From positions 99,421,501 to 99,485,500 of the forward strand of contig NC_060207.1 in assembly GCF_021130785.1 (NCBI RefSeq): a stretch of 64,000 bases of DNA, written 5' to 3'. This DNA comes from Homalodisca vitripennis. Taxonomy: Eukaryota; Arthropoda; Insecta; Hemiptera; Cicadellidae. Both the position numbers and the translations under genes were made by a program. The notes under the pieces are model-generated. The model was not told the origin of the DNA. It was given only the letters and a program-made list of their open reading frames with translations, and ran no database searches. Below, piece by piece: positions 1-64,000 of the stretch; the stretch's first letter is position 1, and every line of letters begins with the position of its first letter.

Positions 1-114
1 AGACCAAACGAACAGGTTCTTGTAACTTAGTGTTTCCATTATAGTAAGACACATAAAGTAGTTATAGTAGGAAGGATTACCTCAGTTTGAATGTTGAATT
101 TAGCTCCAGTTCAC

Positions 115-323
115 CTTTCTTTAATTGCAGCGTCTAGTAACTGACGCTGTCTCCGATTTATGAAATCGGAGTCATGTTCGTCTGAAGAGATACAAAGAAC
201 GTCGGTGACGAAAGGCTCAATAGGTGAAGTGGTAGACTCATCAGGTGCACAATTGAGTGCACTACGGTATTCTGACACGATCTCCAAGGAGGGTGGAGCA
301 ACCAAGTTTCCAACAGATAGCAA
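115..323 (-). CDS. candidate internal exon, unknown protein
   Basis: An open frame of about 69 codons on the minus strand has protein-like composition: a Ser/Thr/Pro/acidic middle (SSDEHDSDF) and a basic end (INRRQRQLLDAAIKER). The frame stops at a TGA that lies inside a good 5' splice site, AAAG|GTGAAC, with the exon ending at base 115. That is the pattern expected of an internal exon read into its intron. The stretch is clearly richer in G+C than the flanking DNA. It lies just outside the segmental duplication and has no counterpart near 42800-43080. I recognise no domain. The opposite-strand frame at 160-369 looks like a shadow. The upstream (acceptor) boundary is uncertain; possible AG sites lie near 280-300. 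Confidence 0.3.
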
Positions 324-1108
324 AAATGATAAACAAATGTACAGCTACTGTGGGCTAAAACGTTATTAGATACTATTTCGTTGCAAAATATTGTTATAAC
401 TATTTTAATAAAATAATAAAATGTTACTCAAGAGCGGAATGTATGTACCGAATTTAATTTACGCTTATTTAGAGCAAACCCATTACAGATTCCACTTTAC
501 ACTAATTACATTTATTATACATACACAGTATTTGATTATGATTAGCTTTTAATACATAGTATTGGAAATCTGATTTGAAATCCGTAAAAATGTTGATTGA
601 ATTTAAATAAATACAAGTTTATGTGATACCAAAAAAAAATTATGGTTGCCTGTAAAGTCGGTTTTACGGGCGAAGATTTTACGTGACAACGTCTTTTTCT
701 CGGTAGAATATTTATTGATATGAATATTATTAAATTGCACAATAGGAACAAGGAATTGAATGAAAATAAGAATTGCACAAATTTTAACTATAGAAATATA
801 TTTTTTTTACTAAAACATTGTACATAATTTGAAATTAATTAAAATTTGTTATTGTAAATGGTAAAGTTGAATAAAACATTTACTAAAATTGGAATTTTAA
901 ATTCTTGCTAAACACAGTTAAATTCTAACTCCGCGCGTGGTGATTGGTCGGTTTAGTTCGTTTGTTTGGTCGCACTGTTATGACAGGTTAGAGGTTATAA
1001 TTTGTTATTTTAAATGTTTGACTAGCAATACGCGCTGTTTCTTCTCAATCGACTGAATTACGATTGATTGCAGAGTGATTTAAACTAATAATTTACTTAA
1101 CACTATCA

Positions 1109-1370
1109 ACATTTGTCAATAGTATGACATAACCTATAAACTCAGTTTCTCAACTTTTGTGTCAATCTAACAATTAATCAATCAATCATAGTTTACGATA
1201 ATGAAATATCAGTGTACAATTATTTACCTTTATTGTTGTACATTTGTCAATAGTATGACATAACCTATAAACTCAGTTTCTCAACTTTTGTGTCAATCTA
1301 ACAATTAATCAATCAATCATAGTTTACGATAATGAAATATCAGTGTACAATTATTTACCTTTATTGTTGT
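1109..1370 (+). repeat. perfect 131-bp tandem duplication
   Basis: Bases 1109-1239 are repeated without visible change at 1240-1370. Both copies begin acatttgtcaatagtatgac and end at tttattgttgt. Perfect identity in otherwise fast-diverging DNA points to a very recent duplication inside the 642-1590 insertion, or to an assembly artefact. Confidence 0.9.
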
Positions 1371-1421
1371 AGTTGTTGTAAATGACGAATCTAAGCACTC
1401 CACATTTTCACGAATAAACAT

Positions 1422-1498
1422 AGTTATCTGCTTTATCCCGTGCGGCGGACCCACAGTTATCTGCTTTATCCCGTGCGGATCCCGTGCGGCGGACCCAC
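1422..1498 (+). repeat. short G+C-rich nested tandem repeat
   Basis: The phrase agttatctgctttatcccg followed by tgcggcggacccac occurs at 1422-1454. Its first part recurs at 1455-1478 and its second part at 1479-1498, so the 33-bp unit is partly duplicated twice. It lies inside the 642-1590 insertion. Confidence 0.8.
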
Positions 1499-2195
1499 TG
1501 GACGGGCATCGTAACGTTACCGGGCGTTACACTTTTTCATGAGTGACTCCGAGCCGCAACCTAATTTAAGACGTTGTCACGTCAATAAATGTTGAACACA
1601 ACATATATTGTATCATATTGGTCTGTGTACTTCTTTATTTACATTCAGTATTAGTAACCTTATTATTTTTCTAGATCAATTTCAATACTATAGTCATAAG
1701 GAAATATCTTAACTACAAATAAACGAGACAAAAGTAGGTCTAAGCAGTCATATTTTATGTTAAAATTACTCCCTTTTATTTGAAAAGCTAGAAGACGTTG
1801 TTGAGGAAGACAGTTGTTCCATGAAGGAGTACAACATTGGAAAAAGAAAATATCCAAGATATAATAGACGTCTGTCATATTCCAGCAAGAATAGTGTCTG
1901 AGGCTCGTATTCAATTATTTAGGACGAACTAACCGTAACGTAAGCGGTTTGGATTCTAATCTCAAACATATGTATAAAAAAGTATTTAATTATTTTACCT
2001 AATATCATATACTTGATGTTCTATGTACATTCAAATTCTTTTTAACAGAGGATGTAATAGTACTTTTACTTTAAAACGTTTTGAAATAAAACCAAATATC
2101 TACATCATAGATTTTTTACTATGATGTCTGAGTTTTAAACCAGTCAGATAGAGTTTTACAATGAAAGTAATCTTTGCTTTCCGGCCGGCTGTTTG

Positions 2196-2370
2196 TGACA
2201 GTTCACGACCCAAATCAGGGCGGTTTGTTGTGTTCTGGAGGCCAGCGAATCCCACTCTCACCCTTCTGATTCTTCAACCCCATCTAACCATCTTTCACGA
2301 CTAAGCCTTACACAAGTTTATTGCTGTTCTTTTCAACATTTGCCACTTCTCCCTCTCATATGACTAATAA
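2196..2370 (+). other. conserved island, copy A
   Basis: It matches 44019-44190 at roughly 91% over 150 bp with no gap, while neighbouring duplicated DNA is much more diverged. One plus-strand frame stays open across the match in both copies (…FTTQIRA, then CCVLE, SHSHP, SNHLSRLSLTQV). By eye, about five of the eleven codon differences are synonymous, slightly more than expected by chance. It could be a decayed exon, a repeat fragment or a regulatory island. No product is recognised. Confidence 0.45.
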
Positions 2371-2764
2371 ATATGATTCTACCACACTGTGTTATTTTGT
2401 AATATTAAATTTCACAAAATCATGTTATATCCGGTTACTAACGTGGATTTAGGTGTAATTTCTGAAACTGCGATAGTTATCACGGTAAGTCCGTTATAAT
2501 TATAGTTCAGTTCATAAGAATCGGGTAATACTGAAAATGAGTATAAACTGGAATCATCCTGTTGAGTGTAACAATAAAGGAATCTATTTCATGTTCCAAG
2601 AGTCAAGAGCCAAATTGCATTGTTTAAGCACAAAGCCTAGTTTTTCTATGCAATATATGCAGAGAGAAACTAATTATCGCCTTACTAGTATGTGTGGGTA
2701 GCAACATTTTATTTATTTTTAACAAAAGGAGAGGTAGAATTTTTTTAGTCTTATTATTCTGTTT

Positions 2765-2935
2765 GTCCTCATGAGCCACTTACCAGTGTAAGGAACCTAT
2801 AAAAATATATAAAGGAGAGTAGGTATAGTTACAGATAAAAACTGAAACGATCAGAAACTGGATTTGAACCTGCGATATCCCTATAATAACTCATAGAATG
2901 TCCGACACCCTAGACCGCACAACATTGAGGTCTCC
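2765..2935 (-). mobile_element. tRNA-derived SINE, degraded
   Basis: Read on the minus strand, the head contains a tRNA-like A box (gcggtctagggtgtcggac, complement of 2900-2918) and a B box (gcaggttcaaatcc, complement of 2860-2873), spaced about as in a tRNA. The anticodon region is eroded. A non-tRNA body follows. The same element sits at the equivalent place in copy B (44590-44765), so it predates the duplication. A body-only relative lies at 28150-28240. The A box resembles Leu/Ser-type tRNAs. Confidence 0.65.
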
Positions 2936-3022
2936 TCCGAATTAATCTGTAACGAAAGAGCTTAAGTAAGGAACGACAAACTTCTACAAAGAATCTTATT
3001 GCTTAACTAGTGAAATATAATA

Positions 3023-3028
<6 letters not shown>

Positions 3029-3094
<66 letters not shown>
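3029..3094 (+). repeat. (TG)n microsatellite, about 33 units
   Basis: An uninterrupted TG run. The Cys-Val open frame across it is an artefact of the repeat. Confidence 0.98.
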
Positions 3095-3095
<1 letters not shown>

Positions 3096-4790
3096 CCAAT
3101 AGAGGAATATCAGGAAATAAATTTGTTAAAAGCCTCACAAAGAAGTATTGTGCATTTATACGATACAAATTTGCTGTCTTCTCTTGGAATATAAGGAAAG
3201 GAAAAATACTTCCTCGTCGGATTGGAGATCGTCCTGTAGTTTATCAATTTTGAAATGTTGTATCCTTTGACGACTTACCCTATTAAAGTTAAGGATAAAT
3301 GGTTTATATTGTATTTCTTACACTGACAATCCAAATATATTGTTTATTTTATCATGACATTATTGCGCAAAATAACACTTTTATTATTTGTAATGTTAAG
3401 AGTTTAAAAAGCCTCTATAATTAACACTAGTTCAGTCAAACACGTGTAAGGACTTATATTACAAAATGTTTATGGCTAAATGGATTAATTAATTGTTCGT
3501 GAAAATTTAAGTTGTTCACCAAATAAAGAGTTTGTAAGTAGGGCGTCTATCCGATTTCAGTCTAACTGTCACATGGAATGTGTAATACCGTACAGTTTCT
3601 CTGAATGTGCCTACCGAAAACTGCTTTATCTGTTTTAATAAGCTTTATATTTATTCGCTTTACCATCAATAATTCATTTGTTAAGTTATATGTTGTTATT
3701 GAAGTTCTATTACGGATCCATTCCATCAAACATTGGCCGTTATTCAAATCTAGTTCGATAATTAATTTAAATAAAGATAATTAGATTTAGAAATATCAAA
3801 TATTCCCAAAGTAAGTATAATGTTTGACAGTTGACATTAATCAAAGTGAAATGTGTGAAGGGGCTAATTCCTACAGAATAAATTATATGTAATCGATTAT
3901 AATGTTGCCCTAACATTTCACACTATTTATTTGACAATGTGGACTTCAGTGATTATTATTTTCAAACAACTATTATTATATACCTGAGTGCTGCAAGAGG
4001 AAAGCCGAATTATAGGTTCTAGATCAGCCCCTACCTGAATAACTAGAAGAGAAGATTTCTTTGTGCAAGGAGAGGAAATGTTGTTCGAACTTAGTGCTCT
4101 CAATACCGAGCCTAAGCGGCGCTGCTAAGCGTTATTCTTTTCATCGTAACTTATCTGATGGATGGTTAATTACGTCTTCCACTCCTCTTTAGTTCCCTAT
4201 AAATCCAAGCTGCACTCTTAAAGGTCAATCTGTTTTTTAGGATTATCTGTCTTCTGTTTCGTTACATCTGTCAGTTGATCCCAATGAACCGACAGACGTA
4301 CAGGAGAGAGGATAAGTCCGCAGTGAACACAGTGAATGTGAATACTGTCTATAGTACAAATATGACCCTAAGAATACTTAGGAATATTTCAGTCAAGGAG
4401 AGACAATCAGTTTACACGTATGTTAGAGGATACGGGAAACTGGTTCCTACGGTACAGGCGAGATGTGAGATGACGTTTGGCGTGAAAAAAGATTCATCAC
4501 AATAACCTTCCAGACATCAAGGATAATATGGAAATATCTCAAAGATAAGGCTTCCAGAAACCTTTCCAAACTGAAGTCTACCGCATTCCTAGCTTAGTGA
4601 CGTGATAAACAATAGGGTACAGGGATATATTGTAATGACCAACACTTAGGAACCGTTAACGATCTCACGTCGATTAAGTCTTCCATTATTGAAACTCTGT
4701 TTCAAGCTATGCGCTTACGTTTCTTTGGTGCGATTTTGACGTTAATTATTAAAATTATTGAACAGACGTGGGTAATCGTTACATTATCTA
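3095..4790. other. gene-free stretch
   Basis: A+T-rich DNA that I could not align convincingly to copy B, whose equivalent interval (44770-45140) is much shorter. Open frames at 3562-3747 (minus) and 4275-4505 (plus) have no recognisable composition or splice context. The part around 4060-4640 is somewhat richer in G+C, but I can assign nothing to it. Confidence 0.5.
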
Positions 4791-5264
4791 GAAAGGCCCA
4801 GTCATGCATTGCCAGCAAATTCTGATAACTGAAGGATATTGCTAAGAATTATACATGGAAAGATGCTCATTAGTGTAAGGTAGGGAAGACTGTGACTTGT
4901 TTACTCTAAACCAGCTAGCTTCTTCTAAGCAAAACATTAACTCCTGAAATAATATTGTAGTTACGACGTCAAGTAAAATGAAACTATTAAAGTTAGTATT
5001 GAAGTATCGATTCAGAAGACATCAAATAATTATTACGATTGTTTTTACTGTATGATAAAAATATACTCAAGTAAGACGTATGCAATTAATGGAATATAGC
5101 AGATTAATGCAGATTGTTTTATATATGCTGTGTTTTAAAATTAGATCATTTATAAAGCAAATATAAACTATTTATTACACGGTTACCAGAACCTATTAAT
5201 ACATTTAAAACCTTCAAGACTTATAGTGATAATTTTGAACAATGTATTTCAAGTTTTCAAGTAT

Positions 5265-5740
5265 CAAATGAGTGTCAAAGGTAATCAAAACGCACAAGTG
5301 GCTACAAATAAGGGAGACGAACTGTCACTCATGTGTGAAGAACTCAATCCCGACCTGCTGATTGTAACCGAACACGGTTTCAACAACAGCAACATTGACA
5401 GTTTCAAAATTCAAAATTACCAATTGGCAAAACTCTTTTTGCCGCAACTCCTCCAAAGGAGGAGGTTGTAGCAATTTTTTGAGAAACAACTTTTCCTTTA
5501 CCCCTCGCACGTTTGGGCACATCCGTAGACAAACATTTTGAAGTTACAGGGGTAAAAGATAAGAACAAGTCAATCACAATTTGATGTGATTGGCTTGTAC
5601 AGGTCTCCCAACGGAAACGATGAATCTTTTTTTTCAAATTTCGAACAAATTTTGTCTGACGTGACGAAGAAAAAGCGCAATTTCATTGTCATGGGGGACT
5701 TTAACATCGACATTTTTAGATGATAACAGTCCAATGACTA
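5265..5740 (+). pseudogene. LINE endonuclease fragment
   Basis: The frame starting near 5265 encodes DELSLMCEELNPDLLIVTEHG, the N-terminal strand and the catalytic Glu region of an exonuclease-endonuclease-phosphatase fold (TEHG at about 5366-5377). After frameshifts near 5430 and 5460, other frames carry VIGLYRSPNGNDESFFSNF and FIVMGDFNIDIF (5680-5715), the GDFN catalytic motif. In a live element this domain nicks target DNA to prime reverse transcription. Here it is split across at least three frames, then continues as a decayed linker to about 6170. Confidence 0.8.
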
Positions 5741-6182
5741 GAAAAACTCGCTGACTTGTTGGGGTCGTTTGGCCTTAACTGGTCGATCACCTCTCCCCCG
5801 AGAGTTTACGACCCACTTCGGCGACTGCGATTGACAATGTCGTCACAAATTTGTCAGACACCGAAGCTTTAGTGGTCAACACAGCCATTTCAGATCACTA
5901 TGGCCAACAGGTCACAATCAATGGTCATGAACCTGCAAGGGATCCAGTCAACAAAAAAAACAATCAGAAACACAAGGCCCGCAAATATTAAGCTCTTAAA
6001 ATTTTTTTCTCGCTCAAGAAAATTGGAGCTTTCTAAATTTTGGAGGTCCCCTTGAAACACAATTCAGTAGTTTTGAATCGACCTTTAACTACCACTTAAA
6101 CGTGAGCTGTCCCCCTGATAAAAATTCAACAAAAAACGAGGCAACAAAAGTGCACATGGATCACCAAAGGTATTGATTAATC

Positions 6183-7480
6183 TCTCTTTTCACTCGGGAA
6201 CGTTTCCACCCTCTCTCGAAATTGCGAAAGTTTACCCCAATTTTTAAGAAGGGCGACCCCCTTTCAACTCAAAATTATCGCCCAATTTCAATGCTGCCGG
6301 TTTTCAAGCAGAATTTTTTGAAAAAGTTTTTTTTCACTCGATGTGTGAATTTTTTTGAAAAACACAACCTACTATCAGCAAACCAAATTCGGGTTCCGAA
6401 GTGGAAAGTCAAGTCAACAACTGACGCAATCGTTCGTCTGGTCGACATGATAGTAGAAGGAATGGAAGATCGAGGAGACACGTTGAGTGTATTCTCGGAC
6501 CTATCGAAAGCATTTGACTGTGTTGACCACCATTCCCTCATTCTCAAATTGGAACATTACGGGGTGCGAGGAGTGCCACTCAAGTGGCTCGAATCGTACC
6601 TTAGTGATAGAAAACAATTTGTTGGAATTTCAGACGTTCGATCTGAAGGGAGAGGGCTGAAGGGAGCCCTGGGGAACTCCATCCTGAGTCCTCTACTCTT
6701 TTGATCTACGTCAATGATGTTGGTTCATCGGTAAGCCGCGGACAACTCGTCCAGTATGCCGATGACACGACTCTATGCTTCAAAGCGAATTCAAAAACAG
6801 AACTCGAAGAGATTACATTCATTGAACTCAAGAATGCGATCCAGCATTTCAATGAACTCAACCTCAGAACAAACCCAACGAAATCAACATTCATTCAATT
6901 TTGCCTGAAACACACGAACTCAGGCTCTAGTCCCCACTGTCATGTTGAATGAGACTGAGATCGAAGAAGTCTACTCAACAAAATTCCTTGGAATACACCT
7001 CGATCAAGGGGTTGACATGGGATTTTCATGTAGACAGCGTTTGTTCCAAGGTATCTCAGGCATTTATGTTTTGAGGAGACTCTCCGAGTATTGCCCGACT
7101 CAGGTGCTGATAACGGCGTACTATGGACTGAATCTACCCACACCTCTCCTATGGATTGGTTTTGTGGGGGGGTTGCTCAAAAACAAATGTTTCCAGAATC
7201 TTCATACTGCAAAAAAGAGCAGTCAGAATCATTGCCAAGCTGCAAAGGAGAGAGTCGTGTAAGCCAGCATTCAAAAATCTGAAACTGTTGACACTACCCT
7301 GCCTCTACGTATTAGAGACATGCCTTTTCTTCATGTCAAAATGCGAAACCATAAGAGGTAGTAACATACACTCTTACGCAACAAGGGGCAGTGGAGAACT
7401 ACCGAACTGGGAGACACAGAACGGCAGTTCATGAACGTTTACCGTCACAGGCGGAGAGTTCAATTCGTCAACAAATTGCC
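6183..7480 (+). pseudogene. LINE reverse transcriptase, frameshifted
   Basis: The main frame (6222-6704) carries RT blocks in order: TPIFKKGDPLSTQNYRPISM, then a garbled FGFRKGKSTTDAI block, then LSVFSDLSKAFDCVDHHSL (motif A, catalytic Asp), then LSDRKQFV. The usual GVPQGS motif has decayed to GALGNS. A one-frame shift at about 6700 leads into IYVNDV and QYADDTTLCF (motif C, catalytic Asp pair at 6754-6765). A further shift leads into the connection region (TKFLGIHLD). The protein would copy element RNA at a nicked chromosomal site. With broken frames and a damaged substrate-binding motif it cannot be functional. Confidence 0.88.
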
Positions 7481-8111
7481 AAATTCAATCAAAAACGCCC
7501 CAATGCTCAAAAGGTGAAAGAGTGGGACAATTCGAATGATTGGGAATGAATAAATGTTGACAATGTATGTCTAAAAGGGATTGAGATGTAAGAATGAGTG
7601 GAAAATTGTTAGTTTAAACAAATATAATGACGATTGCCATACAGTGTTATATTGTCTAACGCAATAAAAACATTTATTTATTTATTTATATAAATATTGA
7701 AACAATTATGTAAAATAATCAGTAATTATTATAATTCAGTTTTCATTCATTCTCTTTTTAATTGTTTATACTTGAAAACGTAGTATTCTAAAATTTTCAA
7801 TAATGAACGAAAGATATCTGCATTAGCATATTTTTTATGTTGAAAGTTGTCTTACAGTTCTTTATTTTCTTATTTAATAATTATCTATGGACAAAAATCT
7901 ATAATACAATTTTCCCCTTAAACTACTAAAACAACATAGTGTAATGTTTACTGGTTTTTACTAACTTGAAGTTTAATTATTGTATTGCAATGGGATAATC
8001 AACTTAAACACTTCAGTTTGTAGAAAAGGATTATTTGATAGTGTAAAATTATTTCGTAAAATCCGATTGTCTGTTTTGAATTTCATATTCCTTGAATAAT
8101 ATTTTTATATC

Positions 8112-8325
8112 AAAACATTATTTCAACGAATGAAGTGGAAAAAGTAACAAAAATCGAGAAAGACATGTGATGAAATATGACGGAGAGATACATTTGGCAC
8201 GGTCAGTGGATATACAAAAAGTAAGTGGATCATCATCCGGAGTTCTGAAAAATCGATGTCGACTTGACAGCACGTCTCCAATGGAGATTTATCAACGGTT
8301 TTTACTTCATTGACTTTTATAATAA
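8112..8325. other. near-invariant conserved element, copy A
   Basis: Bases 8155-8282 match 46093-46220 at 127 of 128 positions; the one difference is t8264 against c46202. The flanks out to 8112 and 8325 are about 87% identical, and the DNA beyond is far more diverged. On the plus strand a short frame from an ATG at 8179 reads MKYDGEIHLARSVDIQK and continues to about 8320. On the minus strand the core is also open in two frames. The plus strand contains AAA|GTAAGT, a good splice-donor match, but conservation does not drop after it. It may be a coding exon, a structured RNA or a regulatory element; its function is unknown. Confidence 0.75.
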
Positions 8326-8904
8326 GCAATGTCATTCTACCATTTATTCCATACATAATTATTAAATAACTTTATAGTTAAACGTAACTAATTGACTATT
8401 ACTTAGCATACCGATTGTTTCCGTCATAACCTCTCTCTACGAAGGTCAAGCGATCTTTACCTGCAACATGAATATTATGGAATTCTCTTACTATGACAGT
8501 GATTTTTCAACGCATTCATGACCAAACTGACGCTATTATGAGGCATGTTCATTTGAGAATACGACTAATATTTCATACAACATCTATCTTTAATTATAAT
8601 AATTGCAAAACATGTTTTAAAGTAATATCATTAACATCGTTAATATTATTCTCTCAATCATTTTTGTCCAATAATTTTATTGCATATATGTATCAGCTTC
8701 AGCTGAAAGAATATTTTATTATATTTACTGCTAACACACATCAAGCTTGACTATTTCAGGTCTTCAATTTTTACACATTTGTATACAATGTCCTGTCAGG
8801 TTTAAGGCGATAAGCGCTTGAATATTTTAAATGGGATGAATAAAGGAAGAAAGATTTATAAAGCTTAAAAATAAATACGTATAGTATAGAATATTGTTGA
8901 ATAC

Positions 8905-10298
8905 CTTAATTATGAAAATTTGCTTCCAAAATTGCAATCAGGGTTCAGAAAGAACCACAGCACTTGCACTGCATTGCTGAATATGTTTGCAGATGTTTTT
9001 GGGTCGAGGGACGCCGGCAGGTGTAGCTCTATAATCATGCTTGATTATTCGCAGGCATTTGATTCCATAAGCCATAGTTTGCTCCTTGCGAAATTGAAGC
9101 ACTTCGGCTTCCATGAGAGTGCAATTGTCTGGTTCAAGTCTTACTTGGAAAAAAGACTGCAGGTGACGAAGCTGGGTACCGATATCTCACCTCCCCTTGA
9201 GAAATTAAGGGGAGTGCCGCAGGGGAGCTGTCTGGGGCCCATTTTGTTCACCCTTTACACTGCAGATCTGTCCAACTGTGTAAATCACTGCAAGGTGCAT
9301 GCCTATGCTGATGACTGTCAATTGCATTTTTCTTATGAGTCAGATTCCATTAACCAAGTTTTCGCAGGGGTAAACTCTGATCTGGAGAGAATAGATGATT
9401 GGTCACGGAAGCATGGTCTCAAGTTGAACGCTGAAAAATGCATGATTCTTCATATTGCCCCGCCAACTGTCTGTCAAAAAATCCTGCTTGGAGATATGCA
9501 CGTTAAACTTGGTGACAAAATGTTGATGGTGAGTGATACTGTCAAGACTTTGGGAGTGGTGCTTGACAGGGGCCTCACATTCTCAGATCACATCACTCAT
9601 GTTTCCCAGTTGGCTTTAGGAAGGCTGCGAGGTCTGTACAGGTACCGATCAATACTGCCAGAATCTGCTAAGCTGCAGCTGGTCCAGTCATTAGTTTTGT
9701 CAGTGCTCTATTACTGTTTTCCTGCATACGGCAACAGCATTACCAGGGAGGAAATGTCCCGATTGCAGAGGCTGCAGAACACCGCAGTGCGCTTCGTTTA
9801 CAACATTCGTAGACGGGAGCGTATATCTGCCTATCGTGAGGCTGCCGGTCTTTTGCCAACTGATGCCGTGTGTAGGATGCAGACTTGCAACCTCATCCAC
9901 CGGGTCTTGGTACAGCAGGAGCCTCAGTACCTGGTGGAAAGACTCGTTGCTCGTGGGGGGGTGGCTCTGCGAAGCACCCGGCAGGATGCGCTACTCCATT
10001 TTCCAAAGGTCAGACTAGAGGTGGGTAGAAAAGGGTTTTCTTATTTTGGCCCTACTCTTTATAATGACCTCCCTTGGGACCTCAAACAAATGGGCATCCT
10101 AGCATTTAAGTCTAGAGTAAAATCTCATTTTATGAATACGTCTTAATTATATATTTTTTGTTACCATTTATGTGCACCATGAAAATAATGTGTAGTTTTT
10201 AATTTTAAGTTTGACTTGAGTTACTCTGTAAAACAGTTGTACACTGAGAGACGCTTGAAATAAAGGCATTTTTATTATTTATTTATTATTATTAATAT
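8905..10298 (+). mobile_element. 5'-truncated LINE with intact 3' half of ORF2
   Basis: This block of higher G+C content starts abruptly inside the reverse transcriptase near 8905 and ends in an A+T-rich short-repeat tail (ttattatttatttattatta) at about 10298, as expected for a LINE copied incompletely from its 3' end. Copy B continues straight through the equivalent position (about 47130), so the insertion postdates the duplication. The intact frame says it is recent. No convincing target-site duplication was found. Confidence 0.88.
8920..10146 (+). CDS. non-LTR retrotransposon reverse transcriptase, C-terminal 408 aa
   Basis: The frame begins with a TTG codon only because the element is truncated; codons upstream of 8920 are still element-like, so no genuine start exists. 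Residues 6-19 (QSGFRKNHSTCTAL) are the RT fingers motif, 42-48 (DYSQAFD) motif A, 98-103 (GVPQGS) the template-binding motif, and 129-132 (YADD) the catalytic motif C. LGVVLDRGLTFSDHI near 210-225 is the following conserved block. The remaining 180 residues form the thumb/C-terminal region. The endonuclease and the first RT blocks are missing. All visible catalytic residues are intact and there are no internal stops. It belongs to the Jockey/CR1-like group and is not the same family as the 5233-7690 element. Confidence 0.92.
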   Translation: MLPKLQSGFRKNHSTCTALLNMFADVFGSRDAGRCSSIIMLDYSQAFDSISHSLLLAKLKHFGFHESAIVWFKSYLEKRLQVTKLGTDISPPLEKLRGVPQGSCLGPILFTLYTADLSNCVNHCKVHAYADDCQLHFSYESDSINQVFAGVNSDLERIDDWSRKHGLKLNAEKCMILHIAPPTVCQKILLGDMHVKLGDKMLMVSDTVKTLGVVLDRGLTFSDHITHVSQLALGRLRGLYRYRSILPESAKLQLVQSLVLSVLYYCFPAYGNSITREEMSRLQRLQNTAVRFVYNIRRRERISAYREAAGLLPTDAVCRMQTCNLIHRVLVQQEPQYLVERLVARGGVALRSTRQDALLHFPKVRLEVGRKGFSYFGPTLYNDLPWDLKQMGILAFKSRVKSHFMNTS

Positions 10299-11520
10299 AA
10301 AACGCTTACAGAATGACATGACAGCAATTGAGAACTTCAATAACATAATTAACTACTGATTACGGCTAAATCTGTTATGATTGCATGCTCTAAACAACCT
10401 CCATTTATTTGAATGGTTCAGTACGGCAAACCTTTAAAGGCTCAGTATCTTAAAATATAATTTTGTAAGAAAACTGGTTTTGCTTATTTAACAATGTTGT
10501 TTCGATATAAAGATTTGAATTGTGCATGCCTCTATTTATATTAAAATTACAGGCCAATATAAATAAATAATAACTGTTAAAAAATGTAAAGAAAAAATAT
10601 TGTGACCATAATGTTACATCTTACACAGTAGAGATTCTAAAGAAATAATGCAGTTTAAATTTATGTTATATGTGTAGTAAGCAATTAAAGAGATTTCATA
10701 CAATCGGCTTTAATAAAATGCCGAATTGAATAAAAATAAGATACATATTAATGTATAACGAGGCTTGTTCAAGCTTAGTCACAATCTTTTATAAGCATAC
10801 ATAATTTATTGAATTAAAGTCTTTATTTGCAATATTCCCAATGACACAAACATTATGAATATAACTCCCTACACATGTTATCTCATTAAATAGGATACGT
10901 CTTAGTTCATTATTTTTGTAAAGCAGATGGACCATCGTCTGAATTTCTTGAATTAACTTGATATCCAATCATACTTTGACTTAATTTTATCAACATTAGC
11001 AATTTTTCAAACATAAAGGTTCGCATTTTCTAGATAGCTTTCTTACACACACATCGCAGATATACTGACTCTACAAGAATTTAAAGTTAGAAGTAGTGAT
11101 TTTGAAATTTTATAATTGTGAGTTTGATTAAAGAGTTTTGCAGATAAGAATAAAATAACTCTGCAGGGAAAAGTAAATGACAAATCATAACGCAATTGAT
11201 CAATTTTACTGATTATATATCTAAAATTCTACATATAAATAACAAATACCGTCTAAAGCAAACTATCTTGTCAAATATTAATTGTTTAAAACAATTTGTT
11301 AAACCATGAAAAATTTAATTTCCAAAAATATTTGGTAAACATTGCATTTTAGTTTAAAAAACAAAATCCCACGTCGGTCATATAAACTCATTAACTGTAA
11401 ATTGTATTCAGAGGTTTTAACGTGCTTAACGCTTCAGGCAATGCAAAACATGTTAATTACCTTCAACAACAGGATTTACCAACCCACTGCTGTAAATCTA
11501 TAAATCAAATATGAAATTTA
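10299..11520. other. gene-free A+T-rich stretch
   Basis: No open frame, repeat or aligned island was found. It lies between the end of the LINE and a TA microsatellite. Confidence 0.6.
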
Positions 11521-11521
11521 A

Positions 11522-11574
<53 letters not shown>

Positions 11575-11689
11575 AATATATATATATATATTTATATATA
11601 TATATATATTTATATATATATTTACTACATATTTACATACTAAATATATATATACATACAGTAAATATATGTATATGTATATACATACA

Positions 11690-11720
<31 letters not shown>
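11521..11720. repeat. interrupted (TA)n microsatellite
   Basis: Long TA runs are broken by ttta and gta/cata units, and the sequence is partly self-complementary. The Ile/Tyr-rich open frame through it is an artefact. Confidence 0.97.
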
Positions 11721-11727
<7 letters not shown>

Positions 11728-11905
11728 CAAAAGTAAGAAGCCACACAAGTGTTTTACAAGATTAAATCAAATAAAATCAAACTGAAGCTAAGGAAATCGT
11801 ATAAAATGTGTTTGAACTTAAAATTTAAATAAAAAATGCATGATTTATTTCTTACAATCAGTTTTCCTTTAAATTTTTAAATAATCAAATGAGACAAATA
11901 AAACG

Positions 11906-11908
<3 letters not shown>

Positions 11909-11953
<45 letters not shown>
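11909..11953. repeat. (TA)n microsatellite
   Basis: An uninterrupted AT run of about 45 bp just upstream of the 12118 island. Confidence 0.97.
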
Positions 11954-11956
<3 letters not shown>

Positions 11957-12117
11957 GTTGCAGAGCGGCATCATGGTCATTTACAAAAAAAAAATACAAC
12001 AACATGCTTTAACTATAATTTAGTCAAACATGCAAATAATATGAACAACAATTTACATATTTGTCAGTGATAAGTATAATTGGCACGAGATTATAAAATT
12101 TTGAAACAATATCTTTT

Positions 12118-13020
12118 TTTGACATACCTATTACAACATTGATCTCTATCCCCCTATCATCAGTGATTACCACATCATTGAGGCCGTACGTCATCTACAA
12201 ACGGTTCCATGTTATTACTTCTGCATATAGAAACTGCATTGTTAAGTAGCACTGTTCATATTTCGGAAACAATCTTTGTTATGGAATCCTATACGCCAAT
12301 AAGGCCAATAACACTCTCGACATTTTTTAACTTTATAAATCCGACTAGAATTATCATTTATGGTAAACAATTGTGATTTCTAACCAATATTTAATATGAA
12401 ATTTGAAAACATTATGGAGTATTAAGTACAAAATCACTCGTAGTCTACATGCATTATTGAAAGCAGGCAAGTGCTATGTGATATATGCAGTTATATTAAC
12501 AAAGTAATATTACACTAAAGTCTAATTAGCATCAATTATAATAGTGTAAGAGTGATACCCATCTAGTATTGCTCTTGAAGGATCACGAACATAAAAGGCG
12601 AGTGCCGAAAGTGTAACAAATTGGAGTCTCATATAGAAAGCTATTCTGATGAGTTAATTTCACACAATTCACGAGAATATCATAGTTTCAGAAGTCTTGG
12701 GCTTTAAACATTTTAAAACCACATTAAATAAAGAAAATTAATTATTTGAATGTTGGAAACTTTAAATTGATAGGCAAAATGCTCCAAAGTAATTACAAAC
12801 AAACGGATATATCGAATTGTAAGTTATATAACATTTAAACTTAAAATATAATCCATTTATGTTTTCAAGAAGGGTTAAGGAAGGACCAAACACAATACTG
12901 ACGATCTGAAAGAGCAAAGTTACAAATGCACTTATCGTATATCAAGAAGCTCAGGAAACTAAAAAAACTTATAGGACAAGAATTTCCTTTTATCGCATAT
13001 ACCGTTTCATTCTCTATTCA
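12118..13020 (+). repeat. conserved island 'b', copy 1 of 3
   Basis: The head (12121-12240, with gacatacctattacaa and ccccctatcatcagtga) matches 48150-48290, and its tail continues to match as far as 49060. A shorter third copy of the head lies at 57105-57240. Matches contain many small gaps that break every frame, so coding is unlikely. The three copies show that copy B is itself internally rearranged. Confidence 0.7.
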
Positions 13021-14204
13021 TATTTATATAAATTAATGGAGTTGCTTTGCAACAAAGAACTTTACTTTAAATTGACAGTAAATATCCGTTGGAAGCACAT
13101 AGTTTATCATGACTTTAAGGCATCTCTTGAACACGAAAACTATAACATCGAAAATAAAATTTTGAAATATATGGTCTATCTTAGCCTTAATTTATAAAAG
13201 AGTGTTTCTTAAAACAGAAATGGAAAACATAATAGCAGCACTCACAAATAAAACTGATTTTTTTAAGATGAGAGATAATAAACTGTATGCGATAACAAAA
13301 ATACCCAAAAATAAAGTATAATTAATTCTTTTATTATTTTTGATGAGGTCACAGCATAGACATTCATTTCAAATCACACATGCAAAAATATCAAATCACT
13401 TTATGACTTTCATTTTGTAGAAAACGTCATTTGTAGTTAGAAAGTTGAAAGGAGATTCAATCAACTTCTGGCATTTGTATCTCGTAAAATTTAGAAAAAT
13501 AACATTAAATTAAAATTATTTGAGTTTTAAAAACAGCATGGTAAAGGTAAGGTGCTCAATCGATGGTATTTAGGAATCAGTAATGTTATAGTAAAACGTG
13601 AATTTCAAATCTAAACTAAAGTTTTTTAAGTTTTCTTCCCTATAAATACCAACAGAATAAACATTAATCTATGGTTATTAATGTAAAATATGCACCTTAA
13701 TCAACGTGTTACCATAACACAACTTTATGAATATTTTTGTTAATTACAGTCGTGGTGTGTGTATAAAATATTTTGAAAGTGCCATCTGAATTAAAACTAC
13801 ATACTTTCATTTTTAAACGATAACAAAATGTGATTTATCACATGTTTTATTGATCAAGCACGAACTCAATCAAACAAATACTTGAGAATAAAAACAAAAA
13901 AACCATATATTCCTATTAAAATTTCTACGAAATTTAATTAGAAGCCACACTTTTTTATGTTATTATTTGACACATATATAACCACTGTTATATAAAAGAA
14001 CTTGAAAAGTATAAACTACGGGAAACTGTAGTATGTTCACAAATTTCTATAGTAGGACCAGTAATCAGAAGTTACACTAAAATAGCATTTATTCAATTTA
14101 TAGATAGTCGTATAGAACAAAAAACAATTAAGAATTAAAAGACCATTGTTTGGGGATTTTTTCTGAAAGAATTTAATCCAGCAAGTGTAGTAAATCAATT
14201 TTCG
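13021..14204. other. gene-free stretch
   Basis: A+T-rich DNA with no supported gene, tRNA or repeat. Confidence 0.55.
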
Positions 14205-14400
14205 AATTAAAAAAGCATTTAGTAAACTTATAACTCTTGTAAAAGGTGTGACAACTTGGTGAGTGTACAGTATACTGGACAGGAAGAGGAGATACAGAAC
14301 ACCACTTCCTGCAGAGCGTCACAGTAAAGGTTATCGTTGTCCACTCAACGGACGTGAGGGGCGAGTCAATGACAGGATTTCGGACATTTGCCACCAATAA
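14205..14400. repeat. conserved island 'c', copy A
   Basis: It matches 57625-57790 with gaps. The clearest shared phrases are tatcgttgtcc and cggacgtgaggggcgagtc (copy B: atagacgtgaggagcaagtc). A minus-strand frame (14173-14397) is open here, but copy B has a stop and many replacement changes in that frame, so coding is not supported. A related short match follows at 14690-14790/58780-58870 (gagagaagattcagatccta). Confidence 0.55.
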
Positions 14401-15353
14401 TAGAACACTACGTTTCGAGGGTTGAAATCTATCATATTCTTCAGTTTTTGAAAAACCTATTAAGTTCTAGCAAAAGAAGTTTAAGTAAGCACAATTAATA
14501 TATGGCGATGAACTCGATACACCTAAAACATTCATAGTCTCATAAACTTTTAAACTAGACTAAATCCCTGTTAATATATTTTTTAATAAATTGGTATAAT
14601 TTATATTTAATAATATAAGATGATAATAAATTGGCAATTAAATTTTTAAAATTATTACATAAATACAAAAACATTATTTTAAAGACATCCACAAAAATGA
14701 AGGATGTTTCAGAGAGAAGATTCAGATCCTAAACTACGGACTGGAAGATAAATGGTCACTTTCGAAATTATGAGAAATAAACCCCCACACTGATAATTTA
14801 GAGATGATAACTTTGGTCGCATTAACTTCTAGTGTGTATTTGAGATTGGTATTTTTGTTATATAATTACTTATTTTTATTAACATGTTCAAAATGGAAAT
14901 GATGCAGTAGACATTTATGAATACGTCATATGTATAATAGTTATGTTGGTTGAGCAAGGAGCTGAGAACATTTCATTTATGTCCGTCTATTCGTACAATA
15001 TATAAAAACGAACTAACCTATAGACTTTTTTTGAAGCTTCATTTATATATAGGCATCACTGAGCTGAGCCATACACAAGGCACATATTATTTCAGTGTTC
15101 ATGATTAAGAGTATGGGAGTTTAACCTGACTCTTATATCATGTTTATGCATGACTCTTATATCATTTTTGTGCATGACTCTTACATCATTTTATCATCTA
15201 CGTGTAGAAGCATTATTCGTTCGAATTAATTGTATCTCCAATACGACAGTTGAGTCTGCTTTCTTGCAATGTTAAAAAATACGGATACGTTGGCCTCGGA
15301 AACCTGCTTCGGTCCTAAAGCGTTCACTTCAATCCTTGTACTTCGGTCTGAGA

Positions 15354-15545
15354 TTTTTTTTTTTTTTTTTTTTTTTTGGGAGTGTTTATTGAACTACTAT
15401 TTTGCTTTGTAGTCCAGGGAAAAATTATATAAGAAGGTCTGACAAGTCTAGTTCAGTTAAAAGATCTCCGACCGTATTGCAGCCCCGTCCCACAGTCACT
15501 TTGCGGTCCCACAGCTAAGATTGCATTATTTTTTCCGATCAAAAA
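15354..15545 (-). mobile_element. poly(A)-tailed retrosequence, minus strand
   Basis: A 24-base T run at 15354-15377 is preceded, on the minus strand, by AATAAA (complement of 15385-15390) 7 bases before the A run. Upstream lies a G+C-richer stretch (complement of 15440-15530). This is the 3' end of a reverse-transcribed RNA, either a truncated LINE/SINE or a processed transcript. No target-site duplication was found and the source is not identified. Confidence 0.6.
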
Positions 15546-16061
15546 GTTATACACGTAAGTAACTCTTTAAGACCTGCTGAGGTCTAAATTGACTTCTAGC
15601 TACTCCTATAATTCCTATAATTTATTTTCGATCTAAGGTGTTCCAGTGCCATAATTGAGTTTTATCTTGTTGTCCTGACGAAGAAAATATTTATACATAA
15701 ATATAACTGAGAAGCCTATTACGCCCTAAATGAAAATCCTTCATACCTATCTACTTCCGGTATATGAAAAAAATTCATATTAACGTCATGAATTTTCCAA
15801 AATAATGGCTTATAAGGTTTTGAGTAAATGTTGTTCATTTTCGGAATGTAGTCTGTGAAAGAATGGATCGTTGAGGCAAGTTAGTATCCTTTTCTTCATT
15901 TACTCTTAAGCCACAGTTAAAATGCCATATCACAATGTCAAGGAAACACACTATTTTATAGTAACGTACATGAAAACGCTCACAGCTTCGTTCATTGGTT
16001 TTATAACAGCGATTAACTATTCTTTACAGTGCATTAGATATTTTTAATTCGTCGCTGTTGT

Positions 16062-16554
16062 AACCTAGAGTAAAACACCCAGCAGGGATCACTTCTGGCT
16101 GGTTTATACCTACCAGTTGAACCCACCACTGGGCACAGCAAAAAACCGATGTGCCACTTCAATCTGGGCAACCTTATGGATGTCCAGTAGCGGCACATCA
16201 CTAACCGCAAATGTTGAGATTCTGGGATTCATGGGCAATTCGATAGGTCTAGCCTACTGTGGAGGATGGCTGTTCGAGTTGGTGGGGTTTGTTCCCTTAC
16301 CTCAGAGGCTCTTGTTAACCTCAACAAGGGTGTGCCACCCCCTGCCTACTTTGACTGGAGAAGCTGGTTCACAGCTAGCCTCCCTTCTTCCGGGATGACT
16401 TTGAGATGTAGTGCCCTAATTCTTCCTCATGGATCTCGATAGGAGGCGGCCCCTACTCCCTAACCTTACCCATCCTGAATATCCTATCACTCCGGAAGCA
16501 GCGCAAAGGTCCTTACAGGACTAAGTGCAATTTATAAGCTTCTTGTCCTAAGAG

Positions 16555-16592
<38 letters not shown>

Positions 16593-16601
16593 AGAGTAAA
16601 A
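16062..16601 (+). mobile_element. young retroposon with perfect target-site duplication
   Basis: A 510-bp G+C-richer insert (16076-16555) ends in a poly(A) run of about 33 bases and is flanked by identical 14-bp repeats, aacctagagtaaaa, at 16062-16075 and 16588-16601. This is the signature of target-primed reverse transcription. The 93-codon frame at 16117-16398 lacks any RT motif. I take the insert to be a 5'-truncated LINE 3' untranslated region or a SINE. The perfect duplication and long A tail indicate very recent insertion, and copy B has nothing equivalent. Confidence 0.88.
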
Positions 16602-16754
16602 GTTAGACATTAACTTTGTATTTACTACGTGCATTACACCACTGATCAAGCACTGTAAAAATAATACTTCTAAAAAATTGAAATGTAAACTATTGTAATC
16701 GACATTCAATAAATAAACGTAACAATCATTTTGTTATCACTGCACCATAGTTTC

Positions 16755-17112
16755 AATATTTTTAGCGCATTTGCGATTTTATTCCGCAATTTCCGTGCGT
16801 CGTTGTTTGAAAATACAAAAGCCACATCATCGGAAAAAAAGTCGTCAACGTTTCTTCAAACAGTTTCTCTAAAAGGTCGTTGATGAAAACAAGAAAAAGT
16901 GTTGCCGAGACGACAGAGCCCCGAGGCACCCCTTTTTCAATTTTTCCCGCTTCACTAAAGCTGGACCCTATTCTAACCACTAGCTTTCTATCTGTCAAAA
17001 CTGTTCAGACCACTGAAGGGGTAGTCGTATTCCTAGTCTTTCCAATTTCAATAGCAATATTTCATGGTCTACTAAGTCAAAAGCATACACAATCTGATAT
17101 GATGTGTAAATA
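16755..17112 (-). pseudogene. LINE reverse transcriptase fragment
   Basis: Read on the minus strand from 17110 downwards, successive frames give AFDLVDHEILLLKLERLGIR (motif A region), then LTDRKLVVRIGSSFSEAGKI, GVPRGSVVSATLFLVFINDL (variant of the PQGS template motif), and FSDD in place of YADD after a frameshift near 16840. Only about 120 residues of RT palm are left, with no endonuclease, tail or target-site duplication. It is a distinct Jockey-like family from the two LINEs upstream. Confidence 0.8.
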
Positions 17113-17114
17113 AA

Positions 17115-19639
17115 GGAATGATTCTATGATGCGCCTTAATTTTCCAAATGCCTGTTCTTATATATTCCATCCTTTTAATAGATTGTGGGGATGTCTATAT
17201 GAGGAATGTATATGTATAAAGAAATATATAGTTAAGAACTTTTATGTTTTTACAAAAAGGCATTTGTGACGTTTATTATTTGTAATAATATCCTGGCCCA
17301 AACGGCGGGCATTTGTTTTTCTGCAACAGACGATTATTTGGACAAATGTAGAACGTGTAACTTTTCTTATTATCTTTTCCAAATGTTGTTATGATAAATT
17401 ACCAAGCATTAATTAGTGGATTTGATTATAATTAAAACATAGAATGTATTTTACCAGCTAAAATATTGTATGGTATCTTATATAAAAATGGTAATGAAAT
17501 AGAAATGTATTTAATTGAGAGGAAAAGTACGAGATAATAAGGTCCTCTCCAGCACATACCTTAAAACATTTTAAAAAGTTCATATATAATAATAATAATT
17601 CATTTGTATTAGAAAACTTTGACTCCCTTCTCTCCCTCCCTCTCACTACCCCCTCCCCTAACTCTCCCTTGCCGTCTCACTGCTTGACCAAGCAACATAG
17701 AAATAACTTTCAAATCGTCACAACTTGTCCAATTTTGAGTTGTGATCTGAATAACTATTTTTGGAACACCAGCTCAAGATTTTTGTAACTATCTTTTAAA
17801 TGAACCGAATGTCCAACAGGCACCCAAGCATACTTATTTCCATTGTGCAAAAAAGGCGGCTTTCAGGATTCTTTTGGACGAGTCAATATAAGTTTTCCAT
17901 TCCTCTGGAACATATTCTATCTTAAAATGTACCGTAACTCCAAGAATTTCTGTGCTTAAAATAACGTTACATTTTTAAAAGAAAATAGACACACATTTGT
18001 TTTCCATATTTGATAGAAAGAAAAGGAAGTAGGAGCCAAAAGATGTGTGTCTTTCAGTCAAGAGCCCAAAAGCTCTGCTGGTTCCTTAGGTAAATGTCAA
18101 ATTAACACGTTCACTTCAAATTGGATAAACAAACTAGGTTCACTTTATATGCCAGGTTCGTTGTTACCTCATTCATCATCACTATCGCACGATTCAGTGA
18201 AGGTTTGGGATCAGTTAAAATATTGTCTAGAGTATTTGGAGTGGAAGGTATTTAATTTAGAGTCCACGAGGAAGAGGACGAATGGCTGACGGGATGTTCG
18301 AATAAGAAATTCCTTTTTGTTTCTAAATTAATAACTATCACGTAACAAGAACGAAAGAAACAGTCATTGCCGTGGTTATTTGGTCTCTTTAAACCATTGG
18401 TATTCGAAAACGAAAGGATTGCTTTTACCCATAAACCATTGCCTGTTCTTATACACGGAATAAAAGAACTTTGTGAGGAGACCAAGGTTTTTGTCTTGAT
18501 AACCTAATTTAATGCCAAATTCTTTTTTTTAAGTCAGAGATGTTTCTTTTTGCACAGCAAAAACTGCTGTAACTACTACAAATGTATCACAAACGGTCGG
18601 TTGAGTTCATTCATCCTCTGGAAGCCGTTGTACATGAATCAATCACAAAACTATAGAAAAAAAATCATTCACTAATTCATTAAACTAGAAATAGCACGTG
18701 AACAGCACATATTTAACCGGTAAACTAATGGAAAGTAACACCAGTGTAGGAATATGTACAAGGGGGAGGGGTGGAGACTTGAACTGACATGAACGATGCG
18801 CAGTGATACAGTATGTAGGGAGTAGTATTAGTAAACATGAACTGACAAGAAAGTGATGCAGCTAAACCTGTAGATTGTAGTTCAGCCTGTCTAATATATC
18901 AATGGCTATCAAAAAAACCTAATAAGTACGACACATTAAAATTTTAAAGCATTGCAAAAATAATTGCAATAATTCATAGACCTATTTCCCCGCAATTAGC
19001 ACTGAAAATACTATAAAATTCACTTATTATATTCAAGACAACTTTTCTACAGCAGATCCCTGTAATCTGCTATTAAAGTATTTAAGAACTATTGTAATTA
19101 ATTATAACATGCACATGTATTTGAACCCTGGGAAAACTCCTCTAAACATATCCTTGTGGATGCGTCTTTAATAATATCATCAATATATAAAACTAGTAAA
19201 CAAATTTTATTTGCGACAATGTATAGAAAGTATGACGCTCATTATGAAGAATTGCTTCGTACTAGGAGTAAAATTGCAGAATATAAGTCATCATATGTCC
19301 TAACATTCTTTCTAGCAATTAACTCAAATTTCCTTACAATCTTATGGATAAATTTCCCGAGAAAGAAAAGATCCAGGAAGCTATGATGGGTTTCATCAAA
19401 ATTATAACACGGTATTCACACTTTTTTACTCAATTTGTATGGGAAGTATAAAAACTACCAGATAGCTCCTTAAACACAACACTTCAAACAACTGCTAACT
19501 ATAAAAGCCAGTTGTGGGCTTAATGTGAAATTCTGATAAAAAAAATTACAATGAATTAATAAGGTTAATAAAATCATAAACCTATAACCAATTAAAAGTA
19601 ATAGAAAATACTTTTAAGTTACTTACTGCACAGAAAATC
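17115..19639. other. gene-free stretch
   Basis: A+T-rich DNA. There is a pyrimidine-rich patch at 17620-17680 and a slightly G+C-richer patch at 18040-18490. Open frames in the latter (18047-18289 plus, 18252-18485 minus) show no recognisable domain, splice context or conserved copy. Confidence 0.5.
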
Positions 19640-19745
19640 AAGGCTAAATAGTTAAATCAAATGGCCTGAAAGTAGTAAACAAAATGACATTCAAGACAAA
19701 TTAACTTTGTGATGCATGAAATTGAAATAGATACGCCTCCGTTGC
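19640..19745 (+). repeat. conserved island 'd', copy A
   Basis: The phrase gaaagtagtaaacaaaa and the following attaactttgtg and gtgaaattga recur at 61850-61930 with small differences. In both copies it lies about 1.3-1.5 kb upstream of a copy of the small repeated element (21105 and 63123). Confidence 0.6.
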
Positions 19746-21019
19746 TGCTTTATTGTTACGCATTTTTTACAGTTTTCTTAGAATAACTGTAGCTATTTAT
19801 TCAGTTGCTTTGTATTACCATTAAAATAATTCATTTCAAAAGTGGATTTAAAACCACCTTTTAATACTATTTACTTTTAGCGGTCTGATCTGCTTATTTT
19901 ATGAGGGTTGTTTTAATGGCAACAAAATGTTCTTGTTGCTATAAAAATCGTATTACGAAACATATGATAATGAAATTACAAATATTCAGTAGAATTACTC
20001 AGACTAATTTGAAGTGTTCAAAATAATATTGTTTGATTATAAATCGAAATTTGTAAAAATAACATGATTAATTACTGTTTATGAAATCTATTGTTAATAA
20101 GTTGAATTCTGACAAGTTATCTTAAGACGTGCATTTCATTTACTCTTCTTTTACAACCACTAATTCCAAATTCAATTAGATGTGTTTATTAGATTTACTC
20201 TCAAATAATGCTGCATAATTAAGATGGTAAACAAAGACTTTCCTTTAACAAGAAAATATTTAATAATTTAAAAGCCATGACACTTTGTTTTGTTAAATTC
20301 ACCATATTGTTTCTTTCTTAAATAAGAAAGTAACCAAGATGAATTTAATACAAATTTTGTATTTATCACCGTTTAAAGTCCATACTATTTATAAATTCTT
20401 TGTTCAAGAACTGAAAAATTAAAAAAAATAAAACTTACTACTTTTGTGGAAAAAGGTTTTTGAAGTAACATACGGCTGTAATGGAAACATATATCTAGTA
20501 TCTAGAATTAAAATGTAGCGCTGCCATATACCATAAATTCAATTTTATAATGAAAATTAACTTTTTTAAACATGAGTCGTTAATATAGTTTAATTTTTGA
20601 TTAAATTTTATAACAGCTTCTAGGACTAATAATTGTTGATAAAAGGGTGTAAACTTTAAGGAATTATAAATTCAGAACCATGGGTATTGACCAAATTTAA
20701 CATACTTTACAGCAATATACTTTATAGTTATACTTATAATCTTATTTATGTACTATTTATGCAAGTTCACCTATATTCCCGATCTGAAAATAAAAGGCAA
20801 TGTTAGTGGGATTTTAAAATTGCAACAATATATTAATATGTTTCTATTAACAAAATAAATTAACCTAAATACTTTAAACTAAACAAACAAATATTCTAGG
20901 GCAAAATTGTAAAACAGTGCCAATAAAACAATATTCAACAATATATTTAAAACAATTATGTAATGGTTAATTTTTAAAGTTTCTAGAAAATTTTAGGCTA
21001 GCTTGTCTTTACGAGTATT
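19746..21019. other. gene-free stretch
   Basis: A+T-rich DNA with weak alignment to 62080-62560 (for example tgaaaataaaa near 20785 and 62533) and to 49080-49190. No gene is supported. Confidence 0.5.
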
Positions 21020-21260
21020 TAAACATCTCCCTTGTTGAGAGCAGTTTGTACTGATTATGTTTTGTAACTGGGTCGTTTATATAACAGATAATTGAAATAC
21101 ATAGGGGTGTGAGACATTGATTTCTGTTCGGCTACCAGAATCCGTCTCTGTGGGCGACATGAGGACATCATCACCATCTGTCCCTTATTGCTGACATCAA
21201 TGACCATGTTTCGTAACTAGTATATTGGTATATCATACTTAATATAAAGCTGGACTACTA
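21020..21260 (+). repeat. small repeated element, degenerate tandem pair (copy A)
   Basis: A 3' remnant of one unit (21031-21075, cccttgttgagagcag … gttttgtaactgggt) is followed by a fuller unit at 21105-21225 (gagacattgatttctgttcg, ggctaccag, catcatcaccatctgtccct) and the trailing tataaagctgg. The pair corresponds to 50447-50765 in copy B. In the frame of the intact copies this unit reads DIDFCSATRIR, but its ATG has become GTG and an in-frame TGA follows. It is a decayed relative of the elements at 26040-26345 and 62990-63300. Confidence 0.7.
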
Positions 21261-21479
21261 TACGCACTATAAGTCTCTCTATGTAACGAAGTATTGTATA
21301 CTTTACACTGATATAAAATATTTTTCTCTGAAAAGAATTGATAATTTATCAAACTAACAGTTGAGTTCACCAATAATAGATCTTTTAAAAAGAATTGCTG
21401 ACCCCATAAATCAATACTGAAATAAATCTTATAGATCTTAACGTAAATTGCCTTGATAAATTTCATAACTAAAAATTGG

Positions 21480-22369
21480 GATTTTTAACTACAAATGTTG
21501 CTGCTCATTTTCATTGAACGTATTAAAATTACTGTGTGTTTTTTTACAGATTAATAGCAGCTATCGGCTGTTTCGTAAGCCATTTCGTAGGCTTTTAGGC
21601 CACTTTCTGGTCCGAGTAAATTATATTTCCGAAGTTTGAAACATCGGGTTTCGGGGATTTACCATTGTTATTTATATGTTACAAAATGTTTAACACCATG
21701 TTTCTTTGATAGAAATCTAAACTTTTTATTGTTTAACAATATGAAATAAGTAAAAATTAAACTTTGACGGGTGGCTGCCACTCAGTATTCCATCTTTGCT
21801 CGTGCAGTTATAACGTGCTGTTTGTGCTCTTGGTAGGTTCATGTTCTCCAAGCTGGTGTCCATTGTTACACGTCGTAAGTTTTGAGTGCATTTTTATGTA
21901 TTAAATGTATTACACCTTAGGAAGAGGGTTGATTTCCAACTTCTAAGAGTAGTGTTCCGAAATCCTATTATCCTTTCAAACCACCAATCGTAAATAACAA
22001 ACCTTTCACAAAAGTTTTAACTTTACACCTCAAAACCGAGACGTCTCTGTTCGGTTTTGTTTGATTTTTTTCTATGTAAGGTTTTTTATTTAACTTAAAA
22101 CTTATACGTTATAAACTGTTTATTCAAGCTAAATATTTTATTTTGTCACAAATTACTATACCATAGATGGTATGTTGAAAATAGCTTTGTCCAAATAGTC
22201 TTAAACGATGTAAATAACTGTGTTGTTGTAAATAGTACAATAATAACTGTGCCCCATTCATAATTATTTCACGAAAACTTTATTAAAATTCGTAAAATTT
22301 CGACTTCAGTCGAAATGTTCAATAAAAACATTTATTTGTATACGTACTATGCAATTAATTAGATTAATC
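21480..22369. other. gene-free stretch
   Basis: A+T-rich DNA, nothing supported. Confidence 0.5.
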
Positions 22370-22570
22370 TTTTGCTCGAAGTATTCTGCTGTTAAATTAT
22401 TTACTTCCATTAACTAAACGGTGTTAAATTAAACTCTTGGCAGAATTGGGTTATGAAAACAAAGGGCTGTATTTTTAAAGCGGTGGATTAACAGATTTTT
22501 GTTACTTTAATCCTTTCTATGTTAAGAGCTTACTTGCTCTATATTGAAGGATCCATACTTTATCATCTAT
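22370..22570 (+). repeat. conserved island 'f', copy 1
   Basis: It matches 29635-29830: ttctgctgttaaat, ccattaactaaa(c/t)ggtgtt, aaacaaagggctgtattt and a trailing acttgctctttatt-like phrase are shared. The partner lies between the two large copies rather than in copy B. Confidence 0.65.
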
Positions 22571-23284
22571 ATTCCTTTTAGTTTACTTATCTGATATTCA
22601 TCAATAACAACGTAACATTTATGACCACTATAAGATATATTTATTTAAATCGCCAGTTTAAAATAACGGTGATGCTCAATAACGGTACAAGATTTACTTA
22701 TCATCATATACGTAATTTCTGAAAAACTATTGTTATCGCATTTAAATAATTCCTGTTGAACTCCAACGTATATCTAGATATTATAATTTTTACTACATAA
22801 ATTTATTAATTTTATTGTACATTTACGTATAATATATAGTGCAGAAGACTTCGTTGTACACATTTTTTAAACAAGTTTTAACTGTCATGGATAATGTCAC
22901 CTAAAATACATCAGAATGGATTGCAGTGGACATTAAGGCCTTTTCAATTTCCTCTTATGTTACGAACATTTCAAAATTTAGCTAAAGACCTCAACGCCTA
23001 CTTCAAACACACACTTGGTGAAGAGTTCCTTGTTAGTATTTTTTTAAGACGTTAAGCCTATGGCACTGAATACAAATGAAATTTACATACCACAGCTACA
23101 CGAGACGTTACGTGAATAAAAATGGAAAATGCAAGAACTGGAACTGTGATGATGGTTCTCTGAATTGAAATTGTTAGCAAGATATTACATTGCTAGTTTC
23201 TGTACAGACTTGAAGCCCTTAGTGTTTTAAACGCTTAGTTGTTTTGCTTTACCATGTGAGCAACATGTAAATTCTCTTTTCCAA
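22571..23284. other. gene-free stretch
   Basis: A+T-rich DNA, no supported feature. Confidence 0.5.
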
Positions 23285-23616
23285 AATAACCTTAGGTTCT
23301 AGGAACAATACCTCTAGGAATGTAATGGAGTTCCTAGACTTTAAAATCAATTGTTATATGGAGCAACTCTAGGAACTTTTGTTCTCCAAATAATAATTTA
23401 TTATTAAAACTGTTATTTGTGAAACTTCTTTTAGTTACTCATTCAAATTTCGCCCTGTCAGCGTCAAGCCCAACAATAGGATTTTAGTTTAACGTTATAT
23501 GGAAGCGAACATAATTGACAATGAAACCATTACTGTGACAATGGGCGTGCTGAGAACATCTCGGTTCTATGCATTACCATCATAATAGCATTGCTAGAAT
23601 TAGGGGTTAATAAATA

Positions 23617-23654
<38 letters not shown>

Positions 23655-23659
23655 TATTT

Positions 23660-23703
<44 letters not shown>

Positions 23704-24250
23704 AATTGAGGTTTTTAATGTTCTCAGGACTTCATAAAATCAGGAATGAATGATCGTAATTTTTTAAACTTATTTAATTAATCAAGAATAATTTAATTCG
23801 ATTGTTTGTATTCAATAATTTTGACCATTATTAACGTAGGGTTTAAATAATATTGATTATAACAATTTTGCATCAAATTTTAATTTAAATATGCCTTTAA
23901 AAAAACAAAAAACGGTTGTTCACGAAATAAAATAATGCATGTTTTTGTCAAACAACAAAGTGTAGGTAAATGGCTTTTTTATGATGTCAATAAAGAAAGA
24001 GATCACTAAAGCGGTTTCTGGGCCACACGTATACTTTCTGTGTAAAATCAGTTCAAAGGTGCATATTGTGCTTCTGACAGCCAAAATCAAGAGCGATTGT
24101 TGATTTCCCGTATGGTTGAAGAGCAGACTGATGTGGGTCTAATCCCGTTAGCTTCAACAACTCAACTTTGTAATGGTGCGGTGTCTGCTCTTGTTTATAT
24201 GGAGTCATTAGTAGTTAAGATGGGTTCTAAATAAATAATGTGTATTGACT
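23285..24250 (+). repeat. conserved island 'g', copy A
   Basis: Two well-matched parts (23300-23600 and 23995-24250) correspond to 54910-55260 and 55380-55640. Shared phrases include acaatgggcgtgctgagaac, gacagccaaaatcaagagcg and gaagagcagactgatgtggg. A plus-strand frame over 24001-24110 is open in both, but almost all codon differences change the amino acid, so it is probably not coding. A (TA)n palindrome private to copy A sits between the parts. Confidence 0.7.
23618..23702. repeat. (TA)n with inverted taaataaataat arms
   Basis: Two TA runs are separated by attatttatttattataat. A matching ttaataaataaataat precedes the first run, so the block can fold back on itself. Confidence 0.9.
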
Positions 24251-24385
24251 ACAGTAATAACAATTAATTTTCATACAATTTTCTTACTAATTGATTAGTG
24301 AAGAGGTAAATTAAATAAAAACTCTGAGCTATGATGATAACAAAACATAAAATTAATTTAGCTAATTTTTAATCTTATCTATACA

Positions 24386-24514
24386 TATATCAACTAAAAT
24401 ACTTGCTCCGCCGGGTTCGACTCCCGGAGGAGCAAGTACTTTTTGCGATTCAATGTTTATTGAAATTAAATAAGGCAATTGCCATTCATACAATTAAATG
24501 TATATCAACTAAAA
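24386..24514 (+). mobile_element. 101-bp retroposon with tRNA minihelix and 14-bp target duplication
   Basis: Identical 14-bp repeats, tatatcaactaaaa, at 24386-24399 and 24501-24514 flank a 101-bp insert. Its first 36 bases fold as a tRNA acceptor plus T arm: an outer acttgctcc/ggagcaagt pairing encloses ccggg-ttcgact-cccgg, the classic T stem and loop. The D and anticodon arms are absent. The rest (tttgcgattcaatgtttatt … ggcaattgccattcatac) resembles a LINE-type 3' tail. The T loop also supplies a Pol III B box, but there is no A box. It is probably a minimal tRNA-derived SINE or truncated tRNA retrosequence. Confidence 0.8.
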
Positions 24515-24742
24515 CATATATACAATATTAATATGCCTGTATTACGTAAAATAGGTCATGAATATTCCAAATATTTTATCAAATATTCTAAGCCCAAATT
24601 ATAGATGGATTCTATCTTCATCCATTAAGTTATTATATAAATGTTCCTAGTAAACATTTATTGAAGTGAAAACTTCTTTAGGCGCGTTGAGCGTTTTGGT
24701 AGAGGGTAAAATCCTCGGTTCGCGTCACCGACATGCTAATGA

Positions 24743-24832
24743 TACTAACCTGCATGAAAATGTCAGTCTCGCTGTGTTTAGACTTGGCCGCGGACTACTA
24801 ACCTGCATGAAAAAGTCAGTCTCGCTGTGTTA
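24743..24832 (+). repeat. 37-bp direct repeat, spacing 53
   Basis: tactaacctgcatgaaaa(t/a)g followed by tcagtctcgctgtgtt occurs at 24743-24779 and 24796-24832, with one clear difference. It lies in a small G+C-richer patch beside a tRNA-like phrase, ggttcgcgtcaccg, at 24718. Confidence 0.85.
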
Positions 24833-26059
24833 AAACTGAAAACAGACTGCGAAAATCAGTGACCTTTACGGCTTCCTCTCGCGATTTAAAAGTGAAGCCA
24901 ATGTCGTACAATTCTGTAAGATGCGTCAAATAAAAGCTCTTAATATTGGCAATCTATTGGTTACATTTTTAAATATTAAAAAAATTTCGAAATAATTTTG
25001 ATTATTGTTTACATTTTACATAGCGTTTACAATGACAAGAAAAAAGTAGTAAGCAAGGATTTTTTTATTTTTTGGTCAGACAAAATTTGTCAGCGAGAAA
25101 GTTGTGTGAAAATAGATGAATATTTTTTTTGTAATTTATCATTTTTTTATTGGAAGTTTAGTTTAGCCTGTAGTAGCGTATGAAGTGATGAGTGAACGTT
25201 TCTGCCGGAACTGTAGTTGGCGCATTGGCTCACTGATACCGTATTAACTCAATAAAATTAGTTTATTGTGCAATAAAAAATACCTTTACGAAAGAACCAA
25301 GTTAATTTAACTAATTTATTAGTTTTAAAAATATTGTGGGTTTAATTGTTATTGCAATTATATACTTTATCCGTAGCAATAACTGTATTATTTACAACGG
25401 TGTTCAACTCACTGTTGTTCACTCGGTGTTTACTCACTTATAAATGAATATTGAAAACAACGAATATGTTTTTAAACATTTTGAATATTTGTACGAATAT
25501 TTGTATTTAAAATTTAGCATTATTCATTTTAATTATGTTTTTAATATTTAACATCTTCATCATGAAATGAGTATTATTACGGTATAAGATTTATCTTACT
25601 AGCGTGGTAAAATAGATTTCTAGTTATTTGATAATATTTTTTCGTGGATTTTAAAATTGGAAAATTAAAAAAAACGCGTCACATTTACAATTACAGATGT
25701 ACTGCTACTATAACGTATTGTTAATTACTCTCAACTTAATAGTTCCGTTTTCACTTCTATCGGCAGTCCCACGACTGCTACTGTTTTTTAATTTTAAAAA
25801 TTAAAATAAACTATAATAAAATCAGGTACGGTTTAAAGTTGAGATGGATACATTTTGGCTCTATTTACGGTTTACCTTATAATCTGTCTGATAATAGACC
25901 TATGAGACGAAAATGTGAATAGTAGAAGTATTTACGTTTATACGTTACAAAATATTTACAGTTTTTCTCTTGTTAAGTTAAAAAAAAGAAACAGCATTCA
26001 ACAAATGCTCTTAAAGCAAGTAAATATGCTCTTAGACGGTAACACATACAGCTACCAGT

Positions 26060-26115
26060 TATAAAAGTTTAAAAACGTATAAAATGTTCATGTGACAGAA
26101 TGTTTGTTTACAGTG
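26060..26115 (+). promoter_or_regulatory. possible TATA/initiator core promoter (or splice acceptor)
   Basis: TATAAAAG at 26060-26067 and TATAAAAT at 26079-26086 precede tttacagtgtc, whose A at 26112 is 33 bases from the second TATA, a normal TATA-to-initiator distance. The same arrangement is kept at 63012-63066 with few changes. The tgtttgtttacag sequence would serve equally well as a 3' splice site, so two readings compete: the start of a tiny transcript, or the boundary of an exon. Confidence 0.35.
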
Positions 26116-26160
26116 TCACAATTTGTTACGACTTCATGTCCTTTTATAAAATCCGGGGCG

Positions 26161-26271
26161 ATGAGGAAAAGCGGTCCGTTGAATTATATAACGATGCGAG
26201 AAATCGATTTGGTCTCGGCTACCAGACTCCGGGCTCTGTGGGCGACATCATCACCGTTTGTCCCTTATTGA
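26161..26271 (+). CDS. candidate 36-aa small ORF of a repeated element
   Basis: The ATG at 26161 opens a 36-codon frame with core MREIDLVSATRLRALWATSS, ending FVPY at a TGA. The copy at 63123-63233 differs at three bases. More diverged relatives (50602, 50449, 21105) keep (D/E)ID(L/F)…S(A/D)TR in this frame, and many of their differences fall on third codon positions, as expected of coding sequence. A second frame over the same DNA (26114-26282) is open in the two good copies; it starts EEKRSVELYNDARNRFG and ends CPLLRVH. It is broken in the other copies. An AATAAA-type signal follows at 26323 (agtaaa here, aataaa in copy B). The gene is unrecognised and the function unknown. Confidence 0.35.
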   Translation: MRKSGPLNYITMREIDLVSATRLRALWATSSPFVPY

Positions 26272-26667
26272 GGGTTCACTGATTAAGTTTCATAACAAAG
26301 AGACTGTTGCATAATACTCGAAGTAAAGCTGAATAGTTTTACTGTGTTATTATTTCTCGTTATCTTGCTATCTCACTGATACAGAGTATTGAAGATATTT
26401 ATAAAAGATGCACATATTTTATTTCCCAATGAATAAAATATTGAATTGTTTTATTTGCATTATTTTTATAAATTTAGTTATATTCTTCTTGTTCCTTAAT
26501 ATATAGGCTACTTTATTATAAAATACAATGCAATAGGCTAACTAATGTCTCCTTGCCTGTGCATATTACCATGCAATCTCTTCGCTCACATTTTGCCTAA
26601 ATTTTCTTTCATTGAACAATAGAATATAACAACTGGATAAAATTTATATTATATATTAAATCAACTA

Positions 26668-27564
26668 TACAGCGTGGTTTTAATGGGCCAAAATTGTGAC
26701 CTTTAAACTATAAATCTGAAAAGAAACTTTACATGGGGACATTTAATTGTTTTTAGAATAATCTCAAAATATGTACACATAAATTTTAAAAAATGCCACC
26801 ATTATCCAATATGGCGGTGAACTTTGTCATTTCATATCGTATAGTAAAATACAATACCAAATGCCCTGTATTTTATTACTATTATAAGACATATTTATTC
26901 ACATTTTTTATAGTTCCCTTGCTACTGTAAATAGGAGAGCTCCAAATTTTAAAATGTATTATTAAATTTGAAATTGAAGATGCCTTTTTAAATATGCATT
27001 TAACAGAATGCTTTAAACTGAAAATTTACTATCTTATAATTTGAACATTAATTAGATGACCCATAATAACAAAGGAAACATAATACCTAATAGTGTGGAA
27101 GATTGCTTATTTAAGTTAACATTGAGATAGCACCTTTATACTAGGCATATACTTTCATATTATTTTATAGCTGTTAATATAACACCTGATATATGGAATA
27201 TTTCTTCTAAAAAGATTATTTACAAACTTTTAAACGTGAAAACAGACTTATTCGTATTAGAAGTGTTTATTTTCGCTGAGGTTTATTTTCTACTTTCAAC
27301 TGAGTTACTAAGTGGTTGGGTTCCAAACAGTACAGACAAGAATAAAAAATATTCCAAGAATTAAAATGTTTCAAAATTAATTGTAAAATCTAAAGGAGTA
27401 ATAACATACAGAGATTTCAATTTAAAAAAATAAAAAAATGGCGGCCGTTTATTTACATATTGTTAAATCTCTCAAAAAAAGAAAGATATTTTAGTAAAAA
27501 GTTTTCTTTTAAATGTATAGTTTTCAATATTATAATGTTGGCTATTTGAAAAAGCCATCCTGTA
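26668..27564. mobile_element. DNA transposon remnant with TA target sites
   Basis: The left end, tacagcgtggttttaatgg, and the right end, aaaaagccatcctgta, are imperfect inverted repeats, each beginning or ending with TA. This is consistent with a TA target duplication, as in Tc1/mariner-type elements. Inside, atggcggtgaact near the left and aaaatggcggccg near the right are typical of such repeats. No transposase frame is left in 0.9 kb, so it is non-autonomous. The same left end (tacagggtggttttt) appears at 63985 in copy B, cut by the window edge, so the insertion predates the duplication. Confidence 0.7.
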
Positions 27565-27671
27565 CATTTTAAAATGACTTAGAAATGCTGTTTTTTAATT
27601 TATCATTGATAAAATTAACCATGTACTACCGTGACAATAAAACTGAGAAAAACGAATCAACCTCATCGACA

Positions 27672-27835
27672 TAATTTGAGTAGTCTAATATCAGTATACG
27701 TAGGAGGGTGTCATTGAACTTCTCTGCTACATGGTTTACATGTATGGGACTGAATATAAATATACATACATATAAACCATATAAAAGAGAAGTACAATGA
27801 CACCCTCCTATGTATACTCATATTACTCAAATTAG
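27672..27835. mobile_element. 164-bp hairpin, probable fold-back MITE
   Basis: The two arms are almost complementary: taatttgagtag … ggagggtgtcattgaacttc … catggttta on the left, and taaaccat … gaagtacaatgacaccctcc … tactcaaatta on the right, with a short loop near 27750. About 60 bp per arm pairs with one bulge and a few mismatches. Its termini are TA-rich. It is most simply a MITE. Such a hairpin, if transcribed, could also resemble a miRNA or siRNA precursor. Confidence 0.75.
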
Positions 27836-28149
27836 TATGACGTGTTGTGTACATCTAAACCGCTGTTATCCTGCTAGCTGAGGTCCACATTCTCTATCGA
27901 TTTTCAATATATCCAGAGAGAAATTCTAGCAATCTTATAGGACTCTGCCGTATTCTTTTCATATATTACTTTCAACTATTTTATTTAAAACATTGTAAAC
28001 TATGCAGGGATAGCTTTGTAAATGGTATGATTTAGAAGTAATGAATGATAAATAAAAGCATTAAAAATGTTTTTTTAACTCTGTAACGTAACATGATATC
28101 TTTTGTTTACTTCTTTTTTAAGAAGAGGGCGATCCCCTTTTGGGCCTAG

Positions 28150-28240
28150 TTCTGAACGGTCTCATGAGCCACTGGCCTGTGTAAGGATCTTATTAAACGG
28201 AATTACAGGAGGAGAAGAGTCGGCACAGCACATGTGCCTA
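28150..28240 (-). mobile_element. SINE body fragment
   Basis: ctcatgagccactggcctgt and gtaaggatcttatt, followed by aggaggagaagagtcgg, match the bodies at 2770-2825 and 44590-44660. The tRNA-like head is missing or unrecognisable. This third dispersed copy supports calling the other two an interspersed SINE. Confidence 0.6.
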
Positions 28241-28608
28241 TTGTGACTGCAGGATTTGACAATACGCTAACTTTAACTCGGATGCAAAGGTCAGATGGCT
28301 CCATATTGCGTCCAGATTTAACGCAATATCAACTGTCCAATCTGATATTGTCAGTAGATTCATATAACTACTAATAACGAATGTATTTTGTTTTTAAACT
28401 GAAAAGAGACACAAGAGAGCAGACCATTTCTGTTCGCGCGCAATCAAATACAAATTGATTTCTGTGCAAATGTTATAGGGTAATTTCCCTGGATTGGTAT
28501 GTTATGAATATTCAACGCCAATCCTAATAGAAAAAAACATTGTCTTTTCCGCTTTCTACGGGGAAACCCCAGTGATTTATGATTATTTATAATTAATTTT
28601 AGAGATTC

Positions 28609-28610
<2 letters not shown>

Positions 28611-28667
<57 letters not shown>
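28611..28667. repeat. (TA)n microsatellite
   Basis: An uninterrupted TA run of about 57 bases. The minus-strand frame 28444-28818 passes through it with a Tyr-Ile repeat and is not a credible gene. Confidence 0.97.
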
Positions 28668-28669
<2 letters not shown>

Positions 28670-29634
28670 GCGAGTATTGGGGGAACTTTGACTAGTATAA
28701 ATGCTGAGACCATGAGACCTGAGAGAGAAAGGCCAATGGCATTTCTGTGATACGGAGATTTTCTGAACATAGTTGGGATTAAAATAACAAAATTTAACTG
28801 AATAATATTTGAGCTCATTAATATGAAGACTCCAGATTGATAAATAAAAAATAGAGATTATTTTTAAGGATTAGAAAAAAAATACTTTTATTTCCCAAGT
28901 TTATACACAGTTGCTCCTAATAAATATTTGATTAACCTATTATTGTGAATAATTGGGAACATCGTCTTTACGATTTAAATAACGTGATTGATCGTAAGGC
29001 CAAGCAAACTACTTTGTTCGAGGCGTATTTTGGTTGCTTTAAATTATATTTTGCTGAGTGTGTGTTGTCTTATATTTAGTGACTCTTGTTATATTTTAAT
29101 ACATAACAATAGTAGTTACAAATAAATATACATTAAGCTAACTGATAACTGAACACTCACCCATGCATGTGCCGTGAAAGTAGGGCGTGCTTTTATAACA
29201 AATGTTCGATGTTGGAGATCCTGCGCAACGTTATGATGTCATCAATGATGTCCCTGAACCTTCATAACCATAGTTAGAGATCATATTTCAATCGTCAATG
29301 GCACAAGATCATAAATGATTTACTTCTTTCATGAATAACCTATACATATGGCTCGGGGATTACGTTAAATAACTGACTTCTCCAACAAACATCGGATAAT
29401 TTTCTATAGCATGTGTCATAGCATGGACTAGTTATTCCAAGATGGAAACTTTCTTTTTTAAATTATTCCCTTGTCAAAAAATCCTTGTATAGCATACAAA
29501 CAATTTTAGTCTAGTGTTTAGTCAATTAATAAACTAACGACCAATTGTAAAACAATAATTTAATTCACATTCAGATATAAAATACTGTTAACAAACGGGA
29601 ACCTAAATAAATGGTCAGTTTCCGTCTCTGTCTG

Positions 29635-29830
29635 GGTGAATTCTGCTGTTAAATAATGTGCCCCCATTAACTAAATGGTGTTCACATTAAACTCTGGCCT
29701 TGTGGCAGAATCGGGTCGTTAAAACAAAGGGCTGTATTTTAAAACTGCGGGATTAATAACAACTCCTTGTTACATTAATTCTCTAATGCTAATGTGTGTT
29801 TTTCACTTGCTCTTTATTCATATTTTACAG
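29635..29830 (+). repeat. conserved island 'f', copy 2
   Basis: Partner of 22370-22570, with small insertions (for example ccttgtgg before cagaatcgggtcg). It lies outside both large copies and may be the only remnant of another duplicated unit in the central region. Confidence 0.65.
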
Positions 29831-32800
29831 CTTCTTCCCTTGTAACAAACACTCCAAGAACCCCAAGAATAGAAAATTTACTGTATAAAATTATTACATC
29901 ATCAATTTAGAAATTTCCGTCATAAGGTTAAAAATGTCCGTTGTGTATATTTAAAAGCTTTTAAAGTTTTTAAATTTGTCTTAAAAATATTAATCTTTGG
30001 GTTGGCCTATATCGTGAAATATTTTAATTTAGTTTTGGTAGTTTAATCTATTCATGGTCTACGTACCGATAAGTCTTATAATATTCATGTGTGTTTTAAA
30101 TAGATTTTTACTTAGTATTATATTAATACCATTTTAATTAATTGTTAATTCTGTTATTCTACATAAATATTGGATCTTATGGTAGTCATGTGCATAGTAG
30201 GAAGTGAATTTTATTACATCTGTGAAAATATATTCTCGTTGCTATCCTTACATCTTACAACTAAACACAATGATACATTATAAAAAATTGTTTTACTGAT
30301 AGTACAAGATAAATAGGTTTACTCTCAAATTTATAAATTCTATAAGTGTTAGATCTTCCAGTCCTTTGTGTTAATCTCGGTCCATCGCTCATATTGTGTC
30401 AAGTTAATAAGCGTGATGCTCATGCACAATTGTCTCTTCTCTTCCATGTTCAGCTCTATTGATTTGGAATACGATGTTTGTTTCACGTTCAGAGTAAATC
30501 TTAATGAGAACCGTTGGTGATTACCTTAGCCATTTATTACAAATTGTGTTCCTATAAACTCATTAATGGTCACCTATATAAAATGAATTAAACTATATTT
30601 TGAACTCAGTATTCACAATTTTACACTTTTGTTAGAAATCAAAACAGTTCATTAAAAAAATTTGTTTAAAAAATTTGTTTAATAGCAAATGTCTAAAAAG
30701 ACATTATTAGACAATGAGAATGCAAATTCGCCTGGATTAGACTATACATTTATATTTTGTAATCTAGGTGTCTCTGACGTCGAGACGATGTAAATTGTTC
30801 TTTTTTAGCTTCTTCGTCATCGTCTTTTAATCTCTTCAGATAAACATGAATTCAGAGTCCAGATCCAGCGTTAGCGTCGAATTCCAGACACTGCATTAAG
30901 AGGAAAGTGAACTGGAGTTAAACTCAGCATTTATATTGAGTTAACCTATCGCACCATAGCAACATTGTGTGTTTATAGTGTTAAAGATACAGCAGAACTT
31001 GTACTACAGGAAATAATATAAACGCCAAAGATATAAAAAGTTGGCTCTTGTAAATGGAATCAGGGTAACATGAGAGAATAATACCTATGACATGTACGAA
31101 TATAACAAATGCACACGTGATATGTAACCGAGTAAGATTAACTGTATAAACCTGTCATGGAATATGAAATTTATTGAAAGCTATGTGGTTTTGACTATTT
31201 CCCTTTGCATAATATATCATGCAGTATGTTCTATTTAAAAATGGAAATAAAGATAAGAATTAATAACACAACACGTTAAACATATACAGTATGTGTCCTA
31301 ATGGTATCATCGGTTTTTTTGTTCTAAAATGTGTTTTTGTTTTACAATGTCGGACTATAAAGCATATAAAAACTGAGGTTTTAGTATATAAAGCCCATTA
31401 ATTTTCGTAAAATGTACAAATTAAATAGTTAAGCCATAAAATGTATACTAAGGTCTTTAATTTCGTAACTATTTCCAAGCTTAGTTTTGTCTTGTGTTTC
31501 CAGTTCAGTAACTGATTGTTTTGGATTTTGTCGCAATGGTCATTGTTTAACGGTATATTTTTTCTTTACAATTCGTTTTTGTTTTCATGTAAAGAGAATA
31601 CTTCTTTTTTATTTCTTCATGCATCATGTGTCGTTATTTTGTTCTATACTAGCGCAGCGCATCTCTGGCTGCCTTGTGAATACAGACTTTCATACCACCA
31701 ATCTCAAATTACACAGCATTTTCAGGAATCGCCTCTCAAATTCATTAGGCTGTACCTCACACTTTTATCGATTACTAATTGTTCTACAAAAGATTTATAT
31801 AAACATATAAAACCAACTGTTTGTTACAAAATTGTTTCCGCGTCTTTGTATTCCATTTATTAGCCGTATTTTAGTACAATTTTAAAAGGTAACAGAACTT
31901 AAGGTAGAAATATACGGTGATGACTACTACATTCCGGTCCTCAAAGTAACCAGAACCTTAATCACTAATGTTTAGCTAAATTTGTTATACAACGATTGTA
32001 GATTAAACTATAATCTATACTTTTATACAAAAATGTAGTGGTGCCTGTCTGTGTGTGTTACTCAGTCACTTGAAAGCCGTGAAAGAATATTGTATTGGAA
32101 TATTCCATTGACATTTTTGGGGTTACTGATTTACATACAGCCCCTTTTACTTTTGGAAATCCCTCCGATTGCGCCCCACTGGATTTTTACAACTTTCCTT
32201 TGGCTTAATCAGCAGATAATAAATTTGTTATTGTAATCAACTATTCTTTTTTAACATAATGATGAGATAACCAAATCACATGTTTCAATAATTTAAGTAC
32301 CATTTAAAATGTATTTAAATTTATATTTTTTAGAACTTAAAGTTAAGAAAACTTCAACACTCTCTGTAACTACTGACGCACACTGTTTGACCTTTACTGT
32401 AGTTCAGATGTCAAAGACAAAGTTTCTATCTTACATTTGATACAGATTTTAAAACAGTTGTAAATACATCTCACTTGTTTTTTGACAGAAGCAAGAGTTT
32501 TGATATAAACACAACTATTGGACCAGATAGCATAAACCGAAATAAACGGCTATGGCCATGGGTATACACTTTTTGACCGAAATAGGTTTCTCAAATCTGC
32601 GTAGGTGTATATATTCTTGATCGGTGCATCAATGAAAAATCTAAATCTGTTTTAAAGTGACATAGAGCCCTATTACACATTAAACCCAACGCTCAGACAT
32701 TCTAATCACTTTACCTCTAAGAGGGCCTAAACTATTTTTATTGTTACTTGGTTTATTGTTATGGAATTCGCTTATCAATAAATATTTTACAGCATTTTCA

Positions 32801-34440
32801 ATCTCGAGGTAACCAAACGCTGCTCTATAAAAAAATATCCCTACTTGTTATTTGTCACAGATTATTTAAACTGGCTTTTTAGTGACTAGCAACATTCTTG
32901 CTTTACAATCAATATAAGGGTCAAGTATCATAGTTTGCATAATTTATTTTATAAATCTGTAACGCTCCCAAGTATTGTTTAAATTTTTGCACTTCTGTAT
33001 TTTGAAATATAATAATTAGACAAATTTTGAAAATAAAGGGTACATCTTACAGTTCTTAACGATATAATATCGAAAAATACGACCTGCCCTCATCTTTTAA
33101 GTTTTGTTTCAGTTTACGCGTGCGATATCTTCTTTAACTGTTACTGTGGTAAGTCTGTGTTTTGTATTTTGTGTGTTTTTTTGTTCGTACGTTCCTGACT
33201 CTGATTTCGCAGATATATGTTCTAGAAATGTCGTGGCTCCAAAGTTATAAGGGGGGAAGGACTTTTAAGACACCCAATATAATATAGCTTGGCTAAAATC
33301 TGATACACTACAATATTAAATCTTAGTTTTCAATGATTGCACAAACAGCTTTTCAGTTTTCATTAAATAACTAGAAAAAGATGTTAGTAAAATACATAAA
33401 TTACTTATACCATCTGGACTTATTTATAACAGTGATAATGGAGAAATATTTTGTTAATCGCGGCACAATTTTATGAGGATTTCACCATTGAAATGATTGC
33501 AGCTAAAGATCGGGGAAGGATTACAACCAATTGTCCTATAAAGAATGAAAGCATAGTTATAATTCGATAGTCAGTAACCGTTCGAATCAAGTTACAAGTA
33601 TTGGCCCGAATAAAAACATATTTATGTTGAGTTAATGACTTAGGGAGGCCTAATGTAAATAAGATTATGGCATGAACTAAATATAGTTGCTAAGACGTTG
33701 TGCAAACTTTGAAACTAAGGAGAACTAATGACTAAAAATAAAGATAACTGTGATCAAGATTGCCTTGGAAACTTTAAAAACCTAACCTAAGACTAAGTTA
33801 ATGAATGATGAAAACTTAGTAAAAAGAGTCATTCAATACTCGAAGAAATGAAAGGAATTGGAAGTAGGAATTACCAGTAGAGTTGTACTGGTATTTAATA
33901 ATGTGCATATAACCGTTCAATTCATTGACAGTTTCACAAATAAATGTTGCAAATTAGTTTTAATGCGTTCAAATATTCGTTTTCGCGTTGTACAGTGATA
34001 ACGTGTATGAAGCAACTTATTATATTATTATTTAAGGTAATTACCGATAAATGGTAAACGTAAAATCGAACCAAATTATCCTTTCAAGAAAGGAATAATT
34101 CGTCGTACAAGTAGAACGCACATACGTAGGAATGATAAAATAGTTTTTGACAATGTGATTATGCAAGCTCCAAAATGTTACGCGAGATCGTTTATAACGC
34201 AACGTTACCTCACACCGCACCTGGTTTAAACCCATTCCACACATGCAGACCCATTAGTACCTTTCATGTGTACTTCACGGGAAACTTTATTAGCATTTAA
34301 TACTACTAGAATAAAAAGTTTGAAGAACTGTTTATATGGATCTGTTACATTTTATAAATTTATGAAGATTACATATAAATACACAGAAATAAAAGTTCAT
34401 TGCGGCTACGAATAATACGTGTATTGTGGAGTTTAAAATA
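29831..34440. other. gene-free central stretch
   Basis: A+T-rich DNA. Overlapping plus frames at 31487-31863 are Phe/Leu/Ser-rich and unconvincing. At 33108-33150, tcagttta followed by a gtggtaagt donor-like site might be a promoter with a short first exon, but nothing supports it further. No conserved island or mobile element was recognised. Confidence 0.45.
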
Positions 34441-34445
34441 CGTTT

Positions 34446-34646
34446 TTAATCTGAAACTGCACTATCTAAGAGGTGTTTAGGGAAATTTGAGTTCGGAGAA
34501 TATAAACGTTCCTCTGGCTTGGATTTTAACGAAGCCTTAAGCAGAAAATGGCGGAGAGAATAAATGTTAGCCCGTAGAGCTCTGGCGGTTGTATTTATAT
34601 GGCTCCCTTGTAATGCTCTGTCTATGATATTCCCCAAGAATCCCAA
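34446..34646 (-). CDS. candidate exon or decayed coding fragment
   Basis: A 66-codon minus-strand frame without a clear start has ordinary protein composition (RALQGSHINTTARALRANIY, then SLKSKPEERLYSPNSNF). It lies in a patch noticeably richer in G+C than its surroundings. Just upstream another frame reads KKIDDSDWDSWGIS, so a frameshift may have split a longer sequence. No splice donor stands out, no domain is recognised and no second copy is present here. Confidence 0.25.
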   Translation of the reverse strand: MGFLGNIIDRALQGSHINTTARALRANIYSLRHFLLKASLKSKPEERLYSPNSNFPKHLLDSAVSD

Positions 34647-35039
34647 TCGGAGTCATCAATCTTCTTAAATCGGAGCGTTTATTATATATCACGCTAATAG
34701 GATTTCACATCGAAGTGGGGAGACAGTTATAATTTCTCAGCACATTACTTCTATAAATCATATAGTAATAAACTATTGTGACATTTTAATTGTTTTTAAT
34801 TTTGTAGTTTCTTTAAATAGAGTATTATTTAATAGTTTTTAAATTTTATTTTCATATCAAAATACCAGACATTCGTTGTGCTTAAAATTTAAAACGTTAT
34901 TTTAATATATAGTGTAAGACATATGTAATAAAATAAAATTAAAATTTATGCTTAATATGTCGGTTGTCGCAATCAATTGTTAATTAAAATTTTAAATCAA
35001 TTTAATGAGATGTTGTCACAAATAAAATATGTGTTGGTT

Positions 35040-35165
35040 CATTTGAGGGTATTGTACTGCCAATCTAACCTATTATTAAATCCTCTCACAGCAACCCTTG
35101 CTCATAATATGTCACAACCTTAATCTTAAACTAAACCAAACTACAAAACCTTACAATAGTTACAT
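35040..35165 (-). repeat. dispersed repeat fragment
   Basis: On the minus strand, gctgtgagaggatttaataa with the following taggtt, and the preceding aaggttttgtagtttgg, resemble 51530-51610 on the plus strand (gctactgtgagaggatttat, tagtaggtt; aaggtctgattttgg). It looks like an old interspersed repeat. Confidence 0.4.
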
Positions 35166-38100
35166 ATTTAATATATTAGATTTTATGAAGCAATTTCTTA
35201 AAAGTTCTCTTTAGAGATGTTCAATATTCCGGTTTGTTATGCTATTTTCATTTAATGCATTTTATAGCGGAAATTAGTAGTTTTTAGTGGAAGGTTATGG
35301 ATTGATTACGATATTAATAAAGTCGTGTCCGTTTTATTAATGTAAACATATATTGTTATAGCATATATCTAATTTCTTCCCACATTCTAATTATTACTGA
35401 CCCCAAATTATGTTTAATAATTACAAAAGACACAACTGATATTTTAAACCTTTATAATACCAAACCGCTCAAGCAACAGTTCAATAATCCTTGTAATCGT
35501 GGAAAAATTAAAATATATTACCGACTTAAAAGATGAACAGTTATAGAGAATTTAGTCATTTAAGTACTGAAGTAAACTATCCACTATTACTAAACTTCCA
35601 CTTTATGAATAGTTCTATAGCTCATATTATAAGATGCACGGAGATTAATATAGTTTGTAACTAGGTCGCTCATCAAACGTGACAAAGACTTCTAAGGAAG
35701 GCTTCATACTTTATAGGACTGTTTTTCAGGCGTGCTATTGTGAAACTGTGAGAAATATGTTTATATCCCAAAATAATCTGATAATGATTAAGTATGCCTC
35801 ATTTTCAAATGATTTACTATATAGAAAATTTTAATCCATGTTGTGTCCAAGCAAGTTAAAAAATATGAAAGTAGGCAACAGATTTTTTATTGCGTTAATT
35901 AAATTTGTATTACATATTTATTTTAAGTTAAACTCAAACCATTACTTGCTTTAAACGAATTTATATATTCAAACCATATATTTTATAATGATACGTGAAT
36001 TCCGATAATTTTTCCATTATTGTGTGTTATCTTTCACCTATTTTCAGGTACATAAATATCACAATTCAAGTACGTAAATCTACACCTATGTAACTATAAA
36101 AGTGGTAGTAGCGTTTACTTTACAGTGAGAAAAGAATAGAAAATGCTGAATTAAACTATTCAAGAATATTATTCAAATACCTCATGATTTGTTTGTCAGT
36201 GTTTGCAGAAAAAACTGCATTATAAGGTCAACTATGTCACTATTCTCAGCAATAATAATGCCATATAGGTTAGGTCTCAACAGCAGAAATAAACTAAACA
36301 TATATATGAAAAGATACATAGCTTTAATAGGATAAATTATGTTATCAACCATAATGTTAGTTTGTCCTTTCTATCTCACCATGAACAGTATATGAAACAG
36401 TTATGCCTTTAAAGTTATATTAATTGTATAAATATGTTCACCATGATTACGCAAAATGAATAAATAGATAATTGTTAGAAATAACATTAGTCAAAACGTT
36501 GGTGTAATGCACAAATGTTTTATCACTAAACGCCGATTGGTGGCCCATTGTAAATTATTATTTATTTCCGGTTAGAACTTCGACATTACTAATTATTTTT
36601 AAAGTCCTAATGGTCCCATCAGTTTTAAAGTGCAACTAGAGTTTTTACAATGAATATTAGGAATAAAATAAATCGGTTTATTCACATATGACTTACATCT
36701 TAAGCTAAGAATATATGTAATATATGTTACCATGTGTTAATATATGTGCTCTTTAACTTTTTTACACATTATTTAATGCAACTTTAAAACTTAGATGCCT
36801 ACGCAAAAAAATTTGGACCCGAGTAAGACAAATCTGTTTTTAAATCAGCAACTTTTGCATAGAAAACTGGTTTTGTCTGATTGATGTCTCTCTCGTCTGA
36901 AAATCTAATCCTTGCAGTATAGGTAGCAACCAGGCAGCATCTATGCCAGAGTTAATCAGGCAACATTTCTGTCAGAATCTGCCAGTTTACCAGATTTAAG
37001 ATTGGAAAGTAAAAAAATAAAATATTTTTGCCAAAATTTTTTGATCCATATTATTTTTATGAAAAGAAATTTGACATAGTTCCTTCATTCTAACAATTGT
37101 ACATTATTGCAAAATTCTTTAAAGCATTATCTCACTGTGGAGGTATTTTAGAATTTAGAAGAAACTCCTGAGATGTAAGAAGCCTCATACTCAAATACAA
37201 AAACTGTTTTATAACTATACCGACTATATCTGTTTTATACGTTATCTCAAATATCTTATATATAAATGTTTAAGCCATCCATTTATCTAAAAATTTGGTT
37301 CAACTGCTGTAATAACATAACGTACTGACCATATCATATATATCAATAACATTCATGTTACTTTATAGGCGTTTATTAAGTAATGTAAATAGTTTCCGTC
37401 GTCAGAGTCGTATCCGGTAGCTTTGAAATTTACATAATTAAGCATTTGATATTGTTTAATAGATTAATAAATCTTCCTGTGGTTAGTTGGCTTAACTGGT
37501 GGTAAATAAAAAGTAGTAAAAAAAATAGAAAATAGAGATAGTAAATAAAAAGACCACAATTAATTATTAATATTAAAACATATATTAAATAACTTGGTTT
37601 TATCTAAACATATATAGTTGCATAAATATAATCTAAATAATTTTGTCAGTAAGGTTTTGTAATATTTATAATTCTTTTCACTTTATGTTGATAATACAAA
37701 AATACAAATTAATTAGGTTTTTTAAATGTAGCGATATACATAATTACTAACATGCAGGTGTGTTTATTGTTGTACGAAATAGATTTGTTTTGATGATATT
37801 TGTAAAGGCAGTATGTGCAATTACTCTAGACGTGTATAGTAGTTGACCTACATCTCGAAATATAGCTGACAGGCTCTTCTCATTTGAAATCTACATCCAG
37901 ATGTTACAAAATATCTCTCAATGCCACAAAAGCATATCTTGTCATTGCATCATGATATTCCTATTGATATTATTTTACTGTTATAAATGTTCACTTAAAA
38001 CGTACATTTTATAAATATTTAAGTAAATAATTTTACTTCAAAGTGAATTTTTTGATAAAATCTTTATTGAATTATTTTATAAAATATATTGTATTAGCAC

Positions 38101-40024
38101 TTATTCCAAGTAAATACCGATGTATAATAAGCCTACCTTATGTAAACGTCAAAGAGGTAGCTCTGACAGTTGGAAGTCTTACCTAAAACAACACAATATG
38201 TTGTAAATATAATTTGATTGTCAATGTAGCTTTTTACATAATAAATTGTATAAATATGTAGTTAACATCAATAACACTGTTATTGTATTTGTCATTAGAA
38301 TTTTTAAATGTTATGATTAAACCTCTTTCATCGCTTTAGCATTATACTAAACTAGATACTTCACCACCACAACGGATATAGTTTGCATAGTACCAGAATT
38401 AAAGGTACTAAATATGGCAACCTCCTACAGGCCGTAATCTAACAGTGGATGAAGTATATAGCTGCTGGGAGAGCGGAAAATATTAAGTTTAGAAACCTAT
38501 AGATGCTGTAATAATTTTACCGAGATTACTAATATTATGATATCGAATTCCTCTAAATTTGGAATAAATTTGTAAGTATTTGTACTTTGGGAAGCTAAAA
38601 TATTGTTAGTTCTAAGAGTATGTAGAGAAAAGAGTCCAAAACTTTACCATTTACCACATACCAGGAACTTCCAGAAATCGGGTATTTCTATGGAAGGAAA
38701 GCTTATATAAATTAACCGTGTTTTATATACATGCGTTATATAGTAGAGAGGTTTCTAGAGTCCATGGAAGAATAAGTGTAAATAACCATTATGTTTCATA
38801 ACATCGATTATCGTATTATAAAATAAAGTATATAATAAGCATAATGACTTTTAATATTTCAATTCTAACTAAAATTACCACCTACACGTTTAGAAAGTTT
38901 CCAGGAATATAAAGTCACATTTTGTCCGTTACAATCAACAGAGGTTGGAGAATGATGTCTTGGTTCGCCTTTATCCCTCTGTCGAACCTTTGTGGAATTA
39001 TAATTCAGGACTCGTTCCATTGATTGGTATATTTTTATGAAACTTCTTCTTCTTTCTAGAACATCATAAGCTATAACAACGAGCGAGATTATTGTTTAAT
39101 TGTGCTTTGTTTATAACAATGATACACAATAAATATCGAGACTAACGCTGTGGAGAAATAATAATTATTTTTTTCTGTTACTTCTGCTACAGTACCCTAG
39201 GGATGAACGCTAATTGTAAGGTTACCTGTATTGCTGTTCGATCTTCCTTCACAGCCATTACCCTAACTCGGTGAGTTCCATATTGATCTTCTTGTTACCA
39301 CGCCAGTTGCTGTTTGCTAAATATTTCCTTCTGTTCATCCAAATATCTAGGGCGTGTATATTGACCTAAATCAATCGACTTCTAAAAATGAATATGTAAA
39401 CGACCATCACTATTGAATTTTGACGTGATCTATATATTCGGACACAGGTTATATACATTCACAGAATATATTATATATTCAGATTCTAGCATATTTTCCC
39501 AAGTAATTTATGGAAAGAAGTGCATGTAGGCATTATGAAAATTAAGACCATGGTAAAGGGTTGATATACATATTAACGCAACAGTACACGTAAAGCAAAA
39601 TAGATTAGTAGTTTTTAAATTAGATATCTTACTTCAAACTAGTTACATTTCCAACTGTTAGCAATCATAGGCACAGCATTTATTCATAAACAATACTGTA
39701 TTCTCCGACTGATCATTTTGTTTGTCTATGTGCCTGTCTACTGTCTACTCTACAATGGTCAGTATTTTTGTAAATCACCTCATGGTGATATTTAACGATT
39801 ACCATCCTACAATCTATTACTTGTTAACGTATATGAGTACTGTCATTAATACTCAGTTTTCGTTTATATTTTTTAATGTTTAAATCTTACGAAATAAAAA
39901 AATAAAGACATTTTCTAGGCTAACATTAGATATAAACCCTTTTTAAGCGATTTATTTGTTACATATTGGATATATTATTTACTTTTTTCAAAATACAACA
40001 TTTATTTACCAACCAGTGGATATT
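35166..40024. other. gene-free central stretch
   Basis: Very A+T-rich DNA with no conserved island. A small patch at 39190-39330 has closely spaced acceptor-like (cttccttcacag) and donor-like (cggtgagtt) sites on the plus strand and a 19-codon open stretch on the minus strand. Neither amounts to a gene. Confidence 0.45.
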
Positions 40025-40860
40025 TTGCTCACCACCTCCGCGTAGTTGCAATGCTGGTGGGCGCTGGAGGTGTTATAGTGGTACTACCGTAGCATGTGCT
40101 CCATAGCCTCCACACGACAACCGTCTCCAATCGGTGGGAATGTATCTCCAAGCAAAATCTTGGAAGTACTGGATTCGGTTAATGTTTCTCTGCCTCCAAA
40201 TCTTGCTCAGACCACATATGACTCCTTACATACACACAGCTCGTCCAGTACCCTCTTACCAGGCATACAGAGGAGCATACCAAAGTGAACACAAATGAAC
40301 CATTGTTTTCCTATGTCATTGAAACCTAGAAGTTCAACTCCTTCATATCTGATGCACAGCTTTTCAATGAACGAGTCTGCGAGGGCAGTCTGCTGGTCCA
40401 CTGGCTGTTCTGCCGACAGGTCATTGGGCTCTTGGACTGCTGTGACAATCCGTCCTGTCTAAAATAAATTTAGGTTTCCTAAATTTACAATCTGTTGACA
40501 AAAGCGGTCCTTAAATAACAAACGCGAAAGTTTTACTTCTCTTTTCGATAACTTTATAGAGTGATTGATAAGCTGATAAGACCGATTTTGAAATATCTGC
40601 TTCGTTATTAAAACATGTCTCCTCCCTTTCAGGGATACCAATAAAACGTGAGTCCTTCAGTTGGATACCTTGTTTACGTTCAAGGAATACGATTTTAAAG
40701 GTCAACCTGTCAAATTGTACGTTAAGATGTTGGCAATGGTGAAACCGCGGCTATAACAACAGTTTCATCAGCATTGAGGTCTACTGACTTTCGGAGCCAG
40801 CACTTTAAAATCGAAATACGAAACTTCTCGGAAACCCATGGAAGTACCCAGCTAGCTGCA
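40025..40860 (-). pseudogene. decayed coding region, unknown (probably transposon-derived)
   Basis: A G+C-richer block gives protein-like peptides on the minus strand in shifting frames. In reading order they are DLNADETVVIAAVSPLP (near 40760), LTFKIVFLERKQGIQLKDSR then FIGIPEREETCFNNEADISK (40705-40511), DQQTALADSFIEKLCIRYEG then VELLGFNDIGKQWFICVHFG (40400-40290), and RFGGRETLTESSTSKILLGD (about 40190-40130). At least three frameshifts or stops intervene. The length and style suggest one protein of some 250-300 residues that has decayed. I recognise no catalytic motif, and a transposon origin is inference only. Confidence 0.45.
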
Positions 40861-42224
40861 ACTACCCACGTAGGATAAAAAAATAGTGACATTTTGCACC
40901 CTACAAAAAATAAACGTTACAAGAGATAACGACACGGGCCGAGCTGAGGCGAGCGATGACGTGCAGCTCCATGACTTTATAGACTTTAAATGTTGTAGGC
41001 AACTTCAGCAAAGCCAGTAGTATGACGTACTCCTCCCTGGTCTTTATTGAGATCAACTATCCACTAGCTCACTTGAGTGTTTAATAGTGACTGATACAAA
41101 AAACGAACGATTCATGTAACCTCATACTTTATAATATTTTACTTCTGACCCTTGCTTTATACGTAATAGAAATAAGAATACAGGTTTATTTTTCTCCTTT
41201 TTGGAAATTAAAATTAAATGCAATATTTATTAAAATATTGCAAATATTACATTACAATTAGTTTTTAAAATCATGTTCATTTTCATTTTCAGGTTGACCA
41301 ACTAACCTAAAATAGTTTAAAGTAACTAGATTAGTACTTAATTGCACAATTTGCCTAACAATTTTATAAAAATAGTTAATTTCACAAAATTAACTAACAA
41401 GATTTTAACAAAAGATAAACAATTTTAGTACATCTTAAATAAACTAATGATATAAATTGTGAGGAGAAATTTTAGGTCGCCAAAGCAACGCCTGATAAGA
41501 GATTCCATCTTGAATTTCTTCCAAAATTAAAACAGCAATCAGATAATATATAAAATTAAATTGCAACACTATGCCCTTGATATGTATCTAGGAAAAAGAT
41601 GTACCTTATTAAGAAAAACCTTTTAACTTTACTGTAACTATGACAACAACAGCATATTTTATGTAAAAAGCTATTTATTCACAGTTAATAAAGTAAATAT
41701 TTATTATATTTAGTAGGAAATTGATGTCTTCTCGTTATATTATCCACATGTTTAATTTATTAGCAGACACAATTTTGTTTTTGGCTAGTTTAATACTTTT
41801 AGTTAATAATTGAAAATGTTTAGCTGGTATAGAATTGTAGGGTTTTGTAAAAAAAACGCGTCGCTGACGTACAGAGATATTTCTTGCTCAGTCTTTTTAG
41901 ATTGGTACCAAATATTCAGACTTGACACCTACAAAAGAGGTTCATTAAACGTTATGTATCAATTATAATACGTTGCAAGTAATAGAAGCCAGGAATTAAT
42001 GTACATTCAGCCACACATTGACAACTAAAGACCAGTATCATAAAATATTGGAGAATCAGATTTATTTAATTTCATGCCAAAGACATATTTGAAAGGCTAT
42101 CACGTTTCTAGAAATTTGCTTATGTACTGTATCTTATTGTTAAAATCTACATCTAGATGATTGGAATCTATCCCATTTTAGGTATCAAAAGACATTAAAA
42201 ATGTAACAATTACACGTAAATTAA

Positions 42225-42494
42225 CTAAATATTATGTAGCGATGAACTCGCACGGATCAATGATGTCAACTGATCAACTTGTACATGGAAGAAACTCAAA
42301 CATATACCTGAATGTCCAGGGTTTTGAAGAACAAATACAACCATATCACACACAGAACAAGCGCTCCGAACTACATACCTGCACCCACCAGAGAGATAAA
42401 CGTAAAAAAAACTTAATAAAACGGCCAATATGAAATTATGAGCTGCAAGAAAACTACAACACTCTAGAACTAAATTCGACAGTACACAACGCAT
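42225..42494 (-). CDS. candidate exon with hydrophobic leader
   Basis: A minus-strand frame starts MRCVLSNLVLECCSFLAAHN and continues FILAVLLSFFYVYLSGGCR, a hydrophobic run of the kind seen in signal peptides or membrane anchors. At the GGCR codons the DNA reads GTGCAG|GTATGT, a strong 5' splice site (exon end at 42379), so the true exon could stop there. The last 50 codons of the open frame would then be intron. No promoter, downstream exon or second copy was found. Confidence 0.25.
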   Translation of the reverse strand: MRCVLSNLVLECCSFLAAHNFILAVLLSFFYVYLSGGCRYVVRSACSVCDMVVFVLQNPGHSGICLSFFHVQVDQLTSLIRASSSLHNI

Positions 42495-44018
42495 AGCCTA
42501 TACTGTCAGCATTTTAATTTTTATTAGTTAAGGCATAAAACAGAGATATATACAAAAAATATAAAATATAGAAAATTATGGAGCCTTCTAAATTAAAATA
42601 TTTAAAAGTAATTAAAAAAATCTAATAAGACTAATAGATACCAAGATACAGTAAATCTAAGTATAATGTGTCACAGTTTTTGCATATTATTGTACATATT
42701 TCTTCTTTAAATAATATAAACAAAATACTTGAACAAACACTGTCGGCGAAAAACATTTGTTATATGTTGTGAGCAGCTGCTGACCATTCATGTAATGCAC
42801 AAATCCAATTTGGTGGACACATACTGTACTCTACATACTGTTTAGGAGATTTGATGTCAGGGTTTCAGGTTGGTATTTATCTGGCAGAATACACATCCGC
42901 GTTCATTCTCAGGTGTATCCGAGAGGGGAAAAATTGTTACATTTATGTGCACATTTGTAAAACAAATGTAAGTAAACAGTATAAATAAACTTAGATTATA
43001 ACTTTTATTCTAAATCAAAGAGCCAAACAATAAACCTGTATATGTAATTATTAAACGGAAATTTTTCTGTGGTAACTTAATGCTAAACAAATATACAGAT
43101 TATGTAGCCCAAATTTCAATAAAATGTATTTCTAAAATAACCATTTCAATCTACATTATTTTGTAACTATTTCAAGGAAATAACACGTTAATAAAGGACG
43201 AAATGCATGTAGGAATTTAATTTACGTTTATGTAGGGCAAATCCATTACAGATTCCACTTTAGAGTAATTACATTTCACTTACCGACACAGTAATAGTTT
43301 ACAATGTGTTTGTAAACTACAAACACATAAAAAAACGGGGTTTATAGGTGGGTTTGATTTGAAACCTGATTTTAATGTGGCGATATTTTATTGAATTTAA
43401 ATAAATATATCAAAATAATAGTTTATACAATATAAAAATCAATGTTCAATAAGACATTTATAATATTATATTGGTTTACATGCTTACGTTTTTCAATATT
43501 AATATAATTGTTTACATTGTAGTATTATAAAAAGTGGATTATTTTTCAGGCTCTATTTCATTACTTTATTTTTAAGGACAACTTAAAATTAATATGAATA
43601 CATGTATAACTAAGCAGTTAAACTTCATTTTAAGGACAAACTAACCGTAACTTGGACTCTACAATAAACCGTAATTTCCACCATACGTATAACTATTAGT
43701 TCATACTTTAATTGGTATCATCTACTTAATTTACGGTAAATTTTAAAGCACATTCCACAAGTAATAGCCGGTCTTTTTCCATTTAAATTCCTCTGAAAAG
43801 ATGTTTTAATGTACTTTTATGTCTAGAAGTTTTGGCATGAAAGCGAATATCTGTATCACAGTTTAAATAATTAATATGGGGTTTGGATAATATGTGGAAT
43901 TTAAATCATTCAAATAGAGTTAACTACTCTATTAGTTAATGTTATCTATTGGAAGTAAATCTTAGTTTTACAATTAAAGAAATCTCTGCTTTAAAAGTCA
44001 CACAATTGGTTCTAAAGA

Positions 44019-44190
44019 AACGACAGTTCACGACCCAAATTAGGGCTCTTTGTTGTGTCCTGGAGGTCAGCCAATCTCACTCTCACCCTCCTGATTCTAC
44101 AACCCGATCTAACCATCTTTCACGACTGAGCCTTACACAAGTTTAGTGCTGTTTTTTTTTCAACAGTAGTCACTTATCCCTCTCATATAA
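44019..44190 (+). other. conserved island, copy B
   Basis: Partner of 2196-2370. The shared frame ends at TAG (44144-44146) here and runs 17 codons further in copy A. It lies inside a 65-codon open frame starting at 43949, whose first half is not conserved. Confidence 0.45.
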
Positions 44191-44589
44191 CAAAATTGTC
44201 TTTGTAAGTTTACAACAGCCATGTCGCTCCAGTTTACAAATGTTATAAACATGGTTCTACAAAACTGTGTTATTTGTAACGTTGCATTTAACCAATCATG
44301 TTATGTTTGGTTACTAACGTGGGTTTAGTTAACATTTTAAAACAACAATAGTGGCAATGTTAAGTCCGTTATAATTAAATTGGACTTCATAACGGGGTAA
44401 AATTAGTTTTTCAGGTTGTTTTGAGTGTAAATACAGCTATCTTCTTGTCCTAGAATCAAGAGCAATATCATGTGCATGAATTTCCTTTCAGTGAAAACCA
44501 ATTATTGACTGCACCAGTTTAAGTAGGATATAATTTTATTACTTTACAAAAAGGTGAGGCAACACTGCCTTTTTAGCCTTACATTGTCC

Positions 44590-44765
44590 GAGCTCATGAG
44601 CTACTGATCAGTGCAAGGACCTTATAAATCAAAATATAAAGGATAGTCGGTACAGTGCAAGAACGATGTTGCAGATTGAAGAGGAGAGCGGTAAAATACA
44701 GGATTTGCACCTGCGCAATTTCTAACTCGACACAATGTCGGACACCCTAGACCGCTCGGCTCCAG
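44590..44765 (-). mobile_element. tRNA-derived SINE, copy B
   Basis: The complement of ggatttgcacctgcg (44701-44715) is a B box and that of gtcggacaccctagaccgct (44738-44757) an A box. The body matches 2770-2850. It shares its position with the 2765-2935 element. Confidence 0.65.
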
Positions 44766-46049
44766 ATTCAATAATGATCGATCGGTATTGAAAGTGTTAG
44801 AATAAAAACGATATACTTATACAATTAATATTACTGTTCAATTTGTTACAACCAAACCCAACCACCGGAAATGTGTATAACGGTGAAATCAAGATTAAGC
44901 AGTGGCATGAGGACTGGTTAATTAGATTTAAATAGGACTTTCAGTCTCCATGTATGGGCAAACTGCTAAAACTATTTTTTATGAGTGTAACAGTATATTA
45001 TAGGTTAATAACGGTTATAGGTTAGGTTATTAAGTTTAAAGAATAATATTTAAAGAAATAAAAAAAAACATAAATCTTAAGATTTTTATAACCTAACAGT
45101 GATATTTGTAGCTAAACTCTGCTATTCAATCAACATTTGTTTGCATTTAGCACTTGAAGAAGAGACACTTCTACCAGATTACAAGTAGAATTTATATTGA
45201 TGAATGTTGTTACGAATTATATATGGGTATTAGTGTAAATTAGAGAAGGCCCCTGTCTTGTTTACTTTAAACCAGCTAGCTTCACAAGAGCACAGCATTA
45301 ACTCAAGAACTATTATGTTAGCAAAGATTACAAATAAATTGATACCATAAAAGTGTTGCATCAAGAGTATCAATTCTTAAGAAATCAAATAAATGGAAGA
45401 ACTCTTTCTAATTGTGCAGTAAAACACTCAATAAGATGTATGTAATTAATTAATAGAGGGTGTAAAATAAATGCAAACCCTCTGGTATATGTTGTGTTTT
45501 TATTGTTACATCATAGATCATTCATAGCGCAAAGACAAACGTTTTATTACAATGGTTACTAGAAACTCGTAATAAATATTTACACCTCCTGAGTATCAAA
45601 CATAATTTTATAATTAATTATTATATTTTAGAGTTTACTTTTAATTTATGTTTATTAATTTATCTTGAACATATAGTATACTAAACTCTGTCTATGAATA
45701 GGCTGCATTAACCATGTCAGGATGTTTTTATAGTTGACTTTTATTGGTTTTATTGATTTTTATGGTGTTATATTTTATTTTCTCATAAAAAAATTAACTT
45801 AAATTATTATCTATGGACTGAAAGATCTATTAAAATAACTGCAAGGTACTAAAATGACATTTTTAATATGTAGTGGTGTTTATTGAAATGAATTTTCATG
45901 TACTGTAACGTAATAATCAACTTAAATACAACAGTTTGTAGAATATGTTGATAAATTTATATTTTATATTTAGCCTATTTGATAGTAGTGAACTTATTTC
46001 ATCTATTTCAATTATCTGTTTTAATTTCCTTCAATAATATTTTTCTACG

Positions 46050-46262
46050 AAAACATTATTTCCACGAATGAAGTGGAAACATTAACAAAAAGCGAGAAAG
46101 ACATGTGATGAAATATGACGGAGAGATACATTTGGCACGGTCAGTGGATATACAAAAAGTAAGTGGATCATCATCCGGAGTTCTGAAAAATCGATGTCGA
46201 CCTGACAGCACGTCTCCAATAGAGATTTTATCAACAGTTTCTACTTCACTGACTTCTATAAT
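46050..46262. other. near-invariant conserved element, copy B
   Basis: Partner of 8112-8325; see there for frames. Within 46093-46220 only c46202 differs. The next difference (a46221 against g8283) would change Met to Ile in the plus frame, and an extra t near 46228 shifts it, so the frames of the two copies diverge right after the core. Confidence 0.75.
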
Positions 46263-47130
46263 ATAACATTTTGCATTCAGTCATAATTTTTAAGTAACTG
46301 TATAATCAAACTTCTGACTTCTAGTTAGCGTACTGCTTATATCCGTGATACAATACTTTGGCAGTGAGTTGTGAAAACACATCTACGCGCGCGTTTATTT
46401 CCGTTTTTCACTCTTCCTCAGTGTATTCTGATCAAATCCTCCCTTGCATTGAATGGGGATAGCATGTGGTGTAAATATTGTCTGTGTACTAAATTTATTT
46501 GTGTGCCTTTTGGAATGTATGAAATTCACTTTATCATATGACATAATACATAATTTTTTTATACTAAACTGTAAATAAATAAATACAGGATAAATGTTGC
46601 AATATTTTTTTTCTTTGTATAGCTTTACAGATGATGGAAAGTTTGAAGTAATGACACGACTGCGGACATTTTGAGATCAGGAAATGTTAATTTATTTGTT
46701 CTTTAAATCCTGGAGAAGAGGATAGATTTTAGTACTCTAAACGTTTATTTCCAGTAACACGTAAATTATATTTAGTGTACGCAATATTACTATCCTTTCG
46801 AGCAACATATATTATTAATTATAATAAATGAGAAGAAATGTGAGTTAATCTCCAAATTTTTTCAAAGTAGTAACATTTCCAACAATAACAGTAGTTTAGG
46901 AAGCATTTCTTCCAAATTTAACCATCCATTTTAGTGCATATATCTATCAGCTTCAGCTGAAAGGATATTTAAATACATCTACTGCTAACAAATATTAAAC
47001 CTTACTATTGTCAGGTCTAAAATTTTTACACACATGTATATATTTTTCAATGTCCCTAAAGTTTAAGACGATAGCCATTGAAAGTTTTGAAATAGGGTGA
47101 AGTAATGGAATATTGTAAATGTTTCAAACT

Positions 47131-48149
47131 TTAAACCAGCATCATTTTGTAAAGAGTAAACCCTTTGAGGTCGAATTTGCAGCATTGCACACTACTAATA
47201 AAGACCTTTAATTGTATGTACCACTCGACCTATACTCTAATTTAAGATTTCCTTCTGACTCCGTGGGCCACCTCTCTGACATGATACAGATATGGTAGTT
47301 ACTTCAAAAAGTACATTTATAGGTATAATAATGATGTACTAAGTTTTATTGCTTTACCTATAATTGTCCTGGAATTATCAAGCCCGTGCGGGACACGGTT
47401 CTTTTTGTTTTGTTGTTTTAAAACTTTTTTCAACAGGCTTTGTTGATTAAATGCATATTTTCCAATTATTCACGAAAAAACATCTGAAAACGTGGTTTTT
47501 GTCTGAAAACCGACAAATTCATTCGGAAATAAGTAAAAAAGTATTGACTTTAAGAAAATATTTCATAGAACAAAACTGCTTAAAAGATTTATTTTGTGTA
47601 TGCAGATGGATTTCCGCAAAATATTTTAATTAAAAATTGCTCACCGCAGAGAAGGGATGGCATCCATCCTAGGGAAAAAGCAACTGGCACAGGGTAGACT
47701 TTGAAGTAGAGGACAAATAGAACCTAAATCCAAAATTTTATGAAACTCTGTCATTATGGGATAAATACATGGGAAAATAGTCATTGACTGAACTATTACT
47801 AGATTCATCTACAACAATGTGGATACTAGAAATAAGCTAAATTGTCGTACCACCAAACACATAAAATATGTTGGAACTTAAAACTGAAATAAAAAACATA
47901 CAACTAATTTATTATCAGGTGGCTTTAAAGGCACAGTAAATTTTTAAACATTTTCACAGAAAGATATAATGCTCGTAAAATGTATAACTGTTGTAGACCG
48001 GCTTTATATTTATTTACAAAAAGAAAAGGAACAAGTTTTAATTATGATTTAGACCCCTAAAAATATAATAAGTATAATCATTTTTCAAAATATCCTTGAA
48101 TTATAAGTAGAAATGCATAAGATTATTACACTTCGAACTATCATACTTT
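47131..48149. other. gene-free stretch
   Basis: A+T-rich DNA. The plus frame at 47451-47633 is Lys/Phe-rich with no recognised feature. Confidence 0.5.
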
Positions 48150-49060
48150 TGTTGACATACCTATTACAATTCTGATATCTACCCCCCTATCATCAGTGAC
48201 TACCATATTATGGCCGGGAAATATTGTGGCCATCCGTCACCTACAGACGTTCCATATTACTGCTTCTCAATATTGCTACAGCATTGTACTGCAAGTAAAA
48301 CAGTACATATTTCGAAAACAAACTTTAGTAAGGGAGCCCGTAAGTCAACACATCCACACATTTTTAAATTTATTAATCCAAATAAAATTATCATTTATGG
48401 TAAACAATGGTGACGCCTTAAATATTTGAAATTATTGCAGAAAATGAATTACCAAATGAAACATACTCTACATGCATTATTTAAGGTAGACAAGTGCTAT
48501 GTACTTTATTTAGTTATATTAACAAAGTACTATTGCACTAATGCATAATTAACAACAATTGTATTAGTGCTACTTATACCCATCAATCCCATTGTTCTTG
48601 AAACGCGAAGAGCCTAAAATGAGTGAGACAAAATTGCAACAAATTAGTGTCTCACATAGAAAACTAATCTGATAAATTAGAGAAAACTCATACAATTCAC
48701 AACAATATAAAAGTTTCAGAAGTCTCGGGCTTTAAAATGTTGATAAAACACGTTAACGTTCCAGAAAACTAGGGCTGTGATCGTTGGGAAGGTCAAATGG
48801 GTCAAAAATATAATTCAAACTAACTAAAAACAAACAAATATATCGGACTATACATTTATATAAAATTTAAACCTAACAGTTAATCCTTAATGGCGTAATC
48901 GTTCAAGTAGGATTTAGGAAGGACTAAAGGTCAAAGACATATCGACGATCTAAAAGAGCGAAGTTACAAACACTCTTATATCAAGAAGTTCAGCAAACTA
49001 AAGAACTTTTAGGAGATGGATTTGCTTTTATCACATATGTTGTTTCATTGCCTATTCCTT
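48150..49060 (+). repeat. conserved island 'b', copy 2 of 3
   Basis: Counterpart of 12118-13020. Overlapping short plus frames at 48196-48429 are not preserved in the other copies because of gaps, so I do not treat them as genes. Confidence 0.7.
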
Positions 49061-49189
49061 ATTAATTATGTTTCTACTGACAAAACCAATAACCTAAATA
49101 CTTCTAACTACACAAAAAAATAATCTAGGCCAAGATTTTATGAAATTTACCTATAAAATAATATTAAATGATACATTTTTCAATAATAA

Positions 49190-50446
49190 AATCGTTATTT
49201 AATTGTTTTCTTCTAATAATAATATAAAAATAATAGGGAATCTTGTTTGTATTTTAACATTGTAATGATACATATGCTTACTATTTTATGCTTAAATAAC
49301 AACGATAATGTTTTCACAAAGACCTCATTAATTCGCCCAGGAGGTTCAGAGCTTACTTCACCTTCTTCCGAGGGAACATAACGAGGATAGGACTAGGTGC
49401 AATTTTCTAAACATAAGTAACCAACATTAGAAATATGCAAAGTATTTTATTTTGTACGATATATTAAGATCGCTTGCTTAGTCCATGATTTCCTTGAATA
49501 CAGAAGAAGTCTTTTCTGGCTGATGAATTCATTCCAAGTTGATTAAGATCTAAGAAGGAATATCACTGACTGTTGATTATTACTTATTTGTTATCAATAT
49601 CATTATTTACTCTAAGAGTAACTTCAAGAGTACTCCAATATCCTATAAAATATCTGCATAAGAGTAATGTCTCTCTTTAACACGCAATTTTGTTTTATTT
49701 TATTTCTAACCTATCCAGAAGGGTAACTGGCAATAACCGATTATCAGTTTTGGGGATGGCGTTGATTGAAGTGTTTCTTAACATCAGAGGATTCAAGAAA
49801 CTAGGAGCTTCGCCCCCTATGAAATGATTGCTACCCCACTTTAGATCGATCGAAGTCAGTAACCTATTCTCTCAACTTCAAGTGAATGGAGATTTCTTCC
49901 TTTCTCTAGAGAGCATACTATATTTAGTCTCGTTTGTTTCATCCTTCTATATCTTTAACTTAGATCCTTATCAATATCACACATTTATACTGCATATATC
50001 CTTCTGGATAATATTAAAATCTGAAATTTATAATCATAAAGAATTACTGTCTGCTAATGGATCTATTGTTATTTTAATAATACGCTGAAGAAATAAGCCG
50101 CCTAAATATAATGGTGAGCATTTAGATAAGTGTCACGTATTATTATCCGTAGATGAATGAGTTCTATGACGAAAAATAATCTAAATCCACTTTTAATGTC
50201 AATAATATTTTATATTATGTACACATCTTAATTTTAAACAATGTCGTATAAGAAACGTGTGACGTTAGAAAAACTTTAACACAATTATTCTACACAAATT
50301 TGAGAAAGTTCTGAATTAGTTTTGAAAGCACCTAAAGGAAACCCCAAAAGTGTACAAGAGCTTTAAATTGTTATTTTTGTTCAATGTGTTATGAATTTGG
50401 TTTGCTGTTGTAAGCTATGTAGCTCCTGAAATACACTCGTATATCA
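49190..50446. other. gene-free stretch
   Basis: A+T-rich DNA. The plus frame at 49828-50088 is hydrophobic (FSQLQVNGDFFLSLESILY and onward) but has no homologue in copy A and no splice context, so it is left as uncertain. Confidence 0.45.
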
Positions 50447-50765
50447 ATGCGAGACATCGATTTAGTGTCAGATACCAGACTAGACTCTGTGAGCGACACA
50501 AACACATATTGACTATTTACCACTTATTGAGGGCAGTACTGATTACGTTTTGTAACTGGGACGTGGTATTACGCATAACAGAAAATTGGAATGCATAACG
50601 ATGCGAGACATTGATTTCGTCTCGGCTACCAGACTCCGGGTATCTGTGGGCGGTACTAGGACATCATCACCATCTGTCCCTTATTACTGTAACATCAGTG
50701 ATCATGTTTCATAACTGTTGCATGGTATATTATATGTAATGCAAAGCTGGACAACCAGACACACG
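50447..50765 (+). repeat. small repeated element, tandem pair in copy B
   Basis: Unit 1 (50447-50550) starts aatgcgagacatcgattta and ends with ttattgagggcagtactg and gttttgtaactgggac. Unit 2 (50598-50735) starts acgatgcgagacattgattt and ends catcatcaccatctgtccct, followed at 50744-50755 by tgcaaagctgga. In the 36-aa frame, unit 1 reads MRDIDLVSDTRLDSVSDTNT to a stop. Unit 2 reads MRDIDFVSATRLRVSVGGTR and stays open to TAA at about 50720. The other frame is broken in unit 2. Confidence 0.75.
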
Positions 50766-51055
50766 GACTCTCACTATACGAACTATTTGATGCTTTACAC
50801 TAATATGAAATTTTTTAACAAAGGTGGGAATTTAACTTAAAATAGTGGTTAGTTTTACCGTACTTATCCGTTAAAATGAATTGATAACCACCTTATTCAA
50901 TAGTGAACTACATAAATAAATCATAAAACAGTTATTAATATTTCTCATTCATATAAGATACTAGCAGTTAGGCGGCGTGGTTTCACACGCAACTCCGTAA
51001 GCTTGTAATTTAATATGTTCTTAGTATTATTATCAATTTTTTATTGTCTAACCCC

Positions 51056-51057
<2 letters not shown>

Positions 51058-51094
<37 letters not shown>
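51058..51094 (+). repeat. (TG)n microsatellite
   Basis: About 18 TG units. It is not at the position equivalent to the 3029 repeat. Confidence 0.97.
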
Positions 51095-51097
<3 letters not shown>

Positions 51098-51394
51098 TAA
51101 ATGTTTATATGATATTATACGTCGTATTTACAACAATATTTTTATCGGCATCAGTGAATCCCATTATTTATAGAAATCCTTAAATGTATATATCAATTTA
51201 ATATATCAATACATCAATATCGTGAATATCAATTTTACGTGCCAATTCCTACTTACTAGTAACATTATTGTTACTACATACAAACATTTTTAAACATAAT
51301 ATTTTTATATATACGGGAATCGCATATTTTCTGGAAAATTGTAAAGTTAATTATGAGTTTTGAGAGAACGGAATTTGTCAAGGAAGAAGAAAAT

Positions 51395-51640
51395 TATGGT
51401 GGCTACTGTAAGGTACACAAAAATACATGTGAGAGGTACTGGGATCGTTACCAGGTGCTTCCACCATGTAAGGTCTGGCTCAGCCAAGTAACGTTAGCGT
51501 TATATTATGTTACATTTTGGTTAAGTTCTTACAATACAAGGTCTGATTTTGGGCTCACCAAGTAAAGCTTGGTTGTTCATTAGTAGGCTTGGCTACTGTG
51601 AGAGGATTTATTAGTAGGTTCGATACGCAATACAAATACT
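51395..51640 (+). repeat. dispersed repeat fragment
   Basis: It resembles the minus strand of 35040-35165 and also contains internal echoes: gtggctactgtaagg, ccatgtaaggtctggctcag, caaggtctgattttgggctc and ggcttggctactgtgagagg. It is probably an old low-order repeat. Confidence 0.4.
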
Positions 51641-51941
51641 CAATAGCATTAGCAATACTCACCAATACTAGCACAAATTAGTTTGTTTCAAAAATCAATG
51701 ACTTAAAGTTCCCTTTGAATAGCATCAGAGATCAGAAATATATATTTGGCACAAAATATTTTACTCTTGGGTAAATATAATAAATTTTGCCACATTCGTT
51801 TCTAAATTACAATTGACGCTTTGATTTGAAGTTTTATATTTGGACATTTTATTCCACATTATTTTATATCAGATAGTTTCATTCACGATCTAAGAGTGGG
51901 AAAATATTATTGTTAATATCTAAACATTTACATAGTCCGGT

Positions 51942-54426
51942 AAAAATAAGGATGCAACCTCGGAATGAAAGATAATAAGCTACAAATTTGCATACGTCTT
52001 TATTTTGATGGTATAAAACTTACCTCAAAAAGTCTCATATAATCACGTGTACGCGATTTAAGATATTTAAGGTCAAACTTCACGAAAATCAGTCTTTTGC
52101 TAATATCTCGTTTCCCTTACGCTAAATGACTTTGAAGGTGGTTAGAGAAATTGTAGAACGAAAAATTCTCTTCAACTTTTGTCTGAAGTATTTTTATGTA
52201 CGTTCAACCCTTTTTGAGATACAGCGCAAAGAGTAGGGGACCGCTTACCTGTATATACGATAATGCGAGTTCAGCCAGAAGAATAACAATAAATAAATGA
52301 GTTATATTGTTAATTATTCACTTCATATTATTTTATTATTATTATTATTATTATTACTTAATATTATTATATTGATTATTATTATTCAATTTTTTATTAT
52401 TATTTAATATATCATATTTATAGATATTAATTATAAGTTATATATTCTCTAAATAATACTTATTTTATTTTTAACAAAACATACAATATTAAAGAAATAT
52501 ATCAAATGAATTTTAATTATATTTTTATTTATTGATAATAATCAATAATCAATTATTTGGAGGTGGATAAGACTTTGTTTCAACTACAGATGATCGAATA
52601 TCTTCTCTAATAATCGCCGCAGCAGCAGCTTCTACTATTCGTAATCGTTCTTCTTCGGGTGAGCTTTTTTTTATTCTTGTACCAAGCTTTAGATAAAATA
52701 TTTGACTCTGTGTCAAGAAAAGAAATAGTGAATGACCCAACCTTAGTTGCAATTATTATATCAGTCAAATACTTTTCCCTCAATTTACAAATGATAGTCT
52801 TATTTGCCATCTTTCAAATAACCGCCAAATGTCCGGAAAAATCCTCTTTCCTTCACAATCCTTCCATCGTCAAAAATTAACCTTCAAACAAAGGATAGTC
52901 TTATCTTCCGGTACGTACTCGGTAGGAATATCTTTCAACTCTTTTAATGTAAATTGTGAATCATTATTATTTTCTATATATAAAAAATCTCTTTCATGGC
53001 CTGTGTGATTTTATCATCTTTGTGATGCTTTTTATCAGTAGGTATTCGATTTAAAAAAACGAGAGTACAAATAGCATAATATTTAGCCTCAGCAGCTACC
53101 AAGTCATGTTCAAAAAGTATACGATTTTTCACTAAATTTTCCAACAAGTCGCCACTTTCTTCAGCTTTCGTCAAAAAACGTTATTTTTAAAATCAAGAGT
53201 GCTTACTTTACTGATGGTTCGTTAATACATTTCTTTTTTTTGTGACTTCATCAGCTACTTACCAGAAAACAAGCAAGATGTTTTAAAATCAAATACCTCT
53301 TCTCGTTTTTTTTACGAGGTGGACTTTTTTTTACGAGGTTAGAGTTTCATCGTCTTCTGCACGTCGCTTTGACGCAGCAATTGAATTTGTACTTATATAC
53401 ACTTTCAGACAATCAAACATGCACCTTCACAGAAGTCAAATTATTTAAATAATTTATATGACCGTCATTTCTGTCAATACTTGCAGTTTTTAATGTTTGT
53501 AAGCCACGAACAACACTCACAGACGCACTTTCTGATATTAATGTAATACAAATAAAACAACAATCAGCCATTTCAATTAAAAGATACACTCAAAATCGTA
53601 CGTCTGTTAATGCTAAGATGTCGTTTTCAACTAACGGATAAAATACATTTTTATCGGTATAGAAATACTAACACAGATAAATACCCTACCATTCCCATCA
53701 CCAAGTAAACTATCTCATCACCACTACTGTATTTATACATAGAAATTCCAAACTCATTCGTTTACGGTGTGTAGAAAGTAAAAAAACCGTTTCATATATA
53801 ACAAATGGAGCATCTGCTACAGAGATTTGTATTTCGAGATATAATATTCATAGTAATATAGTAATATGGACGAAGAGTATTTTTTTTTAATATTTGGTAA
53901 AAATAAAAATAAGTATTATTTTATAGAATATAAAATGTATAATAAATATCTATAAAATATGGTATATTTAAATAATAATAACAATTGAATAATAACAATA
54001 ACAATAATATAATATTAAGTAATAATAATAATAATAATAATATGAAGTGAATAATTAACAATATAACTCATTTATTTATTGTATTCTTCTGGCTGAACTC
54101 GCATTATCGTATATACAGGTAAGCGGTCCCCTACTCTTTGCGCTGTATCTCAAAAAGGGTTGAAACGTACATAAAAATACTTCAGACAAAAGTTGAAGAG
54201 AATTTTTCGTTCTACAATTTCTCTAACCACCTTCAAAGTCATTTAGCGTAAAGGAAACGAGATATTAGCAAAAGACTGATTTTCGTGAAGTTTGACCTTA
54301 AATATCTTAAATCGCGTACACGTGATTATATGAGACTTTTGAGGTTAAGTTTTATACCATCAAAATAAAGACGTATGCAAATTTGTAGCTTATTATCTTT
54401 CATTCCGAGGTTGCATCCTTATTTTT
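51942..54426 (-). mobile_element. 2.5-kb fold-back element with about 540-bp inverted arms
   Basis: Bases 51942-52495 and 53885-54426 are inverted copies of each other. The outer 390 bp or so look about 97% identical; the inner part is (TTA)n-rich and looser. The ends read aaaaataaggatgcaacctc and its complement. The interior holds a decayed protein on the minus strand. Copy A lacks the whole block between its islands 'e' and 'g', so this is a copy-B insertion. Long inverted arms with unrelated interior suggest a DNA transposon. No target duplication is obvious and the superfamily is not determined. Confidence 0.88.
52552..53390 (-). pseudogene. decayed protein inside fold-back element
   Basis: Reading the minus strand from about 53390, shifting frames give KRRAEDDETLTS, then a short FDFKTSCLF patch near 53280 and VADEVTKKRN near 53250. 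The open part at 53174-52974 follows (AEESGDLLENLVKNRILFEH, DLVAAEAKYYAICTLVFLNR, KITQAMKEIFYI). Last come KYLTDIIIATKVGSFTISF and EERLRIVEAAAAAIIREDIR near the end. From memory, a Cys-containing patch followed by DLVAAEAxYH and a Cys is typical of a poorly characterised protein family common in arthropod genomes and often near mobile DNA. I could not check this. Several frameshifts make this copy non-functional. Confidence 0.6.
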
Positions 54427-54504
54427 CCTTATTTTACTGAAGTTAACATAACTTTTACGTAATTAAAGTGAATGAATTACTCTTCCAAAGTAAGAACATT
54501 TACT

Positions 54505-54565
54505 TGCAATACAATACATTACAATATACCTTTATTGCCAGATACAATTTTAATATTGCATAGCA
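54505..54565 (-). mobile_element. short LINE 3'-end remnant
   Basis: On the minus strand, ctggcaataaaggtatattg followed by taatgtattgtattgcaag looks like the terminal stretch of a LINE with AATAAA and short A/T repeats. Only about 60 bp is recognisable. Confidence 0.4.
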
Positions 54566-54909
54566 TGCGTTACATAATAATAATTTTATATTCGTTCAAA
54601 TAATAAAATGTCCTATGACAACGATTTCATTGTTAAAATATCGTAGTTAATTAACAGTAAAAGCTGTAAAGCAGGTTATATTGAATTAATAAACATTATT
54701 TTATTAAATAACTATTATATTGATGTCTACACATGATAATTTAATTAATTTGTTTTTGATAAAGGCACGTTAAAAATCAAATTAAAATCATATTAAGATC
54801 ATTGATAAAATTCGAATATTATCTAATATAATATTCAAAACGCCTGCTGTGTTTCATAGGTTTTACATTACTTTACTATGTTAAGAACGGGTAAATTCTT
54901 TTCTCGTAA

Positions 54910-55640
54910 ATATTCTCTGAATGATAGCAATACCTCTAGGAATGAAAATGAGTTCCATCACTTTTACTAAATATTCTAAATAACTCAAGGAACTTATGTT
55001 TTCCAAACAATATTTTACAATAAAAACAAACAATTTTTTTAATTATTTTTCTTCATTCATATAAATTTTGACCCATCAATACTAAACACAACAATAAGAT
55101 TTTAGGTTAGCGCTACATGAAAGCCAACATAATTTACAATAAAATAATTACCGTAACAATGGGCGTGCTGAGAACATGTCGGTGTGGTTACCTTCACAAT
55201 AGCACGGTGAAAATTAGAGGTTATATAGTAAATGATAGCTATGTATGTAACTGAGGTCTCTTGTTAATTCAGATCACCTTTTAAAATAAACTAAAATAGT
55301 TGGTTCTTCACGAAATTAATGGTGTATGTTTTACTCAAAGAACATAGTCAAGGTATATGGCTTTTTATTTCACTAATTCAGTAGGGAAAGAGACCACTAA
55401 AGCAGTTTCTGGAGCACCCGCATACTTTCAGTGTAAAATGCGTTCAAAGGTGCTTAATCTGCTTGTGACAGCCAAAATCAAGAGCGTTTGTTGTTTTAAA
55501 ACCGTACAGTTGAAGAGCAGACTGATGTGGGTCTAATCCCTTTAGTCTTCAGCATCTCAACTTGTAACGGAGCAGAGTCTTCTCGTGTTTACATGGGTTT
55601 ATTAGTAGTTAAATGGGTTCGAAATAAACAATTCATTTTA
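54910..55640 (+). repeat. conserved island 'g', copy B
   Basis: Counterpart of 23285-24250 without the TA palindrome. See there for the shared phrases and the argument against coding. Confidence 0.7.
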
Positions 55641-57104
55641 ATTAATGTTCATACATTTAACCATATATCAAATTATTGATCAAGTCTAACTAAAGGTATA
55701 CTTTAAAAAATCTTTGGTAAACATAATTATATATTTTGAATACATTTAAACGAATAATAAAAGTTACAAGTGGGTTAAAGGACGTAGGATGTACAGAATA
55801 GACTAAAATTTAAATAAAACACGAAAAAGTTTTTTTTTAAATAAACATATGCTTTACACTCATAAACTCCATGTATATAAAACATCGATTTAGAGATTTA
55901 TTCAGATAGTTTCTGAAAGGTTGTGTGAATCAATTTAGCATGCAGAAGAGTGGTGCAGCTTAAGTTTCATGTTTTGTACCGATGAGCGTGCCCGGCCTCC
56001 GGGTTGTTTACGGACATTACGTGCACAGAGGCCGAATGTGGAGGAAACATTCCAGTGCCTTGTACTAATGTAACATTACAGTGTATGCAAACAGTTTTCT
56101 CTAACAGTTAGTAGATTGGAAAAATTAGTGAAATAACATAATATTGGAGATAACAGATGTGAGAAATAAAACATAACTAAGAAGAGAAAATAGCGTTGTG
56201 TACAAAAGAATAGATCTCAATCCTCAATATTTAGTGTTCTGTATTGTAGGATTTTAGGACAGAGGGAAAATATATTTTGATAAAAATATTGGTTAAAAGT
56301 ATTGAAATATCCTATAAATTTATAAGGATTTAGAAAGATGCTATCGTTCTAAGTCCAAGAGAGTGAAGTGTAAGCAAACAAACCGTAAGTTCATTTCATT
56401 TAATTTTAAGTAACCAAATACAACAGTTAACAGACATTATAAATGTTTGCTAAAGACCCTTCATACTTAGGGTTCATTTATTTTAAAAAAAAAACCACCC
56501 GTTATTACCTCCTGTTTCACCTCCTACTCTGTATAGTGACTTAGCTGATTATAAATTCTACTTGGATTTTCAAACATGTACAGTATATGTTTTTTTAGTG
56601 CATCTATCTTGTATAATGACTTGGTTAACGGTTATTCTCTCTGGATTCTTAGACCTGTGGAGTATTTGATAATCAGTGTTTTGTATAAGGAATTGGTTGA
56701 TGATTATTCTTTTTGGATTCTTGGGCATTTTCTTGAAGTATTTGACAAGCAACATTTCTTTATCATCTTTGACAATTTTATCACCAATAATTGATTAGTT
56801 CTAAAATATTGGCGTATGGATAATCTTACATCACATTTTTTAAACCTGCTCAATATGATACACTCTGATCCTCAAAACGTTATCTTCTATTTTGTAGCAT
56901 ATAATTATAGCAGATTTCGGAAAACCTGTTATCCTTTCAAATTGTTATTGCTATTCTTTCTTCAGCTATTCCTCAAACTATTTAACTGTTTTTAAGGGAA
57001 CAAATAGTTCATGTAAAAATACCTGCTGTAGGATAGGCCATATACATTTTGAATTAAAAGTTTTAAATTCTAAATCGTATTTTGTTATCGATATACAAAG
57101 TACA
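55641..57104. other. gene-free stretch
   Basis: A+T-rich DNA with one G+C-rich patch at 55980-56070 (gcccggcctccgggttg and onward) that matches nothing else here. Overlapping frames on both strands at 56570-56794 share a repeated wording (ttgg(t)taatgatta-type) and look like a local duplication rather than a gene. Confidence 0.45.
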
Positions 57105-57240
57105 AAACTCATCACCCCCTCCTTCTCATCAATGACCACCCCTCACTATAATGACCGGGACATATTGTATCTATCCGTCAGCTGCAGACGCTTATAAACT
57201 GGAATTGATAGTCCCCTGCTGAATAAAACCGTGTGTATTT
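57105..57240 (+). repeat. conserved island 'b', copy 3 (head only)
   Basis: caccccctccttctcatcaa and tgaccgggacatattgt, then ccgtcagctgcagacg, match the heads at 12150 and 48170. The tail is not recognisable. Confidence 0.6.
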
Positions 57241-57624
57241 CAAGTTAAATTAATGAAAATCCCTAAATTTTTAAAAACCATTTTATAATTTGAAAATACC
57301 GAAGTATAAGTTATTATCGTACTTGGTAATATACATTCAGTAATGAAAACTATTGAAAACATATAGAAGATGTTTATACACATGATAATACACATATAAT
57401 ATATACGTATATATAGTACAATATTTCCTTGAAATAAATAAATCAACACATATAAAATATTTAAAAAGAACTAGATTGAAATAATACAGTAATCTTAATA
57501 ACTTCGTTAGAACAACACATAATTAGAGTATACACAGTACACGGATTCATACTTTAATTTTGTATGCAGAATCGCTTATACTTTAATTTTATATTCAGAA
57601 TCGCTTTTGTAACAATTTCAGTAA

Positions 57625-57790
57625 AAACTCTTTTATGATGAAAGTAGCGCACACTAAGCTTGGGGGAGGGCGAGATAGAGCAGTTGACTACCCGTAAAAC
57701 CTTACGGCAGAGCCTATCGTTGTCCTTCCGATAGACGTGAGGAGCAAGTCTATGATGCCAGGGATAAAATTTACCTTCGATTTACAGGAT
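57625..57790. repeat. conserved island 'c', copy B
   Basis: Counterpart of 14205-14400; it lies 0.4 kb after the third 'b' head. Its G+C content is higher than that of the flanks. Confidence 0.55.
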
Positions 57791-59948
57791 GAAGGAACTG
57801 TGGAGTCACACTCCACAAAACTTAAATTACGATATTCTATATTAACGTAATAGCATAACAATTCACCATTATAAATGATAGTATTTTAAGCATATAACCT
57901 GCAAATCGTATACAAACATTAATTTTGTACAGTGCAGTATACGTGAATTAAAAATTAAAAAGCATTTCATACAATAAGGAACTTTCATTACTATTCTAAT
58001 AAGAAATCCAAAAAAGAAGTTTTAAAACTTTTTGAAGTGGTTCTTAAATGCATAGTTATACTAGCAGTCTCCCGCGGCCTCGTACGTAATTACGTAGCCT
58101 CTACAGGTGTTTGAGCATTTTTTCGGATTTCATAACAGTCTTTAAATTTTTAGTCAAAGTTACAGAGTTTCATACCTGTATTATAATACTTACTATAGTA
58201 CTGAAAAAACACTGCGTACTTAATATTTGCTAACATTTATAATTAAAATTATATATTTACTAAAACTTTTAATTTTCTTGTCTGGATATTTTCTTGTGCT
58301 CAACAGCGGCAGTTGTGCAGAAAAGGTAGAAACAAGAAGCGTTAGTACTGCCATGCTGCATTCAAGACTATAAATGTAGGAAAACAGAAAATAGTAATTA
58401 AGTTAATTAATTTAATTAAACATTTGTTTGCGATGTCATAAAACATTGTTTTTACAGAAGATTACATCTAAAACGCTCTTTAATTAATAACATTTTTTTG
58501 GTGTAGTGCAACTTGAGAAATGGGATTTTTCCACTACTTTAGACACCAGTGGGGCATAGCAGTCGGGCATAGTCCAATAGATCCAATGTACCCAAAATTA
58601 ACCAAAGATCCTAATAGTACTACTAGTACAATCGGTCCAGTAGTTTTACGTGATTGAGTAAAACACATGCAAAACACGCACGCACGTACACAAATACACA
58701 CACAATAATTATATTACAATATAATAGTATGGAATTCATGTATATTTGTAACATAAAAACAAAAATAATGTGATGTATCCGATGAAATGGAGGACTTTTG
58801 AGAGAAGGATCAGATCCTGAACTGTTGATAGGAAGACAATTTGAGAGAAACGAGCAACGCTGAAAAGGAAGTATGTATTTTCACTTTTTTTAATTACATT
58901 TTTTTAAGGGTAGATATTCGCTTTCTAAGTAAAAAGTCTTTTATTACATGAAAGTTTCTTTAATTTATTCTGATTAAGAATATAAGCTATATAGCGTACG
59001 TTTTATATTACATATGTTATCATGATATGTTACAGTAAAACGTTTTGTGAAGACTTTTTTTGGCCTTTATAAAACTTGCATAGTCATTTAACAGCTACAA
59101 ACCAAACAATACAGAATCAAAAAGAGGCTGCTTAAGTGACAGAAAGAAAACAAACATACTCTACACACCAGAAGAGAATTAAATCATAGTAGTTTTACAT
59201 AAAACCCTAATTTCAATTATTTATTTTTTTAAACCTGGGTACAACTTTCTTCTGAACGAGCCATCCATTGGTCTGATATTTTGTCCTGGAATTTATTACT
59301 ATTTTGTCTAAAATATATATTTGTACTTAAAAAAATTAACAAAATTCTAAAATAGAATGCAATTAAAAGTTTCTTAATATTTTCATAATGGAGAGAAAAT
59401 GGTAACTTATAAATTTTTAACATGTATTTAGAACTAATGCACTTTATGCTTTATATAATCTATAATATGTGATGGAAATTTAAGACGGTTGTTCAAGTAG
59501 TTAAATATTTGCTGGTTCCAAACTAACTGGTGAATTACACATTAAAAAGTATTGAACTGATACAGCGCATGGATAAACACAGTTAAATGATTACTTTTGA
59601 GATAAATGTATTTTATAATGTTTTTATTCTTAACTTTGTACTGTTTTATGAATATAGATGACTATATATTTTATATTAAAAAATAAGTAATATTACCGTA
59701 TAAAAAAATACAAATGATAAACAAATAGTTAACATTTCATAAAACTTCATAAAAGCTCAAAAATCAATATTAGTTTTATGAGTTGTATATTAAGTAATTT
59801 ATCCATGTTATAGGTATAAATTACATTAATACAAGACAAAATGTAACATTAAGTAAAACCAAATTGATTTCGATAAGCTATTAGTATCTACTACTGCATT
59901 AAAAAGGGAGATAAGGAAGTATGATAAAGTTAAATAATACATAAAGGA
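57791..59948. other. gene-free stretch
   Basis: A+T-rich DNA with a weak match at 58780-58870 to 14690-14790. No gene is supported. Confidence 0.5.
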
Positions 59949-60152
59949 TCACACAAAGTCAAACATGTATTGCGTCAACAGGAAATTACACGTATATGGG
60001 TCACTACAAGTCAAAGGTCGTATCTCGTCTGTGGCAATAACCTGGACCGAATGAAAGGCGTCTGTTGAGTTATGTTTTATGTTTTGGGTAACTGCCAGGA
60101 CTTTATCTTGGTCGCCTTTATCTTCCGCCGCTGAATATATGTAGGAACACAA
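59949..60152 (-). CDS. candidate exon, unknown protein
   Basis: A minus-strand frame encodes YIYSAAEDKGDQDKVLAVTQ, then NIKHNSTDAFHSVQVIATDE and IRPLTCSDPYTCNF, an ordinary soluble-protein composition in a patch clearly richer in G+C than its surroundings. An acceptor-like tacatatattcag precedes SAAEDK (exon start near 60132). A weak donor-like caggtt follows HSV near 60045, so the end is unclear. No domain is recognised and no copy is found in the equivalent part of copy A. Confidence 0.3.
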   Translation of the reverse strand: MCSYIYSAAEDKGDQDKVLAVTQNIKHNSTDAFHSVQVIATDEIRPLTCSDPYTCNFLLTQYMFDFV

Positions 60153-61849
60153 TACAGGACGTGTAACTTTGCTAGTTATCAGATTTTATATTTAATTTGG
60201 AGTATTTTTTTAAATATCTCCTTAGGTTTTAAGGAGTTGTTAACTGGTTAAATGTATTAGTATCACAACAATATTTGTAGATGTTTATCTTTTACTAAAG
60301 TAGGTCCTATGATGAACACTAATTTCGTTTCTTTCTATGTTGATAGAGATTGTATGAATAGTAATATATTTGTTTGATATCTGTATTAGAGCATGTTTTT
60401 ACAACGCTTCAAAATAAACAGATGCTTATAATGACACACAAATTATTTTAAGTTAGTATAACAAAAGTACTAAAACTAATATTAAAAATAAAATAAATCT
60501 GATTGATCATAAAAGCTCTTACACTATGTCTAGCACGATAAAAGAATATAATTTTCCGACTATAAATCATAAATATGTTTTATGAAATTTTTATTATAAT
60601 TACTTATGTGCAACATTCTACACTAGAAAATATAAAGCATCACGAAAAACTCCCAGTCTCATACTTACATAAAAATGAATGGAACACATATTCAACATTG
60701 AAGAATCAAACACTTGAGGCACAAAGTACAAACAAAATCTGCTGCTACAGCTGAATGAAGAATAGTCCAGTAGTAATAACAAACTGTGTTTCCAACTTAT
60801 AAGATGTTATTGGGCCCATCTGGGTGTTTATTTCAGATATGAGAAAAATTATTTTCTTTTTGTTAAATATGAAACTTAATGTACTCAAATGGGCCTTACT
60901 CCCTTAGGAGACAAAGAGCAAATCGAGTCATGACATTGGTAATGTCACAGTTTTTATTTTTTTTAATTTATTTCCATAGTTACATAAATATGAGGAATAC
61001 TTTTGCGATTGTAGTGGCGAGTATATCCATCGCCATCATTAGATCTTTAATTACCGTAGATGCCTCATTACTAAAGTTATACCCCTAAATTAAAGTGAGT
61101 GACAAACTACCAATAACAATAAACTTATACACTTTGTATAAAAGGATCCACCAAAACCTAACGAAAGGGTTATCGCAACATTATTTTCGCACAATTATAA
61201 ATACAGAAAAACGGAATTTCATATTACCGTTTCAATTGAAAATCAATTGAATTCATTTTTGAACAAAGAGAAAATATTTATTAAGTGTCAAGTCTCTAGA
61301 AAATTTTTTTAAAGGGTTATCGTACATGACTAGACGAACTGACGTGAATTTAAGAAGGCCCTGTCAGGTCCTTAAGAATATGAAAAAGTTTGATCCTTCT
61401 GATTTAGAATACCTTCGTTTCTTGGTAAGGGATCTACATTTATGTTTTTTCATGGTATTTCACTTATCATAAATCCTTATATCCTTGCTATCAATTTACT
61501 CAACACCTCTTCAAATGAGATAATTACCTTTCAACATAAAAGTGAATCTCCTGTCTGGATGATGTATTATAATTACCAAAAAGACTTAAATATATTTCAG
61601 TTCACTTTAATTTTTCTTTAATTCCATAAAATCTTAATAATATATTAAAATCTTACACAACATAGTCTCACACGTTACCCTGAAATAGAGTTTCGTTTCG
61701 TCCATAGGTATAAATATAGTGTGAATTCTAATTACGATAAATACTTGTATTCATTACGAAACCAATCATTTTGAGAATCCTTATTACGAAAAGTAATATT
61801 AAACTGTTCAAACTACTCCTATTTTAGAGTAAAATTTAACAGAAGTGTA
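60153..61849. other. gene-free stretch
   Basis: A+T-rich DNA. The frame at 60879-61088 has no recognisable feature. Confidence 0.5.
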
Positions 61850-61930
61850 AATTAAATGACTTGAAAGTAGTAAACAAAAGGAGTTAGAAAACCAATTAAC
61901 TTTGTGGTGCGTGAAATTGAGGGATACGCA
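61850..61930 (+). repeat. conserved island 'd', copy B
   Basis: Counterpart of 19640-19745, upstream of the 63123 small element. Confidence 0.6.
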
Positions 61931-62989
61931 GCATTACCATTAATTCGTTGCGCGCACAGGACGGATTTCTTAAAATATCTCATTTATTATAGTTCAGATA
62001 AATATTTGGCCTCATAACTAAATACTGCACCATAGTCAATCCTCATTATAATTGAATTTACATTTACAATTTTTATAACAGTAACTTTTAACTATTTAAT
62101 TTATTTGTCAATATCAACTTGATTTTATGAAATGTGTTTAAATGCAAATAAAACTTTCTAATTCAAAACAAAATTATATTTATCATAACATGTTTGTGAC
62201 GACACACATTTGTATGAAAGACATGGTATACGAATTACAAGGTTGTTAGTTTCAACAATTAATTTCTTAAAATAATACGATTTCTATTGCCGTGATATAA
62301 ATGTATGCTGCAATAAATTATATCAATAGATGTAATAACACGTATTCTCATAAAATGTTCTGCCAATGGCAGTATAAACTTACAAATGCGATTGAAAATG
62401 TTAATGTGCTGACCTTCAAATATCAACCACAATATGATATTTTTATCAAACTAAACCAAGGAATAGTTGCTTATCAATATATTAACCGATACTAGCTTAG
62501 TTTACCTTATAGCTAGAAACACTATTCCATACTTGAAAATAAAAATGATGTAGTATTAGTAATGATTATAATGATATACAAAATATTATTTTAACTATGT
62601 TAGTATAATGTCATGTAAATACTCCGATCGTATTAGCTAATATTATTATCAGCTCAAATTAAAGTTTGGGGTTATGTCCATTGAGTTATTTTATAAGTTA
62701 TTGCTAAACATTTATTTAAAAAATTTAAATTAATGATATTTTATTCAGGTACGGTATACAGTTGGAATGGATACATTATGGCTGTATTTATTGTTTACCT
62801 TGATTATCTGTCTGATGATGGTCAATGTATGAGACGAAAATATGTATAATAAATAAATTAAGAGCTACAGACTATAAATTAGTCCTGATATAATTATGTT
62901 AACTTTACGTTTAAAGTTGTTTACAGCTTTTGTCTTCTTGAATTAATAAAAGAAACAGCAATCAACAAACAGAGGATATGCTTTTAGAC

Positions 62990-63300
62990 GTTAACACATA
63001 CAGCTTCTAGTTATAAAAGTTGAAAAACGTATAAAACGTTCGTGTGACAGAATGTTTGTTTACAGTGTCACAATGTGTTAAGATTTCATGTCATTTTCTA
63101 AAATCCGAGGCTTTCAAAAGCGATGAGGAAAAACGGTCCGTTGAATTATATAACGATGCGAGAAATCGATTTGGTCTCGGCTACCAGACTCCGGGCTCTG
63201 CGGGCGACATCATCACCATTTGTCCCTTATTGAGGGTTCATTGATTAAGTTTCATAACAGAGAGATTGTTGTATAATATGCGAAATAAAGCTGAATAGTT
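62990..63300 (+). repeat. small repeated element, well-preserved copy in B
   Basis: Counterpart of 26040-26345, with TATAAAAG at 63012-63019, a second TATAAAAC at 63030-63037, tttacagtgtc with A at 63064, two overlapping short frames, and an exact AATAAA at 63284 in gcgaaataaagctg. The upstream frame is continuous here from 63044 to 63244. Confidence 0.8.
63123..63233 (+). CDS. candidate 36-aa small ORF, copy B
   Basis: This is the same frame as 26161-26271, reading MRKNGPLNYITMREIDLVSA and ending SSPFVPY. It differs at AGC/AAC, TGG/CGG and CCG/CCA. The overlapping longer frame (63044-63244, 66 codons, ending CPLLRVH) has a continuous reading from an upstream ATG and a dibasic KR before SVELYN. 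Two of its four differences from copy A are synonymous. The data do not settle which frame, if either, is translated. Confidence 0.35.
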   Translation: MRKNGPLNYITMREIDLVSATRLRALRATSSPFVPY

Positions 63301-63984
63301 TGACTGTCTGATTAAATCTTTTTATCTCTGATAAAGTATTGAATATATATTTCTAAATCGATGCAGAGATTTTATTTGCTAAATAATCTCACACGTTACC
63401 TTAATAATCCTTTTATTTTTACCTGACCTTGTACTGATTTTTTTATCTGTGTTTTTTTTTTTTAATTTAGTTTTATTCTTCTCGTTAATTCTTTCTCTTA
63501 AAATATAACTGTAGAAACCTAAATCCTTAATTGTTATCTAAATTGGATTATCTAAGGGAATTATAGCTTACTTTCCAAATTTTTCATATAGCTGACTAAA
63601 ACTACTATGTCCAGTTCTAATAGGTCAAACAAGACTTTAACATATCTATTAAACAAAATAATAGATATACAAATATAACAACAACATTAAAAATTTATTG
63701 TTAATTCATAAGATTAATACAATAAATTATGATTATTATTATATTAATTTTCATTTGCATCACAATGTATTAGTTGCCAACATTAATCTAAAATAAAATT
63801 TGATATAAGTCCAGTCCCATTTGTACCAATACAGACAATAGCCTAACCATATTTTGGTATCTCTTTACCTGTGCACATTACCATCTTTTCGCACAAACTT
63901 TCCATTGATTTTTTTTTCATTGAAGAATACAATACAACAACTGGACAAATTTGGATTATATATTATTAAATTCTGTATTGTATA

Positions 63985-64000
63985 TACAGGGTGGTTTTTT
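63985..64000. mobile_element. left end of TA-flanked DNA transposon, cut by window
   Basis: tacagggtggtttttt matches the left terminus at 26668 (tacagcgtggtttt), preceded by the same duplicated flank (ca(a)ctgga(t/c)aaa(a)tt). Confidence 0.55.

Follow-up and report, generated by a model that had tools for sequence, protein, structure and literature searches.

Two copies of a short sequence, islands C1 and C2, stand at corresponding positions in the two halves of an old tandem segmental duplication and are far better preserved than the DNA around them. Judged from their sequence, we read them as a paralogous conserved noncoding element that is most likely cis-regulatory (an enhancer or other protein-binding module), and we give this reading a probability slightly under one half. 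A preliminary description had proposed tiny genes or a short mobile repeat; a duplicated gene-control element would fit somewhat better than a tiny gene. The window, by which we mean the whole 64,000-nucleotide stretch of DNA analyzed, contains the following features. The blastn E values are those obtained with C1 as the query against the window.

389-26658, + strand: segmental duplication unit 1, made up of collinear blocks, with LINE pieces inside
43157-63965, + strand: segmental duplication unit 2, made up of collinear blocks, with a stretch with long inverted arms inside
26023-26339, no strand assigned: island C1 in unit 1, delimited with 60-column windows (core 26160-26282, identical run 26172-26238)
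62992-63307, no strand assigned: island C2 in unit 2, collinear with C1 (10 extra bases near 63110-63119)
8113-8262, no strand assigned: island D1, a second constrained element (4/150 differences, identical run 8155-8263)
46051-46200, no strand assigned: island D2, the partner of D1 (identical run 46093-46201)
26179-26338, + strand: 155-bp-class unit, copy C1 (profile member)
63141-63300, + strand: 155-bp-class unit, copy C2 (blastn E 4e-102; bounds set by the nhmmer profile)
50433-50594, + strand: older tandem unit A2 (blastn E 2e-11; direct repeat with B2, spacing 154)
50586-50756, + strand: older tandem unit B2 (blastn E 4e-22; frame of the 36-codon ORF open from the ATG at 50601, 37 codons)
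21026-21096, + strand: A1 remnant (nhmmer E 4.5e-5)
21092-21259, + strand: older unit B1, the collinear partner of B2 (blastn E 6e-15; 21031-21324 aligned to 50523-50816)

The window holds five copies of a unit of about 155 bp and one remnant. The two well-preserved copies were found where the preliminary description had put them, at 26040-26345 and 62992-63307, with 285 of 316 alignment columns identical and 10 gap columns. Its diverged tandem relatives were also recovered, as A2 with B2 and as the A1 remnant with B1. The sequence of A1 lay outside the profile used to find it, while the nhmmer E values of the other five copies (1e-41 to 2e-49) all belong to sequences from which the profile was built. 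Pairwise distances were 0.06 for C1 and C2, 0.18 for B1 and B2, 0.24-0.28 between B and C, and 0.32-0.37 between A2 and the others, and an 8-base indel between two conserved blocks distinguishes A and B from C. The best reading of these relationships is that C grew from the older 155-bp unit.

Comparison of the window with itself confirmed that the repeat family is embedded in a segmental duplication. Blocks of unit 1 match blocks of unit 2 on the same strand, and block order was preserved in the 15 alignment rows used for the divergence count; one further row (19653 versus 61848) was out of order. Because C1 and C2 stand at matching places in this old tandem duplication, they did not arise as separate insertions. 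The series A, B, and C is probably older than the duplication, since both C1/C2 and B1/B2 hold matching places and the pairwise distances agree. Unit 1 also contains two LINE reverse transcriptase pieces (RVT_1) at 6177-6701 and 8890-10143, for which self-comparison showed no partner. Unit 2 contains a DNA transposon-like stretch at 51942-54426; its long inverted arms include 274 nt that are 97% complementary, along with further arms, and self-comparison at E 1e-10 matched it to nothing in unit 1.

When islands C and D were left out, 1080 of 4406 columns differed across the 15 alignable blocks, a rate of 0.245. This count used 15 of 21 alignment rows and excluded the cross-unit rows (21092-63141, 26187-50440, and 26188-50595), the out-of-order row (19653-61848), and the short rows (11801-11836 and 26445-26493). 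In contrast, only 4 of 123 columns differed in the core of C (26160-26282; binomial P 1e-10 at 0.245), which bears out the unusually good preservation first described, and 4 of 150 differed in island D (P 1e-13); for both islands, constraint is read from paralogues within one sequence. Across the whole of C (26040-26345), 22 of 306 columns differed (21 by another aligner), distributed as 11/120 in the 5' part, 4/123 in the core, and 7/63 in the 3' part. The immediate 5' flank of C was less diverged than the blocks at large, with 46 substitutions among 238 aligned columns (0.193; the columns were counted by hand), and at this flank rate the P values for the cores were 1e-7 for C and 8e-10 for D. 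Paralogous copies that are more conserved than their surroundings, which is what characterizes a duplicated conserved noncoding element (CNE), were thus seen at both 0.245 and 0.193. The longest identical runs were 109 bp in D and 67 bp in C. No further copy of D was found in the window by nhmmer at E <= 10. Kinship of the repeat units with D2 on either strand was considered and rejected; none of ten comparisons beat simulation, and in the best of them (C2 on the + strand) 31 of 500 simulations were as good.

The alternative that survives best is a small gene with C as one of its exons. Its product would be that of the 36-codon ORF, a noncoding RNA, or, from another frame, a precursor resembling those of secreted peptides; we regard such a gene as less likely than the regulatory reading. 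Splicing would perhaps join C to D or to an exon at 62767-62826 that resembles a signal peptide, the TATA stretch would be a promoter or an intron, and the ACAGTG would be a start site or a splice acceptor. Three features bear on it.

26161-26271 (partner 63123-63233), + strand: 36-codon ORF, from the ORF listing and frame tests
26136-26282, + strand: overlapping 48-codon ORF in another frame, ending ...DEEKRSVELYNDARNRFGLGYQTPGSVGDIITVCPLLRVH, from the ORF listing, tblastn, and the synonymous test
26060-26115, + strand: TATA boxes (26060, 26078) and ACAGTG, read from the sequence

The 36-codon ATG ORF is present in both C1 and C2 as first described. ATG ORFs at least 36 codons long number 82 on the + strand of the window and 63 on the - strand. 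Of the five copies, three (C1, C2, and B2) have the frame uninterrupted and two (A2 and B1) have it broken; counted from an inner ATG (26194 in C1), it extends for 37 codons in B2 and 21 in A2, and the second codon in B1 is a stop. In B2 the frame stays open despite a net 9-base insertion, within a stop-free run of 52 codons, and tblastn aligned the ORF to B2 with 63.6% over 33 columns (E 3e-7), both of which favor a small gene. However, between C1 and C2 only 1 of about 30 synonymous sites changed (P 0.0023 at 0.245 and 0.013 at 0.193), synonymous changes being as scarce as other changes. Nor did comparison of C with B2 reveal a synonymous excess, whether for C2 (4 synonymous and 11 nonsynonymous changes, chance-like, P 0.60) or for C1 (P 0.33). 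Of the proposal of tiny genes, then, the open frame in B2 and its tblastn match stand, whereas the synonymous deficit between C1 and C2, the lack of an excess between C2 and B2, and the lack of codon periodicity count against it. The 36-codon frame may be kept, with no protein constraint evident.

The deficit of synonymous changes was not particular to one frame. At 0.245, synonymous changes were below expectation in all six frames of the C core (P 0.0018-0.019) and all six of the D core (P 0.0001-0.013). At 0.193, the deficit had P < 0.05 in 10 of 12 frames, namely 6/6 for D and 4/6 for C; the two C frames above 0.05 were the + frame ending ...CPLLRVH (P 0.062) and one - frame (P 0.072). Columns that vary among the five copies numbered 12, 13, and 15 of 32 each at the codon positions, without codon periodicity. 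When six copy pairs were tested in six frames, 1 of 36 tests gave a synonymous excess at P < 0.05, and that was B2 with B1 in a minus frame interrupted by 3 stops (P 0.005). Weak protein constraint could escape these copy-pair tests because the changes are few (14 to 33 each). Within 26114-26282, C1 and C2 differ by 9 substitutions, 6 of which share a codon position in the ...CPLLRVH + frame; this skew, with P 0.042 for one frame and about 0.13 for three, counts against the noncoding reading.

A peptide gene nevertheless stays a rival because another frame of C yields a more protein-like product. The frame ending DEEKR-SVELYNDARNRFGLGYQTPGS[VA]GDIIT[VI]CPLLRVH is open through the core in C1 and C2, its four core changes divide evenly into synonymous and nonsynonymous ones, and a dibasic site (EEKR) is present in both copies. 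In C2, the frame of the 48-codon ORF is open over 63035-63241 and has no ATG. By eye, C2 also has an upstream frame, ATG..MDTLWLYLLFTLIICLMMVN, followed by GTATGAG, and a conserved GTAAGT lies within D; both would suit a spliced small gene. Against this, the signal-like frame of C1 is broken and its GTATGAG absent, the peptide frame of C2 contains no ATG and has a 10-base difference just upstream, and the splice phases are mismatched by eye. The peptide frame has stops in B1 and B2, although none in A2, its synonymous deficit gave P 0.015 at 0.245 and 0.062 at 0.193, and conservation in D extends beyond the GTAAGT. In the 5' flank of C2, the stretch 62767-62832 contains a short frame that begins with ATG, is hydrophobic (MDTLWLYLLFTLIICLMMVNV), and ends at GTATGAG; the frame is broken at the matching place of C1.

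Database searches also count against a small gene. In a large protein collection, no candidate shared three 5-residue words with the 79-aa inferred precursor, with the 62-codon open frame around the 36-codon ORF, or with the + frame of D (52 aa). Searches of Pfam and PDB with candidate peptides returned nothing for the element; RVT_1 was found in the two LINE pieces. Peptide strings of the element had no literature match. No match was obtained among phages searched with C1 DNA, plasmids searched with one 60-aa frame, or bacterial and archaeal genomes searched with a 22-base pattern. A 20-base exact match to a viral contig was taken as chance because that DNA is 66% GC and the local alignment spans just 35 bases; a second pattern gave none. 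A structured noncoding RNA, as recognized by a fold more stable than shuffles or by a known family, found no support either: eight RNA folds were no better than shuffles (z -0.44 to 1.67), and Rfam had no match in the window at the gathering score, the five sub-threshold hits in 62700-63450 having a best E of 0.5.

The promoter-like sequences of the preliminary description are present in C. TATAAAA occurs twice in C1 (26060-26066 and 26078-26084) and ACAGTG once (26110-26115), each with an equivalent in C2, and the adenine of the CAGT in ACAGTG lies 34 bases past the first T of the second TATA. TATAAAA occurs 55 times on the + strand of the window and 45 times on the - strand. It is followed by ACAGTG 27-42 bases on at three + strand sites and no - strand site, whereas simulated sequences averaged 0.14 such sites per strand. 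Those observed are at 26078 (C1), 63030 (C2), and 36095, and two of them represent one ancestral site because they are C1 and C2. The layout is not kept across the family, and the stretch falls outside the repeated unit. Sequence upstream of A2 had no similarity to the promoter-like stretch (177 and 180 of 300 simulated sequences scored as well), and neither did sequence upstream of B2, which is A2 itself (287 and 300 of 300 simulations as good); that upstream of B1 had weak similarity (9 and 13 of 300). The claimed poly(A)-like signal held for C2, in which an AATAAA downstream (63284) would also suit a small gene, but C1 has AGTAAA (26322).

In the available part of one source, the Drosophila initiator (Inr) is given as TYAGTY or TCAGTY, and TATAAAA was set 31 bp upstream of the transcription start site in a construct (PMC6483594). 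Like TATA/Inr core promoters, C has TATAAAA and a CAGT core. Measured against that portion of the source, its ACAGTG fits TCAGTY at 4 of 6 positions and its TATA-CAGT spacing is about 3 bases longer than the 31-bp placement (PMC6483594); unlike a shared promoter, the layout was undetected at A2 and weak at B1. By eye, the ACAGTG could equally be a splice acceptor (TTTACAG/TG).

A mixed explanation would make C an exon of a hitherto undescribed family of animal small proteins or peptide precursors (the MREIDLVSATRLR frame, or the dibasic EEKR plus SVELYNDARNRFGLGYQTPG... frame) that is also under constraint at the DNA level, an exon and a regulatory element in one, spread by tandem copying and then by segmental duplication. 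We consider this improbable.

Tandem paralogues can undergo gene conversion, and recent conversion between the halves of the duplication might have homogenized C and D, so that their identity would not come from selection. The long identical runs in D (109 bp) and C (67 bp) would suit such an event. However, the difference between C1 and C2 declines towards the core from both sides (11/120 to 4/123, and 7/63 to 4/123), and the differences coincide with columns that are variable in B1 and B2. C1 and C2 differed at 3 of 134 columns where B1 and B2 are the same versus 5 of 26 elsewhere (p 0.003); with CpG columns removed, the counts were 1 of 109 versus 5 of 21 (p 0.0004). Similarly, B1 and B2 differed at 11 of 100 columns conserved in A2 and C versus 13 of 54 others (p 0.039), or 8 of 88 versus 11 of 37 without CpG columns (p 0.006). 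No effect was seen when differences between C1 and C2 were compared with columns at which A2 and B2 agree (4/97 versus 4/57, p 0.47). All of these column tests involve small counts and related sequences, and CpG is the only mutation-rate difference controlled. Conversion alone predicts that differences between C1 and C2 are indifferent to variation between B1 and B2; the dependence observed therefore favors selection. The pattern in these copies thus argues for selection rather than conversion, and we doubt that conversion accounts for the islands.

It is equally doubtful that C is the relic of a dispersed repeat, mobile or satellite, retained by chance: there are five copies and a remnant, two of them in tandem, but the copies take up collinear positions in the duplication, no tRNA was predicted by ARAGORN run with the bacterial code, and chance retention leaves the constraint unexplained. 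SINEs and MITEs typically carry terminal repeats and insertion (target-site) duplications. With these the C units have in common a short repeated unit; however, a search of the units for terminal inverted repeats and for direct repeats in their flanks, with a minimum length of 10 bases, found none, the flank check proposed earlier for target duplications gave none of that length, and the copies are explained by the duplication. The suggestion of a short mobile repeat is accordingly unsupported within the window, the flanks of C1 and C2 being shared through the duplication. One 10-nt inverted pair each was seen in the C1, C2, and B1 stretches, away from the unit ends and at non-matching places.

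On the reading that we favor, C would be an ordinary kind of element in an informative setting. In vertebrates, the accessible part of one report describes duplicated CNEs (dCNEs) that flank developmental paralogues, with overlaps between co-orthologous CNEs of 24-460 bp (mean 107.5; PMC1896008). As in that portion of the report, a short noncoding sequence is kept here beside duplicated loci; unlike there, the setting is one tandem segmental duplication in an invertebrate, and the element is known from paralogues alone (PMC1896008). Worm CNEs (wCNEs), according to the part of the source at hand, average 69 bp and 96% identity, were identified by comparing species, and are located close to developmental genes (PMC1852409). 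The cores of D and C are in the same range of size and identity as given there, but C and D were compared between paralogues only (PMC1852409). Among the matches listed in the literature, as judged from titles and abstract starts, none was an invertebrate case of such an arrangement.

Should C and D be duplicated regulatory elements, constraint would act on the DNA itself, through closely packed binding sites with some freedom of spacing, as the 8-base indel between A/B and C suggests, and the target of each island would be a gene copy close by, which probably lies beyond the window. A six-frame Pfam search with stops as X, covering 12-27, 27-42, 42-49, and 58-64 kb, gave no family at E <= 0.01, and the lack of a cellular gene in the stretches covered counts against the regulatory reading. 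If the reading is right, this single old duplication lends itself to testing how regulatory DNA persists once it has been duplicated: islands C and D have hardly changed, whereas the remaining alignable sequence has drifted by about one quarter. The A, B, and C units would likewise form a natural series of decaying and retained copies that shows which bases matter.

Two minor observations concern the rest of the window. Weaker conserved islands of the duplication lie at 2235-2340 (partner at about 44060-44167) and at 450-513. At 1109-1371, a 131-bp unit is present in two copies as a perfect tandem duplication.
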